From Alcanivorax limicola (GTDB lineage: Bacteria; Pseudomonadota; Gammaproteobacteria; Pseudomonadales; Alcanivoracaceae), in the NCBI RefSeq assembly GCF_019931215.1, contig NZ_JAIOUB010000002.1:434001-498000 (forward strand): a DNA stretch of 64,000 nucleotides. Direction: 5' to 3'. The position numbers and the translations under genes were made by a program. The first letter of the stretch is position 1; every line of letters begins with the position of its first letter. This document shows, one piece after another, positions 1 through 64,000 of the stretch. The notes beneath the pieces are model-generated. The model had not been told where the DNA came from. It made no database searches and was given only the letters and a program-made list of their open reading frames with translations.

Positions 1-3000
1 GCGCTGGTGGCCTATTCCGGTGATCGTCTGGCGCTGGGTGATGTGCGCCTGCGTCTGCCGGGGCTTGATGCATTGCTGCCGGACATCGCGGTGCAGCAAC
101 TGGATGTTGCCGCAATGCATTCCGATGCGCGCACGTTCGAGCTGGAAGGGGCTATCGGTGTCACCGTGGTGAATCGTGGCAATGCAGCGGTCAGCACACC
201 CTTTACCGTGATTGCCTTTGAAGACCTTGACCGTGACGGCATGTTTGATCCGGCGGTGGATACCTTGCTCGGTGAGCATCGGGTGCGCGTCATTATTGAG
301 GTTGATGGCCGTCACAGCTTCAGTGTGCCGGTGGCGGGCCGGCAATCCTTCCGGGATGCGCCAGTCAGTGTGCTGCTGGATGCGGAGCAGGCGTTGGTGG
401 AGCTGTCCCGCGCCAATAATCTGCAGAGCACGGCGGGTTTGTGTGGAGGCACCCAGAAACCGTATCTTGATCTCGGGTTGTGTCTGGATGGCTCGGGCAG
501 CGTCAGCGTGGCGCAGTTCGGGCTGCAACTGGAGGGCACGGCCCGTGCGATCGAAAACCCCGATATCGTGCCGCGTGACGGCAGTGTGCGCATGTCGCTG
601 TTGCAGTTTAACAGCAACTCCTTTGTAGAGATCGAGCCGGTCATCATCGAAGAGGATAATGTCGCGGACATTGGTGATGCCATTCGCAGTATCCGACGGC
701 GTGGTGGTGGCACTTCCATTCACGCTTGCATCAATCAGGCCACAGGACTGCTGAGCAACGCGGAGCCTGCCGCCGCACTGCAGGTGATCGATGTATCCAC
801 GGACGGGCAGTCTTCGCTGTCGGCTGCGGTGAACGCCTCACAAGCGGCACAGAACGCGGGCATCGATGTGCTGAATGCCATCGGCATTGGTTCTGGCATC
901 AACCTGAACCTGCTGAATCAGATCGTGTTCCCGCAACCGCCCGGTGGCGAACGTGGCTTTGTCATCACCGTCAGCAATTTCGAGGAATATATCGAGGGCA
1001 TAGCCGGCAAAATTGCATTGGAAACTCGCGTACCGGATCTGACCCTGGGCGCGATGGTGCTCACGGACCAGGGTAGTGGATCACCCGCCACCGTCTCCCT
1101 AACACTGGGTAATGCAGGTTCGGCGAATATCTCGGAAAGCATTGAAATCCAGTTCCATGACGGCGACCCGGCGGAGGGTGGCACGCTGATTGGCACGCTG
1201 CTGTATGAAGACGGGCTGGTGTCTGGTGAACATGTAGTGCTGACGCTGGCGGACGTGGACACCGCGACACTGAGCCATGGCAGTTTGCATGCCGTAGCGG
1301 TGATCGATGGCGGAGTCTCTGAATGCAACTACAACAATAACAGCGCGAAAGTGGATGTGGATGCACGCCGTGGTCATATCACGCTGCATCTGGATGACAC
1401 GCTGTACCCGCCGTTCCACGACATGCCACTACTGGCACGGGTGACTAACACGGGTGCGTTGGCCGGCGAATACCGGGCGACACTGCGCATCGAAGACAAC
1501 GCAGGCAATATCGTTGCTCTGGTGCACGAGCGCGACGATATCGAGCTTGCTGGCGGCACGTCGCTGGATATCAGTGCGTCCTGGCATACCGGTGCGGTGC
1601 TGGCGGGTCATTACCACGCTGTCGCCGAGCTGTACGACCGCGACGATCAGTTGCTGGACACTGCGACAGCCGTTTTCCGTATCGGCGAAGGCGATGGCAG
1701 CGGTGGCCTGATCACCCATGTGCGTGTGGGTACTGATCGCGCTGTGTATCACACCACGGATGTGGTGAGGCTGGAAAATCTGGTGCGCAATCTGTCGGTG
1801 ACCACGTTGGTGCAGGATGCGGTCTACCAGGTGACAATACACAGCGCCCAGAGCGTGCCGGTCTATACTATGGAGATACCGCTGTACATGTTGTACGCGG
1901 GTCAGACCATCACATTGCCACAAGATGTCGCGCTGGATGCCGTTCAGCCGGGCCTGTATGACATCACCGGTCAACTGTTGTCCGATACCGGCGCTGTGCT
2001 GGCCTCCGACAGCACCAGTTTCATGGTGGAAAACAATCTGGCCGTTTCACTGCGCGCCGACGTCAGTGCCGCCACGCCGGTATTGTTCCGCGGCGAGCCA
2101 CAGCGCTGCGCCTTCTCCCTGACCAACACCGGCCACGACAGCATCACGCACCTGCCGCTGCGCTGGCAGCTGGTGGACATTGACGCCGAGTCGGTTTCTG
2201 GCGTCTGGTCGGATAACTTGTCACTTCCACAAAATGCACAGCATGATTTCGAGCAGCCGTTATCCACCGCGACGCTGTCTATCGGCAGCCATGCTTGTGT
2301 GCTTGAAGCCGAAATCAACGATGCGTTCGTGGTACTGGCGAGTGACATTTTCCGCGTAGAAGAACCGCCAGTGGCATTTGATATTGCGCTCACGCAACCG
2401 CGCACGGCACGCACCCTGGTGCTGGTGGATAAAATACAGGACACCTGCGCGGCAACCCGCTCGGTAACACTGGAAGGCGATTTCCCGTCCACCCAGTCCA
2501 ATAGCGCCAATATTTACGCCAAGGCGCTGAGCCATATCCTGTTCCTGCACGACATGGAGCATGCAAGGCCCGGCACATTCAATGGCGACGTCAATAACAA
2601 CAGCGGGCACAAAGTGGATATCGCCATCAGTCATCTGGACCGTGAGCAGATACGCCTCACGCTGACTGGTGCCCAGATGGACAGCGAAAAATTCAACTTT
2701 GTTGTGGAATACCCGTTGCTGTACATCTTCCAGGGCAGCCTGCGCACTGGCTATGTGCAGTTTGAATGCGGCAACCCGCCTGTTGTGGGCGATACCCTGG
2801 GCGACTTCACAGTCGTAGATGTGGAAATTGAGGAACGGGCACTGCCGGTAGCCGGCACCCACTGGCCGTACCCCTGGTTGCAGCGTACCGGGCCGCATGG
2901 CGGGCCGCTGGTGGAAAGGCCGGATATGACGCAGCAACGCGCATGGCTGCAGCAGGCACTGGCCGACCAGGATGCCACGGTGGTGGACAACTATGCAGAC

Positions 3001-4173
3001 TTTGTCCACGCCTTTCGCAGTGGCCAGTACCAGCAATACCTGCTGCTCTCGCAGCGAGTGCGGTTGGATCACTGGACCGCCAAGGCACTGCGTGAAGCCG
3101 TCTTCCGTGGCGATGGGCTGGTTTATGCTACCGGCGCATTGCCGGATGAAAAACCGCTGTTCGAAGTGCTGGGGCTAAGCTATCTGCGTCATCATCCTCT
3201 GCGCTGGGGAGGCGCCGACTTACTCGACTGGCACCTCTTTGGCAGGGATCACTTCCGGGGTTACGGCACCAGTGACGGCATCAGCCTGACGCCTTCACCG
3301 CTTTATCCGGATCATGCGCTGGTGGATTTCGGGCTGGATCGCATCGTGCCGGTACTGCCGCCCTACCAGGCAGAGCCCGCTGGTATGTTTGTCGCACCGC
3401 GTCGCGTTGACCGGCATCCATTGTTCTTCGGGCTGTTTGGTTTCAATAACGATCTGAACGGTGATTACCCGGCGATTTCTTACCACGACTACGGAAAAGG
3501 CCGGGCGGTCTATGCCGCATTTGATCTGCTTGCAGAAGCAACAGAAGCTGGCACAGATACATCGCCGTTTGCTGTGTTGTTCAAAAACAGCCTGGCGCAC
3601 ACCCTGCCCGACGAAGCGCGTTTGCGCCATGAAGCCGAAGCTGTGCCCGTACAGTTGACCATCGACAATAAAGGTAATGCCACACCTCTGTCTGCCCAGA
3701 TAGTGTTGCCTGCGGGTGGCGTTATCGAGTCCGCCATGCCTGAGGCGGATATCAACGATGCACTGGCACAGTGGCAACTGCATATGGATGAAGGCGACTT
3801 GCTGACGCTGCAGGCCTGGCTGCGACCGCATTACGTCGATGGCAGCGCGGAAGTATGGGGCAGTGCGCAGGACGGCATGGGTGTATTGGAAAGAACCGCG
3901 ACGCTGACGCTGCTTGGGGGCCAGGAAAGCGAAGATATCCACCAGATAATTCATGACCTCGCCGCAATGATAGCCAGCCGGCCTTATGACCTGCACCTGA
4001 AGGCCGCCTCTGTCTGGATGCTGGATGCCAAGGCGAAATGGCACCTGGGCGCAAACCGCCTGGGCACTCGTGCGGCGCTGATGGCGACCTCGGAGCTGGC
4101 GCGTGCCTCGCATCCGGATGCCCCTGCAATACGCGAGCGCGTCGGCTGGCTGATCTGGCAGCACAACCGCTGA
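1..4173 (+). CDS. Large secreted VWA-domain protein, 5' end outside the window
   Basis: The frame is open from base 1, so the N-terminus lies upstream; numbering here is from the GTG at 7. An EF-hand-like calcium loop (D73, D75, D77, G78) precedes a von Willebrand factor A domain (about 155-345) with an intact MIDAS: D161-x-S163-x-S165, T236 and D266. CARDB-like beta-sandwich repeats follow (about 340-460 and further). Near the C-terminus, about 970-1190, is a segment resembling a glutamine-amidotransferase-like fold. The architecture fits a secreted or surface adhesion protein, but the signal peptide is not in view. The stop is followed closely by the transglutaminase-fold gene, so the two are probably co-transcribed. 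Function is not known; the domain calls come from motifs, and the C-terminal fold is the least certain. Confidence 0.8.
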   Translation, partial: ALVAYSGDRLALGDVRLRLPGLDALLPDIAVQQLDVAAMHSDARTFELEGAIGVTVVNRGNAAVSTPFTVIAFEDLDRDGMFDPAVDTLLGEHRVRVIIEVDGRHSFSVPVAGRQSFRDAPVSVLLDAEQALVELSRANNLQSTAGLCGGTQKPYLDLGLCLDGSGSVSVAQFGLQLEGTARAIENPDIVPRDGSVRMSLLQFNSNSFVEIEPVIIEEDNVADIGDAIRSIRRRGGGTSIHACINQATGLLSNAEPAAALQVIDVSTDGQSSLSAAVNASQAAQNAGIDVLNAIGIGSGINLNLLNQIVFPQPPGGERGFVITVSNFEEYIEGIAGKIALETRVPDLTLGAMVLTDQGSGSPATVSLTLGNAGSANISESIEIQFHDGDPAEGGTLIGTLLYEDGLVSGEHVVLTLADVDTATLSHGSLHAVAVIDGGVSECNYNNNSAKVDVDARRGHITLHLDDTLYPPFHDMPLLARVTNTGALAGEYRATLRIEDNAGNIVALVHERDDIELAGGTSLDISASWHTGAVLAGHYHAVAELYDRDDQLLDTATAVFRIGEGDGSGGLITHVRVGTDRAVYHTTDVVRLENLVRNLSVTTLVQDAVYQVTIHSAQSVPVYTMEIPLYMLYAGQTITLPQDVALDAVQPGLYDITGQLLSDTGAVLASDSTSFMVENNLAVSLRADVSAATPVLFRGEPQRCAFSLTNTGHDSITHLPLRWQLVDIDAESVSGVWSDNLSLPQNAQHDFEQPLSTATLSIGSHACVLEAEINDAFVVLASDIFRVEEPPVAFDIALTQPRTARTLVLVDKIQDTCAATRSVTLEGDFPSTQSNSANIYAKALSHILFLHDMEHARPGTFNGDVNNNSGHKVDIAISHLDREQIRLTLTGAQMDSEKFNFVVEYPLLYIFQGSLRTGYVQFECGNPPVVGDTLGDFTVVDVEIEERALPVAGTHWPYPWLQRTGPHGGPLVERPDMTQQRAWLQQALADQDATVVDNYADFVHAFRSGQYQQYLLLSQRVRLDHWTAKALREAVFRGDGLVYATGALPDEKPLFEVLGLSYLRHHPLRWGGADLLDWHLFGRDHFRGYGTSDGISLTPSPLYPDHALVDFGLDRIVPVLPPYQAEPAGMFVAPRRVDRHPLFFGLFGFNNDLNGDYPAISYHDYGKGRAVYAAFDLLAEATEAGTDTSPFAVLFKNSLAHTLPDEARLRHEAEAVPVQLTIDNKGNATPLSAQIVLPAGGVIESAMPEADINDALAQWQLHMDEGDLLTLQAWLRPHYVDGSAEVWGSAQDGMGVLERTATLTLLGGQESEDIHQIIHDLAAMIASRPYDLHLKAASVWMLDAKAKWHLGANRLGTRAALMATSELARASHPDAPAIRERVGWLIWQHNR

Positions 4174-4250
4174 CAATGACAGACGACAAGGGAACCCCTG
4201 CCCATTCCGGGCAGGGCATGGGGAACAGGCTTCATAACAGGGACGACACG

Positions 4251-7200
4251 ATGCGTGACATGACGCAAGACAAGGCAGCAATTTCCGTAACACAGCCCGG
4301 CGGGTTGAACGATAATCCCCCACCCGTGATGACGCGCCTGCGCCGCGCCGGGCGCCCGATGCGCATCACCATTTCCGCGACCTTGTTGCTGTTTCTCAAT
4401 GCGATGATCTGGCCTTCGTGGGCGGTAGCCATTGAGATTGACCGCCTGCGCACAGAGCAGGCACAGCAAATATGGGAAGCAAAGAACCGGGATCTGGATC
4501 AGGTGCTTCTGCATATCCAGCAGGAAGCCAGGGGAAAAGCGGAGATCATACAGGCGCGCCTCAGCGATGAGTCTGGCCTGATGGAACGCGCACTTGGCTT
4601 GTTTGGTCTGAGTCGGCTGGCACTGGAGAGGACCGATGAACTCCAGCGCCTGGCGGAGCGTGCCGGTGATCTGCGCGGGAAGGCGGAACGGGAACTGAAT
4701 GCCACACGCCAGCATATACTGGGTAAAGGCCTGCCAGAAGAAATCCTGGCCCGACACGACCAGGCAGCGGCCGATTTCAGCGCGGCATTTGATGGCATGC
4801 AACATCGTCTGGAAGCGCTGCGCAGTGCCCGTTCGTTAACAGAGCAGTCTTCCGCATCCGATGCGCTGCGTCAGCAGATGGAAGGCTTCACCCAGGAAAA
4901 ACCGCGTGACCCGTTTGACCCCAATAACCTGCCCTGGGGCACCCCCGACCCGAGCCTCACACCGGAGCCGGCGCTTTCCGCCGCCGAACTCAGCGCGCGC
5001 ACCGGGCTGCCCTTGTTTGAGCAAGGCGAGCAGCTAGCCACCCATGTCATCCTCCCCGGCATGCTCGGCCAGCCTGGCGGCCCAACGCAAGCGGACCTGG
5101 ACGAAACGCTGGATGCCCAGATTACGCCCGCCATCATCGCACTGGCGGAGGAGTTGAACCATGAGCCGGCGGCCATTTATCAGTGGGTGCGTAACAACAT
5201 CGAATTCATCCCCAGCTACGGCTCCATCCAGGGCTCGGACTACACCCTGCAAAACGGCAAAGGGAATGCATTCGATACCGCCTCTTTGCTAATTTCCCTG
5301 CTGCGCGCCTCCAATATCCCGGCCCGTTACGCGTTCGGTACGGTACAGATTCCCGCTGATCAGGTAATGAACTGGGTCGGTGGTGTCAACGTGCCAGAGG
5401 CCGCCGGCAATCTGATGGGCCAAGGTGGCATCCCCAATGTGGCTCTGGCCACGGGGGGCAATATTTCCCATTTCAAGCTGGAGCATGTCTGGGTGGAAGC
5501 CTGGATAGATTACCACCCCAGCCGTGGCGCCTCGCATGTGGCGGGTGACACCTGGGTGCCGATGGATGCGAGTTTCAAGCAGTACGAGTATAGCGAAGGC
5601 ATTGGGCTGGACGATGCGGTGCCTTTTGATGCGGAAGGTCTGGTACATATTATCGAGCAGCAAAGCACTATTAACGAGCAGCAAGGTTGGGTACAGGGCG
5701 TGCCTCAGGCGGAAGTAGAACAAGCTCTGGAAGACTACCGTCAGGAGCTGGAACAGTATCTTGATGACCAGCATGAGGATGCCAGTGTTGGTGATGTACT
5801 GGGTATGCGGGATATCAAGACGGTTATCCGGGAAACCCTGGCAGCTTCTCTCCCTTATGAATTGGTCACCCGCCAATTGGTGACCGCCGAACTGCCGGAT
5901 AATCTGCGCTGGAAATTCTCCTATCAGCTTAGCACAAGCCTGTATGGTCAGCCTGGCAGCACCTTGTTGAGGGTTGCCGAGCCGACGGTCTCCTTGGTGG
6001 GACAGCCGCTGGCGTTGTCTTTCCGACCTGCCACGGAAGCGGATGAGCAGACCCTTGCCAGCTTCCTGCCTGAAGCGGATGAAAACGGGGAGATTGATCC
6101 GCAGGATATTCCAAGAACTCTACCGGGCTACCTGGTCCGGCTGACGGGAGAATTCAGCATCGGTGGTGAAACCGTGGCCACGGCCAGTGGCAATACGACT
6201 ATGGGCACGGAACTGATAACAGAAAAGGGCTATTGGCAACCTGGCCGAGGTTGGCAGATGTCTCGAAATCAGCCTGTGGCGGGCGAGTATCGGGCTGTCG
6301 CGCTGGATCTGCAAGGTATCAGCGCGCAGCAAGCCGCTGCAGTGCAAGCGGAGCTGGAAACGACCCGGCTGCGGCTAGAGGCCGAGGAGTATACCGGTCT
6401 GACCAAGAAGCACCTTGCGGGCAATGTCCTTTACAGCACCATTCTGAGCTACTTTGCGGTAAATAATATCCAGAATGAAATTGCTGCAAGGCAGGCTGGC
6501 ATCATTGACTACCGTGCGCCGAGTTATGGCTTGTTCAAGACCAGTCTGGCACCCTTGTACTGGTTTGGTCTTCCACGAAATGTGAGAATCAACGGCCTGA
6601 CCATGGATGTTGACCGTTACCAGAGCTACCGAGTGCATGAAAATAACGATCACGATCAATGGGTGGCCTTCAATCGGGCTATGGGTTCACAGATGTCGGC
6701 GATGGAGCATCTGGTGCCTGAGGAAATGTTTTCTACGGAAGAGGCGCCAGCGCATGGGATCAGTGCTGTTAAAGCGATTCAACTTGCGGTGGTGGAAGGG
6801 CAGCGCATCTGGACCATTACCCGAGACAACTTGAACGAAGCACTGGCTGCGAGTCAACTTCCTGGCAAGGCCCAAACTGATATTCGCAATTCTGTGTTGG
6901 CGGGGATGGAAGTGACGGCACATGAGAAACCCGTAAATTTCTTTGGTAAAGAATCCACAGGGTATATTGTGCTTAACCCGGAGACAGGTGCGGGGGCTTA
7001 TCTTATTGGGAGTGGTGAGAATGGAGGTGAATTATCAACGCCAGGAGGAACGGATATTATATCATGGCTGCTTAGCATTTTGGATGAATTTGGTAGAAAC
7101 CCCTTGCTGAAAAAGTTTGGCGGCTTGTTAAGTGAACTAATTACAGCAGTAAATCTCTTTAAGGATATCAGCAGTTGTGGCTATGCTTATGGCTTGGCCA

Positions 7201-7361
7201 AATTCTTTGCTGGGATACTTGTTGTTATTGGGGTTGCCTTTATGTTGCTGCCTTTCATTGCATTAATAGTGTCTTTGCATCTGGCTTTATGGTCTGCGTT
7301 ATTTGTGGGTTCTGTTGCCAGTTCTTATTTTGGTGCTCAATGGTCGTGTAGGAATGAGTGA
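4251..7361 (+). CDS. Transglutaminase-fold protein lacking the catalytic Cys, hydrophobic C-terminus
   Basis: The chosen ATG has an AGGGA about eight bases upstream; an in-frame ATG at 4176 is the alternative. A hydrophobic segment at residues 38-60 ends in WAVA, fitting a signal peptide or anchor after a long cytoplasmic tail. A coiled-coil-like helical region follows. The transglutaminase-like core lies at about 290-450. Its His (H412 in HVWVEAW) and Asp (D439 in WVPMDAS) are present, but the position normally holding Cys reads G-N-A-F-D (A340), so classical catalysis looks impossible. The last ~140 codons are clearly AT-richer than the rest and end in two or three membrane-spanning stretches. 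The gene overlaps the next one by 8 bp. It may be a structural or effector-like surface protein; no assigned function. Confidence 0.78.
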   Translation: MRDMTQDKAAISVTQPGGLNDNPPPVMTRLRRAGRPMRITISATLLLFLNAMIWPSWAVAIEIDRLRTEQAQQIWEAKNRDLDQVLLHIQQEARGKAEIIQARLSDESGLMERALGLFGLSRLALERTDELQRLAERAGDLRGKAERELNATRQHILGKGLPEEILARHDQAAADFSAAFDGMQHRLEALRSARSLTEQSSASDALRQQMEGFTQEKPRDPFDPNNLPWGTPDPSLTPEPALSAAELSARTGLPLFEQGEQLATHVILPGMLGQPGGPTQADLDETLDAQITPAIIALAEELNHEPAAIYQWVRNNIEFIPSYGSIQGSDYTLQNGKGNAFDTASLLISLLRASNIPARYAFGTVQIPADQVMNWVGGVNVPEAAGNLMGQGGIPNVALATGGNISHFKLEHVWVEAWIDYHPSRGASHVAGDTWVPMDASFKQYEYSEGIGLDDAVPFDAEGLVHIIEQQSTINEQQGWVQGVPQAEVEQALEDYRQELEQYLDDQHEDASVGDVLGMRDIKTVIRETLAASLPYELVTRQLVTAELPDNLRWKFSYQLSTSLYGQPGSTLLRVAEPTVSLVGQPLALSFRPATEADEQTLASFLPEADENGEIDPQDIPRTLPGYLVRLTGEFSIGGETVATASGNTTMGTELITEKGYWQPGRGWQMSRNQPVAGEYRAVALDLQGISAQQAAAVQAELETTRLRLEAEEYTGLTKKHLAGNVLYSTILSYFAVNNIQNEIAARQAGIIDYRAPSYGLFKTSLAPLYWFGLPRNVRINGLTMDVDRYQSYRVHENNDHDQWVAFNRAMGSQMSAMEHLVPEEMFSTEEAPAHGISAVKAIQLAVVEGQRIWTITRDNLNEALAASQLPGKAQTDIRNSVLAGMEVTAHEKPVNFFGKESTGYIVLNPETGAGAYLIGSGENGGELSTPGGTDIISWLLSILDEFGRNPLLKKFGGLLSELITAVNLFKDISSCGYAYGLAKFFAGILVVIGVAFMLLPFIALIVSLHLALWSALFVGSVASSYFGAQWSCRNE

Positions 7362-7614
7362 TTATCATGTTTTGGGAAAAGCTGAAGCCACTGGAAGAAT
7401 TATTCTCATTATTTTCTTCTGGATGGTGGCGGCAGGTTCTGCGGCCTCATCTGAGTTCCAGATTTGTCTGCCTGCCACAGTGCTTGGTGGAGTATGCATC
7501 GCTTATCCAGATTTCAAAAAGAAAGGCAGGGTAGCAGTATACTGGTGGATTGTAGGGCCAGGATTGGCGTTAGTGCTTTTTCTTCTTTATATGGGCGGCC
7601 TGACAAATGCTTGA
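7354..7614 (+). CDS. Small two-helix membrane protein overlapping the transglutaminase-fold gene
   Basis: This is an 86-residue protein starting with MSDYHVLGKAE. The ATG lies inside the end of the preceding gene (8-bp overlap), so translation is probably coupled; the in-frame GTG/ATG codons further upstream lie inside the transglutaminase gene. Two hydrophobic helices are visible (about 15-32 and 60-82) with a short polar linker containing KKKGR. The gene is AT-rich like the 3' end of its neighbour, which suggests the two were acquired or evolve together. I do not recognise a family. A small membrane protein coupled to a hydrophobic C-terminal domain is the arrangement seen for immunity proteins, but that is inference only. 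Confidence 0.6.
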   Translation: MSDYHVLGKAEATGRIILIIFFWMVAAGSAASSEFQICLPATVLGGVCIAYPDFKKKGRVAVYWWIVGPGLALVLFLLYMGGLTNA

Positions 7615-7726
7615 CGCTGTCGGCCGATGTTGCGACAAAACGCGTCGACTTTCCTCTATTTTTTTGGCCTTCGAATAAGAAATATGAAGTATGTACAGCC
7701 AGAGCATTACTTCTGAATGCCTCGTT

Positions 7727-9181
7727 TTATTGCCGCCAGAACAACGGCATAAACAGCACCAGCATGGTAAAGACTTCCAGGCGGCCCAGCAGCATGGCAA
7801 AGCACATCAGCCATTTGGCGAAGGTGCTTATTTCGCTGAAGCCGCTGGATACGCCGTCGATGCCGACGCCGAGGTTGTTGAGGGAAGCGGTGGTGGCGGA
7901 GAGTGCGGTGCCGGCATCCAGGCCGGTCATCATGAACAGCATGGTGATGATGACGGCGAGGGTGATGTAGACGCCGACAAATCCCCACACGGCCTGCAAG
8001 ACGCGGTCGTCGGCGGCGCGGCGGCCGAAGCGAACGGCGAAGACGCCGGTGGGGTAAATCAGGCGGCGCAGTTCGCGCAGGCTGTGGTGGAACACCAGCG
8101 CGGAGCGGATGATTTTCATGCCGCCGCCGGTGGAGCCGGCGCAGCCGCCGAGGAAGCTGGTCAGTACCAGCAGGTAGGGAATATAGCTGGGCCAGGCGGA
8201 GGCCGTGGTGCTGGTCAGGCCGGTCCCGGTGCTGAATGACAGCGCCTGAAACAGGGAGTGCCGCAGTGTGGTCAGGGCATCGCCCTGAAAGACATTATGG
8301 ACCCACAAGCCGCCGGCGATGACGATCACATACAAGCAGATCAGGCCGGCAAAAAAACGGAACTCCGGGTCCATGATATAGGCGGCTAGGCTTTTGCCGC
8401 GCCATACCGCAAAGTGCAGTGCAAAACTGACCGCGCCGAGAAAGATGAACAGGCAGGCAATCATGTCGATCAGGCCGCTGTCGAAATACGCCATGCTGTC
8501 GTCGTACATGCCGAAGCCGCCGGTGGACACGGTGCTGAAGCTGTGGCCGATGGCGTCGAACCAGCTCATGCCCGCCCAGCGATACAGCGCGGCGCAGGCG
8601 ATGGTGAAGGCCACATAGATGATCCACAGGGCCTTGGCCGTTTCGGCAATGCGAGGCGTGAGCTTGGCCTCCTTCATGGGGCCGGGAATTTCCGCTTTGA
8701 ACAACTGCATGCCGCCGACGCCGAGCATGGGCAGAATGGCGATGGCCAGTACGATGATGCCCATGCCGCCAAACCATTGCAGTTGCTGGCGGTAGTAACG
8801 CAGGGCGTTAGGCAGGTCTTCGATGCCGGTGAGCACGGTGGCGCCCGTGGTGGTCAGCCCGGATATTGCTTCAAACACCGCATCCGTCACGCTGAGATCC
8901 AGCGCCGGGCTCAATAGCAGGGGCAAGGCGCCGATGCTGCCCAGCACGGCCCAGAACAGGGTGACCACCAGAAAGCCGTCACGGGTTTGCAGCTCGGCTT
9001 TTTGCCGCCAGACCGGCAGCCACAGGGCCAGCCCGAGGACAAAAATAATGCCGAAGCTGCCGAGAAACGCCAGCTCGCTGCCGTCCTGAAAATACCAGGC
9101 CACGACGACCGGCGGCACCATGGAAAAGCTGAACACCATCAGCAGGATGCCGAGAATTTTGGTGATCAGTGCAAAATGCAT
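7727..9181 (-). CDS. trkH: Trk potassium uptake membrane subunit TrkH
   Basis: A 484-residue integral membrane protein with the repeated M-P-M potassium-channel-like organisation of the Trk/Ktr/HKT superfamily. The selectivity-filter-like segments SGLTTTGATVL, FSTVSTGGFG, STGTGLT and TASLNNLGVG are visible in order. It forms the K+ translocating pore of the Trk system, working with the NAD-binding TrkA encoded just upstream. The start is set at MHFALITKILG, giving the usual TrkH length; an upstream in-frame Met would add a polar, non-homologous leader. The gap to trkA is 25 bp, so an operon is likely. Identity is secure. Confidence 0.95.
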   Translation of the reverse strand: MHFALITKILGILLMVFSFSMVPPVVVAWYFQDGSELAFLGSFGIIFVLGLALWLPVWRQKAELQTRDGFLVVTLFWAVLGSIGALPLLLSPALDLSVTDAVFEAISGLTTTGATVLTGIEDLPNALRYYRQQLQWFGGMGIIVLAIAILPMLGVGGMQLFKAEIPGPMKEAKLTPRIAETAKALWIIYVAFTIACAALYRWAGMSWFDAIGHSFSTVSTGGFGMYDDSMAYFDSGLIDMIACLFIFLGAVSFALHFAVWRGKSLAAYIMDPEFRFFAGLICLYVIVIAGGLWVHNVFQGDALTTLRHSLFQALSFSTGTGLTSTTASAWPSYIPYLLVLTSFLGGCAGSTGGGMKIIRSALVFHHSLRELRRLIYPTGVFAVRFGRRAADDRVLQAVWGFVGVYITLAVIITMLFMMTGLDAGTALSATTASLNNLGVGIDGVSSGFSEISTFAKWLMCFAMLLGRLEVFTMLVLFMPLFWRQ

Positions 9182-9206
9182 GGAATGCCCGCTCGTCAGA
9201 AGCTTG

Positions 9207-10580
9207 TCAGAAGAAAGTGAAGCCAACCTGGAACAGTTTTTCCACATCAATGATGCGGCGGCGATCCATCAGGAACAGAATCACATGGTCATTGGGCTCG
9301 ATCACGATATCGTCGTGGGCGATCAGCACTTTCTCACCGCGCACGATGGCGCCGATGGTGGTGCCCTCCGGCAGATCGATATCCTCGATCATGCGCCCTA
9401 CCACTTTCGAGCTGCGCGCATCGCCATGGGCAATCGCCTCGATGGCTTCGGCGGCACCCCGGCGCAGGGAATGCACGCTGACCACATCGCCGCGGCGCAC
9501 ATGGGTCAACAGGTTGCCGATGGTGGCCTGCTGGGGCGAAATGGCGATGTCGATGTCATGGCCCTGCACCAGATCCACGTAGGCGGGATTGCTGATCAGG
9601 GTCATCACTTTGCGGGCGCCCAGGCGCTTGGCCAGCAGCGAGGACATGATGTTGGCTTCGTCATCATTGGTCAGCGCACAGAACACATCGGTGTTTTCGA
9701 TATTCGCTTTCAGCAACTGATCGCGGTCTGTGGCCTGCCCTTGCAGCACCACCGAGCGTTGCAGGTTTTCCGACAACCAGGCGCAGCGTTCCGGGAAGCG
9801 TTCGATCAGCTTGACGTTGTAGCGGTGTTCCATGCCCCGCGCCAAGCGGTAGCCGATATTGCCTCCGCCAGCGATAACGATGCGCTTGTAGCTATGCTCC
9901 AGCCGCCGCAGTTCGCTCATCACCGCGCGAATGTCATTGCGCGCGGCGACGAAGAACACCTCGTCGTCGGCCTCGATCACGGTATCGCCTTCCGGCAGGA
10001 TCGGTCGGTTCTCGCGGAAGATGGCCGCCACGCGGGTATCCACATTGGGCATATGCTTGCGCAGTTCGCGCAGCTCGTGGCCCACCAATGGCCCGCCGTA
10101 ATAAGCGCGCACCGCCACCAGCTGCACCCGCCCGCCGGCAAAGTTCACCACTTGCAGCGCGCCGGGCAGATCGATCAGGCGGCGAATATAGTCCGTCACC
10201 ACCTGTTCCGGGCTGATGATCACATCAATGGGAATCGCGTCGTTACGAAACAGCTTTTCCTTGTGTACGTAACTGGCGGCACGGATGCGGGCAATCTTGG
10301 TGGGCGTGCGGAACAGGGAATAGGCCACCTGGCAGGCAATCATGTTGACCTCGTCACTGTTGGTGACGGCAATCAGCATGTCGGCATCTTCGGCACCGGC
10401 CTGGCGCAGGACGCTGGGGTAAGAACCGCGCCCGGCTACGGTGCGGATATCAATGCGGTCGCTCAACTCGCGCAGGCGCGCGGCATCGGTGTCGATGATG
10501 GTGATGTCGTTGCGTTCGCCGGCCAGATTTTCCGCCAGCGTGCCGCCGACCTGCCCGGCACCGAGAATAATGATCTTCAT
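9207..10580 (-). CDS. trkA: Trk system NAD-binding regulatory protein TrkA
   Basis: A 457-residue cytoplasmic protein with two tandem RCK modules. Each has a Rossmann nucleotide-binding motif: [10 protein letters not shown] at the very N-terminus and [12 protein letters not shown] around residue 235. Each is followed by a TrkA_C domain. It binds NAD(H) and ATP and gates the TrkH potassium channel. The length equals that of typical proteobacterial TrkA. It lies between rsmB and trkH on the same strand, an order shared with pseudomonads. No alternative call is plausible. Confidence 0.97.
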
Positions 10581-10595
10581 GCGCAGCCGCCTGTG

Positions 10596-11939
10596 TCAGG
10601 CAATGGCAGTCTTGCGCAAACGGGCAACATAAAAGCCATCATGCCGGCCTTCCTGTGGCAGTAACTGAGCGCCGGCGTTGACCGGCAGATCTCCGAGCGT
10701 GGCTTGCTCGAGTGTGTCTGGCCCGAGTATGTCTGGTGTGTCGTCCCGTGCATCGGCCTGGCGGGCCAGAAACGCGCTGACCTGATCCGCGTTCTCGGCC
10801 TTCAGGGTCGAACAGGTGGCGTAGACCAGCATGCCCCCGGGGCTGATCAGCGGCCATAATGCATCCAGCATCCGGGCCTGTAAACCAACCAGTGCCGGGA
10901 TGTCGTCGGCGCGGCGATGCCACTTCACATCTGGCTGGCGGCGCAGGATGCCGGTGGCGGAACAGGGCGCGTCCAGCAGAATGGCATCGAATTGCTCGCC
11001 ATCCCACCAGCTGTCTGGTGCAGCGGCATCGCCCGCGACCACGGTCGCTTCGGCGCCGAGACGTTTGAGCGTCTCCCGGACCCGCGCCAGACGGCGGGTG
11101 TCCTGGTCCAGCGCCACCAGTGTGGCCAGCGGAAAACGCTCCGCCAACTGGCCGGTCTTGCCGCCGGGCGCGGCGCAGGCATCCAGAATGCGCCCCTGCT
11201 CCGGCGCCTCGATCAGCTCTGCGGGCAACTGGGCGGCTTCGTCCTGCACCGACAGCACGCCATCCCGGAAACCCGGCAACTGCTCCACGGACACGGCCTG
11301 ATCCAGATACAGGGCAAACGGCGCCCGGGTGCCGGGCTGCGCGCTGATGTCCTGGGCCGCCAGCGCCGTGATCATACCGTCGCGATCGCCGTAGCGGCGA
11401 TTGGCACGCAGCGTCATGGGCGCTTCGGTGATGCTGGCGCGAGCGATGGCCTCGGCCTGTTCGGGCCAGTCGGCTTGCCACTGCTGCCAGAGCCAGCGCG
11501 GTAGCGAGCAGGCCAGCTCCACTGGCAGGTCGGCGGCATAGGCCACCGGGTCCACATTGCCGGCCTTGCGCAACACGGCATTGGTCAGGCCGGCGGCCCA
11601 GGGGGCTTTCAGGGTGCGGCACAAATCCGGGTAGGCATTGACCACCGCATGGGCCGGGCGGTCGGTAAACCAGCGTTCATAGATGCCGCACAGCAAGGCC
11701 AGCCGCACATCCAGGGCGCTGGCCTTGAGCGGCTTCTGCAATTGCTGGTTGAGCCAGTGCTCCAGCAAGGCGCGATGCCGGCAAACGCCGAAACACAGGT
11801 CGGCCATGAGTCCGCGCGCGCTGCCCTCCAGGGGCTGGCGATGCATCTTCAGGGCTTCACGCAAGCTGTGGCCCTGGCCGTTGGCCGGAAGGATTTCCCG
11901 GAGTGCTTTCACGGCTTGCCACCGCGGATCTGCTGTCAT
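10596..11939 (-). CDS. rsmB: 16S rRNA (cytosine-967) C5-methyltransferase RsmB
   Basis: A 447-residue protein with an N-terminal NusB-like RNA-binding domain (about 1-130) and a C-terminal SAM-dependent methyltransferase domain. The SAM-binding motif DACAAPGGKT, the Pro-Cys motif in DAPCSATGILRRQPD and the catalytic-Cys motif VYATCS are all visible; the two cysteines are those used by m5C RNA methyltransferases. It methylates C967 of 16S rRNA. The start codon overlaps the end of fmt by 4 bp (ATGA), which fits translational coupling in the def-fmt-rsmB operon. Confidence 0.96.
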   Translation of the reverse strand: MTADPRWQAVKALREILPANGQGHSLREALKMHRQPLEGSARGLMADLCFGVCRHRALLEHWLNQQLQKPLKASALDVRLALLCGIYERWFTDRPAHAVVNAYPDLCRTLKAPWAAGLTNAVLRKAGNVDPVAYAADLPVELACSLPRWLWQQWQADWPEQAEAIARASITEAPMTLRANRRYGDRDGMITALAAQDISAQPGTRAPFALYLDQAVSVEQLPGFRDGVLSVQDEAAQLPAELIEAPEQGRILDACAAPGGKTGQLAERFPLATLVALDQDTRRLARVRETLKRLGAEATVVAGDAAAPDSWWDGEQFDAILLDAPCSATGILRRQPDVKWHRRADDIPALVGLQARMLDALWPLISPGGMLVYATCSTLKAENADQVSAFLARQADARDDTPDILGPDTLEQATLGDLPVNAGAQLLPQEGRHDGFYVARLRKTAIA

Positions 11940-12898
11940 GAAGGATTGGCCTTGTCAAAATGCTGCCCCGGTTGGAACAGGTCGGGCCGGCCGCGTAACA
12001 GGTCGGCGACCGGCAGGGCTTTCTTGCCCGGTAGCTGGAGGGTGGTCAGGCGCAAGGCGCCTTCGCCGCAGGCGACATCAATGCCCGCCGGGCTGACGGC
12101 GATGACGGTGCCGGGAGAGTGTTTCGAAGAGTCTTTTAACGGCGAACTCAATGGCGCGCTGGCCCACACGCGGATCACCTGCTCGTCCATACGGCTCCAG
12201 GCCACGGGCCAGGGATTGAAGGCGCGCACCTGATCATGCAGCGCCGCTGCCGGGCGCGACCAGTCCAGCTGGCCTTCATCTTTGGTCAGCTTGTGGGCAT
12301 AGGTGACGCCAGCCTCAGGCTGCACTGTCGCCCGGGCCAGATACGCGGGCAGGTCATCCAGCACCGTCACCAGCGCCTCGGCGCCCAGGGTGGCAATGCG
12401 CTGGTACAGGCTGCCGCCAGTATCCTCGGCGGTAATCGGCGTGGCGACCTTGTGCAGCATGGGCCCGGTATCCAGGCCGACATCCATCTGCATGATGGTG
12501 ACGCCGCTTTCTGCGTCTCCGGCGGCAATGGCGCGGTGCACCGGCGCCGCACCGCGCCAGCGTGGCAGCAGCGAGCCATGTACATTGATGCAGCCATAAC
12601 GGGGCAGGTCCAGCACCGCAGCGGGAATGATCAGGCCATAGGCCACCACCACCATCACATCGGCCTCGAAGGCGCGCAGCTGATCGTGGATGGCGGGGTC
12701 TTTCAATCGTTCAGGCTGGAGCACCGGCAGCGCATGGGCTTCGGCCAGGGCTTTCACGTCGCTGGCCACCAGCTTGCGGCCCCGGCCGGCGGGACGGTCG
12801 GGCTGGGTCAGCACGGCGACCACGTCATGGCTGGAGGCCAGCAAGGCGGCCAGGCTGGTGGCGGCAAAATCAGGGGTCCCTGCAAAAATAATCCGCAT
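11936..12898 (-). CDS. fmt: Methionyl-tRNA formyltransferase
   Basis: A 320-residue protein starting [13 protein letters not shown], typical of Fmt. The catalytic formyltransferase signature is visible (HGSLLPRWRGAAP, with the Asn-His-Asp set typical of the fold), followed by a C-terminal OB-like tRNA-binding domain (about 205-315). It transfers the formyl group of 10-formyl-THF onto Met-tRNAfMet. Its ATG overlaps the TGA of def by one base (TGATG) and its end overlaps rsmB by 4 bp, so the genes form a tightly coupled operon with the deformylase that removes the formyl group later. Confidence 0.97.
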   Translation of the reverse strand: MRIIFAGTPDFAATSLAALLASSHDVVAVLTQPDRPAGRGRKLVASDVKALAEAHALPVLQPERLKDPAIHDQLRAFEADVMVVVAYGLIIPAAVLDLPRYGCINVHGSLLPRWRGAAPVHRAIAAGDAESGVTIMQMDVGLDTGPMLHKVATPITAEDTGGSLYQRIATLGAEALVTVLDDLPAYLARATVQPEAGVTYAHKLTKDEGQLDWSRPAAALHDQVRAFNPWPVAWSRMDEQVIRVWASAPLSSPLKDSSKHSPGTVIAVSPAGIDVACGEGALRLTTLQLPGKKALPVADLLRGRPDLFQPGQHFDKANPS

Positions 12899-13404
12899 CA
12901 GGCCTGCTGCCGGTGGAGCTTTTCCATCTTCTTCTTGATGCGGTCCCGCTTCAGGCGCGAGATATGGTCAACGAACAGCTTGCCGTTGAGGTGGTCCATC
13001 TCGTGTTGCAGGCAGATGGCCAGCAGGCCCTCGCATTCCATCTCGAACGGCTTGCCGTCCCGGTCCTGGGCCTTGACGCGGATGCGCTCCGGGCGCTCCA
13101 CGGTTTCATAGAAGCCGGGCACCGACAGGCAGCCTTCGTCATAGGGCTGGGTCTGGTCGGTCAGCGGCGTGATCTCCGGATTGACGAACACCATGGGCTG
13201 GTTGTGCTCTTCCGACACATCAAGCACCAGCAGGCGCTGATGTACGTTGACCTGGGACGCAGCGAGGCCGATACCGGAGGCGGCGTACATGGTTTCGATC
13301 ATGTCGTCGATCAGTTTGCGAAGCCCGTCATCCACGACCGCCACCGGTTTTGCTACCGTGCGTAATCGGGGATCAGGAAATTCCAGAATGTCCAGTACAG
13401 CCAT
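12898..13404 (-). CDS. def: Peptide deformylase
   Basis: A 168-residue metalloenzyme that removes the formyl group from nascent protein N-termini. All three conserved motifs are present: GIGLAASQV (motif 1), EGCLSVPG with the metal-binding Cys (motif 2), and QHEMDH with the two His ligands and catalytic Glu (motif 3). The start is placed at [14 protein letters not shown], the standard N-terminus, rather than three codons upstream. It is the first gene of def-fmt-rsmB, reading away from the divergent LysM gene. Confidence 0.97.
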
Positions 13405-13441
13405 AGTGTGCATCCAACTCTTGCAGTATTACTCGAATTAC

Positions 13442-13470
13442 GGTTGCTAAATCTATGATCAGGTTGCTAA
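13442..13470. promoter_or_regulatory. Two direct GGTTGCTAA repeats between def and the LysM gene
   Basis: The nonamer GGTTGCTAA occurs at 13442-13450 and 13462-13470. The starts are 20 bp apart, about two helical turns, within the divergent promoter region. Spacing on one DNA face suggests a protein-binding site, but no known consensus is recognised. Confidence 0.3.
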
Positions 13471-13585
13471 TATCGGTTGAAATTCGTACTAGCCGTCTTA
13501 CAAACAACAGGCCAACCTGTGGGGGACGACCTCAGCATCTGCATCCGCGTGCGAGTAGTCCGATAATGATAAAAGGAATCAGGCA

Positions 13586-14653
13586 ATGATGAAATCGCTG
13601 CTGCGCGTTCTGTCCGCTGGCGTCTTGCTTGCCGTGTGTGGATCAGTCAGTGCCCAGGTGGAACTCAGGAACGGCCACCCCGAGGTCTATTACGTGAAGC
13701 CCGGGGATACCCTGTGGGACATCTCCAGCACCTTTCTGAGCAACCCGTGGCAGTGGCCAGAGCTGTGGCACGGTAACGAAGAAATCGATAATCCGCATCT
13801 TATTTATCCCGGTGACGTGATTCGCCTGCGTATGGTCGATGGCCGCCCGCAGATCCATGTCGAGCGCGCGGTGCGCATCGCCCCGGACGACGACGGCGTG
13901 GTGCGCCTCTCGCCCCAGGCCCGCGTGCTGCCCCTGGCCACTGCCATTCCGGCTATTCCGCTGGGCAACATCCAGACCTTCCTGCGTGAGGGGCTGGTGC
14001 TCAGCCGCGACGAAGTGGCGGCCTCCCCCTATGTCGTCGGCGGTGCCGACCGGCGTGTGATCTACGGCCAGGGCGATACCATTTACGCCCGCGATGTGGC
14101 CACCCAGTGGGAAAACCTGATCCAGGATTACGGCTTCTACCGCATCGGCGAGCGCTATGTGGACCCGGAAAGCAACGAAGTGCTGGGCTATGAGGCCCTG
14201 CATATCGGCAGCGGCCGCGTCTCCGCCCACGACGGCGAAATGCTGACCCTGCGCGTGCAGAGCTCCAGAGAAGAGCTGCGCGCCCAGGACCGCGTACTGC
14301 CCAGCCCCGAGCGTCGGCTGCAGTCCACCTTCTATCCCTCCGCACCGGAAACCGAAGTCGGCGCCAACATCATTCGCTTCTTCGGCCGTCTGAACAGCGT
14401 GGCCCGCAATGATGTTGTCGTGATCAACCGCGGCGCCCGCGAAGGCCTGAAAGAAGGTAATGTGCTGGATGTGTTCCAGCGCGGCGAGCGCGTTCGCGAT
14501 CAGGACCGCAATGAAATGATCCGCCTGCCAGACAGCAAGTCCGGCACCATGATCCTGTTCCGGGTCTTCGAGAAGGTCTCCTACGGCCTGATCATCGAAT
14601 CCACCGGCCCGATCTTTATGGATGACGTCGTCAAGAATCCCTCAGTGCTGTAA
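13586..14653 (+). CDS. Secreted LysM peptidoglycan-binding protein
   Basis: A 355-residue protein with a clear Sec signal peptide (MMKSLLRVLSAGVLLAVCG, cleavage near SAQ). One LysM domain lies at about 33-82 (YYVKPGDTLWDISS, followed by LIYPGDVIRL). The long C-terminal part has no motif I can name. The start is preceded by AAAAGGAA at a suitable distance. Proteins of this type sit between def and dprA in pseudomonads as well, and are presumed periplasmic cell-wall-binding factors. It is transcribed divergently from def and ends at a strong hairpin. Confidence 0.9.
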   Translation: MMKSLLRVLSAGVLLAVCGSVSAQVELRNGHPEVYYVKPGDTLWDISSTFLSNPWQWPELWHGNEEIDNPHLIYPGDVIRLRMVDGRPQIHVERAVRIAPDDDGVVRLSPQARVLPLATAIPAIPLGNIQTFLREGLVLSRDEVAASPYVVGGADRRVIYGQGDTIYARDVATQWENLIQDYGFYRIGERYVDPESNEVLGYEALHIGSGRVSAHDGEMLTLRVQSSREELRAQDRVLPSPERRLQSTFYPSAPETEVGANIIRFFGRLNSVARNDVVVINRGAREGLKEGNVLDVFQRGERVRDQDRNEMIRLPDSKSGTMILFRVFEKVSYGLIIESTGPIFMDDVVKNPSVL

Positions 14654-14671
14654 CAAGTGCTGTAGCGCTCC

Positions 14672-14697
14672 CCGGCAACGTAAGGATACGTTGCCGG
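14672..14697 (+). terminator. Hairpin after the LysM gene
   Basis: A perfect 11-bp stem (CCGGCAACGTA at 14672-14682, TACGTTGCCGG at 14687-14697) closes an AGGA loop 19 bp after the stop codon. The following T-tract is weak (CGTTTACG), so termination may be partial. Confidence 0.65.
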
Positions 14698-14741
14698 CGT
14701 TTACGCCAGATCAACGGCAATGACCAAGGAAGGTAATCGCC

Positions 14742-15911
14742 ATGGACGGACACCGCCCCGGCCTGCAGTCGCTGCAGGCGCGTCTCGTTTTATCCCTGTA
14801 TTTCGGTACCGCCGCCCCGGCACTCGGCCGCCTGTTGCGTGACAGCAAGCAATCCGTGGAGCAACTGGCCGCCGATCCGCCACGATTGCAGCGTGCCCTG
14901 CCGCCCGGATTGCGCCAGCGGCCCCTGCCCGCGCCGGCGGATGTCGCCCGCTGGGCAGCCTGGCTGCCGGCCCATGGCTGGCAACTGATCGCGCTGGGCG
15001 ACCCCGCCTACCCGCCCTTGCTTGAAACGCTATCCGACGCCCCGGGCATGCTTTACGTGCGCGGCGATGTGGCACTGCTGCAGGCGCCCCAGCTGGCGAT
15101 TGTCGGCGCGCGCAGCGCCTCCCCGGAAGGGCTGGACCAGGCGCGGGCGTTTTCCCACGCATTGGCATGCAAAGGCTTCGTGATTACCAGTGGCCTGGCA
15201 CTGGGTATCGACGCCGCCGCCCACGAAGGCGCGCTCAGTGCCGCAAAAAACGCCACTCATGCCAGCACTCAAGCCACCATCCAGGCCACCACCCTCGCCG
15301 TTATGGCCAGCGGCCCGGACCGGCTCTACCCGCCGCGTAACAAGGCCCTGGCAGAGCGCATCGTCAACGCCGGCGGCGCACTGGTCACGGAATACCCGCC
15401 CGGCACCGCGCCGTGCAAGGAGCATTTTCCGCTACGCAATCGCATTATCAGCGGCCTGTCCCTGGGGACGATTGTGGTGGAAGCTGCCCTGCGCTCGGGC
15501 TCCCTGATTACCGCCCGGCTGGCGGCTGAACAGGGCCGCGCCGTGTTCGCCATGCCCGGTTCCCTGCGCAATCCCCTCAGCCGTGGCTGCCACCGCTTGC
15601 TGCGCGACGGCGCCCACTGGCTGGAAACCCTGGACGACATACTGGCGCATTTCGATGAATTTACCGCCCTGGTGGACGGCTGCGAGGCGGAGAGCGATCC
15701 GGCACAGGGCAGGGCACAGGACGGGGCAAAAAACGCGCAACAGTCCCGGCCTGTCTCGCCCGTGCTGACCGCCATGCGCGATGGCATCAACACCCTGGAT
15801 ACCTTGCAGGCGTCCACCGGCATGCCCGTGCCGGCGCTGGCCGCCGAGCTGGCCCGGCTGGAAATCGAAGGCCGGGTGCAGCGGCTGCCGGGGGGCTACA
15901 TGTTGCGATGA
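14742..15911 (+). CDS. dprA: DNA-processing protein DprA (Smf)
   Basis: A 389-residue protein with the Rossmann-like DprA fold: GARSASPEGLDQA, then TSGLALGIDAAAHEGAL, and CKEHFPLRNRIISGLS. The C-terminus has a winged-helix-like domain (about 330-388). DprA binds incoming single-stranded DNA during transformation and loads RecA. A short low-complexity insert rich in A/T/Q (NATHASTQATIQATTL, about residues 170-185) interrupts the usual GG-T-AV loop ahead of GPDRLYPP. It may be strain variation. Position between the LysM gene and tsaC matches the conserved order in related genomes. Confidence 0.94.
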   Translation: MDGHRPGLQSLQARLVLSLYFGTAAPALGRLLRDSKQSVEQLAADPPRLQRALPPGLRQRPLPAPADVARWAAWLPAHGWQLIALGDPAYPPLLETLSDAPGMLYVRGDVALLQAPQLAIVGARSASPEGLDQARAFSHALACKGFVITSGLALGIDAAAHEGALSAAKNATHASTQATIQATTLAVMASGPDRLYPPRNKALAERIVNAGGALVTEYPPGTAPCKEHFPLRNRIISGLSLGTIVVEAALRSGSLITARLAAEQGRAVFAMPGSLRNPLSRGCHRLLRDGAHWLETLDDILAHFDEFTALVDGCEAESDPAQGRAQDGAKNAQQSRPVSPVLTAMRDGINTLDTLQASTGMPVPALAAELARLEIEGRVQRLPGGYMLR

Positions 15912-16011
15912 AGAGCGCGATGAACAGCGCGGCAAACGCGCATGCCGCTTGCCTGTACCCCGCGCTTTGGCTACCGTCCCCACCTGACTGTCCAGCACCG
16001 GAATCTGACCC

Positions 16012-16635
16012 ATGGCCACACCCGCCGGGCCCCTGCACACTGCCGCGCGCATCCTTCATGCCGGCGGCGTTATCGCCTATCCCACCGAGGCCGTGTACGG
16101 CCTGGGCTGCGACCCTGCCAATGAACAGGCGGTGCTGCGCCTGCTGGCGATCAAGCAGCGCCCCGTGGCCAAGGGGCTGATCCTGCTGGCGGCCGATACC
16201 GCCCAACTGCGCCCCTGGATCAACGTCACCGATGAGGAGCTGGCCCGCATGCAGGCAAGCTGGCCGGCTGAGGCAGAAACAGAAACCGGCACAGCACAAA
16301 AAGCCCCCGCCGATGCCGCAGCAACCACCTCGCCGCCGACCACCTGGGTCGTGCCTGTCAGTGCCCGCGTGCCCGCCTGGGTGCGCGGCGCCCACAGCAC
16401 GGTGGCGGTGCGCGTCAGCCAACATCCCCTGGCCCGCGCCCTGGCGCGCCAGGCGGGCACGCCGATCATTTCCACCAGCGCGAACCTCAGCGGCCGCCCC
16501 GCGGCGCGCAATGCGTTTCAGGTGGCGCGTCAGCTGGGGGATCAACTGGACATGATCGTGAGCGGCGAGTGCAATATTGCCCGCCGCCCATCTGTTATCA
16601 TCGACCTCGCCAGCGGCCGCCAGCTGCGCAGTTGA
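16012..16635 (+). CDS. tsaC: L-threonylcarbamoyladenylate synthase (TsaC/YrdC)
   Basis: A 207-residue YrdC-fold protein. The conserved [26 protein letters not shown] and [11 protein letters not shown] segments that bind ATP and threonine are present. It makes threonylcarbamoyl-AMP for the t6A37 modification of ANN-decoding tRNAs. A 20-25 residue low-complexity Ala/Thr/Pro insert (about residues 85-108) makes it slightly longer than typical TsaC. It lies 100 bp after dprA on the same strand. Confidence 0.93.
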
Positions 16636-16650
16636 TGCATGCTTCCGCAT

Positions 16651-17647
<997 letters not shown>

Positions 17648-17648
<1 letters not shown>

Positions 17649-18481
17649 TGGCCCGCTATGCTGTCTTCGGCAACCCGATTGCCCACTCGAAATCGCCGCA
17701 GATCCACCAGGCCTTTGCGGCCCAGCGTGGCGGTGAACTGGTGTATGAGCGCATCGCTGCCCCGCTGGATGGCTTCGCTGACGCCGTGGCGGATTTCTTT
17801 GCGCAGGACGGCGCGGGCGCCAACGTCACCGTGCCCTTCAAGGAACAGGCCTTTGCCCTGTGCGCGGTGCGCACGGACCGCGCCGAACTGGCGGGCGCCG
17901 TGAATACCCTGTGGCAACAGGATGGCCAACTGCACGGCGACAACACCGACGGCGCCGGCTTGCTGGCGGACATCCGCGACAATCTCGGCTGGCCTGTGGC
18001 CGGCCGGCGCGTGCTGATTCTCGGTGCCGGTGGCGCCGTGCGCGGTGTGCTCGGCCCCCTGCTGGCGGAAGGCCCGGCCAGCCTGGTCATCGCCAACCGC
18101 ACCGCCGCCAAGGCCGAGACGCTGGCCGCACTTGCAAAAAAATCAAAAACTGCCGGCAGCACCCCCCCGCCGATTCACGGTTGCGGCTATGATCTTTTGC
18201 AGGGTGAGTTTGATCTGGTGATCAACGGCACATCCGCCGGCCTCAGCGGCGCCATGCCCGACCTGCCCGGCACGCTGCTGACAGCCGCTGGCCAGGCCTA
18301 TGACATGGTATATGGCAGCGAGCCCACCGTATTCATGCGCTGGGCCGCCGAACGCGGCGCCGCCACCGCCGACGGACTGGGCATGCTGGTAGAGCAAGCC
18401 GCCGAAGCCTTCGCCCGCTGGCACGGCTGGCGCCCCACCACCGCCCCCGTCATCACCACCCTCCGCCAAGAGCCTGCGTAG
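17648..18481 (+). CDS. aroE: Shikimate dehydrogenase (NADP+)
   Basis: A 277-residue enzyme reducing 3-dehydroshikimate to shikimate in the aromatic pathway. The substrate-binding SKSPQIHQ near the N-terminus, the catalytic Lys in [10 protein letters not shown], the nucleotide motif [10 protein letters not shown] and the NADP-selective NRTAAKAE are all present. The start is the ATG at TGATG overlapping hemF, which gives [16 protein letters not shown], the normal N-terminus. hemF and aroE are therefore translationally coupled. Confidence 0.96.
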
Positions 18482-18503
18482 GAAGGATGTGCCTGCGGTG
18501 TGC

Positions 18504-18534
18504 GTAGGGTGCGCTGAGCATGGCGAAGCGCACC
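18504..18534 (+). repeat. REP-like palindromic element, single copy
   Basis: A GTAG-headed element with an 8-bp perfect stem (GGTGCGCT at 18508-18515, AGCGCACC at 18527-18534) and an 11-base loop. The same sequence with minor changes occurs twice in inverted orientation near 44599-44710. The GTAG head plus hairpin is characteristic of REP sequences mobilised by RAYT transposases. Confidence 0.65.
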
Positions 18535-18582
18535 GCCACCCCCGAACCATCACGCTGGCACCCAGCCCAGGAGACACAAAAA

Positions 18583-19620
18583 ATGCCCGCAGCGCCTCCC
18601 CCTCCCCCCCGCTGCCGACGACCCCTTGTCGCCGTTTTCGCCCCCTTACTTGTCCCCATGCTGGCACTTTTTCTCCTCTCGGCCCCCACCCCCGCCAGCT
18701 TGCTCAACATCGCCTGGGACAATGACCTGCTCACCGGCGAAGACAAGGGCTACACCAACGGCGTGCGCATCTCCTACCTGAGCAACGTTGCCGAGCGGCA
18801 CGACACCTGCCGCCTATGCCTGCCCCGGCGCGCCCGCGACAGCTTTGGCTGGCTGCCCGGCATCGGCGATCCCGGCCGCGATCACGCCCTGAGCATGTCG
18901 CTGATTCAACTGATGGTGACCCCGGAAGACATCGAAGCCGACGCGCCGCAGTTTGATGACATCCCCTATGTCGGCCTGGCCGCCATTGAAACCACCCTGT
19001 TTTCCTGGGACCGCCAGCATCTGGTGGGCTATGGCCTGATGGTCGGCCACACCGGCCCGGACTCCGGTGCCCAGCGCAGCCAGGAGTGGGTCCACAAGGT
19101 GACTGGCAGCACAGACCCCAAAGGCTGGGACAACCAGCTGGGTCCGGACGTGGTGGGTGGCGTGCATGCGCTCTATGCCAACCGCTTCTATGCCAGCGGC
19201 GCAAATGGTCTGCAGAGTGAATTCGTGTGGTCAGCGGGCACGCGCCTGAGCAACTTTATCACCAGCGCCGAAACCGGCCTCTTCTGGCGCATGGGCCACA
19301 ACCTGCCGGGCAACTTCGTACCCCAGTACGCCGGCCTGTCCTCCACCATCGGCATGCCCGGCCTGCTGGATATTCCCGGCCGCGGCTGGTCCATCTTCGC
19401 CGGCCTGCTGGGTGAGGGCATTGCCTACAACTACATCGAAGATCGCGGCAGCGACTACGCCTTCCGCCAACGGCACTTCGTCGGCGGCCTCAGCCTCGGC
19501 GGCTCCCTCCACACCGAGGGCTTCCAGTTCGCCCTGACCCTGCGCGCCACCTCCTCACAACAGGAAACCAACAAGGACCCGATGAGCTTCGGCACCCTGT
19601 CGTTTACCTGGCGGTTGTGA
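18583..19620 (+). CDS. LpxR-like outer-membrane lipid A deacylase family protein (DUF2219)
   Basis: A 345-residue protein. The ATG at 18583 has a good site (CAGGAGACACAAAAA) just upstream. A proline-rich start is followed by a hydrophobic segment (PLVAVFAPLLVPMLALFLL) acting as signal peptide. The mature part begins with WDNDLLTGEDKGYTNGVRI, the N-terminal signature of the LpxR/DUF2219 beta-barrel family, and ends in an aromatic strand (FTWRL) typical of outer-membrane proteins. LpxR removes the 3'-acyloxyacyl chain of lipid A; whether this member does so is not shown by the sequence. A REP-like element lies between aroE and this gene. Confidence 0.8.
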   Translation: MPAAPPPPPRCRRPLVAVFAPLLVPMLALFLLSAPTPASLLNIAWDNDLLTGEDKGYTNGVRISYLSNVAERHDTCRLCLPRRARDSFGWLPGIGDPGRDHALSMSLIQLMVTPEDIEADAPQFDDIPYVGLAAIETTLFSWDRQHLVGYGLMVGHTGPDSGAQRSQEWVHKVTGSTDPKGWDNQLGPDVVGGVHALYANRFYASGANGLQSEFVWSAGTRLSNFITSAETGLFWRMGHNLPGNFVPQYAGLSSTIGMPGLLDIPGRGWSIFAGLLGEGIAYNYIEDRGSDYAFRQRHFVGGLSLGGSLHTEGFQFALTLRATSSQQETNKDPMSFGTLSFTWRL

Positions 19621-19624
19621 GGGA

Positions 19625-20227
19625 TCATGGCTCGTTCGATTCCAGATAATGGATAAGTGGACGGATATCCCGGCCATCTGCACTGCGTAGTGCGTTGATA
19701 TAGGCGCGGCGTTGCGCGTTGTCTTCTATTGCATGGGCCTTGCCGCGCGCCCACACCACTGGCGGCATTCCCATTGCATTCGAGAGAATGCCGTTAGTGG
19801 CGATGCGCGCAAGCCTGCCATTGCCGTTGGGGAAGGGATGTATTTTCACCAGCTGATGATGAAATCGGGCAGCAAATTCGATCCGGCCATAGGTGCTGTG
19901 GTCGATCCAGAAGCGTGCGTTGTCCACCAGTTCCCGGACCTGTACCGCGATGTGAGAAGGATCTATGCCGATGTTCTTTTCGGTGGTGCGATAGGTGCCC
20001 GCCCACGCCCAAACCTTGGCGAACAGTCGCCGATGAAGCTCTCGAAGGAAGTCATCCGAGAGAGTATCCAGATGCTTTCGCCTCTTCAGCCAGAGCAGCC
20101 CGGCGGATACGCCAGCCGCCTCCAGCTGATCGAGCTGCCCTCGAGTTGTCACGTTCTTTATTTTCAGGCCCTCGATTTCCGAGGGGTCCAGCGGGGTTGC
20201 CCCATAAGGGGTATCAAAATGGCTCAT
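19625..20227 (-). CDS. Fic-domain 'mobile mystery protein B'
   Basis: A 200-residue Fic/DOC-type protein. The core motif is HPFPNGNGRLAR (H130 to R141). The catalytic His and the GNGR phosphate loop are intact, but the usual Asp/Glu that holds Mg2+ is Asn (N134), so AMP-transfer activity is uncertain. It matches the family named mobile mystery protein B, always found with protein A, as here: the two genes overlap by 14 bp. The ATG at 20227 was preferred over an upstream one inside gene A because it gives MSHFDTPYGATPLDP, a typical N-terminus. It probably behaves as a toxin/antitoxin-like or regulatory module. Confidence 0.85.
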   Translation of the reverse strand: MSHFDTPYGATPLDPSEIEGLKIKNVTTRGQLDQLEAAGVSAGLLWLKRRKHLDTLSDDFLRELHRRLFAKVWAWAGTYRTTEKNIGIDPSHIAVQVRELVDNARFWIDHSTYGRIEFAARFHHQLVKIHPFPNGNGRLARIATNGILSNAMGMPPVVWARGKAHAIEDNAQRRAYINALRSADGRDIRPLIHYLESNEP

Positions 20228-20681
20228 CCTTGTCCCACAAATCCCTTGGCATGTCGCGAATGAACTCATCGGTCAATCGCTCAAGTTCCTTCTTCAGATG
20301 TATCTCATCGAGACCCTGTTGCTCCAGGCGCATATGCAGGTCGGTCTCGGCGACCAGTTGCGACGCTTTCCTGCGCGCCTGGTCGGCTATCATTGTCTCT
20401 ACAGGCGCTCTGGGCCGGAAGGCGATAACAAGATCACAGCCCATGGCATGCGCCGCCTTGCGAAGTTGCTGAACCGTAATGCGACCCTCGGCCTCCATGC
20501 TCTCCATTTGGGAGATGCGCGCCTTTTTGACCCCCAGCCGAGCGCCCAGCTGTGGCCCTGTCATGCCCAGAGCGGTGCGCAACGTATGAATCCACCCTGC
20601 TTTGGGTTGGACGATTTGCAGGCCCATGGCCTGGTTGGCCATTTCCTGTGCCTGCTCCCGAACAACCTGACGGAAAGCCAT
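20214..20681 (-). CDS. XRE-type regulator 'mobile mystery protein A'
   Basis: A 155-residue protein with a Cro/C1-type helix-turn-helix (about 45-100, TGPQLGARLGVKKARISQME) and a charged helical C-terminus. It corresponds to mobile mystery protein A, the constant partner of the Fic protein downstream. The ATG at 20681 is preceded by GAAGGG; codons further upstream would add an unlikely hydrophobic, AT-rich leader. It probably binds the inverted repeat upstream and autoregulates the pair, by analogy with toxin-antitoxin antitoxins. Confidence 0.83.
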   Translation of the reverse strand: MAFRQVVREQAQEMANQAMGLQIVQPKAGWIHTLRTALGMTGPQLGARLGVKKARISQMESMEAEGRITVQQLRKAAHAMGCDLVIAFRPRAPVETMIADQARRKASQLVAETDLHMRLEQQGLDEIHLKKELERLTDEFIRDMPRDLWDKDEPF

Positions 20682-20732
20682 GAGACGCCCTTCGTATGTA
20701 AATATATAAACTAATAAACCATAAAGTATGCA

Positions 20733-20770
20733 TATGAGCAAACTCATACAGCCTAAAGTTTATATATAAA
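20733..20770. promoter_or_regulatory. AT-rich operator region of the mobile mystery pair
   Basis: An inverted repeat TATGAG-CAAA-CTCATA lies at 20733-20748 and a 12-bp palindrome TTTATATATAAA at 20759-20770. Both sit about 50-90 bp upstream of the XRE gene, in DNA much more AT-rich than the flanks. This is a likely promoter/operator for the pair. Confidence 0.5.
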
Positions 20771-20774
20771 GATA

Positions 20775-21305
20775 CTATTCAGCCAGATACTGATCTTTCA
20801 GCTTCACATAGTTACCTGCCACGTACGGCAGGAACTCCAGCTCCTCCTGCGTCAGCGGACGCACCGAGTGGGCCGGCCGGCCCCGGTACAGGTAGCCGGA
20901 GCGCAGGGACTTGCCGGGCGGCACCAGCGAGCCGGCGGCCAGGATCACGTCGTCGCCGATCTTTGCCCCGTCCATCACCATGGCCTGCATGCCGATCATG
21001 ACCCGGTCGCCGATATGGCAGCCGTGCAGCATGGCCTGGTGAGCAATCGTCACGTCATCCCCGATAGTGAGCGCAAACCCACCGGGATAGAACCGGGAGT
21101 CATGGGTGATGTGCAGCACCGCGTTGTCCTGCACGCTGCAGCGCGCGCCCAGCTCGATAAAGTGCATGTCGCCACGGATCACCGCCCCTGGCCACACCGA
21201 ACAATCTGCCCCCAACGTCACATCGCCGATCACCTGCGCCGACGGGTCCACCCATACCCCTGCCCCACACTGCGGCGCCTTGCCTGAAAACGACCGAACT
21301 GCCAT
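20775..21305 (-). CDS. Gamma-class carbonic anhydrase-like hexapeptide protein
   Basis: A 176-residue left-handed beta-helix protein with many hexapeptide repeats (for example VIGDVTLGADCSVWPGAVIRGD). The His residues expected to bind metal are present (HITHDS, ITIAHQAMLHGC). It belongs to the YrdA/CaiE-like gamma carbonic anhydrase group. Reversible CO2 hydration is known for some members only, so activity is not certain. It is divergent from prlC, a neighbour arrangement also seen in pseudomonads. Confidence 0.9.
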   Translation of the reverse strand: MAVRSFSGKAPQCGAGVWVDPSAQVIGDVTLGADCSVWPGAVIRGDMHFIELGARCSVQDNAVLHITHDSRFYPGGFALTIGDDVTIAHQAMLHGCHIGDRVMIGMQAMVMDGAKIGDDVILAAGSLVPPGKSLRSGYLYRGRPAHSVRPLTQEELEFLPYVAGNYVKLKDQYLAE

Positions 21306-21423
21306 ATCGTTGTATCCCCTGCGGCCCCTGCCGGATCAATTCACCTTGAACGAACGCCGTCCGTCCCAATCTCATGTACTACACTGTCCGTCACTATACG
21401 GCGATCGCACACCAGGAGCATTC

Positions 21424-23487
21424 ATGAGCACCAATCCCCTGATCGACTACCCCGGCCTGCCCCCCTTCTCCGCCATCAAGCCCGAGCATGTGGAGCCCGC
21501 CGTGGAAGCCCTGATCGAGGCCGGGCGCGAACGCATCAAGGCCCTGCTCGCCAGCGGCGGCCCCTACACCTGGGCCAACCTCGTGCAGGCCATGGACGAA
21601 GAAGACGACCGCCTGGGCAAAGCCTTCGGCCCCGCCGGCCACCTCAATGCCGTGGCCCAGAACGACGCCCTGCGCAACGCCTACAACGCCTGCCTGCCCA
21701 AGCTGTCTGAATACGGCACCGAAGTGGGCCAGAACGCCGAGTTGTTTGCCGCCTACCAGAGCGTGCGCGACGGCGACGAATTCGCCACCCTGACCCCCGC
21801 CCAGCAAAAAGACCTGGACGACACCCTGCGCGACTTCCGCCTCTCCGGCGTGGACCTGCCCGCCGAGCGCAAGGCCGAGTACATGGCCAACAGCAAACGC
21901 CTGTCTGAACTGACCTCGCGCTTCTCCGACAATGTGCTCGATGCCACCCAGAGCTGGCGCAAACACATCACCGACGAGAGCGAACTGGCCGGCCTGCCCG
22001 ACGTTGCCAAAGCCGGCGCCGCCGACAAGGCCGCCGAAGAAGGCCTGGAAGGCTGGCTGCTGACCCTGGATTTTCCGTGCTACTACGCGGTGCTGTGCCA
22101 CGCTACCAATCGCGCCCTGCGCGAAGAAATGTACCGCGCCCACTGCACCCGTGCCTCCGATCAGGGCCCAGATGAGGGCAAGTTCGACAACAGCCCCCTG
22201 ATGGACGAGATCCTGCGCCTGCGCCACACCCAGGCCCGCCTGCTGGGCTTCAACAGCTACGCTGAAAAGTCCCTCGCCACCAAAATGGCTCGCGACGTGG
22301 ACGAAGTGCTGACCTTCCTGCGCGACCTCGCCCGCCGCGCCAAGCCCCAGGCCGAGAAAGAACTGGCCGAGCTGAAAGCCTTCATGGCCGAACAGGGCGC
22401 AGCCGGCGAAGACGCCGACCTGCAACCCTGGGATATCGGCTTCTGGAGCGAACGCCTGCGCGAAGCCCGCTACAGCACCTCCGAAGAAGCCCTGCGCCCC
22501 TGGTTTCCCGCCGAGAAAGTCATCAACGGCATGTTCGCCGTGGTGGAAAAGCTGTTCGCCATCCGCATCAAGGCCCGCGACGGCGTCGATACCTGGCACC
22601 CCGACGTGCGCTACTACGATGTGTTCGACGACAGCGGCACCCTGATGGCCGGCTTCTACCTGGACATGTACGCCCGCACCGGCAAACGCGGCGGCGCCTG
22701 GATGGACGACTGCCTGGTACGCCGCCGCCGCACCGACGGCGACCTGCAACTGCCCGTGGCGTACCTGTCCTGCAACTTTGCCCCGCCTGCCGGCGGCAAG
22801 CCCGGCCTGCTGACCCACGACGAAGTGACCACCCTGTTCCACGAATTCGGCCACGGCCTGCACCACATGCTGACCGAACAGGAAGTCAGCGGCATCTCCG
22901 GCATCAACGGCGTTGCCTGGGACGCCGTGGAGCTGCCCAGCCAGTTCATGGAGAACTGGTGCTGGACCGAAGAAGGCATCCGCCTGATCTCCGGCCACTA
23001 CGAAACCGGCGAACCCCTGCCCGCCGAAGAACTGCAGAAAATGCTCGCCGCCAAGAACTTCCAGAGCGGCATGGGCATGCTGCGCCAGATCGAATTCTCC
23101 CTGTTCGACATGCGCATCCACGCCGAATACACCGATGGCCGCGACGGCAACCCCCTGAGTATCCAGCAGGTGCTCGACGAAGTGCGCGACGAAGTCGCCG
23201 TGATCAAGCCCCCCGCCTTCAACCGCTTCCAGAACGGCTTCGGCCACATCTTTGCGGGCGGCTACGCCGCAGGCTACTACAGCTACAAATGGGCCGAAGT
23301 GCTCTCTGCCGATGCCTACGCCCGCTTCGAAGAAGAAGGTGTGTTCAACCCCGACACCGGCCGCGCCTTCCGCGAACACATCCTGGCCATGGGCGGCAGC
23401 AAGGAACCCATGGAGCTGTTCAAGGCCTTCCGCGGCCGCGAACCCAGCGTAGAACCCCTGCTGCGCCACTGCGGCATCGCCGCATGA
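21424..23487 (+). CDS. prlC: Oligopeptidase A (M3 metallopeptidase)
   Basis: A 687-residue cytosolic zinc peptidase. The M3 zinc motif HEFGH is at residues 473-477, and the third ligand is probably E503 in the VELPSQ segment. The start at MSTNPLIDYPGLPPF gives the expected length and N-terminus; an open frame extends far upstream antisense to the carbonic anhydrase and was not used. The enzyme degrades short peptides, including cleaved signal peptides. It overlaps the YheV-like gene by 4 bp (ATGA). Confidence 0.96.
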   Translation: MSTNPLIDYPGLPPFSAIKPEHVEPAVEALIEAGRERIKALLASGGPYTWANLVQAMDEEDDRLGKAFGPAGHLNAVAQNDALRNAYNACLPKLSEYGTEVGQNAELFAAYQSVRDGDEFATLTPAQQKDLDDTLRDFRLSGVDLPAERKAEYMANSKRLSELTSRFSDNVLDATQSWRKHITDESELAGLPDVAKAGAADKAAEEGLEGWLLTLDFPCYYAVLCHATNRALREEMYRAHCTRASDQGPDEGKFDNSPLMDEILRLRHTQARLLGFNSYAEKSLATKMARDVDEVLTFLRDLARRAKPQAEKELAELKAFMAEQGAAGEDADLQPWDIGFWSERLREARYSTSEEALRPWFPAEKVINGMFAVVEKLFAIRIKARDGVDTWHPDVRYYDVFDDSGTLMAGFYLDMYARTGKRGGAWMDDCLVRRRRTDGDLQLPVAYLSCNFAPPAGGKPGLLTHDEVTTLFHEFGHGLHHMLTEQEVSGISGINGVAWDAVELPSQFMENWCWTEEGIRLISGHYETGEPLPAEELQKMLAAKNFQSGMGMLRQIEFSLFDMRIHAEYTDGRDGNPLSIQQVLDEVRDEVAVIKPPAFNRFQNGFGHIFAGGYAAGYYSYKWAEVLSADAYARFEEEGVFNPDTGRAFREHILAMGGSKEPMELFKAFRGREPSVEPLLRHCGIAA

Positions 23488-23702
23488 GCGTGCTACGCCG
23501 CTTTATTGCCGGCGCCACCTGCCCCGAGTGCGGCGCCCTGGACAAGATCGTGCGTGTCCAGGACGGCGACAGCCTGTGGATGGAGTGTGTGGCCTGCGAT
23601 ATGCGGAAGGATCTGGATGCTGAACCGGCTCCTGCCCCGGCGCCGCCTGAAGGCGGTGAAGGCGGAGGGGGCAGCCCGGTGGTGTGGAAATCGGGCAAGT
23701 AG
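23484..23702 (+). CDS. YheV-like zinc-ribbon protein
   Basis: A 72-residue protein with two Cys pairs, CPEC and CVAC, 24 residues apart, forming a zinc ribbon, followed by a Pro/Gly-rich flexible tail. It matches the YheV/DUF2387 family. The ATG overlaps the prlC stop (ATGA), so it is translationally coupled. Its role is unknown; the prlC-yheV pairing is conserved in related bacteria. It marks the last typical high-GC gene before the cassette region. Confidence 0.85.
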   Translation: MSVLRRFIAGATCPECGALDKIVRVQDGDSLWMECVACDMRKDLDAEPAPAPAPPEGGEGGGGSPVVWKSGK

Positions 23703-23882
23703 GCCGATGATGGCAAAGTGCTATCACTTGAAATAAATATTCCTTCCGGTATTACTTACATCACATAAGAAATGAGACGGGCGTCACGTTGGGGCGTGGT
23801 GCTCGTGTATGGGGGCTGATTGTGCTGGGGAGTGCGATTTATGGCGCTGGCCCAGCCAGCTAATTGAGATAAGGAGACTAAG

Positions 23883-24101
23883 ATGCAAAGATTCATTGTG
23901 AATAAGAATCAGCAGTCGAATGGAGATCATGAAGTTCACAACGTGTCTGCGGGATGTTCATATATGCCAAATCCTGAAAACCAAGTTGATTTGGGCTATC
24001 ACAGTTCATGTCATGGGGCCGTTTCTGACGCAAAGCGCCGCTGGCCGGGAAAGAGAATAAACGGCTGCTACTACTGTGCTAATGCATGTCATACAAGCTA
24101 G
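23883..24101 (+). CDS. Small Cys/His-rich cassette protein of unknown function
   Basis: A 72-residue protein with a strong ribosome-binding site (AAGGAGACTAAG) directly before ATG. It carries six Cys/His-rich positions, including CSYMP, YHSSCHG and the C-terminal CYYCANACHTS, which could bind a metal. It has no signal peptide or membrane helix. The stop is immediately followed by an attC site, so this is the first recognisable gene cassette. I do not recognise a characterised family. Confidence 0.75.
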   Translation: MQRFIVNKNQQSNGDHEVHNVSAGCSYMPNPENQVDLGYHSSCHGAVSDAKRRWPGKRINGCYYCANACHTS

Positions 24102-24103
24102 CA

Positions 24104-24181
24104 CCATAACCAAGCAATTAAATTCGCTCTCTACGGCCGCCGGACGCTCCTTCCTTGCGCCGTTTATTGCGGGCGTTATGT
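24104..24181 (+). repeat. attC site 1
   Basis: It runs from the 5' core ending CATAAC (24104-24110) to the 3' core GTTATGT (24175-24181), 78 bp. The arms are imperfectly complementary: the left GCAATTAAATTCGC pairs with the reverse complement of the right GCGCCGTTTATTGC. This is the folded-hairpin architecture used by integron integrases. Confidence 0.8.
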
Positions 24182-24202
24182 TTCCGGAGTGGAGCAAAGA
24201 AA

Positions 24203-24664
24203 GTGAATTGGGAATCGATCTTCATAAAAGATTATCTAGGTGATAGAAATCTCTTTATGAGAGAAAAATGGCTTAATGTAGCCAGCTACATCCGAAGATT
24301 GCGAAAGAGCACAAGAAAAGATGAGGTTCTCAGTCTTTTGGAGGCGGAGCTAGCATTCAACAATAGATGGGCAGATAAGACGAGATCAAAACTAGAAAGC
24401 AAAAAATTGGATGCAAGCGCCAAATCACGATTCTACTTAGTCTTGGATACTCATGCAAAAAAACATAGAGAAAGAACAGTCTTCTTGGTTGTATATGGGG
24501 CGCTAGTGGCTGTCGTTCTAAAGTTGTTGCTTCCTGACGCCTATGTAGCTTTCTATTTAGTATTCGTTGCATTTCTTTTAGCTTTTGAGAGAATTTTTTC
24601 TGGCAATGTCATAGCGGCCCTCGAGGAGCTGAAGAGTATTGTGGATTCTACAAATAAAACATAA
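24203..24664 (+). CDS. Cassette-encoded two-helix membrane protein, unknown function
   Basis: A 153-residue protein. The GTG at 24203 has GGAG eight bases upstream; an earlier in-frame codon lies inside attC site 1 and was rejected. The first ~105 residues are charged and helical (RRLRKSTRKDEV, ESKKLDASAKS). Two adjacent transmembrane helices follow (about 108-148), then a short cytoplasmic tail. The stop TAA lies within the 5' core of the next attC. No family is recognised. A cytoplasmic helical domain plus paired C-terminal helices is a form seen among membrane-acting effector proteins, but nothing specific supports that here. Confidence 0.7.
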   Translation: MNWESIFIKDYLGDRNLFMREKWLNVASYIRRLRKSTRKDEVLSLLEAELAFNNRWADKTRSKLESKKLDASAKSRFYLVLDTHAKKHRERTVFLVVYGALVAVVLKLLLPDAYVAFYLVFVAFLLAFERIFSGNVIAALEELKSIVDSTNKT

Positions 24665-24777
24665 CAAAGCGCTGCAGAGCGACGGTCAACTTTATGCACT
24701 TTGTGCAGCAGTCGCTGCGCTGCCATGATCGCGCATAAAGCGCCCAAAGTTGTCCGCGCCTGAGCGCGGCGTTATGT
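24659..24777 (+). repeat. attC site 2
   Basis: A 119-bp element from ACATAAC (24659-24665) to GTTATGT (24771-24777). The outer 7-mers are exact inverse complements. The inner arms also pair: GGTCAACTTTATG on the left with the complement of CCCAAAGTTGTCC on the right. It is the best-formed attC of the array. Confidence 0.85.
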
Positions 24778-24811
24778 GCCCCCTCCCCCGTACTGCCAAT
24801 AGGGATATATT

Positions 24812-27145
24812 GTGAGTCGACATAGTAAGTCCAGACGAGATGCTAAAAAAAAGAAAGCAAAGAAAAGCCGGAACCGTCTTAAATCGAACAATAACATTGC
24901 TAAGAAACCAATTTCCTCTGGCCCGGTGATGACAATGATGGAAAACCCTCTGTCTGGCATTACTGATGAACAGAGGAAAGAGTTGATTTCAGAATTAGGA
25001 AAAAATGGTAAAGACAAGGTTGTTGAGATATTTGAATCGTTGAACGATGTATTGAGGCAGTATGACCCTATAACCCTAATAAGTATTCTCTCAGGCTATG
25101 GTTTGACTGTTGGAGCCGGTGAAGGTGGAGTGCAATCAAAAGAATTATCCGGGGGGTTAAACCAAGCGCATGTAGAGCTATTTCAGGCGCTTGCTCTACA
25201 GATACCAGAGAATGAGCTCGGCGCGCTCCCTGTCACTCCTGACATAGTTCAGAATGTATGGGAGAAATTAACCGAAATAAGTTATGCCTTTAAATGCAGT
25301 AGAATGAATGTAGAGCTATTGGAGTCTTCCAATATTGAAATGGCCATCAATCAGATCCAAGAGTTGATACGAAGTCATACTCAAATGGTTAGAAATTGGG
25401 GTTTTCATTCTCAGGTGGTTGGCATTTCAAAGGAAATATATAGTCACTTTGATGGGCTAATTCAAAATAAGTTTGGTTTTTCAGCCACAAATGCCATTGA
25501 TTTTTTTAAAGTGCTGACTGACCATATAGAGGGAAATCTTTCTGAAAGGTTTAATATTCTATCCGATCTGAAGTCCACGAAAAAACCGTACGACATGCTG
25601 GTTAAATATCATGAATTAATTGGACAAGGAAAAGAGGAGGCTGATAGGTTTTCCAAAAATATTGATATAAATAATATTTCGCAAAAGAATCTTTTTTTTA
25701 TGCTTCTATCGCATTTCGATCTTGGGATGTCTGACTATTACTTCGTCGATAGTGATGAATTGTCGACGCAATTGGATCTTGATAAAGATATTGTCGATAA
25801 TGTTCTAAATCACTTTTCATATCGATTCGGCGATCTTGGTGGTGAAAAGAAAGAATTTTTCTTTTTGGAAAACCCTGTGTGGAAGAGGCCAATAATTTCA
25901 TCAAGTAGTGGGTATTATTGCGTATTGCCTCAGCTGTTTTTCAGCTTTGTTCTAAACACACTAGATGAAATTGTTGAGGGAATAGATAAGAACTCTCTCC
26001 ACAACCGGCGAGCTGATTACCTTGAGTCGAAGATTGAAGAAATTGTTAAAAAAAGATTTCCTGAGTCACAAGTAGTTTCAGGCCTTAAATGGCGTCTAGG
26101 TGAAGCTCAGTATGAAACTGACCTGATTGCATTCATTGACTCTCATGCAATTATTATTGAAGCGAAATCACAGAAAATATCGAGACCCGCCTTAAGAGGT
26201 GCGCCGGATCGAATAAAGAGGCACCTTGAGCAAATCTTAATAGAGCCAGGAATTCAGTCGAGTCGATTAGAGCAAAGGCTTAACGAGCTTAGGGTTCAGG
26301 ATGCGCCTGATGACCCTCTTCTAACAAAAATCCCTGTAGATATACATTCTATAAATAAAGTACTTCGCGTTTCAGTGTCTCTAGAAGATTTTGCTACTCT
26401 TCAAACGAATTTGAGGTTATTTAATGATGCAGGTTGGATTCCAAATGATTTCGCACCTTGCCCTTCAATGAATCTCGCCGATTTTGAAACATTATTTGAT
26501 TTTCTTGAGCACCCTGTCCAAATTATTCACTACCTTCTGAGAAGAACTGAACTTGAAGGCAAGTACAAGTTTATGGGGGATGAACTCGATTATATGGGGC
26601 TATACATTACTACCTTGCTGAATGTTGGAAATATGGTAAGCGATGATAAAGCTGAAATCATAATATCGGGAATGTCTGAGCCGTTAGATAAATACTATAT
26701 GTCAAAAGACCAAGGTATATTAATTGATAAACCGCAACCCAAAGTATCTCCGTTATTCAAGAAAATATTTAGAAAGCTTGAGGAGCGATCTAATCCTCGC
26801 TGGACGGAGATCGGATGCATATTAAATCGTTTCCCTCCAGATGACCAGAGCAATCTAACTAGATATATAAAGGACTTGTCCAGATTGGTAAATAGAAATT
26901 GGCAAGTCGATGGCCATAAAAATATTGCTGTATATAGACCGCCAGAATCATCAGAGTATGCTTTGGCTGTCGTATTATTTAAGGAAAAAAATCGAGATAG
27001 GCGCTACGAGTTTATTGATCATGCTTCTGCACTGGGTCTAGAGCCTGAACATGTCAGATATTGTTTGATTATAGCAATCAATATCGATAAAGATGACTTG
27101 CCATATCACTATATAGCACTAGCAGAAAATCGAGATGCCGAATAA
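24812..27145 (+). CDS. Large cassette protein with PD-(D/E)XK nuclease-like motif
   Basis: A 777-residue protein from a GTG preceded by AGGGA seven bases upstream. The N-terminus is strongly basic (many Lys/Arg/Ser in residues 1-35), then helical. Around residues 420-460 a nuclease-like core is visible: D437 in ETDLIAF, followed by E450-A-K452 at the end of a hydrophobic strand (IIIEAK), the D...ExK arrangement of PD-(D/E)XK enzymes and of NERD domains. The C-terminal ~250 residues have no recognised motif. The gene is very AT-rich and lies between attC sites 2 and 3, in a cassette of ~2.4 kb, unusually large. It is a candidate DNA-cleaving or defence protein; this is inference from the motif. 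Confidence 0.75.
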   Translation: MSRHSKSRRDAKKKKAKKSRNRLKSNNNIAKKPISSGPVMTMMENPLSGITDEQRKELISELGKNGKDKVVEIFESLNDVLRQYDPITLISILSGYGLTVGAGEGGVQSKELSGGLNQAHVELFQALALQIPENELGALPVTPDIVQNVWEKLTEISYAFKCSRMNVELLESSNIEMAINQIQELIRSHTQMVRNWGFHSQVVGISKEIYSHFDGLIQNKFGFSATNAIDFFKVLTDHIEGNLSERFNILSDLKSTKKPYDMLVKYHELIGQGKEEADRFSKNIDINNISQKNLFFMLLSHFDLGMSDYYFVDSDELSTQLDLDKDIVDNVLNHFSYRFGDLGGEKKEFFFLENPVWKRPIISSSSGYYCVLPQLFFSFVLNTLDEIVEGIDKNSLHNRRADYLESKIEEIVKKRFPESQVVSGLKWRLGEAQYETDLIAFIDSHAIIIEAKSQKISRPALRGAPDRIKRHLEQILIEPGIQSSRLEQRLNELRVQDAPDDPLLTKIPVDIHSINKVLRVSVSLEDFATLQTNLRLFNDAGWIPNDFAPCPSMNLADFETLFDFLEHPVQIIHYLLRRTELEGKYKFMGDELDYMGLYITTLLNVGNMVSDDKAEIIISGMSEPLDKYYMSKDQGILIDKPQPKVSPLFKKIFRKLEERSNPRWTEIGCILNRFPPDDQSNLTRYIKDLSRLVNRNWQVDGHKNIAVYRPPESSEYALAVVLFKEKNRDRRYEFIDHASALGLEPEHVRYCLIIAINIDKDDLPYHYIALAENRDAE

Positions 27146-27147
27146 TC

Positions 27148-27216
27148 ACATAACAAATCCATCAATTTGACCGCCTTACGCTGCGCTTCAGGCGGCAAAT
27201 TATGGCGGCGTTGGTA
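27148..27216 (+). repeat. attC site 3
   Basis: A 69-bp element from ACATAAC (27148-27154) to GTTGGTA (27210-27216). The left CATCAATTTGACCGCCT pairs with the right AGGCGGCAAATTATG. The 3' core departs from the GTTRRRY consensus at its last two positions. Confidence 0.78.
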
Positions 27217-27235
27217 GCCCAGTGGGAATTTAGCC

Positions 27236-28129
27236 ATGGATAGAACGTCGGAAACCGGAATTCTTCTTTATGCCCAAGGAGAGGCGTTTGACGAACGCGT
27301 CTTCGATCTTCGCTCCCTTGAGCTCGTTCTCACGAACTATAGGCTTATCGTTGACCACCTGTTACCCCTAGCAGTTGGTCAGAAGACGCTTACGGACCGA
27401 CTGAAGAATGATGTTAAGTATGAAGTTGGAGTCAAAAATGGCTCTCTGGAAGTAGTACTGAATTTCATTCTCGAGAATCCAGAGTTGCTTGTGGCTGCTG
27501 CAGCAACAGACGGAGGTCATCAAATCGCATCTTTCATAGCTAAGATGATCAAGGGAGTTGTGGAGCTACGACGCGCCTTAAATGCAGTTCTCGAGAATGG
27601 CAAGAAGCCGGCTATTCACATTGACCAGTCTTTTCATCAAGACAATAGCGTGCAGGAAGACAATAGCGTTACTTGTAACATCACGACTGGCGATATAAAC
27701 CTGACAAATCCAATTCTAGTCATCGGCGCAGATTTGACGAAGCCTGCAATAGACAGGTTAATAAATGGCATTGACGGAACGAAAATTAGTGGGGTGAACC
27801 TCGCACACAAAGATATCGTAACGAGCCTGACTCTCCCGGATCGCGATATAACGGGCGCCCAAAAAGAGGAGCTTGGTACTCAAATTGAGGTGATGGGACG
27901 ATTAGATATGGCCGCAATCACATCCCACAAAGCGCATATTGTTACAGGAAACAGCAGATACCCAGTTACGTGGGATGAATCGCTCCGCCCGAAAATTAGA
28001 AAATTCTTCGATTTGGAAGGAATCGTTTTTAAGGTTCGTCCCATAGTTGATCACAGGCAGTTCAAAGGTGAACCTGTGGGCTTTCATGTTCTTGATTGTT
28101 GGTCTCCACAGGCGAGGCTTGATGTTTAG
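27236..28129 (+). CDS. Cassette-encoded protein of unknown function
   Basis: A 297-residue soluble protein beginning MDRTSETGILLYAQGEAFDERVFDL. It has a charged N-terminal domain, a hydrophobic helix around 75-105 (LLVAAAATDGGHQIASFIAKMIKGVV) and a beta-rich C-terminal half. A short repeat QDNSVQEDNSV sits in the middle (about 136-147), a probable linker between two domains. The ATG is 20 bp after attC site 3, and the ribosome-binding site is weak. I do not recognise the family. The two-domain form, with a repeated linker before a compact C-terminal domain, could be a sensor-effector pair, but no motif supports a specific function. Confidence 0.7.
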   Translation: MDRTSETGILLYAQGEAFDERVFDLRSLELVLTNYRLIVDHLLPLAVGQKTLTDRLKNDVKYEVGVKNGSLEVVLNFILENPELLVAAAATDGGHQIASFIAKMIKGVVELRRALNAVLENGKKPAIHIDQSFHQDNSVQEDNSVTCNITTGDINLTNPILVIGADLTKPAIDRLINGIDGTKISGVNLAHKDIVTSLTLPDRDITGAQKEELGTQIEVMGRLDMAAITSHKAHIVTGNSRYPVTWDESLRPKIRKFFDLEGIVFKVRPIVDHRQFKGEPVGFHVLDCWSPQARLDV

Positions 28130-28135
28130 CGTTGC

Positions 28136-28233
28136 TAATAACAATGCGTTCCAAACGTAGAATGTAGTTCTCCCAATGCCTTAGGCGCTTCTACGCTAGG
28201 ATCTAACTTATCTTCGCGCGGAGAATGTTGAGA
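28136..28233 (+). repeat. Degenerate attC-like site ending the array
   Basis: The left half TAATAACAATGCGTTCC resembles the 5' half of classical attC sites, and a GTTGAGA at 28227-28233 could be the 3' core. Pairing between the arms is poor, and an inner CGTAGAA/TTCTACG repeat is present. It is probably a decayed attC. Confidence 0.35.
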
Positions 28234-28262
28234 TGGTTGTATATACCATGCTATGAGATTGT

Positions 28263-28748
28263 ATGAAAAATAGGGTATTAATAGCAGTGCTCATGGCCGC
28301 ACACCTCCTGATGATGCAGGGGTGCGTTGGTCTAGTGATCGGAACATATGGCAAGCATGAGAAGGACTTAGAGTATCCCTGGGGCAGCATTGTTATAACA
28401 AACAAAAGGGGGCCCGGAAGTGCTCGGCAAGAAGTGCTGAGACAACACGGAGAGCCAGATAAAGCATACGAGTACGGAAACTGCGAAGTGCTTGTGTATC
28501 CGGGCGGTTTTTCCTGGGCGGGTGCAGGGGCTTTCACTGTGCTTTTCCCCGTTCCGCTCCTTGTGCCTACCGGTCGCTATGAAACCAGAGTGTATATCAG
28601 GGATGGGGAAGTATCACAGGTGATTCGTGAGCACGGGGATGTCGGATGGATGTTCGGCGGTTATTGTGGCTCCAATTCCTGCCACTTTTTTCCGGGAGGA
28701 TCTCCGCCTTGGATGTCCGGCCCGCGAGATGCACAGGTACGATGCTGA
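28263..28748 (+). CDS. Putative lipoprotein next to the cassette array
   Basis: A 161-residue protein with a lipoprotein signal peptide: basic start, hydrophobic core and lipobox LMMQGC, so Cys21 would be lipidated. The mature part contains RQEVLRQHGEPDKAYEYGNCEVLVYPGG, similar in style to small SmpA/OmlA-like outer-membrane lipoproteins, with several Gly/Pro-rich stretches and Cys residues at the C-terminus. It is followed 38 bp later by the DUF3883 gene. No specific function can be assigned. Confidence 0.75.
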   Translation: MKNRVLIAVLMAAHLLMMQGCVGLVIGTYGKHEKDLEYPWGSIVITNKRGPGSARQEVLRQHGEPDKAYEYGNCEVLVYPGGFSWAGAGAFTVLFPVPLLVPTGRYETRVYIRDGEVSQVIREHGDVGWMFGGYCGSNSCHFFPGGSPPWMSGPRDAQVRC

Positions 28749-28786
28749 TATAGGCAGACTCTTAGCGTAACGGGGATAGCACAACC

Positions 28787-29644
28787 ATGGCGAACAATTG
28801 GTCCGAACAAGAGGTGGCAGAGACTGTCGCTGACTATTTTGCGATGCTTCGTCAGGAGCTCCTCGGCGAAAAGTACAATAAAGCCATGCATCGCAGGGCG
28901 CTTATGAAGAAGCTGAGTGGGCGATCTAATGGCTCCGTTGAGCTGAAACACCAAAATATAAGCGCTGTACTTATTGAAATGGGTATTCCATGGATTGAGG
29001 GATACAAGCCGAGATCGAACTATCAACGTTCGTTGCTGCCTGCAATGGTGGCAGAATATCTGAAAGCGCATCCTGATCTGCAAGCACTCTTCCACAAAGA
29101 TGTGCAGAGAGTGCCTAATACTCCGTCAGTTGAGGACTTTCTGGCGGTTATGGAGAGCCCGCCATCATCAGAGCCGCGTGGCGCCAGTAATAGCGGAGAG
29201 GTTCGCGAGGTGCCTAGCCTGTATAACCCCGCTGGCGTGAATTACCTTGAAAGAGAGGCTCAGAACCAGGCCCTGGGTGAAGCAGGTGAGCAGTTCGTGA
29301 TGAATTTTGAGCGAGCGCGGTTAATCTATGCGGGTAGGCAGGCATTGGCTGATCAGATCGAGCAAGTTTCCCTCACCATCGGTCCCTCGGCTGGCTTTGA
29401 TATTCGGTCTTATGAGGAGAATGGCAAAGATCGGTTTATCGAGGCGAAAACGACGAAGTATGGTAAAAGTACGCCTTTCTTTGTTACGCCGAATGAGCTT
29501 CGCTTTTCGAAGGTGAATGAAGCATCTTACTACCTGTATCGCCTTTTTGGATTCCGCGATACTCCTCGTCTCTTCACACTACAGGGGCATTTAGAAGATA
29601 AATGTATACTTGTTCCGTCAGAGTATTCGGCCCGAGCCCGTTAA
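28787..29644 (+). CDS. DUF3883 (NOV C-terminal-like) protein, PD-(D/E)XK-type fold
   Basis: A 285-residue protein. The N-terminal third is helical and predicted cytoplasmic. The C-terminal region (about 165-285) fits the DUF3883 domain, with D205 in GFDIRSY and E219-A-K221 in RFIEAKTT, the D...ExK spacing of restriction-endonuclease-like folds, then TPNELRFSK. DUF3883 domains occur in restriction and phage-defence proteins as well as in isolated genes. The first ~80 residues may be a DNA- or protein-binding module. It lies 35 bp before the NERD gene, probably co-transcribed. Confidence 0.8.
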   Translation: MANNWSEQEVAETVADYFAMLRQELLGEKYNKAMHRRALMKKLSGRSNGSVELKHQNISAVLIEMGIPWIEGYKPRSNYQRSLLPAMVAEYLKAHPDLQALFHKDVQRVPNTPSVEDFLAVMESPPSSEPRGASNSGEVREVPSLYNPAGVNYLEREAQNQALGEAGEQFVMNFERARLIYAGRQALADQIEQVSLTIGPSAGFDIRSYEENGKDRFIEAKTTKYGKSTPFFVTPNELRFSKVNEASYYLYRLFGFRDTPRLFTLQGHLEDKCILVPSEYSARAR

Positions 29645-29679
29645 TTACTCTGAAGCGGCTTGACAATTGGGGGTGATTT

Positions 29680-30459
29680 TTGGGGAGTGGCGATCAGGCG
29701 GGGGAGGCGCTGTTTCTTGCTTTCTTATTCGTTATTGCGACGATCATAGGGCTCATTCTTCGGTCTGCTTGGTTTAAGGGGGCTGTTGGTGAAAGCCTAG
29801 TCAAAGCAGGGGCCGGAGTTGCTTTGCCATCTAGCGCTTACTTTTCGCTTCATGATGTGACGCTACACGCAAGCGGTGGAAGCACGCAGATAGATCATAT
29901 TATCGTGTCTCGCTATGGCATATTTGTGATTGAAACCAAAAACATGAAGGGATGGATATTCGGGGGCGCTAGGTCGCCAGAATGGAAGCAAGTGCTCTAT
30001 AAGAAATCATATACGTTCCAAAATCCACTTCGGCAAAACTATAAGCACACAAAGGCCGTAGAGGAAATTACCGGCCTGCCAAAAAATGCCATCCATTCTG
30101 TAGTCGCCTTTATGGGCCCATGCGAGTTGAGGTCTAAGCTTCCGCCCAATGTAGAGAAAGGCTTTGGCTACATCTCATATATAAAATCTTTCAAGGCCAC
30201 GCTGCTTACGGTTGAGGATGTGAATGGCGCGATACGTGCCATCCACGAGGGCCGCCGCCCGGCCACGTTTAAAACTAGAGCCGAGCACGTCAGAAATCTG
30301 AAGATGAGAGCTGCGCCGCAACAAACAGCGGATGTGGCATGCCCCCTTTGCGGTAACGCTATGGTCCGCCGTGTGGCCAAGAATGGACTGCGAGCAGGCC
30401 TCCCATTTTGGGGGTGCTCAAGATATCCCGCGTGCCGAGGCATTACCAATATCGACTAG
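29680..30459 (+). CDS. NERD-domain protein with C-terminal topoisomerase-type zinc finger
   Basis: A 259-residue protein. The TTG start at 29680 is the earliest possible (an in-frame stop is just upstream) and follows GGGGGTGA. An N-terminal membrane helix (about 7-28) is followed by a NERD nuclease-related domain, with D72 in TQIDHIIV and E85-T-K87 in VIETKN. The C-terminus carries a four-Cys zinc ribbon (C221, C224, C246, C252) like the zf-C4 modules of topoisomerase I. NERD proteins are thought to act in DNA processing. The gene is the third ExK-type protein within this 6-kb stretch. Confidence 0.85.
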   Translation: MGSGDQAGEALFLAFLFVIATIIGLILRSAWFKGAVGESLVKAGAGVALPSSAYFSLHDVTLHASGGSTQIDHIIVSRYGIFVIETKNMKGWIFGGARSPEWKQVLYKKSYTFQNPLRQNYKHTKAVEEITGLPKNAIHSVVAFMGPCELRSKLPPNVEKGFGYISYIKSFKATLLTVEDVNGAIRAIHEGRRPATFKTRAEHVRNLKMRAAPQQTADVACPLCGNAMVRRVAKNGLRAGLPFWGCSRYPACRGITNID

Positions 30460-30741
30460 CTAAGACCACCCGAACACCAACTCCTCATCCTTGCTGAACC
30501 GCTGCAAATGATCCGCCACTACGCCCTTCAGTTCGTCGGCACCCGCCTGTGTTGGGTGTTCGATACGCACATCCAGTACGGCGTCAGAGGCTTGCAGCCA
30601 TGTCCGCACTTCGTCGCTAAAGGGCACCAGCAAGCGCCCCGCTTCCATCTCTACCTCGAACTTGTGGCCCCAATGCCGCCCCAGGCGGGTCAGCAGCCGC
30701 TGGGCTTGGGGAGTCTCCAGTCGTGCGTGAACGATTGCCAT
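30460..30741 (-). CDS. DUF2218 family protein
   Basis: A 93-residue protein fitting DUF2218: an alpha/beta fold with TRLGRHWGHKFEVE and a C-terminal HLQRFSKDEELVFGW. Members are often iron-regulated and found near siderophore genes; no siderophore genes are in this window. It starts at an ATG with AGAGGA upstream. A Fur-like box lies ~50 bp upstream of the start, fitting iron control. Confidence 0.85.
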   Translation of the reverse strand: MAIVHARLETPQAQRLLTRLGRHWGHKFEVEMEAGRLLVPFSDEVRTWLQASDAVLDVRIEHPTQAGADELKGVVADHLQRFSKDEELVFGWS

Positions 30742-30790
30742 AATGGTGTCCTCTGTGGGTTCAATAGAGGCACCTTACTCTTGCCTTAAA

Positions 30791-30805
30791 TGATAATGAA
30801 TCTCA
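30791..30805. promoter_or_regulatory. Candidate Fur box upstream of the DUF2218 gene
   Basis: TGATAAT-G-AATCTCA fits the 7-1-7 Fur consensus (TGATAAT-N-ATTATCA) at 12 of 14 arm positions. It lies between two divergent genes, 50 bp from the DUF2218 start. Confidence 0.55.
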
Positions 30806-30896
30806 TTAAATATATGGGTTTGATCAATTCTGCGGATGGGAAGAAGATCAGGGGCGTGAGTATTCGCCACAACAAAAATCAGCTGAGGGAAAAGCG

Positions 30897-31142
30897 ATGA
30901 GTAAATGCGGGAAGTATTGGGACAAGGTACATACCCTGGACGGCGAGATCGTCGCCTTCAAACAGCAGCTTGCCGACCTCGACAGACACCTGAAATCCCC
31001 TACCCCCAATCCGGCGCTACAAGAGCACCGCCAGGTACTCCTGAGCAAAATCACATCCCTGGGCAGTAAGCGGAGCGCGGCAGAGCTTGCCGCCTCAGAT
31101 TGTGAGGCGCGGGAGCATCAGAAGAAGCACCCGATGGGCTGA
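30897..31142 (+). CDS. Small charged coiled-coil-like protein
   Basis: An 81-residue protein with a good ribosome-binding site (GAGGGAAAAGCG before ATG). Heptad-like spacing of hydrophobic residues suggests one long helix pair (VHTLDGEIVAFKQQLADLDRHL, then VLLSKITSLGSKRSAAEL). One early Cys and one later Cys are present. It is divergent from the DUF2218 gene, so the Fur-like box between them could control both. No family recognised. Confidence 0.55.
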   Translation: MSKCGKYWDKVHTLDGEIVAFKQQLADLDRHLKSPTPNPALQEHRQVLLSKITSLGSKRSAAELAASDCEAREHQKKHPMG

Positions 31143-31149
31143 CGCCAGC

Positions 31150-32076
31150 CTATCGAGCCGTCCCAGCAATTGCCTCCGCCAATGCCAGCACCGACAACGG
31201 CGCACTCCCCTCCGCCTTATTACTCAACGTCACAAACGCCTTCTGCCCTCCCCTCACCGTGCCGGCAATCACTTTCGCCAGGGCGTTACGCGTGGCCAGG
31301 TCCGGGTCCTGCATTTTGTCGAAGGGTGCATATTTTTCCCGCGCCTGTTCGTAACCATAGGCGCCGTGGATCGGGTTGACGTTCCAGCGACACACCAGTG
31401 GCCCCGGCCACAGGGCGCGCAGGATCGGCAGTTGCTCGTCGATGGGCGGCATCTTCGGGTGCAGGCCCAGGCAGTAGGTGGCGCCGGTGTCTTTCAGGGC
31501 GGCGGTGAAGTCGGGAGTCAGCCATTCCGGGTCGCGTACTTCGACAGCCACCACGGCATCGGGGGCGCTGGCGGTCAGATCCGGCAGGCTGCGCAGCAGG
31601 CGATGCAGGGCCTGGATCAGCCCGGCGATTTCGCCGCGCCAGGCGGGCGGCAGCGGGCTGATCTGAAAGACCAGAGCGCCTGACTTAGGCCCCAGCCCCG
31701 CCAGGGCCGGCGCCACAAATGTCTCCACGGCCGTGGCCGGGTCCAGAAACAGGGGGTTGGTCTCCTGCCCTTTGCCGCCGGCGCCGCGTAACAGCGCGTC
31801 CGTAACCTGCGCGGGCGCTTTGACCACGAAACGAAAATCGTCCGGCACCTGGGCGGCATGGTCGGCGTACTGCTCGCGGGTCAGGGGCGTGTAAAAGCCG
31901 CGATCTACCCCCACGGTCCTGAACAACGGGTGCGTGGCATAGGCCGGCAAGCCGTCACGGGAGAGCTGCGCTTCGCTGTACACCTTGTCCCACACCAGCG
32001 TGGCCCAGCCGGGGTAATGCCACGACGAAGTGCCCAGATGGAGCCCGGCGGGCAGGCTCGCCGCAAGGTCCTGCAA
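31150..32076 (-). CDS. DUF72 (YecE-like) protein, 5' end probably frameshifted
   Basis: A TIM-barrel-like DUF72 protein of 308 residues from a TTG at 32076. The family start GTSSWHYPGW and internal VKAPAQVT and WNVNP segments are visible. No good ATG begins this frame. An ATG at 32165 opens a frame of 26 codons (MQSSLFPDSADIPGTP) that points at the DUF72 frame but is out of register. A triple CGGGC repeat at 32090-32104 lies between them; with two copies instead of three the two frames would join (length change of 5 bases). The annotated protein may therefore be N-terminally truncated, or the locus may be phase-variable. Function is unknown. Confidence 0.8.
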   Translation of the reverse strand: MQDLAASLPAGLHLGTSSWHYPGWATLVWDKVYSEAQLSRDGLPAYATHPLFRTVGVDRGFYTPLTREQYADHAAQVPDDFRFVVKAPAQVTDALLRGAGGKGQETNPLFLDPATAVETFVAPALAGLGPKSGALVFQISPLPPAWRGEIAGLIQALHRLLRSLPDLTASAPDAVVAVEVRDPEWLTPDFTAALKDTGATYCLGLHPKMPPIDEQLPILRALWPGPLVCRWNVNPIHGAYGYEQAREKYAPFDKMQDPDLATRNALAKVIAGTVRGGQKAFVTLSNKAEGSAPLSVLALAEAIAGTAR

Positions 32077-32089
32077 TGCGGCAGCATGC

Positions 32090-32104
32090 CGGGCCGGGCC
32101 GGGC
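32090..32104. repeat. Pentanucleotide tandem repeat (CGGGC x3) at the DUF72 5' end
   Basis: Three exact copies lie within the region joining the upstream ATG frame and the DUF72 frame. Loss of one unit restores an uninterrupted reading frame. Confidence 0.6.
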
Positions 32105-32181
32105 GCACCGCGCCGCCGGGCGTGCCGGGTATGTCGGCGCTGTCAGGGAACAGGGAAGATTGCATGGGCGCGATTGTATCG

Positions 32182-33747
32182 TTACTGCGGGCTGCGCACA
32201 TGCCCCAACGACACCGCCGCCAGCACCGCCAGGGCAAGAATGCAGGCGCCGCTGATGGCGGCTGTGGTATTCAGCCCTTGGACAAAGGCCTCACGCGCGG
32301 TGTCCAGTGCGCCGGTGGGCAAGTCGCTGGCCACGCCGTTGGCGGCCCAGAGGCTGTCTTGCATGGCGTTGCTGGCTGCGTTTTGCATGGCGCTGCTGTC
32401 TGCCATGAGCGCGTCGGTCATGCGGGTGCGATACAACACGCTGGCCAGGCTGCCGAGCAAGGCAACGCCCAGTGCCACGCCCAACTCCTGCACCATCTCT
32501 GACATGGCGGAGGCAGAGCCGGCGCGTTCGGGTGGGGCGGCGCCGACCACCAGGTCGGTGCCCAGTGCGGCGATGGTGCCCAGCCCCAGATACACCAGAG
32601 AAAATCCGGCGATGGCCTGGCTGATGTCGGAGGGAAACACGCTGGCGCCGACGCCCAGGCGGGCCAGCAGCAGGTAGCCGCCGGTGGACAGCAGCAGTGC
32701 GCCAGCCACGACATAACCGGGGCGAATGCGCCGGGCGATCAAAGGGGCGGTGATGCCGGCGGCGACCATCATCAGGGCGGGTGGGCCCATCCACAGGCCG
32801 GCGGCCAGCGGGGACAGTTCGGCCACCAGCTGCAGGTATTGCGTTACCAGCAGCATGACGCCGGAGACGCCAATCAATCCCACCAGCAGCACGAGCAAGG
32901 CGGCGGTAAAGGTGCGGCTGACGAACAGGCGCATGTCCAGCAGCGGGCTGGTCAGCTGTTGTTGGCGGCGCACAAACCACAGGGTACACAGTGCGCCGAT
33001 GACCAGTGCCAGCAGGGGGCCGGCGGCGAGGCCGGCTTTGGCGAGTTCCTTGATGCCGTAGATGGCGGGCAGGATGGCGGCCAGTGACAGCAGCACGCTG
33101 AACAGGTCGAGGGGGCCGCTGTCTGCGGCGCGGTATTCCGGCAGCAGGCGCGGGGCCAGGATCAGCAGCAGCGCAATGACCGGCACGGCGGCCAGGAAGG
33201 CGGCGCCCCACCAGAAGTAGGACAGCAAGACGCCCCCAACCACCGGGCCGGCGGCCATGCCCAGGGCGAACATGGTGGCCCAGACACCGATGGCGAGGCC
33301 ACGCTGGCGGGCGTCGGGGAACAGGTTGCTGATCAGGGCCAGAGTCGAGGGCATCAGCGTGGCGCCCGCCAGGCCGAGGGCGGCGCGGGCAGCAATCAGC
33401 GTGCCGGCGCTGGGGGCGAAGGCGGCCAGAATCGAGGCGGCACCGAAGGCGGTGGCGCCGATCATCAGCAGCCGCCGTCGTCCGATGCGGTCGCCGAGGG
33501 TGCCCATGGTGATCAGGAAGCCGGCAATCATGAAGCCGTAAATATCCATGATCCACAGTGCCTGGGTGCTGCTGGGTTGCAGGTCGGCGGCGATGGCGGG
33601 CAAGGCCAGATACAGCAGTGTCACATCCAGGCCAAGCAGGAACGTGGGCAGCGCCAGCACAGCCAGCCCAGCCCAGGTGCGGGCGTCGGCAAGACGGGGT
33701 TGGGTGCCCGACGTGGTATAGGTGGTGCAGGACGATTGCGTTGCCAT
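32182..33747 (-). CDS. MFS transporter of the DHA2 (QacA/SmvA-like) drug exporter family
   Basis: A 521-residue protein with 14 predicted transmembrane helices. The DHA2 motif A region GTLGDRIGRRRLLM and motif C GPVVGGVL are present. Such proteins export cationic dyes, quaternary ammonium compounds or methyl viologen with proton antiport; substrate cannot be told from sequence. The gene is divergent from an XRE-type regulator, which probably controls it through the shared intergenic operator. Confidence 0.88.
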   Translation of the reverse strand: MATQSSCTTYTTSGTQPRLADARTWAGLAVLALPTFLLGLDVTLLYLALPAIAADLQPSSTQALWIMDIYGFMIAGFLITMGTLGDRIGRRRLLMIGATAFGAASILAAFAPSAGTLIAARAALGLAGATLMPSTLALISNLFPDARQRGLAIGVWATMFALGMAAGPVVGGVLLSYFWWGAAFLAAVPVIALLLILAPRLLPEYRAADSGPLDLFSVLLSLAAILPAIYGIKELAKAGLAAGPLLALVIGALCTLWFVRRQQQLTSPLLDMRLFVSRTFTAALLVLLVGLIGVSGVMLLVTQYLQLVAELSPLAAGLWMGPPALMMVAAGITAPLIARRIRPGYVVAGALLLSTGGYLLLARLGVGASVFPSDISQAIAGFSLVYLGLGTIAALGTDLVVGAAPPERAGSASAMSEMVQELGVALGVALLGSLASVLYRTRMTDALMADSSAMQNAASNAMQDSLWAANGVASDLPTGALDTAREAFVQGLNTTAAISGACILALAVLAAVSLGHVRSPQ

Positions 33748-33814
33748 GTCATCTCCATGGGTGGTGCGCGGTTGAGCGCCGGGCAGACAATGGCCGCATT
33801 CTGTGGTTGAATTT

Positions 33815-33844
33815 ATAGGGTTACAATATAGGCATTTATCCTAT
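33815..33844. promoter_or_regulatory. Candidate operator between the MFS exporter and the XRE regulator
   Basis: TATAGG occurs twice as a direct repeat (starting about 33815 and 33827), and ATAGG-CATTTAT-CCTAT forms an inverted repeat at 33828-33844. The AT-rich stretch sits between the two divergent start codons. Confidence 0.45.
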
Positions 33845-33870
33845 TACTAACGGCAACAGGCTGAACGCTT

Positions 33871-34728
33871 ATGGCGCAACCCAGGACTCAACCCAGGGCT
33901 GAACGCACGCTGGCGCGCACGCGCAGTGAGCTGACCGACTTCCTGCTGTTCCACCGCAACAAGCTGACGCCTGCAGACGTGGGCTTGCCGGTGACGGGCC
34001 GCCGTCGCACACCGGGCCTGCGCCGGGAAGAAGTGGCGACGCTCGCGGGTGTCGGGCTGACCTGGTACACCTGGTTTGAACAGGGGCGGGATATCAGTGT
34101 GTCCGAGGCGTTCCTGCTCAATGTGTCCCGGGCGCTGAAGCTGGACGATGCCGAGTGTTGCCACCTGTTCTTGCTGGCGCACCAGCGGCCGCCGCCGTCG
34201 GAGGGCTATCAGTGGCAGGCGATTCCGCCCCGGGTGCAGTGGCTGATGGATGATCTGGTGGCGCGCCCGGCCTACGTGATCAACATGCGTTGGGATGTGA
34301 TCGCCTGGAACGCGGCGGCGGATGCGTTATTCGATTTTGCGGCGCGGGACAGGGAGGGGCGCAATCTGCTGCGCATGCTGTTTGCCGATCCGGACCTGCG
34401 TCGCCGGTTGCCGGCCTGGCACAGTGAGGCGCCGAGGATACTGACGCAGTTCCGCTGCGATCTGGCCATGGCACCGGACGACCCTGCCCTGCTCGGCCTG
34501 GTCGATGAACTGAAAGCGGTGTCGCCGGATTTCCGGCGCTGGTGGGAGGCGCCGGCAGTGGGCACTTACATGCAAGGGATCGGCACGTTGCTGGACCACG
34601 ACGGCCAGACGTCGCACTTTGAGCATCAGGTGCTGACTGTGGATGAGCATCGGCATTTGTGGATGCTGGTGTATTTTGCTCAGCCGGAATCTGCTCAAAA
34701 CAAAACGGCTCAAAACGAAACGATTTAG
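33871..34728 (+). CDS. Helix-turn-helix regulator with MmyB-like ligand domain
   Basis: A 285-residue protein. The N-terminus carries an XRE-type helix-turn-helix (about 20-85), including RRTPGLRREEVATLAGVGLTWYTWFEQGRDI, the common N-terminal signature of this family. The C-terminal half fits the MmyB-like ligand-binding domain, with WDVIAWNAAADALF. Members often regulate an adjacent divergent transporter or dehydrogenase. Here the neighbour is the DHA2 exporter, so it is probably its regulator. Confidence 0.9.
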   Translation: MAQPRTQPRAERTLARTRSELTDFLLFHRNKLTPADVGLPVTGRRRTPGLRREEVATLAGVGLTWYTWFEQGRDISVSEAFLLNVSRALKLDDAECCHLFLLAHQRPPPSEGYQWQAIPPRVQWLMDDLVARPAYVINMRWDVIAWNAAADALFDFAARDREGRNLLRMLFADPDLRRRLPAWHSEAPRILTQFRCDLAMAPDDPALLGLVDELKAVSPDFRRWWEAPAVGTYMQGIGTLLDHDGQTSHFEHQVLTVDEHRHLWMLVYFAQPESAQNKTAQNETI

Positions 34729-34803
34729 CAACGCACGGCATCAAGGTCTCCCCTCCGCAACAAGTCGTGGGGATACGCTATAGTGCAGGCGGAGGTGCTT
34801 TTT

Positions 34804-35583
34804 ATGACGCAACGCATGCCCACACTCTTCCTCGGTCACGGCAATCCGCTCAATGCGTTGGCGGACAACGCCTTCACCCGTGGCTGGACGGCACTGGGTA
34901 AGGCCTTGCCTCGTCCGCGGGCGATCCTGGTGGTGTCGGCGCACTGGTATGTGCCCGGCATTGCCGTCACGGCGATGCCGCAGCCGCGCACCATTCATGA
35001 CTTCGGGGGCTTCCCGCAGGCACTCTTCGACATCCGTTATCCGGCGCCGGGGGACGCGGCGCTGGCCGGGCAGGTGCAGGGGCTGCTGGCGCCGCAGCCG
35101 GTGGTGCTGGATCAGCAATGGGGGTTGGACCACGGCACTTGGTCGGTGCTGATTCATCTGTTTCCAGAGGCGGATATTCCCGTGGTTCAGCTGAGTATGG
35201 ATGATCGTCAGCCGGCGGCGTTTCACCTGGCGCTGGCAGAGCAGTTGCGGCCGCTGCGGGACGAGGGCGTACTGATCGTGGGCAGTGGCAATATCGTGCA
35301 TAACCTGGGCCGCTATGCCTGGCAGCAGCCGGACACGCCGATGTTTGATTGGGGCCAGCGTTTCGAGGAGCAGGTGCGGGCGGCGTTGCTGCGGGAGGAC
35401 CATGGAGCGCTGGCAGACTATGCGCGCTTTGGTGATGACGCATTGCTGGCGGTGCCCACCCCTGAGCATTATCTGCCGTTGCTGTATGTGCTCGGCGCCA
35501 GCCTGCCCGGCGAGCCGGTCCGGTTCCCGGTGACGGGGAGCGAAGGTGGCGCCCTGTCGATGTTGTCAGTGCAGAAGGGGTGA
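34804..35583 (+). CDS. ygiD: 4,5-DOPA-extradiol-dioxygenase-like protein (YgiD family)
   Basis: A 259-residue class III extradiol ring-cleavage dioxygenase of the LigB superfamily. Iron-binding His residues are visible in LFLGHGNPLNAL and in VSAHWYVPG, and further along in WGLDHGTWSVL. The ATG at 34804 has GGAGGT seven bases upstream; the GTG at 34783 is less likely. The physiological substrate in bacteria is uncertain, and many members are annotated as DOPA dioxygenase only by similarity. Its stop overlaps the next start (GTGA). Confidence 0.85.
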   Translation: MTQRMPTLFLGHGNPLNALADNAFTRGWTALGKALPRPRAILVVSAHWYVPGIAVTAMPQPRTIHDFGGFPQALFDIRYPAPGDAALAGQVQGLLAPQPVVLDQQWGLDHGTWSVLIHLFPEADIPVVQLSMDDRQPAAFHLALAEQLRPLRDEGVLIVGSGNIVHNLGRYAWQQPDTPMFDWGQRFEEQVRAALLREDHGALADYARFGDDALLAVPTPEHYLPLLYVLGASLPGEPVRFPVTGSEGGALSMLSVQKG

Positions 35584-37256
35584 GTCGCAGGCGCGGCACA
35601 AATGATCTGGATTTCACATTGATTGGCAAACTTTCATCGCAAACGGATGTGCCTATGCTTCGCCCGCTATGCACCACTGGCCTTACCGTGGCCACCCTGT
35701 TTTTCGCATTTTCCCTTACCCCCAGCCTGGTGCCCCGGCCCTTTATGGCGCAGGGGTTGATCTCCGGACTGTCGTTTACAGCAGGCTATGCGCTGGGTGT
35801 GGGGGCGTTGTGGCTTTGGGGCTGGTTGGGTATTCCGCAGTTGCGTGGGCGTGTGGCGCTCTGGTTTCGGGTGGGCACGGCAGCGTTGTGTGTGCTGGTG
35901 GCGATGGTGTTTTTATGGCGCGCAGCGGGGTGGCAGAACGATTTGCGCGGGTTCATGGGCATGCCCGAGGATGCTGGTGTGCGGCCCTTTGGTATCGGGC
36001 TGATTACGGTGGTGCTGTTTGTGGGGCTGCTGTGTGTGGCGCGGTTGTTCCGACTGGTATTCGGGGTGATCGCGAGACAGTTGCGGCGGGTGATTCCGCC
36101 GCGTATTGCCCATGGCGTGGGTTTGGTCCTGGCGTTCATGTTGTTCTGGTCGGTGGGCAACGGGGTGCTGTTTTCCATGGCGTTGCGTGGGGCGGATACC
36201 AGTTATCACAACTGGCATATCACGGTGCAGCCGGAGCAGTCGCCGCCGGCTGATCCGCAGCGCACCGGCAGTGACGCGTCGTTGATCAGTTGGGAAGATC
36301 TGGGCCAGCGTGGTCGGGACTATATCGCCGGTACGCCGTCTGGTGACGGGCTGGAACAGGACCCGATTCGCGTTTATGTGGGCCTGGGTGCGGCAGAGAC
36401 GCCGGAGGAGCGCGCGGCGCTGGCGGTGCAGGAGATGCAGCGTGTCGGTGCGTTCGAGCGCTCTACCCTGTTGCTGGTGACGCCCACGGGCACTGGCTGG
36501 GTGGATCCTGTGGCGCAGCTTTCGGCGGAGTACCTGTTGCGCGGTGATGTGGCCTCGGTGACGGCGCAGTATTCGTACTTGCCGAGTTTTCTTGCGCTGC
36601 TGGTGGAGAGCGAATACGGCAAACAGTCAGCGCAAGCGCTGTTTCAGGCGGTGTACGGCCACTGGCGCACCCTGCCCCGCGACGAGCGGCCGGACCTGTA
36701 TCTGTATGGCCTGAGCCTGGGCGCGCTGAACAGCAGCCGGGCATTTGACGCCCACGACATCATCGGTGATCCGTTCCACGGCGCCCTGTGGAGTGGCCCG
36801 CCGTTCCGCAGCGAAGTGTGGCGTGATCTCACCGCGCAGCGCCGGTCCAGTTCGCCGGCATGGCTGCCGCGTTTTCGTGATGGCTCGGTGATCCGCTTCA
36901 TGAATCAGGATGGCGGGCTGGAGCGTGGCGATGCGGAATGGGGAGCGTATCGCATTGCCTATCTGCAATATGCCAGTGATCCGGTGACCTTCTTCAGCCC
37001 GGATATTTTCTGGCGCAGCCCGGAATGGCTCAACGACCCGCGCGGGCCGGATGTGTCTCCCGCGTTGCGCTGGTTCCCGGTCGTCACGGGGCTGCAAGTG
37101 CTGGCGGATATCTGGGCCGGCGATGCACCGCGTGGCTACGGGCATGAGTATTCCATGGCGGATTATATTACCGCGTGGCATGCCCTGATGGCGCCGGACG
37201 GCTGGGATGAGGAAAGCCTGGCGCATTTGCGGGAGACACTGGAAGCAACGCGGTAA
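35580..37256 (+). CDS. Membrane protein with alpha/beta-hydrolase domain (PF10081-type)
   Basis: A 558-residue protein. The N-terminal third holds four or five transmembrane helices; the remainder is a cytoplasmic or periplasmic alpha/beta-hydrolase domain with nucleophile elbow GLSLG (in YLYGLSLGALNSS) and a GVGAA-type region earlier. It resembles the uncharacterised Abhydrolase_9 membrane proteins. The GTG at 35580 overlaps the ygiD stop; an ATG at 35655 (MLRPLCTTGL, just before the first helix) is a good alternative. Substrate unknown. Confidence 0.82.
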   Translation: MSRRRGTNDLDFTLIGKLSSQTDVPMLRPLCTTGLTVATLFFAFSLTPSLVPRPFMAQGLISGLSFTAGYALGVGALWLWGWLGIPQLRGRVALWFRVGTAALCVLVAMVFLWRAAGWQNDLRGFMGMPEDAGVRPFGIGLITVVLFVGLLCVARLFRLVFGVIARQLRRVIPPRIAHGVGLVLAFMLFWSVGNGVLFSMALRGADTSYHNWHITVQPEQSPPADPQRTGSDASLISWEDLGQRGRDYIAGTPSGDGLEQDPIRVYVGLGAAETPEERAALAVQEMQRVGAFERSTLLLVTPTGTGWVDPVAQLSAEYLLRGDVASVTAQYSYLPSFLALLVESEYGKQSAQALFQAVYGHWRTLPRDERPDLYLYGLSLGALNSSRAFDAHDIIGDPFHGALWSGPPFRSEVWRDLTAQRRSSSPAWLPRFRDGSVIRFMNQDGGLERGDAEWGAYRIAYLQYASDPVTFFSPDIFWRSPEWLNDPRGPDVSPALRWFPVVTGLQVLADIWAGDAPRGYGHEYSMADYITAWHALMAPDGWDEESLAHLRETLEATR

Positions 37257-37267
37257 ACGGCGAGCAT

Positions 37268-37301
37268 AAAAAAGCCGCGGCGGATAATCACCCGCCGCGG
37301 C
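37268..37301 (-). terminator. Rho-independent terminator of katG
   Basis: A 10-bp GC-rich stem (GCCGCGGCGG and CCGCCGCGGC on the + strand) with an 8-base loop. On the minus strand it is followed by six T residues, 37 bp after the katG stop. It is a textbook intrinsic terminator. Confidence 0.85.
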
Positions 37302-37337
37302 CGGTTAGCACACGTTCAGTGTGTCACGTGTGCGGGT

Positions 37338-39893
<2,556 letters not shown>

Positions 39894-42035
39894 ATGAATA
39901 GCAAAGTGCACAAAAACAGAATAATGCGTCAGGTGCGTCGGCTCGCCGTTGCAGTGGGGGTGCCCGGCATACTGCTGATGAGCAACGTGGCGCTGGCGGG
40001 TGGCGGTGATTGTGGCTCGCCGGATCCGGTGATTGATCGGCAAGACCCTTTTTGTGGCGGCTACATCTTGCCGTTCCTGTCGCCCGGCAATGACAGCCGT
40101 TCCAACCTGTTGATGATGATGTGGGCGCACCACGGTGTGCCGGCCTCCGGGGCGGGAACCGACGACAGCGAGTATGCGCCCTCCTCAGAGCCGCCGTACG
40201 TGTATCACGATTTCCGTATGCATCCCTATGCTCGGTGGCGTGAGGTGCAGCAGCAGGAATCCGACAGGTTGTCGGCGGTCGCTGCATCAATCGGTGTTGC
40301 GCCGCAACAGTTGGCCGCAGTGCGCGAGCGTCTTGATGGTTATCTGTGGGGGCTTTGTGCCAGTAACGGCTATCGCGCGTCGGCGGACTATCTTGAGGCG
40401 CTGCAGGCTGCGGATATGCCGGAGGAAGACCGAACCGCCCTGGCCCATGCGCGACTGAACATGGCCGGTCTTTGCACTAACCGGCTTGACGGGATATCGC
40501 CGCCTGACGTTTCAGAAAACGCCAATGCGATGGCGTTCAGTAAGTACCTGCGTGGTGCTGTGTATTTTTATCGCGAACAGCATGCCGACGCGGCGGATAC
40601 CTTTGCCGGAGTGAAAGAGGTATCGGCACCCTGGGTGGCAGAAGCGGCAACCTACATGCAGGCGCGTGCGAGCCTGAATCTTGCTCAGCAAAGTGCCATG
40701 GAGCAGTGGTATTTCCAGCGTGAGAATGCAGACAGGGAAGAGCTTGACCGGACGCGCGCGTTGTTCGACGCATACCTGGCGGCGTTTCCTGACGGGCAAT
40801 ACGCCGCGTCGGCCAACGGGCTGTTTCGTCGCATTTACTGGCTGCAGGATGATCAGGTTGCTGCCGGGGAGGCCTATGCCGAGGCGCTATTCAGCGCGGC
40901 GCCTGAGGATCTGCTGGAGCTGGTCAGTGAAGTCGATCTGCGCTACCTCACCGATCAGGACGCGCTGGCGCCGATGCCGCTGCCGGTGTTCATGATGGTG
41001 CGGCAGATGCAGGGGCTGCGTTCATGGCCCACGCCGGAGGAGCCCTTCTCTGCGGAAAACCTGCAGGCAAGTTACGCCGGTTTTTCTGACGCGCAAGCAT
41101 TGAGCGACCTGGTGGTGCTTGCCTGGCATCTTTTTTCAGAGGAGGCCTATGACACAGTGATTGCGCAAACGGACGATGACGATTTCGAGGCGCTTGATCT
41201 GGTCGGCTTCAGCAGAGCCATGTATCGGGGCATCGCGCTACATCGTGAAAGCCGGTGGGCGCAGGCCGAACAACATTGGCGGGCGCTGGCGCAAGCTGTC
41301 CGGGAAGAGCCGCTGTGGGCGACAACGGCGGAACTGGGCCTGGCAATAGCGTTGGAGGGCGGCGGGCGCCTGAATGTGATGTTCGCGCCGGACTCGCCGG
41401 TGCAGGAGCTGTCTTACCGTTTGCCCGCGATCTATTTCACGGCGTCAGCAGAGGTCCTTGAACAGGTTATTGCGCACAGCGATAACGTTGTCGAGCGCCG
41501 CGTTGCGCGGGCCCGTTTGCTGCGTGAGCATCTGTCGCGGGGGCAGTATCAGGCGTATCTGGCGGCGCGTGCCATTCCGGAAAACCCGGAAGATGGGGCG
41601 CACTGGCGCTATTCCCGTGAGATGACCGACGACGATTATCCCTGCCCTGATACCCTGGCACTGGCTGAACAATTGAGTGCCACGCCGCAAGCGCCGCGCC
41701 TGCTCAATTGCCTGGCCAATGTCATTGATCCTCGCCGGGTTGACTCGCCCTTTACCCATCGTCCTCGTGGCCACAGTCCGGGGGCTTTCCCGAATCAGTT
41801 TGAAGGATCACCGCGTAGCGCCATGAGTGTGTACATGGCGGTCATAGAGCGTGAGGATGCCGCGCCAGACGACAAGGCTTACGCATTATATCGTGCGATC
41901 AATTGTTATCTCCGTGGCAGCAACCGGTGCGGTAGTGAGCAAGTTGAACAGGCCACGCGCGCACGCTGGTTCTCGCGTTTGAAGAACCGGCATGCCGACA
42001 CCGTCTGGGCTGAGCGACAGAAGTACTACTGGTGA
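39894..42035 (+). CDS. Secreted TPR-like helical protein of unknown function
   Basis: A 713-residue protein from the ATG at 39894; an upstream ATG at 39813 would add a basic leader. A signal peptide (RRLAVAVGVPGILLMSNVALA) is followed by a mature part with a Cys-rich start (GDCGSPDPVIDRQDPFCGG). Repeated helix pairs of TPR/Sel1-like character run through the body (for example YFYREQHADAADTF, RWAQAEQHWRALAQAVREE), so the protein is probably a periplasmic scaffold. The next gene starts within its stop codon (GTGA), a lipoprotein with which it is probably co-expressed. No known family. Confidence 0.7.
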   Translation: MNSKVHKNRIMRQVRRLAVAVGVPGILLMSNVALAGGGDCGSPDPVIDRQDPFCGGYILPFLSPGNDSRSNLLMMMWAHHGVPASGAGTDDSEYAPSSEPPYVYHDFRMHPYARWREVQQQESDRLSAVAASIGVAPQQLAAVRERLDGYLWGLCASNGYRASADYLEALQAADMPEEDRTALAHARLNMAGLCTNRLDGISPPDVSENANAMAFSKYLRGAVYFYREQHADAADTFAGVKEVSAPWVAEAATYMQARASLNLAQQSAMEQWYFQRENADREELDRTRALFDAYLAAFPDGQYAASANGLFRRIYWLQDDQVAAGEAYAEALFSAAPEDLLELVSEVDLRYLTDQDALAPMPLPVFMMVRQMQGLRSWPTPEEPFSAENLQASYAGFSDAQALSDLVVLAWHLFSEEAYDTVIAQTDDDDFEALDLVGFSRAMYRGIALHRESRWAQAEQHWRALAQAVREEPLWATTAELGLAIALEGGGRLNVMFAPDSPVQELSYRLPAIYFTASAEVLEQVIAHSDNVVERRVARARLLREHLSRGQYQAYLAARAIPENPEDGAHWRYSREMTDDDYPCPDTLALAEQLSATPQAPRLLNCLANVIDPRRVDSPFTHRPRGHSPGAFPNQFEGSPRSAMSVYMAVIEREDAAPDDKAYALYRAINCYLRGSNRCGSEQVEQATRARWFSRLKNRHADTVWAERQKYYW

Positions 42036-42781
42036 AGCGGCGTCGGGCGAGCCTGTTGCTGTGTGCCCTCCCCCTGTTGGCAGGGTGCGCGCCGCCTGAT
42101 GCGCCTCCCGGGCATGTCGAGGCGGAGCGTTACGCGGCCTTCTGGCTTTGGGCGGGCGTGGCGCCCCAGGCCGTTGTGGAGACGGCCGAACGTCTCTACC
42201 TGTTCCAGGGGGAACGTGTGCGCCACCGCGGTGAGGCGGTGATGCAGCCATTGGGGCCGCTACCGACGGCTATGGCCAACGACTCGGTATGGTTGGTGTT
42301 TCGCTCTGAGACCATTGATCAGACAGATGAGCAGGTGCAGTTTTTTGTCAGCGCCATGCTGGGTGCGGCGCAGCGTTGGGAGCGTCTCGGTACAGATATC
42401 GAAGGCATACAGATCGACTTCGATGCGCGGACCTATGCGCTGGAGGAGTATGCAGATTTCCTGCGCCGCGTGCGTGCCGCGCTGCCCGCGCGCTACAAGT
42501 TGAGTATTACCGGCCTGATGGATTGGGCCAGCACGGGTGGCGTCGAGACGCTGAATGCTCTGGAGGGTGTGCTGGATGAGGTGGTCGTGCAAACCTATCA
42601 GGGCTGGCACACGGTGCCGGACTATGCGGCCTATCTCCCGGCTCTGGCGAGGCTGACATTGCCCTTTCGCGTCGGCCTGATTCAGCATGGTCAGTGGGCC
42701 CCCGCATGGGAGGCCCGGCTGGCCCGTAACCCGGCATTCCGGGGCTGTGTTGTTTTTCTGGTCAACGACAGGGGGCGTTGA
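42032..42781 (+). CDS. DUF3142-like lipoprotein
   Basis: A 249-residue lipoprotein with signal peptide and lipobox LLAGC (Cys19). The mature domain carries GIQIDFDARTY, FLRRVRAALPARYKLSITGLMDW and VVVQTYQGWHTV, the pattern of DUF3142, a TIM-barrel-like family resembling glycoside hydrolases. The GTG start overlaps the preceding stop (GTGA) and lies in the same operon. The Asp in IDFD may be functionally important. Enzyme activity has not been shown for the family. Confidence 0.78.
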   Translation: MKRRRASLLLCALPLLAGCAPPDAPPGHVEAERYAAFWLWAGVAPQAVVETAERLYLFQGERVRHRGEAVMQPLGPLPTAMANDSVWLVFRSETIDQTDEQVQFFVSAMLGAAQRWERLGTDIEGIQIDFDARTYALEEYADFLRRVRAALPARYKLSITGLMDWASTGGVETLNALEGVLDEVVVQTYQGWHTVPDYAAYLPALARLTLPFRVGLIQHGQWAPAWEARLARNPAFRGCVVFLVNDRGR

Positions 42782-42858
42782 TGAAACAGGGTGACGACCT
42801 GCACGCCATCAGCCTGGGTATGCGCTACGGCTGCTTCTCCCCGGACCGACTGCTCTGA
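42781..42858 (+). CDS. Possible 25-codon peptide coupled to the DUF3142 gene
   Basis: The ATG at 42781 shares its A with the stop of the preceding gene (TGATG). The frame encodes MKQGDDLHAISLGMRYGCFS and ends at TGA in 42856-42858. It may be a genuine leader peptide or the remnant of a longer gene broken near an exact 15-bp tandem duplication that follows it. Confidence 0.25.
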   Translation: MKQGDDLHAISLGMRYGCFSPDRLL

Positions 42859-42886
42859 TAGGGCCCGCGTCGATAGGGCCCGCGTC
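42857..42886. repeat. Exact 15-bp tandem duplication
   Basis: GATAGGGCCCGCGTC occurs twice without a gap (42857-42871, 42872-42886) at the end of the short peptide frame. It is a recent duplication. Confidence 0.7.
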
Positions 42887-42906
42887 AGATGCTCTCAGGT
42901 TGGACG

Positions 42907-43239
42907 TCAGTTTGTCTCACCGTTGATCTGCCTGGTATCCCAATGCGCGGTAATGGGATTGCAGCTGCCGGTCAGGCGTGAACGGATACCGATCGCGTGC
43001 TGTTCGCCGACGCTGACGGCGTCGCGGGGTTGCGGTAGTGCCAGCAGATCACCCTCTGCGACGTTGGCCGGTCCCTCGATGGTCAGAATCCGGAGCACGG
43101 TATAACCCTCGTCCAGGGATTCGACGTGGACCTGGGCACCGACCGGCTCACTGTATTCACACGGCCCGCCCACAACTGGCACGCAGCCGCTGGCGAGGAT
43201 GCTGACGGGCAGGATAAGGCTGAGAATGTTGAGGCGCAT
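42907..43239 (-). CDS. Small lipoprotein of unknown function
   Basis: A 110-residue protein with a lipoprotein signal peptide and lipobox LASGC (Cys19). The mature ~90 residues include CEYSEPVGAQVHVESLDEGYTVL, GPANVAEGDLLAL and a second Cys near the end (SRLTGSCNPIT), so a disulfide with Cys27 is possible. The beta-rich composition suggests a compact periplasm-facing domain. It is convergent with the DUF3142 operon and divergent from alkB. No family recognised. Confidence 0.7.
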   Translation of the reverse strand: MRLNILSLILPVSILASGCVPVVGGPCEYSEPVGAQVHVESLDEGYTVLRILTIEGPANVAEGDLLALPQPRDAVSVGEQHAIGIRSRLTGSCNPITAHWDTRQINGETN

Positions 43240-43372
43240 GGTGACCTTCCGGGGTTGCCTTCACTGTAAGAGGGACACGGTTGCCCGCCTGCACGGGCCC
43301 GGATGCCCCGGCTTGGCTGTGGGGCCTGAATGCTGCGTCAGAGCGGCCACATGGCTATGGCACCATCAATTG

Positions 43373-43390
43373 TTACATTGGCCGATGTAA
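43373..43390. promoter_or_regulatory. 18-bp palindrome upstream of alkB, candidate operator
   Basis: TTACAT and ATGTAA arms are separated by TGGCCG, whose central GGCC is itself palindromic, so 16 of 18 positions are symmetric. It lies 30-47 bp upstream of the alkB ATG, overlapping the expected promoter. Symmetry and length fit a dimeric GntR- or TetR-type repressor. Confidence 0.6.
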
Positions 43391-43419
43391 TAATCATAAC
43401 AGCCTTGCAGGAGTCGCCT

Positions 43420-44568
43420 ATGTTAGGGCGTTTGGACCCGGATCGGGTACTCAGATTGAAGAAATGGGGTTATCTGGCGTTCTGGCTGACGGTGCTGCCG
43501 ATCCTGCCCATGAGTGCCATGATTGGCCGCGAATCCGGTACTCAGGATTACTGGGCCTGGTTCATCTATGTCGTCATCTTCGGCATCGTGCCGATTCTGG
43601 ATTACATCGTCGGCAAGGACCCGTCGAACCCGAACGAAGAAGTGCAGGTGCCGGCCATGACGGAGGAGCGCATTTATCGTGTGCTGACGTTGTTGATGGT
43701 GCCGATCTGGTTCGGTGTGCTGCTCTACAGTGGCTGGGTCTTCATCAACAATGACTACAGCTGGCTCGGCCAGCTCGGCTGGATCGTGTCCATCGGCACC
43801 GTGGGTGGTGTGATTGCCATCAATCTGGCGCACGAGCTGATCCACAAGGACCCGAAGATCGAGAACTGGGCCGGTGGCCTGTTGCTGGCGAGTGTGACTT
43901 ATGCCGGCTTCAAGGTGGAGCATGTGCGTGGGCACCACGTGACGGTGTCGACGCCGGAAGATGCCTCCTCGTCCCGCTATGATCAGGGCGTTTATGCGTT
44001 TCTGCTGCGTGCGTTCCCGCACAACTTCGTCAACGCCTGGAAGCTGGAAGCCGCGTATCTGAAGCGCAAGGGCAAGCAGGTGATCAGCCGGCATAACGAA
44101 CTGATCTGGTGGTACGGGATTTCTGCGGGCATGGCCGTGTTGTTCGGGCTGTTGTTCGGCTGGATGGGTGTCGTGTTCTTCCTGGGCCAGAGTTTTGTGG
44201 CGGCGTTTACACTGGAAGTGATCAACTATATCGAGCACTACGGGCTGCATCGCCGGGTGCTGGAGAATGGCCGCTATGAACGGGTGACCCCGGCGCACAG
44301 CTGGAACTCCAACTACTTCCTGACCAATCTGGCGCTGTTCCAGTTGCAGCGGCACAGCGATCACCATGCTTACGCCAAGCGTCGCTATCAGGTGCTGCGG
44401 CATTACGAAGAGAGCCCGCAGCTGCCCGGTGGCTATGCCAGCATGTACGTGTTGGCGCTGTTCCCGCCGCTGTGGAAAAAAGTCATGAACCCCCGCGTGG
44501 CCGCCTACTACGAAGGCGAAATGGACCAGCTGTTCCGCAACAGCAAACGCGTCAACAACATCGCCTGA
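43420..44568 (+). CDS. alkB: Alkane 1-monooxygenase (integral-membrane di-iron)
   Basis: A 382-residue membrane hydroxylase that oxidises the terminal methyl of n-alkanes, taking electrons from rubredoxin. All His-box motifs are present: HELIH (138-142), EHVRGHH (167-173), LQRHSDHH and the AlkB signature NYIEHYGLHR. Six transmembrane helices are expected. At the position of Trp55 of the GPo1 enzyme, known to limit chain length, this protein has Ile53, suggesting longer alkanes may fit. The start follows AGGAG by seven bases. No rubredoxin, reductase or alkane regulator gene lies next to it. Confidence 0.96.
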   Translation: MLGRLDPDRVLRLKKWGYLAFWLTVLPILPMSAMIGRESGTQDYWAWFIYVVIFGIVPILDYIVGKDPSNPNEEVQVPAMTEERIYRVLTLLMVPIWFGVLLYSGWVFINNDYSWLGQLGWIVSIGTVGGVIAINLAHELIHKDPKIENWAGGLLLASVTYAGFKVEHVRGHHVTVSTPEDASSSRYDQGVYAFLLRAFPHNFVNAWKLEAAYLKRKGKQVISRHNELIWWYGISAGMAVLFGLLFGWMGVVFFLGQSFVAAFTLEVINYIEHYGLHRRVLENGRYERVTPAHSWNSNYFLTNLALFQLQRHSDHHAYAKRRYQVLRHYEESPQLPGGYASMYVLALFPPLWKKVMNPRVAAYYEGEMDQLFRNSKRVNNIA

Positions 44569-44598
44569 TCTCACAACATGGTGTGCGGAGGGTGCCTT

Positions 44599-44710
44599 GT
44601 AGGGTGTGCTGAGCATAGCGAAGCGCACCGGCACTTTCCGTGTCTTCCCTGGTTTGTGCAGTGCTCTGAACCTTTCGGTGCGCTTCGCCCTTCGGCTCAG
44701 CACACCCTAC
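44599..44710. repeat. Inverted pair of REP-like elements after alkB
   Basis: A 31-bp element at 44599-44629 and an inverted 34-bp copy at 44677-44710 share GTAGGGTGTGCTGAGC and GCGAAGCGCACC and differ only in the middle. A third copy lies at 18504-18534. Together they form a large cruciform between the convergent alkB and DUF5924 genes, a BIME-like structure that could also terminate transcription. Confidence 0.75.
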
Positions 44711-44717
44711 GGACATC

Positions 44718-45746
44718 CTACCGGGTGACCTGGAAGCGGAGGATGCCCAGGAGTTGGCCGCCTTCGGTGACGACTTGCACCTGCCAGCGGCCGACGGGGT
44801 CGGCGGGGAAGTGGCGTTTGCGGGTCCAGGCGCGGTAGCCGGCTTCGCGGCCGCCGCGAATATCCAGGGCGATCCGGTCCACCTGTTGCCCTTCATGCCG
44901 CCAGACATGGTAAATGCGTTCGTTAAGGCCGCGTGGTGCGTTGACGGCGGTGTAGGCGAACAACCCGTCGTGTTGTAACGCGTTGGCGTCGATGTGTCGG
45001 ATGCGATCTCCCGGGGTGCGCTGCGGGCCATCCATTTCCGTCGTGATGGCCACCTCGGTCAGGCGCAATGTTGCGGGCGGTACCCACAGTTGCGCGGCCC
45101 ACAGCGTGACGCCCAGGCTGGTCAGCATCAGCGCCAGCAGGGGCGCGCGCCACCAACGTCTCAGGGGCACAGTCTGGGACAGGCTGGGGAAGGACAGCAC
45201 CAGCGTAATGCCGATGGCCAGCGCGTAGCTCTGGGAGGTGGTCAGGTGAATGATGATGGGCAGCGCGGTAAGCAGCACGGCAAACAGCGTCAGGCTGTGA
45301 AAGCCCAGATACAGCCAGCGTCGGTTGCTGAGCCACTTGTAGTAGAGCGGGTCGACAATGGACACCAGCGCACCGATGGCCAGTAACCCGGTGAACACGA
45401 TCTGCCCGCTGGCCCAGGTGGTACTGAGAAAGAAAAACGGCAGCACAAAGAACAGGCTTTCCTGGTGCACCAGTTGGGTGGCGAATTTCAGTACGACGGG
45501 CGGCAGGTCAAAACCGAAGCGGCGGGCGATGCCGTCGCGCAGCAGGTTCTCCAGCGTCAGCCAGATCCAGCTGGCCAGCATCAGCGCCGCAATCACCTTG
45601 GCCAGCTCCGCCTGGCGATCCACCAGAATGAAGCTGGCCACCCCGGACAGGAAGCCGAACAGGGCGAGCGTGCCCGGGTAGCGCTCGGCGAGCGCGACCA
45701 GACGCAGGACAAGCGGCTTCACAATACCGGCGATGCGTGTCGACAT
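44718..45746 (-). CDS. Membrane protein with DUF5924-like and DUF2914 domains
   Basis: A 342-residue protein. Seven or eight transmembrane helices fill residues 1-215 (DUF5924-like). The C-terminal ~110 residues (WVPPATLRLTEVAITTEMDG, YHVWRHEGQQVDRIALDIRGGREAGYRAWTRK, VVTEGGQLLGILRF) form the periplasmic DUF2914 domain, a small beta-sandwich. The membrane part is probably a scaffold. Function unknown. It is convergent with alkB, separated by the REP-like pair. Confidence 0.82.
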   Translation of the reverse strand: MSTRIAGIVKPLVLRLVALAERYPGTLALFGFLSGVASFILVDRQAELAKVIAALMLASWIWLTLENLLRDGIARRFGFDLPPVVLKFATQLVHQESLFFVLPFFFLSTTWASGQIVFTGLLAIGALVSIVDPLYYKWLSNRRWLYLGFHSLTLFAVLLTALPIIIHLTTSQSYALAIGITLVLSFPSLSQTVPLRRWWRAPLLALMLTSLGVTLWAAQLWVPPATLRLTEVAITTEMDGPQRTPGDRIRHIDANALQHDGLFAYTAVNAPRGLNERIYHVWRHEGQQVDRIALDIRGGREAGYRAWTRKRHFPADPVGRWQVQVVTEGGQLLGILRFQVTR

Positions 45747-45920
45747 GGCGTCATCATAGGGGAGTCCGCGCCCGGCCGGCGCGCATCACTGCACCCTTTT
45801 ACGAAAGTTTTTTGCGCCGTAGGCCAATGGTGCGCCAGTGCCAGTGCCACTGCCGGGGTGGCGCGAATCGTTGACTGACGGCATCATGGGCGCCCTGTCG
45901 GTGGAGCGTGGGAAAGGGGC

Positions 45921-46901
45921 ATGCCGGATATTGTCGTGATGTTTTTCGTGCTGGGTCTGGTGGCCGGGCTGGCACGGTCTGATCTGAGTATTCCAAAAGC
46001 CGCCTACGATATTCTCAGTCTGTTGCTGATGCTGACCATTGGTCTCAAGGGTGGTATGGCGCTGCATGGCAATCTCACCTGGATTCTGGTGCCGCAACTG
46101 CTGGGCGTGCTGTTGTTGGGGCTGACGTTGCCACTGCTGCTGTTCCCGATTCTGACGCGGGTGGTGGGTCTGAGTCTGGCCAACAGTGCCAGCCTGACCG
46201 CGCATTATGGTTCGGTCAGCGCCGGAACCTTTGCGGTGGCGCTGGCGTTTGCGGAAACCCAGCAGCTGGAAGTGGCCGGTGAAGTGACCCTGTATCTGGT
46301 GCTGCTGGAGCTGCCGGCGATCCTGATGGCGATGATGCTGTATCGCCACTTCCGCGACCGTCGCGGTGGTGTGGGTGTGGCAACCGGCGCTGGCGAAGCC
46401 ATGCCGGCGGGTCAGCACTCGGGGGCGTCCCTCTGGCGCGAGGCGTTTACCAACCAGAGCGTGATCCTGCTGGTGGGTGGGGTGGTGATCGGCTGGATGT
46501 ATGGCCCGCAACAGGGCGCGCTGGTCACAGACCTGTTTACCGGGGGGTTCAAGGCGGTGTTGGCGCTGTTTCTGCTGGAGATGGGGCTGGTGGCGTCGGA
46601 GACGCTGAGCCGTTTATCCCGGGGCGATGTGCGGCTGGTGGTGTTTGCGTTGCTGGCGCCAATGCTGTTGGCGATACCGGGCATTCTGGTTGGCCACTGG
46701 CTGGGCCTGTCGCCGGGATCGGTGCTGATTCTTGCGAGCCTGACGGCCAGTGCGTCCTACATCGCAGCGCCGACCGCCGTGCGCGGCGCGATTCCGGAGG
46801 CGGACATCGGCCTGGCCATGCTGGCGGCCCTGGGGGTGACCTTCCCGTTCAATGTGATGGTCGGTATTCCCCTGTACCACCAGATCATTCAGTTGCTCTG
46901 A
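45921..46901 (+). CDS. SbtA-like sodium-dependent bicarbonate transporter family protein
   Basis: A 326-residue protein with about ten transmembrane helices and the SbtA family sequence pattern: LLMLTIGLKGGMAL, LTAHYGSVSAGTFAVAL and LTASASYIAAPTAVRGAIPEA. Cyanobacterial SbtA imports bicarbonate with Na+; substrates of proteobacterial members are not established. No SbtB-like PII gene is visible alongside. It starts 15 bases after a GGAAAGGGG site and is convergent with the aminotransferase. Confidence 0.85.
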   Translation: MPDIVVMFFVLGLVAGLARSDLSIPKAAYDILSLLLMLTIGLKGGMALHGNLTWILVPQLLGVLLLGLTLPLLLFPILTRVVGLSLANSASLTAHYGSVSAGTFAVALAFAETQQLEVAGEVTLYLVLLELPAILMAMMLYRHFRDRRGGVGVATGAGEAMPAGQHSGASLWREAFTNQSVILLVGGVVIGWMYGPQQGALVTDLFTGGFKAVLALFLLEMGLVASETLSRLSRGDVRLVVFALLAPMLLAIPGILVGHWLGLSPGSVLILASLTASASYIAAPTAVRGAIPEADIGLAMLAALGVTFPFNVMVGIPLYHQIIQLL

Positions 46902-46920
46902 GCCCGGCGGGGCAGCTGTG

Positions 46921-48048
46921 TCATGACAGCTGCTTCAGCGCCTCGCTCAGACGTCGCACAGTGCCGTCGATATCGTTGAGCTTGTCGAGACCGAACAGGC
47001 CGACGCGGAAGGTCTTGAAGCCAGCCGGCTCGTCGCACATCAGCGGGACACCGGCGGCGGTTTGCAGGCCCCGGCTCAGGAAGGCCTTGCCGGTGTGGAT
47101 GGCGTCGTCGTCGGTGTAGCAGACCACCACGCCGGGGGCTTCAAAGCCGGGCGCGGCCACGCTGGAAAAGCCCTGCTCTGCCAGCATGGCGCGCACCTGG
47201 CGACCAAGAGTGCGCTGGGCTTCGGCTATCTTGTCCAGGCCCAGTGCGCGGGTTTCCAGCATGCTGTCGCGGAACCGGGTCAGGGCGTCGGTGGGCATGG
47301 TGGCGTGATAGGCGTGGCCGCCGTTTTCATAGGCCTGCATGATCTGCAGCCATTTTTTCAGGTCGCAGGCGAAGCTGCTGCTGGTGGTGCCGTCGATGCG
47401 CGCCAGCGCGGTCTCGCTGAGCATCACCAGGGCGCTGCAGGGCGAGGCGCTCCAGCCTTTTTGCGGGGCGCTGATCAACACGTCCACGCCGGTGGCCTGC
47501 ATATCCACCCACAGGGTGCCGGAGGCGATGCAGTCGAGCACCAACAGGCCACCCACTGCGTGCACGGCATCTGCCATGGCGCGGATATAGTCGTCCGGCA
47601 GCAGCAGGCCGGCGGAGGTTTCCACGTGGGGCGCAAAGACCAGATCCGGCTTGGTGGCGTGGATGCTGGCCACCACCTCGTCGATGGGCGCCGGGGCGAA
47701 CGGTGCCCTGGCATCGGCGGAGGTCTGGCGCGCCTTGAGCACGGTTTCCTCGGCGGGGATGTTGCCCATGTCGAAGATCTGGCTCCAGCGGTAGCTGAAC
47801 CAGCCGTTGCGCACCACCAGGCAGTTGGCGTCATTGGCGAACTGCCGCGCTACCGCTTCCATACCGTAGGTGCCGCCACCGGGCACCACCACCACGCCTG
47901 CGGCCTTGTACACGTCCTTCAGGTTGCTGGAAATATCCCGCATCACCTGCTGGAAAGTCTGGGACATGTGGTTCAGGGAGCGGTCGTTGAAGACCACGGA
48001 ATACTCGAGCAGACCGTCGGGATCAACGCCGGGAAACTGGCGGGACAT
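46921..48048 (-). CDS. Class V PLP-dependent aminotransferase
   Basis: A 375-residue enzyme of the alanine-glyoxylate/serine-pyruvate type. The PLP Lys lies in SAPQKGWSASPC, preceded by the Asp in LVLDCIASGTLW that contacts the pyridine nitrogen. An N-terminal GGGTYGMEAVARQF cofactor segment is present. The start MSRQFPGVDPDGLLEYS has AGGAGAAAAACC upstream. Substrate unknown: photorespiratory-type glyoxylate use and aminophosphonate use both exist in this family. Confidence 0.88.
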   Translation of the reverse strand: MSRQFPGVDPDGLLEYSVVFNDRSLNHMSQTFQQVMRDISSNLKDVYKAAGVVVVPGGGTYGMEAVARQFANDANCLVVRNGWFSYRWSQIFDMGNIPAEETVLKARQTSADARAPFAPAPIDEVVASIHATKPDLVFAPHVETSAGLLLPDDYIRAMADAVHAVGGLLVLDCIASGTLWVDMQATGVDVLISAPQKGWSASPCSALVMLSETALARIDGTTSSSFACDLKKWLQIMQAYENGGHAYHATMPTDALTRFRDSMLETRALGLDKIAEAQRTLGRQVRAMLAEQGFSSVAAPGFEAPGVVVCYTDDDAIHTGKAFLSRGLQTAAGVPLMCDEPAGFKTFRVGLFGLDKLNDIDGTVRRLSEALKQLS

Positions 48049-48130
48049 GGTTTTTCTCCTGGCAACAGACGTGTGAAAGCGACCGCAATGATGCCGGTTT
48101 TCACGGGGCAGGGCCAATCAGACGTCAGCC

Positions 48131-50206
48131 CTAAATGTCGGCGTAGCCTTCGGCGCCCTTGAGCCAGCGGTGGATCAGTGCATCGGCGCTGGCGGGGTGA
48201 TCGGCCAGCACTTGCTCGGCCATGTCGCGGGCGGGCGCCATCAGGGCTTCGTCGCGCATCAGATCGGCAATGCGGAAGGCCAGGTCGCCGGTCTGGCGGG
48301 TGCCCAGCCATTCGCCGGGGCCGCGCAGGCGCAGGTCTTCTTCGGCAATGCGGAAGCCGTCGCCGGTCTCGCGCATGACGGCCAGGCGGCGTTTGGCGGT
48401 GTGCGATAGCGGGGTCTGGTACAGCAGCACGCAGTAGCTCTTGTTGCCACCGCGCCCGACCCGGCCGCGCAGCTGGTGCAGCTGCGACAAGCCCAGGCGT
48501 TCGGCATTTTCCATCACCATCAGGGTGGCGTTGGGCACGTCCACGCCGACTTCGATGACGGTGGTGGCCACCAGCAACTGGGCCTCGCCGCTGGCGAAGC
48601 GCGCCATGCGGGCGGCCTTGTCCTTGGCTTTCATGCGACCGTGTACCAGCTCCACGTCCACATCCGGCAAGGCCTCCTTGAGGCTGGCCCAGGTTGCCTC
48701 GGCCGCTTGTGCTTGCAGGGCGTCGGACTCTTCAATCAGCGTGCAGACCCAATAGGCCTGAGTGCCCTGCTTGGCGGCGGCATGGACGCGCTCGATCACC
48801 GCCGGTCTGCGACTGGCGGGCAGGGCCAGCGTGTCGATGGTCTGGCGTCCCGGCGGCAGCTCATCAATCACCGAGGTGTCGAGATCGCCGTACAGGCTCA
48901 TCGCCAGGGTGCGGGGAATGGGTGTGGCGGTGAGCACCAGCTGATGCGGAATCTGCGTGTCCTGGCGGCCTTTTTCCCGCAACGCCAGGCGTTGGTGCAC
49001 GCCAAAGCGGTGCTGTTCGTCGATGATCGTCAGGCCCAGCCGATGGAAGGCTACGGCGTCCTGGAACAGCGCATGGGTGCCCACCACCATGGCCGCCTCA
49101 CCGCCTGCCAACAGCGCTTGCGTATCGCGCCGGGCTTTCGGGGTCAGGCTGCCGGTCAACCAATGCACGTCGATGCCCAGGGGTGAGAGCCAGTGGCGGA
49201 AATTGGCCAGATGCTGTTCGGCCAGCAGTTCGGTGGGGGCCATCAGTGCCACCTGATAGCCCGCCCGAATGGCCATCAGCGCGGCGGCGGCCGCCACCAG
49301 GGTCTTGCCGCTGCCCACATCGCCTTGCACGAGTCGCAACATGGGTGAGGGAATCGCCAGGTCAGCGGCAATTTCCTGGATGACCCGCTGCTGGGCGCCG
49401 GTCAGCTGAAACGGCAAGCCAGCGCGCAGCTTTGCCACTAGCGCGTCGTCGGTAAAGACCGGCGCGCTGTGGGTTTTTTGCCCGGCGCGGCGGCTGAGCA
49501 TGCCCAGCTGGTGGGCAACCATTTCTTCCATCACCAGCCGCTGCACAGCCGGGTGGCTGCCGGTGAGCAGCATGTCCACCGGGTCGTCCGGGTTCGGGGC
49601 GTGGAGTTTCAGCAGGGCCTCGCGCAGAGTCGGCAGGCTGGCGTCATCCAGCAGTGCTTTCGGCAGCAGGTCCCGGGGCGGGTAACGTTCCAGCAGGGCC
49701 AGGGCCTGCTGCATCAGATTGCGCAGGGTTTTCTGGTGCACGCCTTCGGTGGTCGGGTAAACCGGGGTCAGGCGCTTGTCCAGGGGTGGCAGTACGCCGC
49801 CGTTGGCGATCTCATATTCGGGGTGATAGAACTCGAGCCCGGTGCCGCCGGCGCGCACTTCGCCGTAGATGCGCACCTGTGTGCCGCGCTCCAGATTGTT
49901 TTTCTGTGCGGCAGTAAAATGAAAGAAGCGCAGCGCCACCATGCCGGTGCCGTCGCCCACCTTGCACAACAGGCTGCGGCGGCGGCCGAAGACGATATCG
50001 GCGGCCAGTACCTCGCCCTCGATCACCACATGGGTTTCGGGACGCAGGCGGCCGATGGGCTGAATCTGTGTGCGGTCTTCGTAGCGAAACGGCAGATGAA
50101 ACAGCAGGTCTTCGACGTTATGCAGGCCGAGTTTGGCCAGCCGCTCGGCGCCGCGCGGGCCGACGCCCTTGAGGCCGCTGAGGCTGCGTGCGGCAAGCTC
50201 ACTCAC
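48131..50206 (-). CDS. recG: ATP-dependent DNA helicase RecG
   Basis: A 691-residue branch-migration helicase that remodels stalled forks and Holliday junctions. The N-terminal wedge/OB domain contains GEVLAADIVFGRRRSLL. The helicase part has Walker A GDVGSGKT, the DEQH box in IIDEQHRFGVHQR and motif VI QLRGRVGRG. Length and motif order are typical. It lies 12 bp downstream of oxyR on the same strand, an arrangement seen in pseudomonads. Confidence 0.96.
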   Translation of the reverse strand: MSELAARSLSGLKGVGPRGAERLAKLGLHNVEDLLFHLPFRYEDRTQIQPIGRLRPETHVVIEGEVLAADIVFGRRRSLLCKVGDGTGMVALRFFHFTAAQKNNLERGTQVRIYGEVRAGGTGLEFYHPEYEIANGGVLPPLDKRLTPVYPTTEGVHQKTLRNLMQQALALLERYPPRDLLPKALLDDASLPTLREALLKLHAPNPDDPVDMLLTGSHPAVQRLVMEEMVAHQLGMLSRRAGQKTHSAPVFTDDALVAKLRAGLPFQLTGAQQRVIQEIAADLAIPSPMLRLVQGDVGSGKTLVAAAAALMAIRAGYQVALMAPTELLAEQHLANFRHWLSPLGIDVHWLTGSLTPKARRDTQALLAGGEAAMVVGTHALFQDAVAFHRLGLTIIDEQHRFGVHQRLALREKGRQDTQIPHQLVLTATPIPRTLAMSLYGDLDTSVIDELPPGRQTIDTLALPASRRPAVIERVHAAAKQGTQAYWVCTLIEESDALQAQAAEATWASLKEALPDVDVELVHGRMKAKDKAARMARFASGEAQLLVATTVIEVGVDVPNATLMVMENAERLGLSQLHQLRGRVGRGGNKSYCVLLYQTPLSHTAKRRLAVMRETGDGFRIAEEDLRLRGPGEWLGTRQTGDLAFRIADLMRDEALMAPARDMAEQVLADHPASADALIHRWLKGAEGYADI

Positions 50207-50218
50207 GGGGCGGCGGCC

Positions 50219-51136
50219 TCAGGCGGCGTCGGAGCGACTGGTCAGGCCAAGGCGCGGCACGGCCTGGCGCAGGACTTCGATGGCTTTGGGGCGCGGGAAG
50301 CTGTCGCGCCACACCAGCGCGATGGTGCGGGTCGGCGCCGGCTTGATGAACGGCCGCACGGAGAAGGCGTTTTCCCGGTAGCCGCTGTGACGCAGGGCCG
50401 AATCCGGCAGGATGGTGATGCCCAGGCCGCCGGCCACCATGTGGCGCAGGGTTTCCAGGGAGCCGCCTTCGATCTGTACCAGGTGTTTCTGTTTTTCAGA
50501 ATCAATGGCCGGGCACAGCTCGAGTACCTGATCGCGGAAGCAGTGGCCTTCGCCGAGCAGCAGCAGGGTTTCTTCCAGCAGCTGTTCCGGGCGGATGGCC
50601 TTTTGCTTTTCCCACGGATGGCCTGCGGGCAGCAACACGGAAAAGGATTCCTCGTACATCTTTGCCCGTACCAGCCCGCCGCCGGAAAAAGGCAGCGCCA
50701 CAATGATGGCGTCCAGCTCGCCGCGGTCGAGTTTGCCGCGCAGCACATGGGTGTAGTTTTCTTCGATAAACAGCGGCATGTCCGGCGCGCCCTTGCGCAC
50801 CTTGGGGACCATTTCCGGGAACAGGTACGGGGCCACGGTGAAGATGGCGCCGACGCGCAGTGGCGCGCCCAACTGGTCGCGCTGGGTATCGGCCAGTTGC
50901 TCCAGCAGCTCCACTTGCTCCAGCACGCGCTGGGCCTGGGCAATGATCGGCTCGGCGTCGACGGTGACGCGGACTTCCCGGGGGCGGCGTTCGAACAGAC
51001 TCAGCCCGAGGTGTTCCTCGAGCTTGCGAATCGCCGCGCTCAGTGTCGGCTGACTGACGTGGCAGGCGTCCGCTGCGCGACCGAAATGTTTTTCCCGTGC
51101 GAGCGCCACCAGGTAGCGCAGTTCTGTTAATGTCAT
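50219..51136 (-). CDS. oxyR: Hydrogen-peroxide-sensing LysR regulator OxyR
   Basis: A 305-residue LysR-type regulator with an N-terminal winged helix-turn-helix (about 1-60). The peroxide-sensing cysteines are at exactly C199 (GEGHCFRDQ) and C208 (LELCPA), matching the numbering and 8-residue spacing of E. coli OxyR, which form the activating disulfide. It probably activates katG in this genome. A near-perfect inverted repeat lies 48-70 bp upstream of its start, a candidate autoregulatory site. It is followed by recG. Confidence 0.95.
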   Translation of the reverse strand: MTLTELRYLVALAREKHFGRAADACHVSQPTLSAAIRKLEEHLGLSLFERRPREVRVTVDAEPIIAQAQRVLEQVELLEQLADTQRDQLGAPLRVGAIFTVAPYLFPEMVPKVRKGAPDMPLFIEENYTHVLRGKLDRGELDAIIVALPFSGGGLVRAKMYEESFSVLLPAGHPWEKQKAIRPEQLLEETLLLLGEGHCFRDQVLELCPAIDSEKQKHLVQIEGGSLETLRHMVAGGLGITILPDSALRHSGYRENAFSVRPFIKPAPTRTIALVWRDSFPRPKAIEVLRQAVPRLGLTSRSDAA

Positions 51137-51183
51137 GACAATCCCGTTTGCCTGGCTGAACAGATAGTTTGATCACGTTCTGA

Positions 51184-51206
51184 TGATCAATAGTAGCTAT
51201 TGGTCA
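51184..51206. promoter_or_regulatory. Inverted repeat between oxyR and the divergent epimerase gene
   Basis: TGATCAATAG (51184-51193) and CTATTGGTCA (51197-51206) are complementary at nine of ten positions across a TAG spacer. ATAG tetramers recur at 51164 and 51217. The ATAG-CTAT spacing is 3 rather than the usual 7 of OxyR sites, so OxyR binding is a guess. Confidence 0.45.
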
Positions 51207-51246
51207 GTGTAAATCAATAGTTGTTTTCGTAATCTCAGGAGCAGAT

Positions 51247-52086
51247 ATGGCGCATGTGCTGGTGGCAGGGCTGGGCGATCTGGGTACCGGGCTGGCCCGG
51301 CGCTGGCTGGATCAGGGTGCGCAGGTCAGCGGTATCCGGCGACGTCAGGAAAGCCCTGCCGGGGTCGATCTGTATGCCCAGGATCTGGCGGCAGACCCGG
51401 TACTGTTGCCGCCGGACCCGGTGGATCTGCTGTATATCATCATGACACCGTCCGGCCGCGATGAGGCCGGATACCACAGCGCCTATATCACGGCGCCGCT
51501 GCGCCTGCTGGCAGCGCTGGCGGCGCAGCAGCCTTTGCCGCCGGTGATCTTTGTGTCGAGCACAGCGGTATACGGGGATCAGGAAGGTTGGGTGGATGAA
51601 GACACGCCGCCGACACCGTCACGCTTCAATGGCCGCATCATGCTGGCGGCGGAGGAAGAAATCTCCGTGCGTGGCCTGTCCACCAGCGTGCGTTTCTCCG
51701 GCATTTACGGCCCGGGTCGAGCGCGGTTGTTGCGTATGGTCGAGCGGATTGCCGAGGGCGAGGCGCCGCCGGCGCCGGTGTATGGCAACCGGATTCACAG
51801 CGCGGATTGCATTGGTTTGCTGCATCACCTGGGCCAGCGTTGGCTGGCCAATGACGCCCCGCCGGCGGTGGTGATCGGTACCGATCAGGCGCCGGTGGTC
51901 AATTATGAGGTGCTGAACTGGCTGGGGGAGCAGATGGGGCAGCCGCTGGATCTGGCGGTGCCGGAGAACGTGCCGGGCAAGCGTTTGCGCAGCCAGTATC
52001 TGGCGCAAGGGCATTATGCGCTGACTCACCCCGACTATCGTTCAGGTTACGGTGCAGGCGATGGTCAGGAAAGCGGGCTCGCCTGA
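51247..52086 (+). CDS. NAD(P)-dependent epimerase/SDR-like protein (YeeZ type)
   Basis: A 279-residue extended-SDR-like protein starting MAHVLVAGLGDLGTGLARR, a Rossmann NAD(P)-binding loop. Further along, VIFVSSTAVYGDQEGWVDEDTP and SVRFSGIYGPGRARLLR match the epimerase family, but the catalytic YxxxK is replaced by a shorter segment (FNGRIMLAAE), so classical epimerase activity is doubtful. It resembles the YeeZ-type uncharacterised group. It is divergent from oxyR across the inverted repeat. Confidence 0.82.
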   Translation: MAHVLVAGLGDLGTGLARRWLDQGAQVSGIRRRQESPAGVDLYAQDLAADPVLLPPDPVDLLYIIMTPSGRDEAGYHSAYITAPLRLLAALAAQQPLPPVIFVSSTAVYGDQEGWVDEDTPPTPSRFNGRIMLAAEEEISVRGLSTSVRFSGIYGPGRARLLRMVERIAEGEAPPAPVYGNRIHSADCIGLLHHLGQRWLANDAPPAVVIGTDQAPVVNYEVLNWLGEQMGQPLDLAVPENVPGKRLRSQYLAQGHYALTHPDYRSGYGAGDGQESGLA

Positions 52087-52093
52087 GCCGCGC

Positions 52094-52480
52094 TTATTCC
52101 AGAATCAGCACGCCATCCATTTCCACTTCCGCGCCTTTGGGCAGCGCGGCAACGCCGATCGCGGCGCGCGCCGGGTAAGGCTCATGGAAGTACTGGGCCA
52201 TGATCTCGTTGACGGTGGCGAAGTGGCTCAGGTCGGTGAGGAAGATGTTGAGTTTGACGATGGCCTGCAGGTTGCCGCCGGCGGCGTCGCACACAGCGCT
52301 GAGGTTGTCGAACACGCGGCGGATCTGCACGGCGATATCCCCCTCGACCAGCGTCATCGTGGCCGGGTCCAGCGGGATCTGCCCGCTCAGGTAGACGGTG
52401 CTGCCCACCTTGATGGCCTGGGAATAGGTGCCGATGGCGGCAGGCGCCTTGTCGGTGCTGATGGTCGAGCGGTTTGGCAT
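52094..52480 (-). CDS. ridA: 2-iminobutanoate/2-iminopropanoate deaminase RidA
   Basis: A 128-residue trimeric RidA/YjgF family enzyme that hydrolyses reactive 2-aminoacrylate and related imines. The signature [23 protein letters not shown] near the C-terminus contains the Arg that binds the substrate carboxylate. The N-terminal [23 protein letters not shown] is standard. It lies just downstream of spoT, the usual pairing in gammaproteobacteria, and is probably co-transcribed. Confidence 0.95.
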
Positions 52481-52540
52481 GGTCTTGTCCGGTTAATGGT
52501 GTAGTGCTGTGAATGGTGCTGTAAATAGTGCTGCTAACGG

Positions 52541-54661
52541 TCAGCCGGTCAGCCGGCTGATACGAATCACGTTTTCCAGTTTGCGCAGGCGTTTGATCAG
52601 CCGGGCGAAATGAATCCGGTCGCGCACGGTCACATTGGCATTGATGACCGTTACCGTAGCATCTTTTTCGGCCATGGTGATGGTTTCGATATTCGAGCCC
52701 AGTTCCGAGAAGGCCGTGGCCAGGGTGGCCAGCACGCCCTTCTTGTTGACCAGCTCGATACGGATGCCGGCCGAAAAGTCCTGTGCCACTTCCCGATCCC
52801 AGTAAAGTGCGATGCACTTTTCCGGGTTGCTGCGCATCTCATTGAGCAGGTTCTTGCAGGTGTCGCGGTGTACCACGATGCCCCGGCCGGCGCTGAGATG
52901 GCCGAGCACGGCGTCGCCGGGCAGCGGGTGGCAGCACTTGGCGTAGCTCACCAGCAGGCCCTCGGTGCCGCGAATCGCCAGCGGTTTGCGGTCATCGGCC
53001 GGGTCGCGCTCGGTTTCCTCGCGATTGCCCGCCAGTTTGCGTGCGACCAGCGGGGCCAGGCGGTTGCCCAGGCCGATGTCTTCCAGCAGGTCATCCAGGG
53101 CCGGATAGTTGTTGGCCGCCAGCTCCGCGATAACACGCTCGATGGCCAGGTCGTTCATGGTCAGGCCGTAGCCCGCCAGCGCTTTCTCCAGCAGGCGTTC
53201 GCCCAGCTGCACGGAGTCTTCCCGCCGCTGGTGCTTGAGAAAATGGCGAATGTTGGAGCGCGCCTTGCCGGTTATGACGAAGTTCAGCCAGGACGGATTG
53301 GGGGTGGCGGTTGGTGTGGTAATGATGCGAATGGTCTGGCCGGACTCCAGCGGCGTGGACAATGCCGCCAGCTTGCCGTCGATGCGCACCGCCACGCAGG
53401 TGTTGCCCACTTTGGTATGCACCGCGTAGGCAAAATCCACGGCGGTGGCGCCCACCGGCAGCTCCTTGATCTCGCCCTTGGGGGTGAAGACGTAGACTTC
53501 ATCCGGGAACAGATCGACCTTGACGTTCTCGATGAATTCCATGGAGTTGCCCGCTTTTTGCTGCATCTCCAGCAGCCGCCCCATCCAGGCCTGGGCGCGG
53601 GTGGAGGTTGGCGTGTTGGCGCCATCGGCATCGGCTTTATACAGCCAGTGGGCGGCGATGCCGTTGTTGGCCATGGCTTCCATTTCTTCGGTACGAATCT
53701 GGATTTCCAGCGGCACACCGCTGCGCGCCTTGAGCGTGGTGTGCAAGCTCTGGTAGCCGTTGGCCTTGGGAATGGCCACGTAATCCTTGAAGCGCCCGGG
53801 GATCGGCGTGAAGTAATTGTGTACCGCGCCAAGCACGCGGTAGCAGGTGTCCACCTTGTCGACGATGATGCGGAAGCCGTACACATCCATGATTTCATTG
53901 AGCGGCTTGTGCTGCTCTTTCATCTTCATGTAGATGCTGTAGAGGTGCTTCTCGCGGCCGAGAATGCGGGCCTGGATGCCCTCCTCTTCCAGACAATGCT
54001 CGATACTGGATTTGAGGGTCGACAGAATTTCCTTGCGGTGGCCCCGGGCGGCCTTCACGGCTTTGGAGATCAGGTCGGCGCGCATCGGGTAGATGGCGTT
54101 GAAGCCCAGATCTTCGTATTCGACGCGGATGTTGTACATGCCCAGGCGGTTGGCAATGGGGGCGTAGATTTCCAGGGTTTCGGTGGCGATGCGTTTGCGC
54201 TTGTCCGCCGGCATGGAGTGCAGGGTGCGCATGTTGTGCAGCCGGTCTGCCAGCTTGACCAGGATGACGCGGATATCGCGGGTCATGGCCAGCATCATCT
54301 TGCGCAGGTTCTCGGCCTGCTGTTCGGCCTTGGATTCGAACTTGATCTGGGCAATCTTGGAAACGCCGTCCACCAGCTCTGCCACGCCGGGGCTGAACAT
54401 TTCTGCCAGCTGCTCCTTGCTGACGCCCGTGTCCTCGATCACATCATGCAGCATGGCGGCCATCAGGCTCTCATGGTCCATGTGCATGTCAGTCAGGATG
54501 TTGGCTACCGCCAGGGGATGCGTGATGTAGGGATCGCCGGTGCGGCGATACTGGCCCTCGTGGGCGTGCTCGGCAAATTCGTAGGCGCGTACGACCTGGC
54601 CGATCTGGTCATCGTCCAGATAGCTCTTGAGCCGTTTGACCAATGTGTTGATGGTGGGCAA
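52541..54661 (-). CDS. spoT: Bifunctional (p)ppGpp synthase/hydrolase SpoT
   Basis: A 706-residue RelA/SpoT homologue. Domain order: HD hydrolase (HPLAVANIL and LHDVIEDT, about 25-160), synthetase (about 200-370, with the RFKD sequence that marks bifunctional rather than synthetase-only enzymes), TGS (about 385-445) and C-terminal ACT. It sets the level of the alarmone (p)ppGpp. It starts at TTG (54661); an in-frame TAA lies 12 bases upstream, so no earlier start is possible, and the N-terminus MPTINTLVKRLKSYL fits the family. ridA follows. Confidence 0.96.
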   Translation of the reverse strand: MPTINTLVKRLKSYLDDDQIGQVVRAYEFAEHAHEGQYRRTGDPYITHPLAVANILTDMHMDHESLMAAMLHDVIEDTGVSKEQLAEMFSPGVAELVDGVSKIAQIKFESKAEQQAENLRKMMLAMTRDIRVILVKLADRLHNMRTLHSMPADKRKRIATETLEIYAPIANRLGMYNIRVEYEDLGFNAIYPMRADLISKAVKAARGHRKEILSTLKSSIEHCLEEEGIQARILGREKHLYSIYMKMKEQHKPLNEIMDVYGFRIIVDKVDTCYRVLGAVHNYFTPIPGRFKDYVAIPKANGYQSLHTTLKARSGVPLEIQIRTEEMEAMANNGIAAHWLYKADADGANTPTSTRAQAWMGRLLEMQQKAGNSMEFIENVKVDLFPDEVYVFTPKGEIKELPVGATAVDFAYAVHTKVGNTCVAVRIDGKLAALSTPLESGQTIRIITTPTATPNPSWLNFVITGKARSNIRHFLKHQRREDSVQLGERLLEKALAGYGLTMNDLAIERVIAELAANNYPALDDLLEDIGLGNRLAPLVARKLAGNREETERDPADDRKPLAIRGTEGLLVSYAKCCHPLPGDAVLGHLSAGRGIVVHRDTCKNLLNEMRSNPEKCIALYWDREVAQDFSAGIRIELVNKKGVLATLATAFSELGSNIETITMAEKDATVTVINANVTVRDRIHFARLIKRLRKLENVIRISRLTG

Positions 54662-54829
54662 TTGGGCGCCTTAGTCGTTGCCTGAGTTGTTGCCTGCGTG
54701 AAGTTGCGAGCGTGTTACTCAAGCGTAAAGGCTGTGGCGCGGGCTTGTCTACGGCACTGTCTTACAAAAGCACCGTGAGTGATTGAAATACAGGGAAAAA
54801 CAGGCGGGGCAAACAGGCCGGAAAGACGT

Positions 54830-54851
54830 GGCGAGGGAGGGCTCCCTCGCC
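54830..54851 (-). terminator. Hairpin downstream of rpoZ
   Basis: GGCGAGGGAG and CTCCCTCGCC form a 10-bp stem with a two-base gap, eight bp after the rpoZ stop on the minus strand. The following T-tract is weak. spoT therefore likely has its own promoter in the ~170 bp upstream of it. Confidence 0.6.
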
Positions 54852-54858
54852 GCAGGTA

Positions 54859-55122
54859 TTACTCGCCGAAGGACTCTGTCAGCAGCGCCAGCTCGTCGAT
54901 TTCGCCGCTGCGATCGCTGAGCTCGTTGTCGACGGAATCACGGGTGACGAAGCCTTCTGCGATTTCACGCAGGGCAACAACCGTAGGCTTGTCATTTTCC
55001 CAGGCGACGCGGGGCTCTTTGCCACCGGTCTGCAGTTGGCGCGCGCGTTTGCCGGCGACCAGCACCAGCTCAAAGCGGTTATCGAGTTTTTCCAGACAGT
55101 CTTCTACCGTGACGCGTGCCAT
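54859..55122 (-). CDS. rpoZ: RNA polymerase omega subunit
   Basis: An 87-residue protein, [30 protein letters not shown], identical in layout to proteobacterial omega. It helps assemble RNA polymerase and is part of a ppGpp-binding site at the beta-prime/omega interface. It lies between gmk and spoT, the conserved order gmk-rpoZ-spoT. A hairpin follows the stop codon. Confidence 0.97.
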
Positions 55123-55179
55123 GTGTATCCACCTCGTGTTCGCTGGGAGCTACCGGCGTGGGCCGGTGAGCCGGGCATT

Positions 55180-56723
<1,544 letters not shown>

Positions 56724-56886
56724 GCCCGGACTCCCGCATTTTTTCGTCAGTGTCCATACTAGCGGGGCAGCAGCCTGTGGAACCTTGATCCGCGTCATGA
56801 CCTGTTGCTGCATCCACGGCGCGTATGTCAGCGGTGCACGTCACAGGGATGTTCGGGCTTGCGGGATCAGGTCGTGTGGCGGGCGC

Positions 56887-57309
56887 TCAGAAAAACAGCG
56901 CCGGCTGGACGTCGAAGCGCTGGCACAGCACGGTGATATGACTGCGGGTCAGGCCGCGTTCGCCGCGCAGGATGCGCGATACCAGTGATTTGGAGCCTAT
57001 TTCAGGCAAATCGGCGACGCCGAGGCCGTGTTGTTCCATCAGCAAGCGCAGTGTGCTGATGGCGGGGTCCTGGCCTGCGACGGCGGCGTTGAACTGCTTG
57101 AACTCAGGGGCGCTGCTTTCCCAGCGCTCGATCGCTGCGCCCAACACCTCAATCAACGGCTTCTGCGTATCGTAATCCTCAATCAGTTCATCCATCAGCG
57201 CCAGGGCGGCGGCGTAATCGCTATCGCTGTCGATATGGCTTATGTACCGGGCCTCGCGAAACAGCGCTGCTGCCATCTGCTTGATTGCTGCGTGTGAAGT
57301 CATGGTCAT
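56887..57309 (-). CDS. higA: HigA-type antitoxin
   Basis: A 140-residue protein with an N-terminal helical domain and a C-terminal helix-turn-helix (GVADLPEIGSKSLVSRILRGERGLTRSHI). It overlaps the HigB toxin gene by 4 bp and is downstream of it, the toxin-first order characteristic of higBA. It would neutralise HigB and repress the operon through the inverted repeat upstream. Confidence 0.85.
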   Translation of the reverse strand: MTMTSHAAIKQMAAALFREARYISHIDSDSDYAAALALMDELIEDYDTQKPLIEVLGAAIERWESSAPEFKQFNAAVAGQDPAISTLRLLMEQHGLGVADLPEIGSKSLVSRILRGERGLTRSHITVLCQRFDVQPALFF

Positions 57310-57617
57310 TCACCCTGTTTCGCGTAACGTTTGCACAGTGCGTCGTATTCCGCGTGCGGTACGATGTGTTTCACGTACAGCCGGTTGTCACGAAATTCGA
57401 TAAAGGCAATCAGGCGCAGATTATTGCCGCCGATATCGATGACCCACCATTTGTCCCTGTGTCGGAAGTTGTCCAGCGATGGAAACACGGCCGGCAAAGA
57501 TTCCGGTGCGGGAGATTCGCCCGCGCGGAGCACTCTATAGGTGCGTTGAAGTGCCTCGGCATCATTGGGGTGCAGCCGTGCAGCATCATTGAACGGCTTC
57601 CTGGATAAGACATGCAT
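57306..57617 (-). CDS. higB: HigB-type mRNA interferase toxin
   Basis: A 103-residue protein matching the HigB toxin family (PF09907-type). Features include KWWVIDIGGNNLRLIAFIEF followed by RLYVKHIVPHAEYD, the C-terminal strand-loop typical of ribosome-dependent RelE-like RNases. It starts after AAGGATTGTTGT, downstream of a clear promoter with an operator over the -35. It is co-transcribed with higA (4-bp overlap). It is the only complete type II pair seen in the window. Confidence 0.87.
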   Translation of the reverse strand: MHVLSRKPFNDAARLHPNDAEALQRTYRVLRAGESPAPESLPAVFPSLDNFRHRDKWWVIDIGGNNLRLIAFIEFRDNRLYVKHIVPHAEYDALCKRYAKQGE

Positions 57618-57644
57618 ACAACAATCCTTGTCAGTATGGTCTGA

Positions 57645-57675
57645 ATGCTAGCACGAGTTGCCAAAATGTCAACTC
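57645..57675 (-). promoter_or_regulatory. higBA promoter and operator
   Basis: On the minus strand, TTGACA (57667-57672) and TAGCAT (57645-57650) are separated by 16 bp. A perfect inverted repeat GAGTTG/CAACTC (57655-57660, 57670-57675) covers the -35 box, as expected for HigA autorepression. The transcript start would be about 20-25 bases before the toxin ATG. Confidence 0.7.
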
Positions 57676-57678
57676 GCG

Positions 57679-58548
57679 TCACTCTATATTCTGGATCTGT
57701 TCCCGCATCTGTTCGATCAGCACCTTTAACTCCACCGCTGCCTGGGTGGTCTCGGTGTCCACAGACTTGGACGCCAGGGTGTTGGCTTCCCGATTAAGCT
57801 CCTGCATCAGAAAGTCGAGCCGGCGGCCAACGTGGCCACCTTCGGTCAGGGCGCGGCGCACCTCGGTGACGTGAGCCTCCAGGCGGTCCAGCTCTTCGGC
57901 CACGTCCATTTTCTGGGCCAGCAGCACCAGTTCCTGTTCCAGGCGTTCGGGGTCAGGGCTGGCGAGGATGTCTTCGACGCGCTTCTTCAGGCGTTCACGC
58001 AGGCCGTCGAGAATCAGGGGCAGGGCTTTGCGGGTGCGGGCGACCTGTACCAGGATGCCGTCGAGGCGTTCTTCCACCATCTTTGTCAGGGCCGCGCCTT
58101 CACGGGCGCGGGTGTCCACCAGGCTGGTCAGGGCCTCCTCAAGCAGGGCCATGGCCGGTTTGGCCAGGGCGCTGAAATCCACCTCCTTCATCTGGAGCAC
58201 GCCGGGCATGCGCAGGATTTCAGTGGGGCTGACCGGGGCCGGGTGGTGGATCAGTTCGCCGACCCGGTGCAGGGCCTGGCCGAGTTGCTGCACCAGTGCT
58301 TCGTCCAGGCTGACGCTGGCCTCTCCTGCATCGGCCTGATAACGGAGACCGATTTCGATCTTGCCGCGATTCAGGTGCTTACGGCACAGCTCGCGCACCG
58401 GGCCGTCCAGCTCGCGGAAGGCGTCCGGCAGGCGCGGGCTGACTTCCAGATAGCGATGGTTCACCGATTTCAGTTCCCACACCAGGGTGGTGTGCTGGGC
58501 GTCGATATGCCGGTCGCTGCGGGCAAAGGCGGTCATGCTCTGAATCAT
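57679..58548 (-). CDS. yicC: YicC-family endoribonuclease
   Basis: A 289-residue protein of the YicC/YloC family. The N-terminal MIQSMTAFARSD and ELKSVNHRYLE segments and the C-terminal DFLMQELNREANTLASKS are family hallmarks. E. coli YicC promotes degradation of the small RNA RyhB as an endoribonuclease. It is divergent from rph, a conserved pairing, and is followed by the higBA pair. Confidence 0.95.
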   Translation of the reverse strand: MIQSMTAFARSDRHIDAQHTTLVWELKSVNHRYLEVSPRLPDAFRELDGPVRELCRKHLNRGKIEIGLRYQADAGEASVSLDEALVQQLGQALHRVGELIHHPAPVSPTEILRMPGVLQMKEVDFSALAKPAMALLEEALTSLVDTRAREGAALTKMVEERLDGILVQVARTRKALPLILDGLRERLKKRVEDILASPDPERLEQELVLLAQKMDVAEELDRLEAHVTEVRRALTEGGHVGRRLDFLMQELNREANTLASKSVDTETTQAAVELKVLIEQMREQIQNIE

Positions 58549-58701
58549 GGAAGGTCCTTACATTGCGTGGTTGTCGAGTCTAGCCCGGCTGTAGAGAGGT
58601 GGCCAGCGGCGCAGCCCGGGCGGGCCGGCTATGCTAGAATCCCGGCTCACTCAATGACCGTCGCCCAGTGACAGTCTCATCAAGCCCTCAAAGGAGTTTT
58701 C

Positions 58702-59418
58702 ATGCGTCCCTCAGGTCGAGCCCCGGATCAGTTGCGCGATATCCGTTTTACGCGCGAATTTACCAAACATGCCGAGGGCAGTGTGCTGGTGGAATTCGGT
58801 GAAACCCGGGTGCTGTGCACGGCGTCGGTGGAAGAAGGTGTACCGCGCTTCCTGAAGGGCAAGGGGCAAGGCTGGATCACGGCTGAGTACGGCATGCTGC
58901 CGCGCGCGACCCACACCCGTAACCAGCGTGAATCGACCCGTGGCAAGCAAGGTGGCCGCACGCTGGAGATTCAGCGCCTGATCGGCCGCTCCCTGCGGGC
59001 GGCGGTGGACATGAAGAAGCTGGGTGAGAACACCATTCTGATCGATTGCGACGTGTTGCAGGCCGATGGCGGCACGCGCACGGCGTCGATTTCCGGTGCC
59101 TGCGTGGCGCTGGTGGATGCCTTGAGCTTCCTGCTGGAGAAAAAACGCATCAAGGATGACCCGCTGGAATGCCTGATCGCGTCGGTCTCCGTCGGGCTCT
59201 ACCAGGGCACGCCGGTGCTGGATCTGGATTACGCGGAAGACTCCACGGCCGACACGGACATGAATGTGGTGATGACCCAGCAAGGCGGCTTTGTCGAGAT
59301 TCAGGGCACGGCGGAAGCGGCGCCCTTCACCATGGCCCAGCAGCAGGACATGCTGACGCTGGCGGATCAGGGCATTCAGAATATCCTGCGCCAGCAGCAA
59401 GCGGCGCTGGGCTGGTAA
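58702..59418 (+). CDS. rph: Ribonuclease PH
   Basis: A 238-residue phosphate-dependent 3'-exoribonuclease that trims tRNA 3' ends. The signature [11 protein letters not shown] and N-terminal [15 protein letters not shown] are present, with RMKK-type phosphate-binding region ([19 protein letters not shown]). It has the normal length and a good site (AAAGGAG) before ATG. pyrE follows 7 bp later. Confidence 0.97.
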
Positions 59419-59425
59419 GGGGGCA

Positions 59426-60070
59426 ATGATGCAACCCTATCAGAAAGCGTTCATTGAATTTGCGCTGGGGCGTGAGGCGCTGAAGTTTGGCGAGTTCACG
59501 CTGAAGTCGGGCCGGGTGAGCCCGTATTTCTTCAATGCCGGCACGTTTCACACCGGCGAGGCGCTGTCACGGCTGGGGCGCTTCTACGCGGCGGCGATTG
59601 TCGATGCCGGTGTTGAGTTCGATATGCTGTTTGGCCCGGCCTACAAGGGCATCCCGCTGGTGGCGGCCGTCGCGGTAGCACTGGCAGAGAATCACGGCAT
59701 CGACAAGCCCTGGGCGTTCAACCGCAAGGAAGCCAAGGATCACGGTGAAGGCGGGTTGATTGTGGGTGCGCCGCTGGCGGGCCGGGCGCTGGTTATTGAT
59801 GATGTGATCACGGCCGGGACGGCAATACGTGAAGTGGCGGCGCTGTTTGATGACAGCCCGGCGCAGATGGCGGGCGTCGTGGTGGCGCTGGATCGTCAGG
59901 AGCGTGGCCAGGGCGACTTGTCTGCGATTCAGGATGTTGAGCACAGTCTGGGTGTGCGGGTACACAGTATCGTCGGTATGTCGGATATCATCGATTATCT
60001 GGCGGGGACGCAGGATGAGGCGCACCTTGGCGCGATGCGGGCGTACCGCAGTCAGTATGGGGTGGCATAA
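59426..60070 (+). CDS. pyrE: Orotate phosphoribosyltransferase
   Basis: A 214-residue pyrimidine-biosynthesis enzyme that makes OMP from orotate and PRPP. The PRPP motif [15 protein letters not shown] and the catalytic-loop region [11 protein letters not shown] are present. It follows rph by 7 bp with GGGGGC before ATG (a second ATG three bases later is possible), in the rph-pyrE operon order found in enterics and pseudomonads. Confidence 0.97.
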
Positions 60071-60092
60071 AACGGTGTATGGCGAGCGTGTG

Positions 60093-60731
60093 ATGAAGTC
60101 TCTGCAAACAATCTGCCTGGCTGTGGCGCTGCTCTCGGCGCCGACGGCCTTGCTGGCGCGTGGTGGCAAGACGCCGGAGCCGGAGGCGTTGCCGCCGGGT
60201 GCGGTGTACCGCTACATCAATGCGGAGGGCAGCATGGTGATGACCCATGCGCTGCCGGAAGAAGGCATCTATGCCGGGTACGACATCATTGATGCCCAGG
60301 GGCGGGTCATCCAGCAGGTTGAAGCAGCGCCCTCGCCGGCGGAGCAGGAAACGTTGCGAGCGCAGCGGGACCAGGCTCGTGAGGCAGAGCTGCAGAGCCG
60401 GCGTGATCGGGAACTGCTGCGCATGTATGCGGTGCCGGACGATGCCGAGCGTGCGCGCGACAGGCAGTTGGCAGCGTTGCAGCTGAATATCGATTACGCC
60501 CGGGGCAATATTGCCCAGCTGCGCAGTCGCCTCGATACCGAAATCAGCAATGCGGCACGCATCGAACGCAGCGGTCGCGATGTGCCGGAGGCCACCGCCG
60601 TCGTGATTGAACGTTATGGCCGGCAGATCAGTGACCTGGAGCAGGAAATTCTCCAGCACGAGGCGGACATGGAGCAGGTGCGGGAGAACTTTACGCCAAT
60701 CATCGAGCGGTTGCGCCAGATCACGAAGTAG
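60093..60731 (+). CDS. Secreted coiled-coil protein with DUF4124-like start
   Basis: A 212-residue protein. Signal peptide MKSLQTICLAVALLSAPTALLA, then a DUF4124-like element (AVYRYINAEGSMVMTHALPEEG), a proline-rich link and a long charged helix (about 85-210) with heptad spacing, including RARDRQLAALQLNIDYARGN. It is probably a periplasmic coiled coil. It lies 22 bp after pyrE; the frame is open far upstream, but the signal peptide settles the start at 60093. Function unknown. Confidence 0.8.
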   Translation: MKSLQTICLAVALLSAPTALLARGGKTPEPEALPPGAVYRYINAEGSMVMTHALPEEGIYAGYDIIDAQGRVIQQVEAAPSPAEQETLRAQRDQAREAELQSRRDRELLRMYAVPDDAERARDRQLAALQLNIDYARGNIAQLRSRLDTEISNAARIERSGRDVPEATAVVIERYGRQISDLEQEILQHEADMEQVRENFTPIIERLRQITK

Positions 60732-60764
60732 CAGCCGCGCGCCTCAGTGCAAATCACGACCTGC

Positions 60765-61370
60765 TCAGCTGCGGAAAATCACCGCCGCGAGCAAGGGCCA
60801 CTGTTCTGCCCAGCCCTGGGTGGGCGCCTGTTTGAAACCGGAACGTACAAATTGCGCGATACGCCCTTCGACCACAGCCAGTAGCAGGTTTGCTGTGGCG
60901 GTGGGCGTGGTTTCCGTGCGCAGTCCCTGCTTGAACTCGGCGTCTCGCAGCAACTGGCGCAATTGGCTTTCCACGCGTTCAAAGAATTGCTGGATGCGCA
61001 GGCGCAAGCGTTCGTTTTCGCCGGTCAGTGCATCACCGGTGAGCAGCCGGGTGATGCCCGGGTTGCGTTCGGTAAAGCCCAGTAACAGGTCCATGATGCG
61101 CTTGGTCTGGTCCAGGGCGTCCGGTGTTTCCTGTACGATGCGATTCACGTTGGTGAACACCGCATCCTCAACAAAATTGATCAAGCCTTCGAACATCTTC
61201 GCCTTGCTGGGAAAATGCCGATACAGCGCAGCTTCGGAGACCCCCACCTCCCGTGCCAGCCCGGCGGTCGTGATGCGGCCGCCGGGTTCTGCTTCCAGCA
61301 TATGTGCCAGTGCTTGCAGGATCTGATCCTTGCGTGACACTTTTTCTTCACTCACTTTTTCTTCGCGCAT
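60765..61370 (-). CDS. slmA: Nucleoid occlusion factor SlmA (TetR family)
   Basis: A 201-residue TetR-fold DNA-binding protein. The helix-turn-helix ITTAGLAREVGVSEAALYRHFPSKAKMFEGLI matches SlmA/Ttk. SlmA binds chromosomal SBS sites and blocks FtsZ ring formation over the nucleoid. It is convergent with the coiled-coil gene and lies downstream of argB on the minus strand. The argB-slmA-pyrE vicinity is conserved in pseudomonads. Confidence 0.92.
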   Translation of the reverse strand: MREEKVSEEKVSRKDQILQALAHMLEAEPGGRITTAGLAREVGVSEAALYRHFPSKAKMFEGLINFVEDAVFTNVNRIVQETPDALDQTKRIMDLLLGFTERNPGITRLLTGDALTGENERLRLRIQQFFERVESQLRQLLRDAEFKQGLRTETTPTATANLLLAVVEGRIAQFVRSGFKQAPTQGWAEQWPLLAAVIFRS

Positions 61371-61408
61371 AACCCCTTCCCACGGTTCTGTTGCGTTTTA
61401 TATGCCCG

Positions 61409-62317
<909 letters not shown>

Positions 62318-64000
62318 CTAAAAAGGCAGTTTCAGTTTCGGTTCGATACTTTGCAGTTCTGTGCGGAACAGGGCAACGATGCGTTGCAGTGCTGCCTTGT
62401 CGCGGCCTTCGAAGCGCGCGGTCAGCGCCGGTGTGGTGTTGGAGGCACGCACCAGGCCCCAGCCGTCCTCAAAGTCTACGCGCAGACCGTCCAGTGTGGA
62501 GATATTGCCGTCGGCAAAGGCGGCCTGTCGTGCAATCAGGCGCTCCACCAGCGCAAATTTGCTCTGCTCGCTGGCGGGGATCAGCAGCTCGGGTGTGGTG
62601 ACGCCGGTGGTCAGGCGGTCGAACAGCACATCGGCGCTGTGGCTCTCCAGGGCCAGAATTTCCAGCAACCGGGCAGCGGCGTAAAGCGCATCGTCAAAGC
62701 CGTACCAGCGATCGGCAAAGAACATGTGACCGCTCATCTCGCCTGCCAGTGGTGCGCCGGTCTCACGCATGCGGGCTTTCATCAGGGCGTGCCCGGATTT
62801 GCCCATCAGGGGCCGACCGCCCATGCGGCTGATCAGTTTGGCGAGTTCGCGACTGCACTTCACATCAAACAGGATGTCGGCGCCGGGTGAGCGGGACAAC
62901 AGGTCCCGCGCAAACAGCATCAACAATCTGTCGGGCCAGATGATCTCGCCCTTGGGTGTCACGATGCCGAGGCGGTCGCCGTCACCGTCGAAGGCGATGC
63001 CGATGTCCGCGTTATGCTGCGTCACCGCCTGAATCAATGCATGCAGGTTTTCCGGGCGGCTCGGGTCCGGGTGATGATTGGGGAAGTGGCCGTCGACCTC
63101 GGCGAACAAGGGCATGACCTCGCAGCCCAGGCTGCGAAACAACTGGGGCGCCATGGCGCCAGTGATGCCATTGCCGCAATCGATCACGACCTTTAATGGC
63201 CGTGCCAGGGCGATGTCTTCGGCCAGGGCATGCTGGTAGCGCTCGCGGATATCGCGCTGGTCGGCGCGCCCCTGGCCCTCACTGAAGCGCGCTTCGGTAA
63301 TCCGCTGGTACAGATTGCGGATGCGTTCGCCGCTGAGGGTTTCGCCGCCGATAACCACCTTGACGCCATTGTAGGTTGATGGGTTGTGGCTGCCTGTGAC
63401 GACGACGCCGGATTGTACGTCCATCACCGCCGTGCCGTAGTACAGCACCGGTGTCGGCACGGCGCCGATGTCGATCACGTCGCGGCCGCTGGCGAGCAGG
63501 CCTTTTGTCAGCGCCTCCGTCAGTTCGTCGGAAGAGGTGCGGCCATCCCGCGCCACCAGCAGTGTCTGCTGGCCGGCGTCGCCCGCCTCTGAGCCAATGG
63601 CGCGGCCAATCAGCGTCATGATCTCGGTGTTGAGCGTCTTGCCGACGATGCCGCGAATGTCGTACTCGCGGAAGATTTCTTCCGGCACCTGGATCTGTGG
63701 CGTGGCCTCAGGCGTGCCGTCCTCGATCAACAGACTGGTATCTTCCTCCACCAGGATGTCCATGAACGCATCCATGGGCGCCGCCGGTCGGGGGCGGCCG
63801 CCGCCGCTGCGGGGATTGGCCTGACTGGCTGCGCGCTTGTCGAGGGCGGCCCTGGCCTCGGCGAGGGCGCTGAAGGCAAACCGGGGTGAACCCTGGGTGT
63901 TGAGCAGGCTGGCGTCGCGGGTGATGCGATGCCCGATGTCACGAATGATCATCACGACGGCAGCCAGCAACAGCACCAGTGCGGTCCCGGCCAGAATCAG
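62318..64000 (-). CDS. algC: Phosphomannomutase/phosphoglucomutase AlgC, 5' end outside the window
   Basis: The frame stays open to the right edge, so the N-terminus is missing. A hydrophobic segment (VLLLAAVVMIIRD) near the edge indicates the long AlgC form with N-terminal membrane-associated extension. The catalytic-Ser motif VVVTGSHNPSTYNG, Mg2+ loop DGDGDR and substrate motif GEMSGHMFF are present. It interconverts hexose 1- and 6-phosphates for exopolysaccharide, LPS and rhamnolipid precursors. A Pro/Gly/Arg-rich linker joins the membrane part to the enzyme. Confidence 0.94.
   Translation of the reverse strand: MILAGTALVLLLAAVVMIIRDIGHRITRDASLLNTQGSPRFAFSALAEARAALDKRAASQANPRSGGGRPRPAAPMDAFMDILVEEDTSLLIEDGTPEATPQIQVPEEIFREYDIRGIVGKTLNTEIMTLIGRAIGSEAGDAGQQTLLVARDGRTSSDELTEALTKGLLASGRDVIDIGAVPTPVLYYGTAVMDVQSGVVVTGSHNPSTYNGVKVVIGGETLSGERIRNLYQRITEARFSEGQGRADQRDIRERYQHALAEDIALARPLKVVIDCGNGITGAMAPQLFRSLGCEVMPLFAEVDGHFPNHHPDPSRPENLHALIQAVTQHNADIGIAFDGDGDRLGIVTPKGEIIWPDRLLMLFARDLLSRSPGADILFDVKCSRELAKLISRMGGRPLMGKSGHALMKARMRETGAPLAGEMSGHMFFADRWYGFDDALYAAARLLEILALESHSADVLFDRLTTGVTTPELLIPASEQSKFALVERLIARQAAFADGNISTLDGLRVDFEDGWGLVRASNTTPALTARFEGRDKAALQRIVALFRTELQSIEPKLKLPF

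Follow-up and report, generated by a model that had tools for sequence, protein, structure and literature searches.

In the textbook integron, one integrase stands beside one attI site. Behind the prlC-type oligopeptidase A gene of Alcanivorax limicola lies a row of genes that had been read, from the sequence by itself, as an integron cassette array with no integrase gene (CALIN). We asked whether these genes are indeed cassettes and how an array came to stand at this locus. The window referred to below is the whole 64 kb stretch of DNA that was analysed.

A variable region behind prlC

Local alignment with relatives places the variable region at about 23847-30461, between conserved flanks (Table 1). 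The oligopeptidase A gene on its left was present in 35 of the 37 relatives searched, and its true start is probably later than the listed GTG. The DUF2387 gene that follows aligns with sister species. GC content per kb is 0.38-0.53 across 24 to 31 kb and mostly 0.57-0.68 in the surroundings, in agreement with the AT-rich, same-strand ORFs of the sequence-only reading. Rfam gave no match in the window at its gathering thresholds.

Relatives of the cassette 1 protein were found in 16 plasmid records at 37-75% identity; the plasmids belong to Vibrio, Citrobacter, Escherichia, Gordonia and others. The attC model R2 (see below) found no match in three plasmid stretches checked around these relatives. 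The cassette 2 protein has, by eye, two hydrophobic stretches close to its C-terminus. The match of the cassette 3 protein to NF047931 reached 22 bits (E 7e-5), far under the cut-off of 320. ORF 4 is probably the last cassette, its own attC lost or absent, because it follows directly after the third attC site. The candidate PDC-S36 gene, whose product carries a NO VEIN C-terminal domain (PF13020, 64.3 bits), and the NERD/zinc-ribbon gene lie in the variable region along with the cassettes, yet have no attC.

Table 1. Coordinates of the window features, and of associated elements in relatives (window positions unless a locus or genome is named)
Feature	Position	Strand	Evidence or remark
prlC-type oligopeptidase A gene	21106..23487	+	conserved left flank; NCBIfam PRK10911, 973.5 bits (cut-off 927)
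small DUF2387 gene, final gene ahead of the variable region	23484..23702	+	Pfam PF09526, 40.8 bits (query was a longer ORF)
intergenic left flank common to sister species	23703..23846	.	local alignment; homology ends at 23846
cassette 1 gene, 72 aa Cys-rich protein	23883..24101	+	PHROG phrog_4298, E 4e-24, unknown function
attC site 1, 78 bp	24104-24181	+	R2 43.2 bits; fold z -2.42
cassette 2 gene, 153 aa	24203..24664	+	no significant family
attC site 2, 119 bp	24659-24777	+	R2 45.3 bits; fold z -3.92
cassette 3 gene (ORF 3), 777 aa	24812..27145	+	faint similarity to anti-phage protein GapS1
attC site 3, 69 bp, divergent	27148-27216	+	R2 14.2 bits; fold z -1.71; between ORF 3 and ORF 4
ORF 4, 297 aa	27236..28129	+	no family; no attC detected behind
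lipoprotein-like ORF, 161 aa, in variable region	28263..28748	+	no family; no attC
candidate anti-phage gene (PADLOC PDC-S36), in variable region	28787..29644	+	PDLC05008, 345.7 bits; no attC
NERD nuclease-related domain and zinc ribbon gene, in variable region	29680..30459	+	PF08378, 101.7 bits; PF01396, 34.5 bits; no attC
conserved right flank	30460..30741	-	homology resumes at 30464 (G005), 30462 (G001)
block copies	L107:8206-8391, L065:10990-11166, and 18 others in genus loci		
attI copies per genome			window genome 7, G005 5, G006 6, G003 8, G004 1, G001 6, G002 0
intI remnants beside attI	L066, L068, L108, L113, L121		

Two strong attC sites and a weaker third

Two attC covariance models, R1 and R2, were built in this analysis and are distinct from the attC model of IntegronFinder. 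R1 was made from nine sites of relatives, picked by eye with a permissive motif and fold scan that served only for choosing seeds. Two of eleven seeds were omitted from it owing to misalignment by MAFFT, and R2 later scored both (26.3 and 28.6 bits). R2 was made from 50 R1 matches (E <= 0.003) at loci of relatives and at other loci of the same genome. The window and L111 lay outside that search, and the training set holds no window sequence.

On the 64 kb, R2 matched site 2 at E 1e-8, site 1 at E 3e-8 and site 3 at E 0.37, E-values that are rough by a property of the tool. Beyond these three it gave no match in the whole 64 kb up to E 10. For a single strand of the 90 bases that separate ORF 3 from ORF 4, we calculate a chance of about 3e-4 for a match like site 3. 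Folded as single-stranded DNA, sites 1, 2 and 3 were equalled by 3, 0 and 9 of 200 shuffles. The candidate fourth site (28126-28233) was rejected, with no R2 match up to E 10 and a fold z of 0.07 (105 of 200 shuffles). A stricter motif scan kept the 119-bp site alone among sites 1-3; it missed the 78-bp and 69-bp sites because one side of each differs from the textbook core. By eye, site 1 looks like an attC of the intact integron of G003, a sister species. In the 50-site alignment, the L-box has five arm pairs with 19-29 compensatory sequences at each, a covariation that leans to the model since the alignment was fitted to it. The sequence-only reading had counted three well-formed attC sites and a degenerate fourth, and had proposed a covariance-model search as its check. 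That search, run with R2, upholds sites 1 and 2 strongly and site 3 weakly; the fourth falls away.

No integron integrase was found in the genome

The integron-integrase family TIGR02249 was run over the whole genome (10 contigs, listed as 100% complete) and gave 0 matches above the cut-off, window included. The two sub-threshold matches that it gave belong to other families: one is XerD, at 376.2 bits against the XerD cut-off of 329.6, and one is XerC, at 354.3 bits against the XerC cut-off of 335.15. The claim that the window has no intI thus holds for the genome as well, and the recommended look for intI elsewhere gave a result consistent with a CALIN. The suggestion that an integrase elsewhere could mobilise the array is not borne out within its own genome, where XerC and XerD are the sole candidates. 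Among the seven genus genomes (the window genome and sister species G001-G006), intact intI was found in G003 only (410.8 bits), and short intI fragments in G003, G002 and G006. These genomes are single representatives, several of them drafts, so an intI may lie on an unassembled plasmid.

The window array is a CALIN, as had been proposed, since it has two strong attC sites and a weaker third and no intI was found in window or genome. It fits the definition published in PMC9024848, as far as that source sets out the class, in having two or more attC, same-strand cassettes and no intI nearby. Neither intI nor attI lies at the window locus, as they would in a complete integron. The homogeneous, species-specific attC of a sedentary chromosomal integron are likewise not seen in sites of 78, 119 and 69 bp that score 43.2, 45.3 and 14.2 bits. 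Most sister arrays bear attI, and the IntegronFinder classes complete, In0 and CALIN, in the part of their description that names them, have no separate name for such arrays.

Sister species carry attI at the same locus

Behind prlC and the DUF2387 gene, attI is found in four of the six sister species (G003, G004, G005 and G006); G001 and G002 have none at the prlC locus. G004 and G005 continue about 200 bases past the point matching 23846, into an attI that is absent from the window. Because the homology of the window to these two breaks at 23846, before attI, either attI was lost at the window locus or the array was rearranged. At this locus G004 and G005 share 1462 bp of upstream flank at 96.0% identity and 0 of 3000 bases downstream. 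The same genes without attC in relatives had been named as an observation that would speak against a cassette array. In a partial test of this, the prlC-locus cassettes of relatives differ, and a tblastn search of the genus loci compared, at E <= 1e-4, matched none of seven window proteins to anything but the window's own sequence. Rather than an isolated island, the window array is the attI-less member of a dispersed set of cassette arrays.

attI copies are dispersed and outnumber integrases

The motif at prlC of G003-G006 reads CGTCGTTATT..ATAT..G..C...CGTYCTAAT..CTG, followed by GTTA or a similar core; GTTA stands directly after it in most copies. The same motif sits between the intact intI of G003 and the first cassette, ending at the GTT core. 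In G003, G038 and G023, which belong to two genera, its distance from an intact intI is 164-178 bp. In the second genus, the distance is 177-178 bp from two intact intI (G038, G023) whose proteins are 74% identical to the G003 IntI. Since in G003 it separates an intact intI from the first cassette, and in a second genus it stands beside intI, the dispersed motif is the predicted attI of the G003-type integrase.

With up to three mismatches allowed, 33 copies were found in six of the seven genus genomes, and a reversed-pattern control gave 0. The copies of the window genome make up six loci, all outside the window locus. A narrower, exact genus-form pattern matched only two Alcanivorax genomes, G003 and G001, in a collection of named genomes without the near relatives of the window. 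A second pattern, which covers two other genera as well, gave 77 copies and a control of 0; the copies lie in 27 of the 46 family genomes. Among these 27 genomes, several of them drafts, intI exceeded the cut-off in 9 and did not in 18, so that attI sites outnumber integrases in the family. Intact intI lies upstream of one of the 33 genus copies, and remnants of 26-117 residues lie beside five. In the other two genera, no intI match was found within up to 2.5 kb upstream of 22 copies examined; these represent 20 loci out of 53 copies, those known to lie beside intI having been left out.

Cassettes follow attI and differ between orthologous docks

We call the loci with dispersed attI docks. All 65 R2 matches in the genus loci lie downstream of attI and on its strand (72 matches less two in the window, two L111 duplicates and three from motif-less loci). 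At least one attC match (E 0.05) was found at 21 of the 30 genus attI loci and none at the other 9. In the two other genera, 38 of 39 matches were downstream and co-oriented and 19 of 20 loci had one, a tally that omits four matches in the intI loci L069-L071. The window genome has same-strand attC matches at five of its six attI loci in addition to the window. Its whole-genome attC count is at least 17, from 150 of 1520 candidates scored, and misses window site 1. A further locus of this genome, after a pnp-like gene (L142/L174), carries the block (see below) and an attI-like sequence with a deletion, with no attC match.

One cassette is present both at attI in the intact integron of G003 and inside array L105 of the window genome (450 of 472 bases, 95.3%). 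It begins exactly at GTTATGC and ends at an attC core, and the sequence outside it is unrelated. A second is present at two docks of the intI-less G005 (407 bases, 93.1%). Three other shared segments that were examined are not clean single cassettes, and among the shared segments besides both cassettes, two have ends that are not at attC cores. The dock loci are orthologous between species. We compared the first 3 kb past attI in 17 orthologous pairs whose upstream flanks are 66-97% identical (longest match): 9 share 0 bases, 5 share at most 79 and 3 share 195-1533. Replacement of arrays by homologous recombination could mimic such a turnover of cassettes.

The repeats behind attI in L128 and L123 were rejected as attC on account of their REP-element appearance by eye. 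Downstream of attI, these two loci have REP-like repeats and an apparent REP-associated transposase gene by the docks, again by eye.

A companion block precedes many docks

In front of many docks of the genus lies a block some 180 bp long. In L065, a profile search located it immediately after the stop codon that ends the intact intI of G003 (44.1 bits, E 5.5e-12), which points to block, intI, attI and cassettes as the ancestral order. The block often begins right past the stop or terminator of a flanking gene in the same direction; by eye these genes resemble alkB, pnp, typA and rsmE. BLAST gave 24 matches to the block, some of them partial, in five of the seven genus genomes; the 39 other family genomes had none. 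It remains where intI and, at some loci, attI too have gone. Blocks mostly cluster by locus across species; the G001 pnp, G001 alkB and locF copies are exceptions and form no clean locus clades. The profile search detected no block at the typA-like or prlC docks. The by-eye idea that 23703-23846 of the window is a divergent block was dropped, as the window gave no match and the best score at the prlC locus was 0.2 bits (G004/G005).

In the predicted fold, 97.5% of cells pair across 20 block copies. The covariation score, with the structure derived from the same alignment that was tested, was 0.193 vs 0.143, was reached by none of 500 shuffles, and came to no more than 0.055 when slid. One measure, the number of pairs with changes on both sides (5 vs 3.2, 56 of 500 shuffles), was within chance, and the other four measures were reached in 0, 0, 11 and 0 of 500 shuffles. 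The block appears structured-RNA-like, and Rfam gave no match to it at gathering thresholds.

L172 (G001:C5:163000-181500) holds three block copies inside 9 kb and no recognisable attI. In L170 near 5881-5928 and L107 near 8391, a terminator and the start of the block recur some 10 kb downstream of the dock, in the way that recombination of a circular molecule might leave them.

Origin of the array

We give a probability of about 0.8 to the reading that the window holds a decayed integron array at prlC-DUF2387 whose attI was deleted, in a family whose dispersed docks were probably filled in trans. On this reading, a G003-type IntI would once have put cassettes into the prlC attI, and attI, together with any intI, would then have been lost in a deletion reaching from 23846 to the beginning of cassette 1, freezing the array. 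Family-wide, arrays would hang on many dispersed attI modules per chromosome, and because most of these lack intI, several docks were probably served in trans by a single integrase or a transient one. A broader proposal, which we offer tentatively and at somewhat less than even odds, is a multi-dock integron in Alcanivorax-type bacteria, in which IntI fills many chromosomal attI modules in trans and the window array is a dock since stripped of its attI. The dock would be the spreading, conserved unit (the intI upstream region and attI, with the block in one genus), and the integrase would be rare and transient in the population.

The attC sites could be chance hairpins or REP-like repeats; such repeats exist by eye at two relatives' loci (L128 and L123), site 3 is weak by itself and the fourth site is no attC. 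We consider this highly improbable, given E-values of 1e-8 and 3e-8 from an independent training set and the agreement of strand and position in all 65 matches of relatives. It is also improbable, though less so, that the window is an ordinary isolated CALIN formed by off-target insertion of cassettes at an attG-like site and never linked to attI here. Off-target attG insertion is described in the passages of PMC12444791 on that subject, and the window itself has no attI. Against this stand the attI at the same locus in four of six sister species and the break in homology about 200 bases ahead of it.

A nearer competitor, to which we give something short of an even chance, takes each attI module as the relic of a separate complete integron minus its own intI, with none served in trans. 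The intI remnants at five copies (L066, L068, L108, L113 and L121) fit this view and show that some docks once had their own intI. In L065 the block directly follows the stop of intact intI, so that block and attI bracket the place where intI is expected, and the docks are old, since blocks group mostly by locus across species. Such a history needs many parallel losses, and modules far outnumber intI genes family-wide. Moreover, cassettes changed after the species split, yet no intI was found in six of the seven genus genomes, and one cassette is present at two docks of the intI-less G005. In sequence, separate relics and filling in trans can both be true. Turnover might instead come from strains exchanging whole loci by homologous recombination, with no integrase at work on the docks, a reading that we think rather unlikely. 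Flanks and modules common to loci could recombine, second modules occur in tandem at L106, L126, L128, L186 and L192, the second copy in L106 is preceded by a repeated flanking gene end, and a terminator and block start recur about 10 kb away. Against this, each of the two shared cassettes runs from one recombination core to another, and the DNA to either side of it is unrelated. Given the tandem docks and the duplicated pieces of flank, strains probably exchange DNA by homologous recombination as well.

Relation to known integrons

The Vibrio-type sedentary chromosomal integron usually has one platform per chromosome. It resembles the present arrays in its chromosomal position and its many hypothetical-protein cassettes; here, in contrast, short arrays stand on several platforms, and the window attC differ in length and sequence. 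The closest parallel is in Xanthomonas, for which PMC12444791, in its account of that genus, describes an ancestral integron, widespread loss of intI and CALINs at seven other loci of the chromosome that different species have in common. CALIN positions there are conserved after the loss of intI, as here; the attI passages of that paper mention no attI copies at those loci, whereas the present docks carry attI in three genera. attG insertion, as treated in the same passages, likewise puts cassettes at many chromosomal places, but what precedes the present arrays is no minimal genomic target; it is an attI module, conserved and about 150-390 bp long. We found dispersed attI described for neither Alcanivorax nor its family in the open-licence PMC literature.

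Modest in itself, the window array is of interest for having led to the scattered docks. Should docks be filled in trans, arrays that lack an integrase would not simply be dead, and a passing integrase could refill several loci together. The dispersed docks offer a direct route for testing the activity of attI-bearing CALINs.

Sequence features of the docks

A by-eye impression of a sigma-70 promoter in the dock was discarded, as a consensus scan found none in two docks. In L175-L194, from the two other genera, attI contains by eye an inverted repeat whose arms differ by genus yet remain complementary: GAAGCCGGC/GCCGGCTTC in one and GACGCCGGC/GCCGGCGTC in the other.
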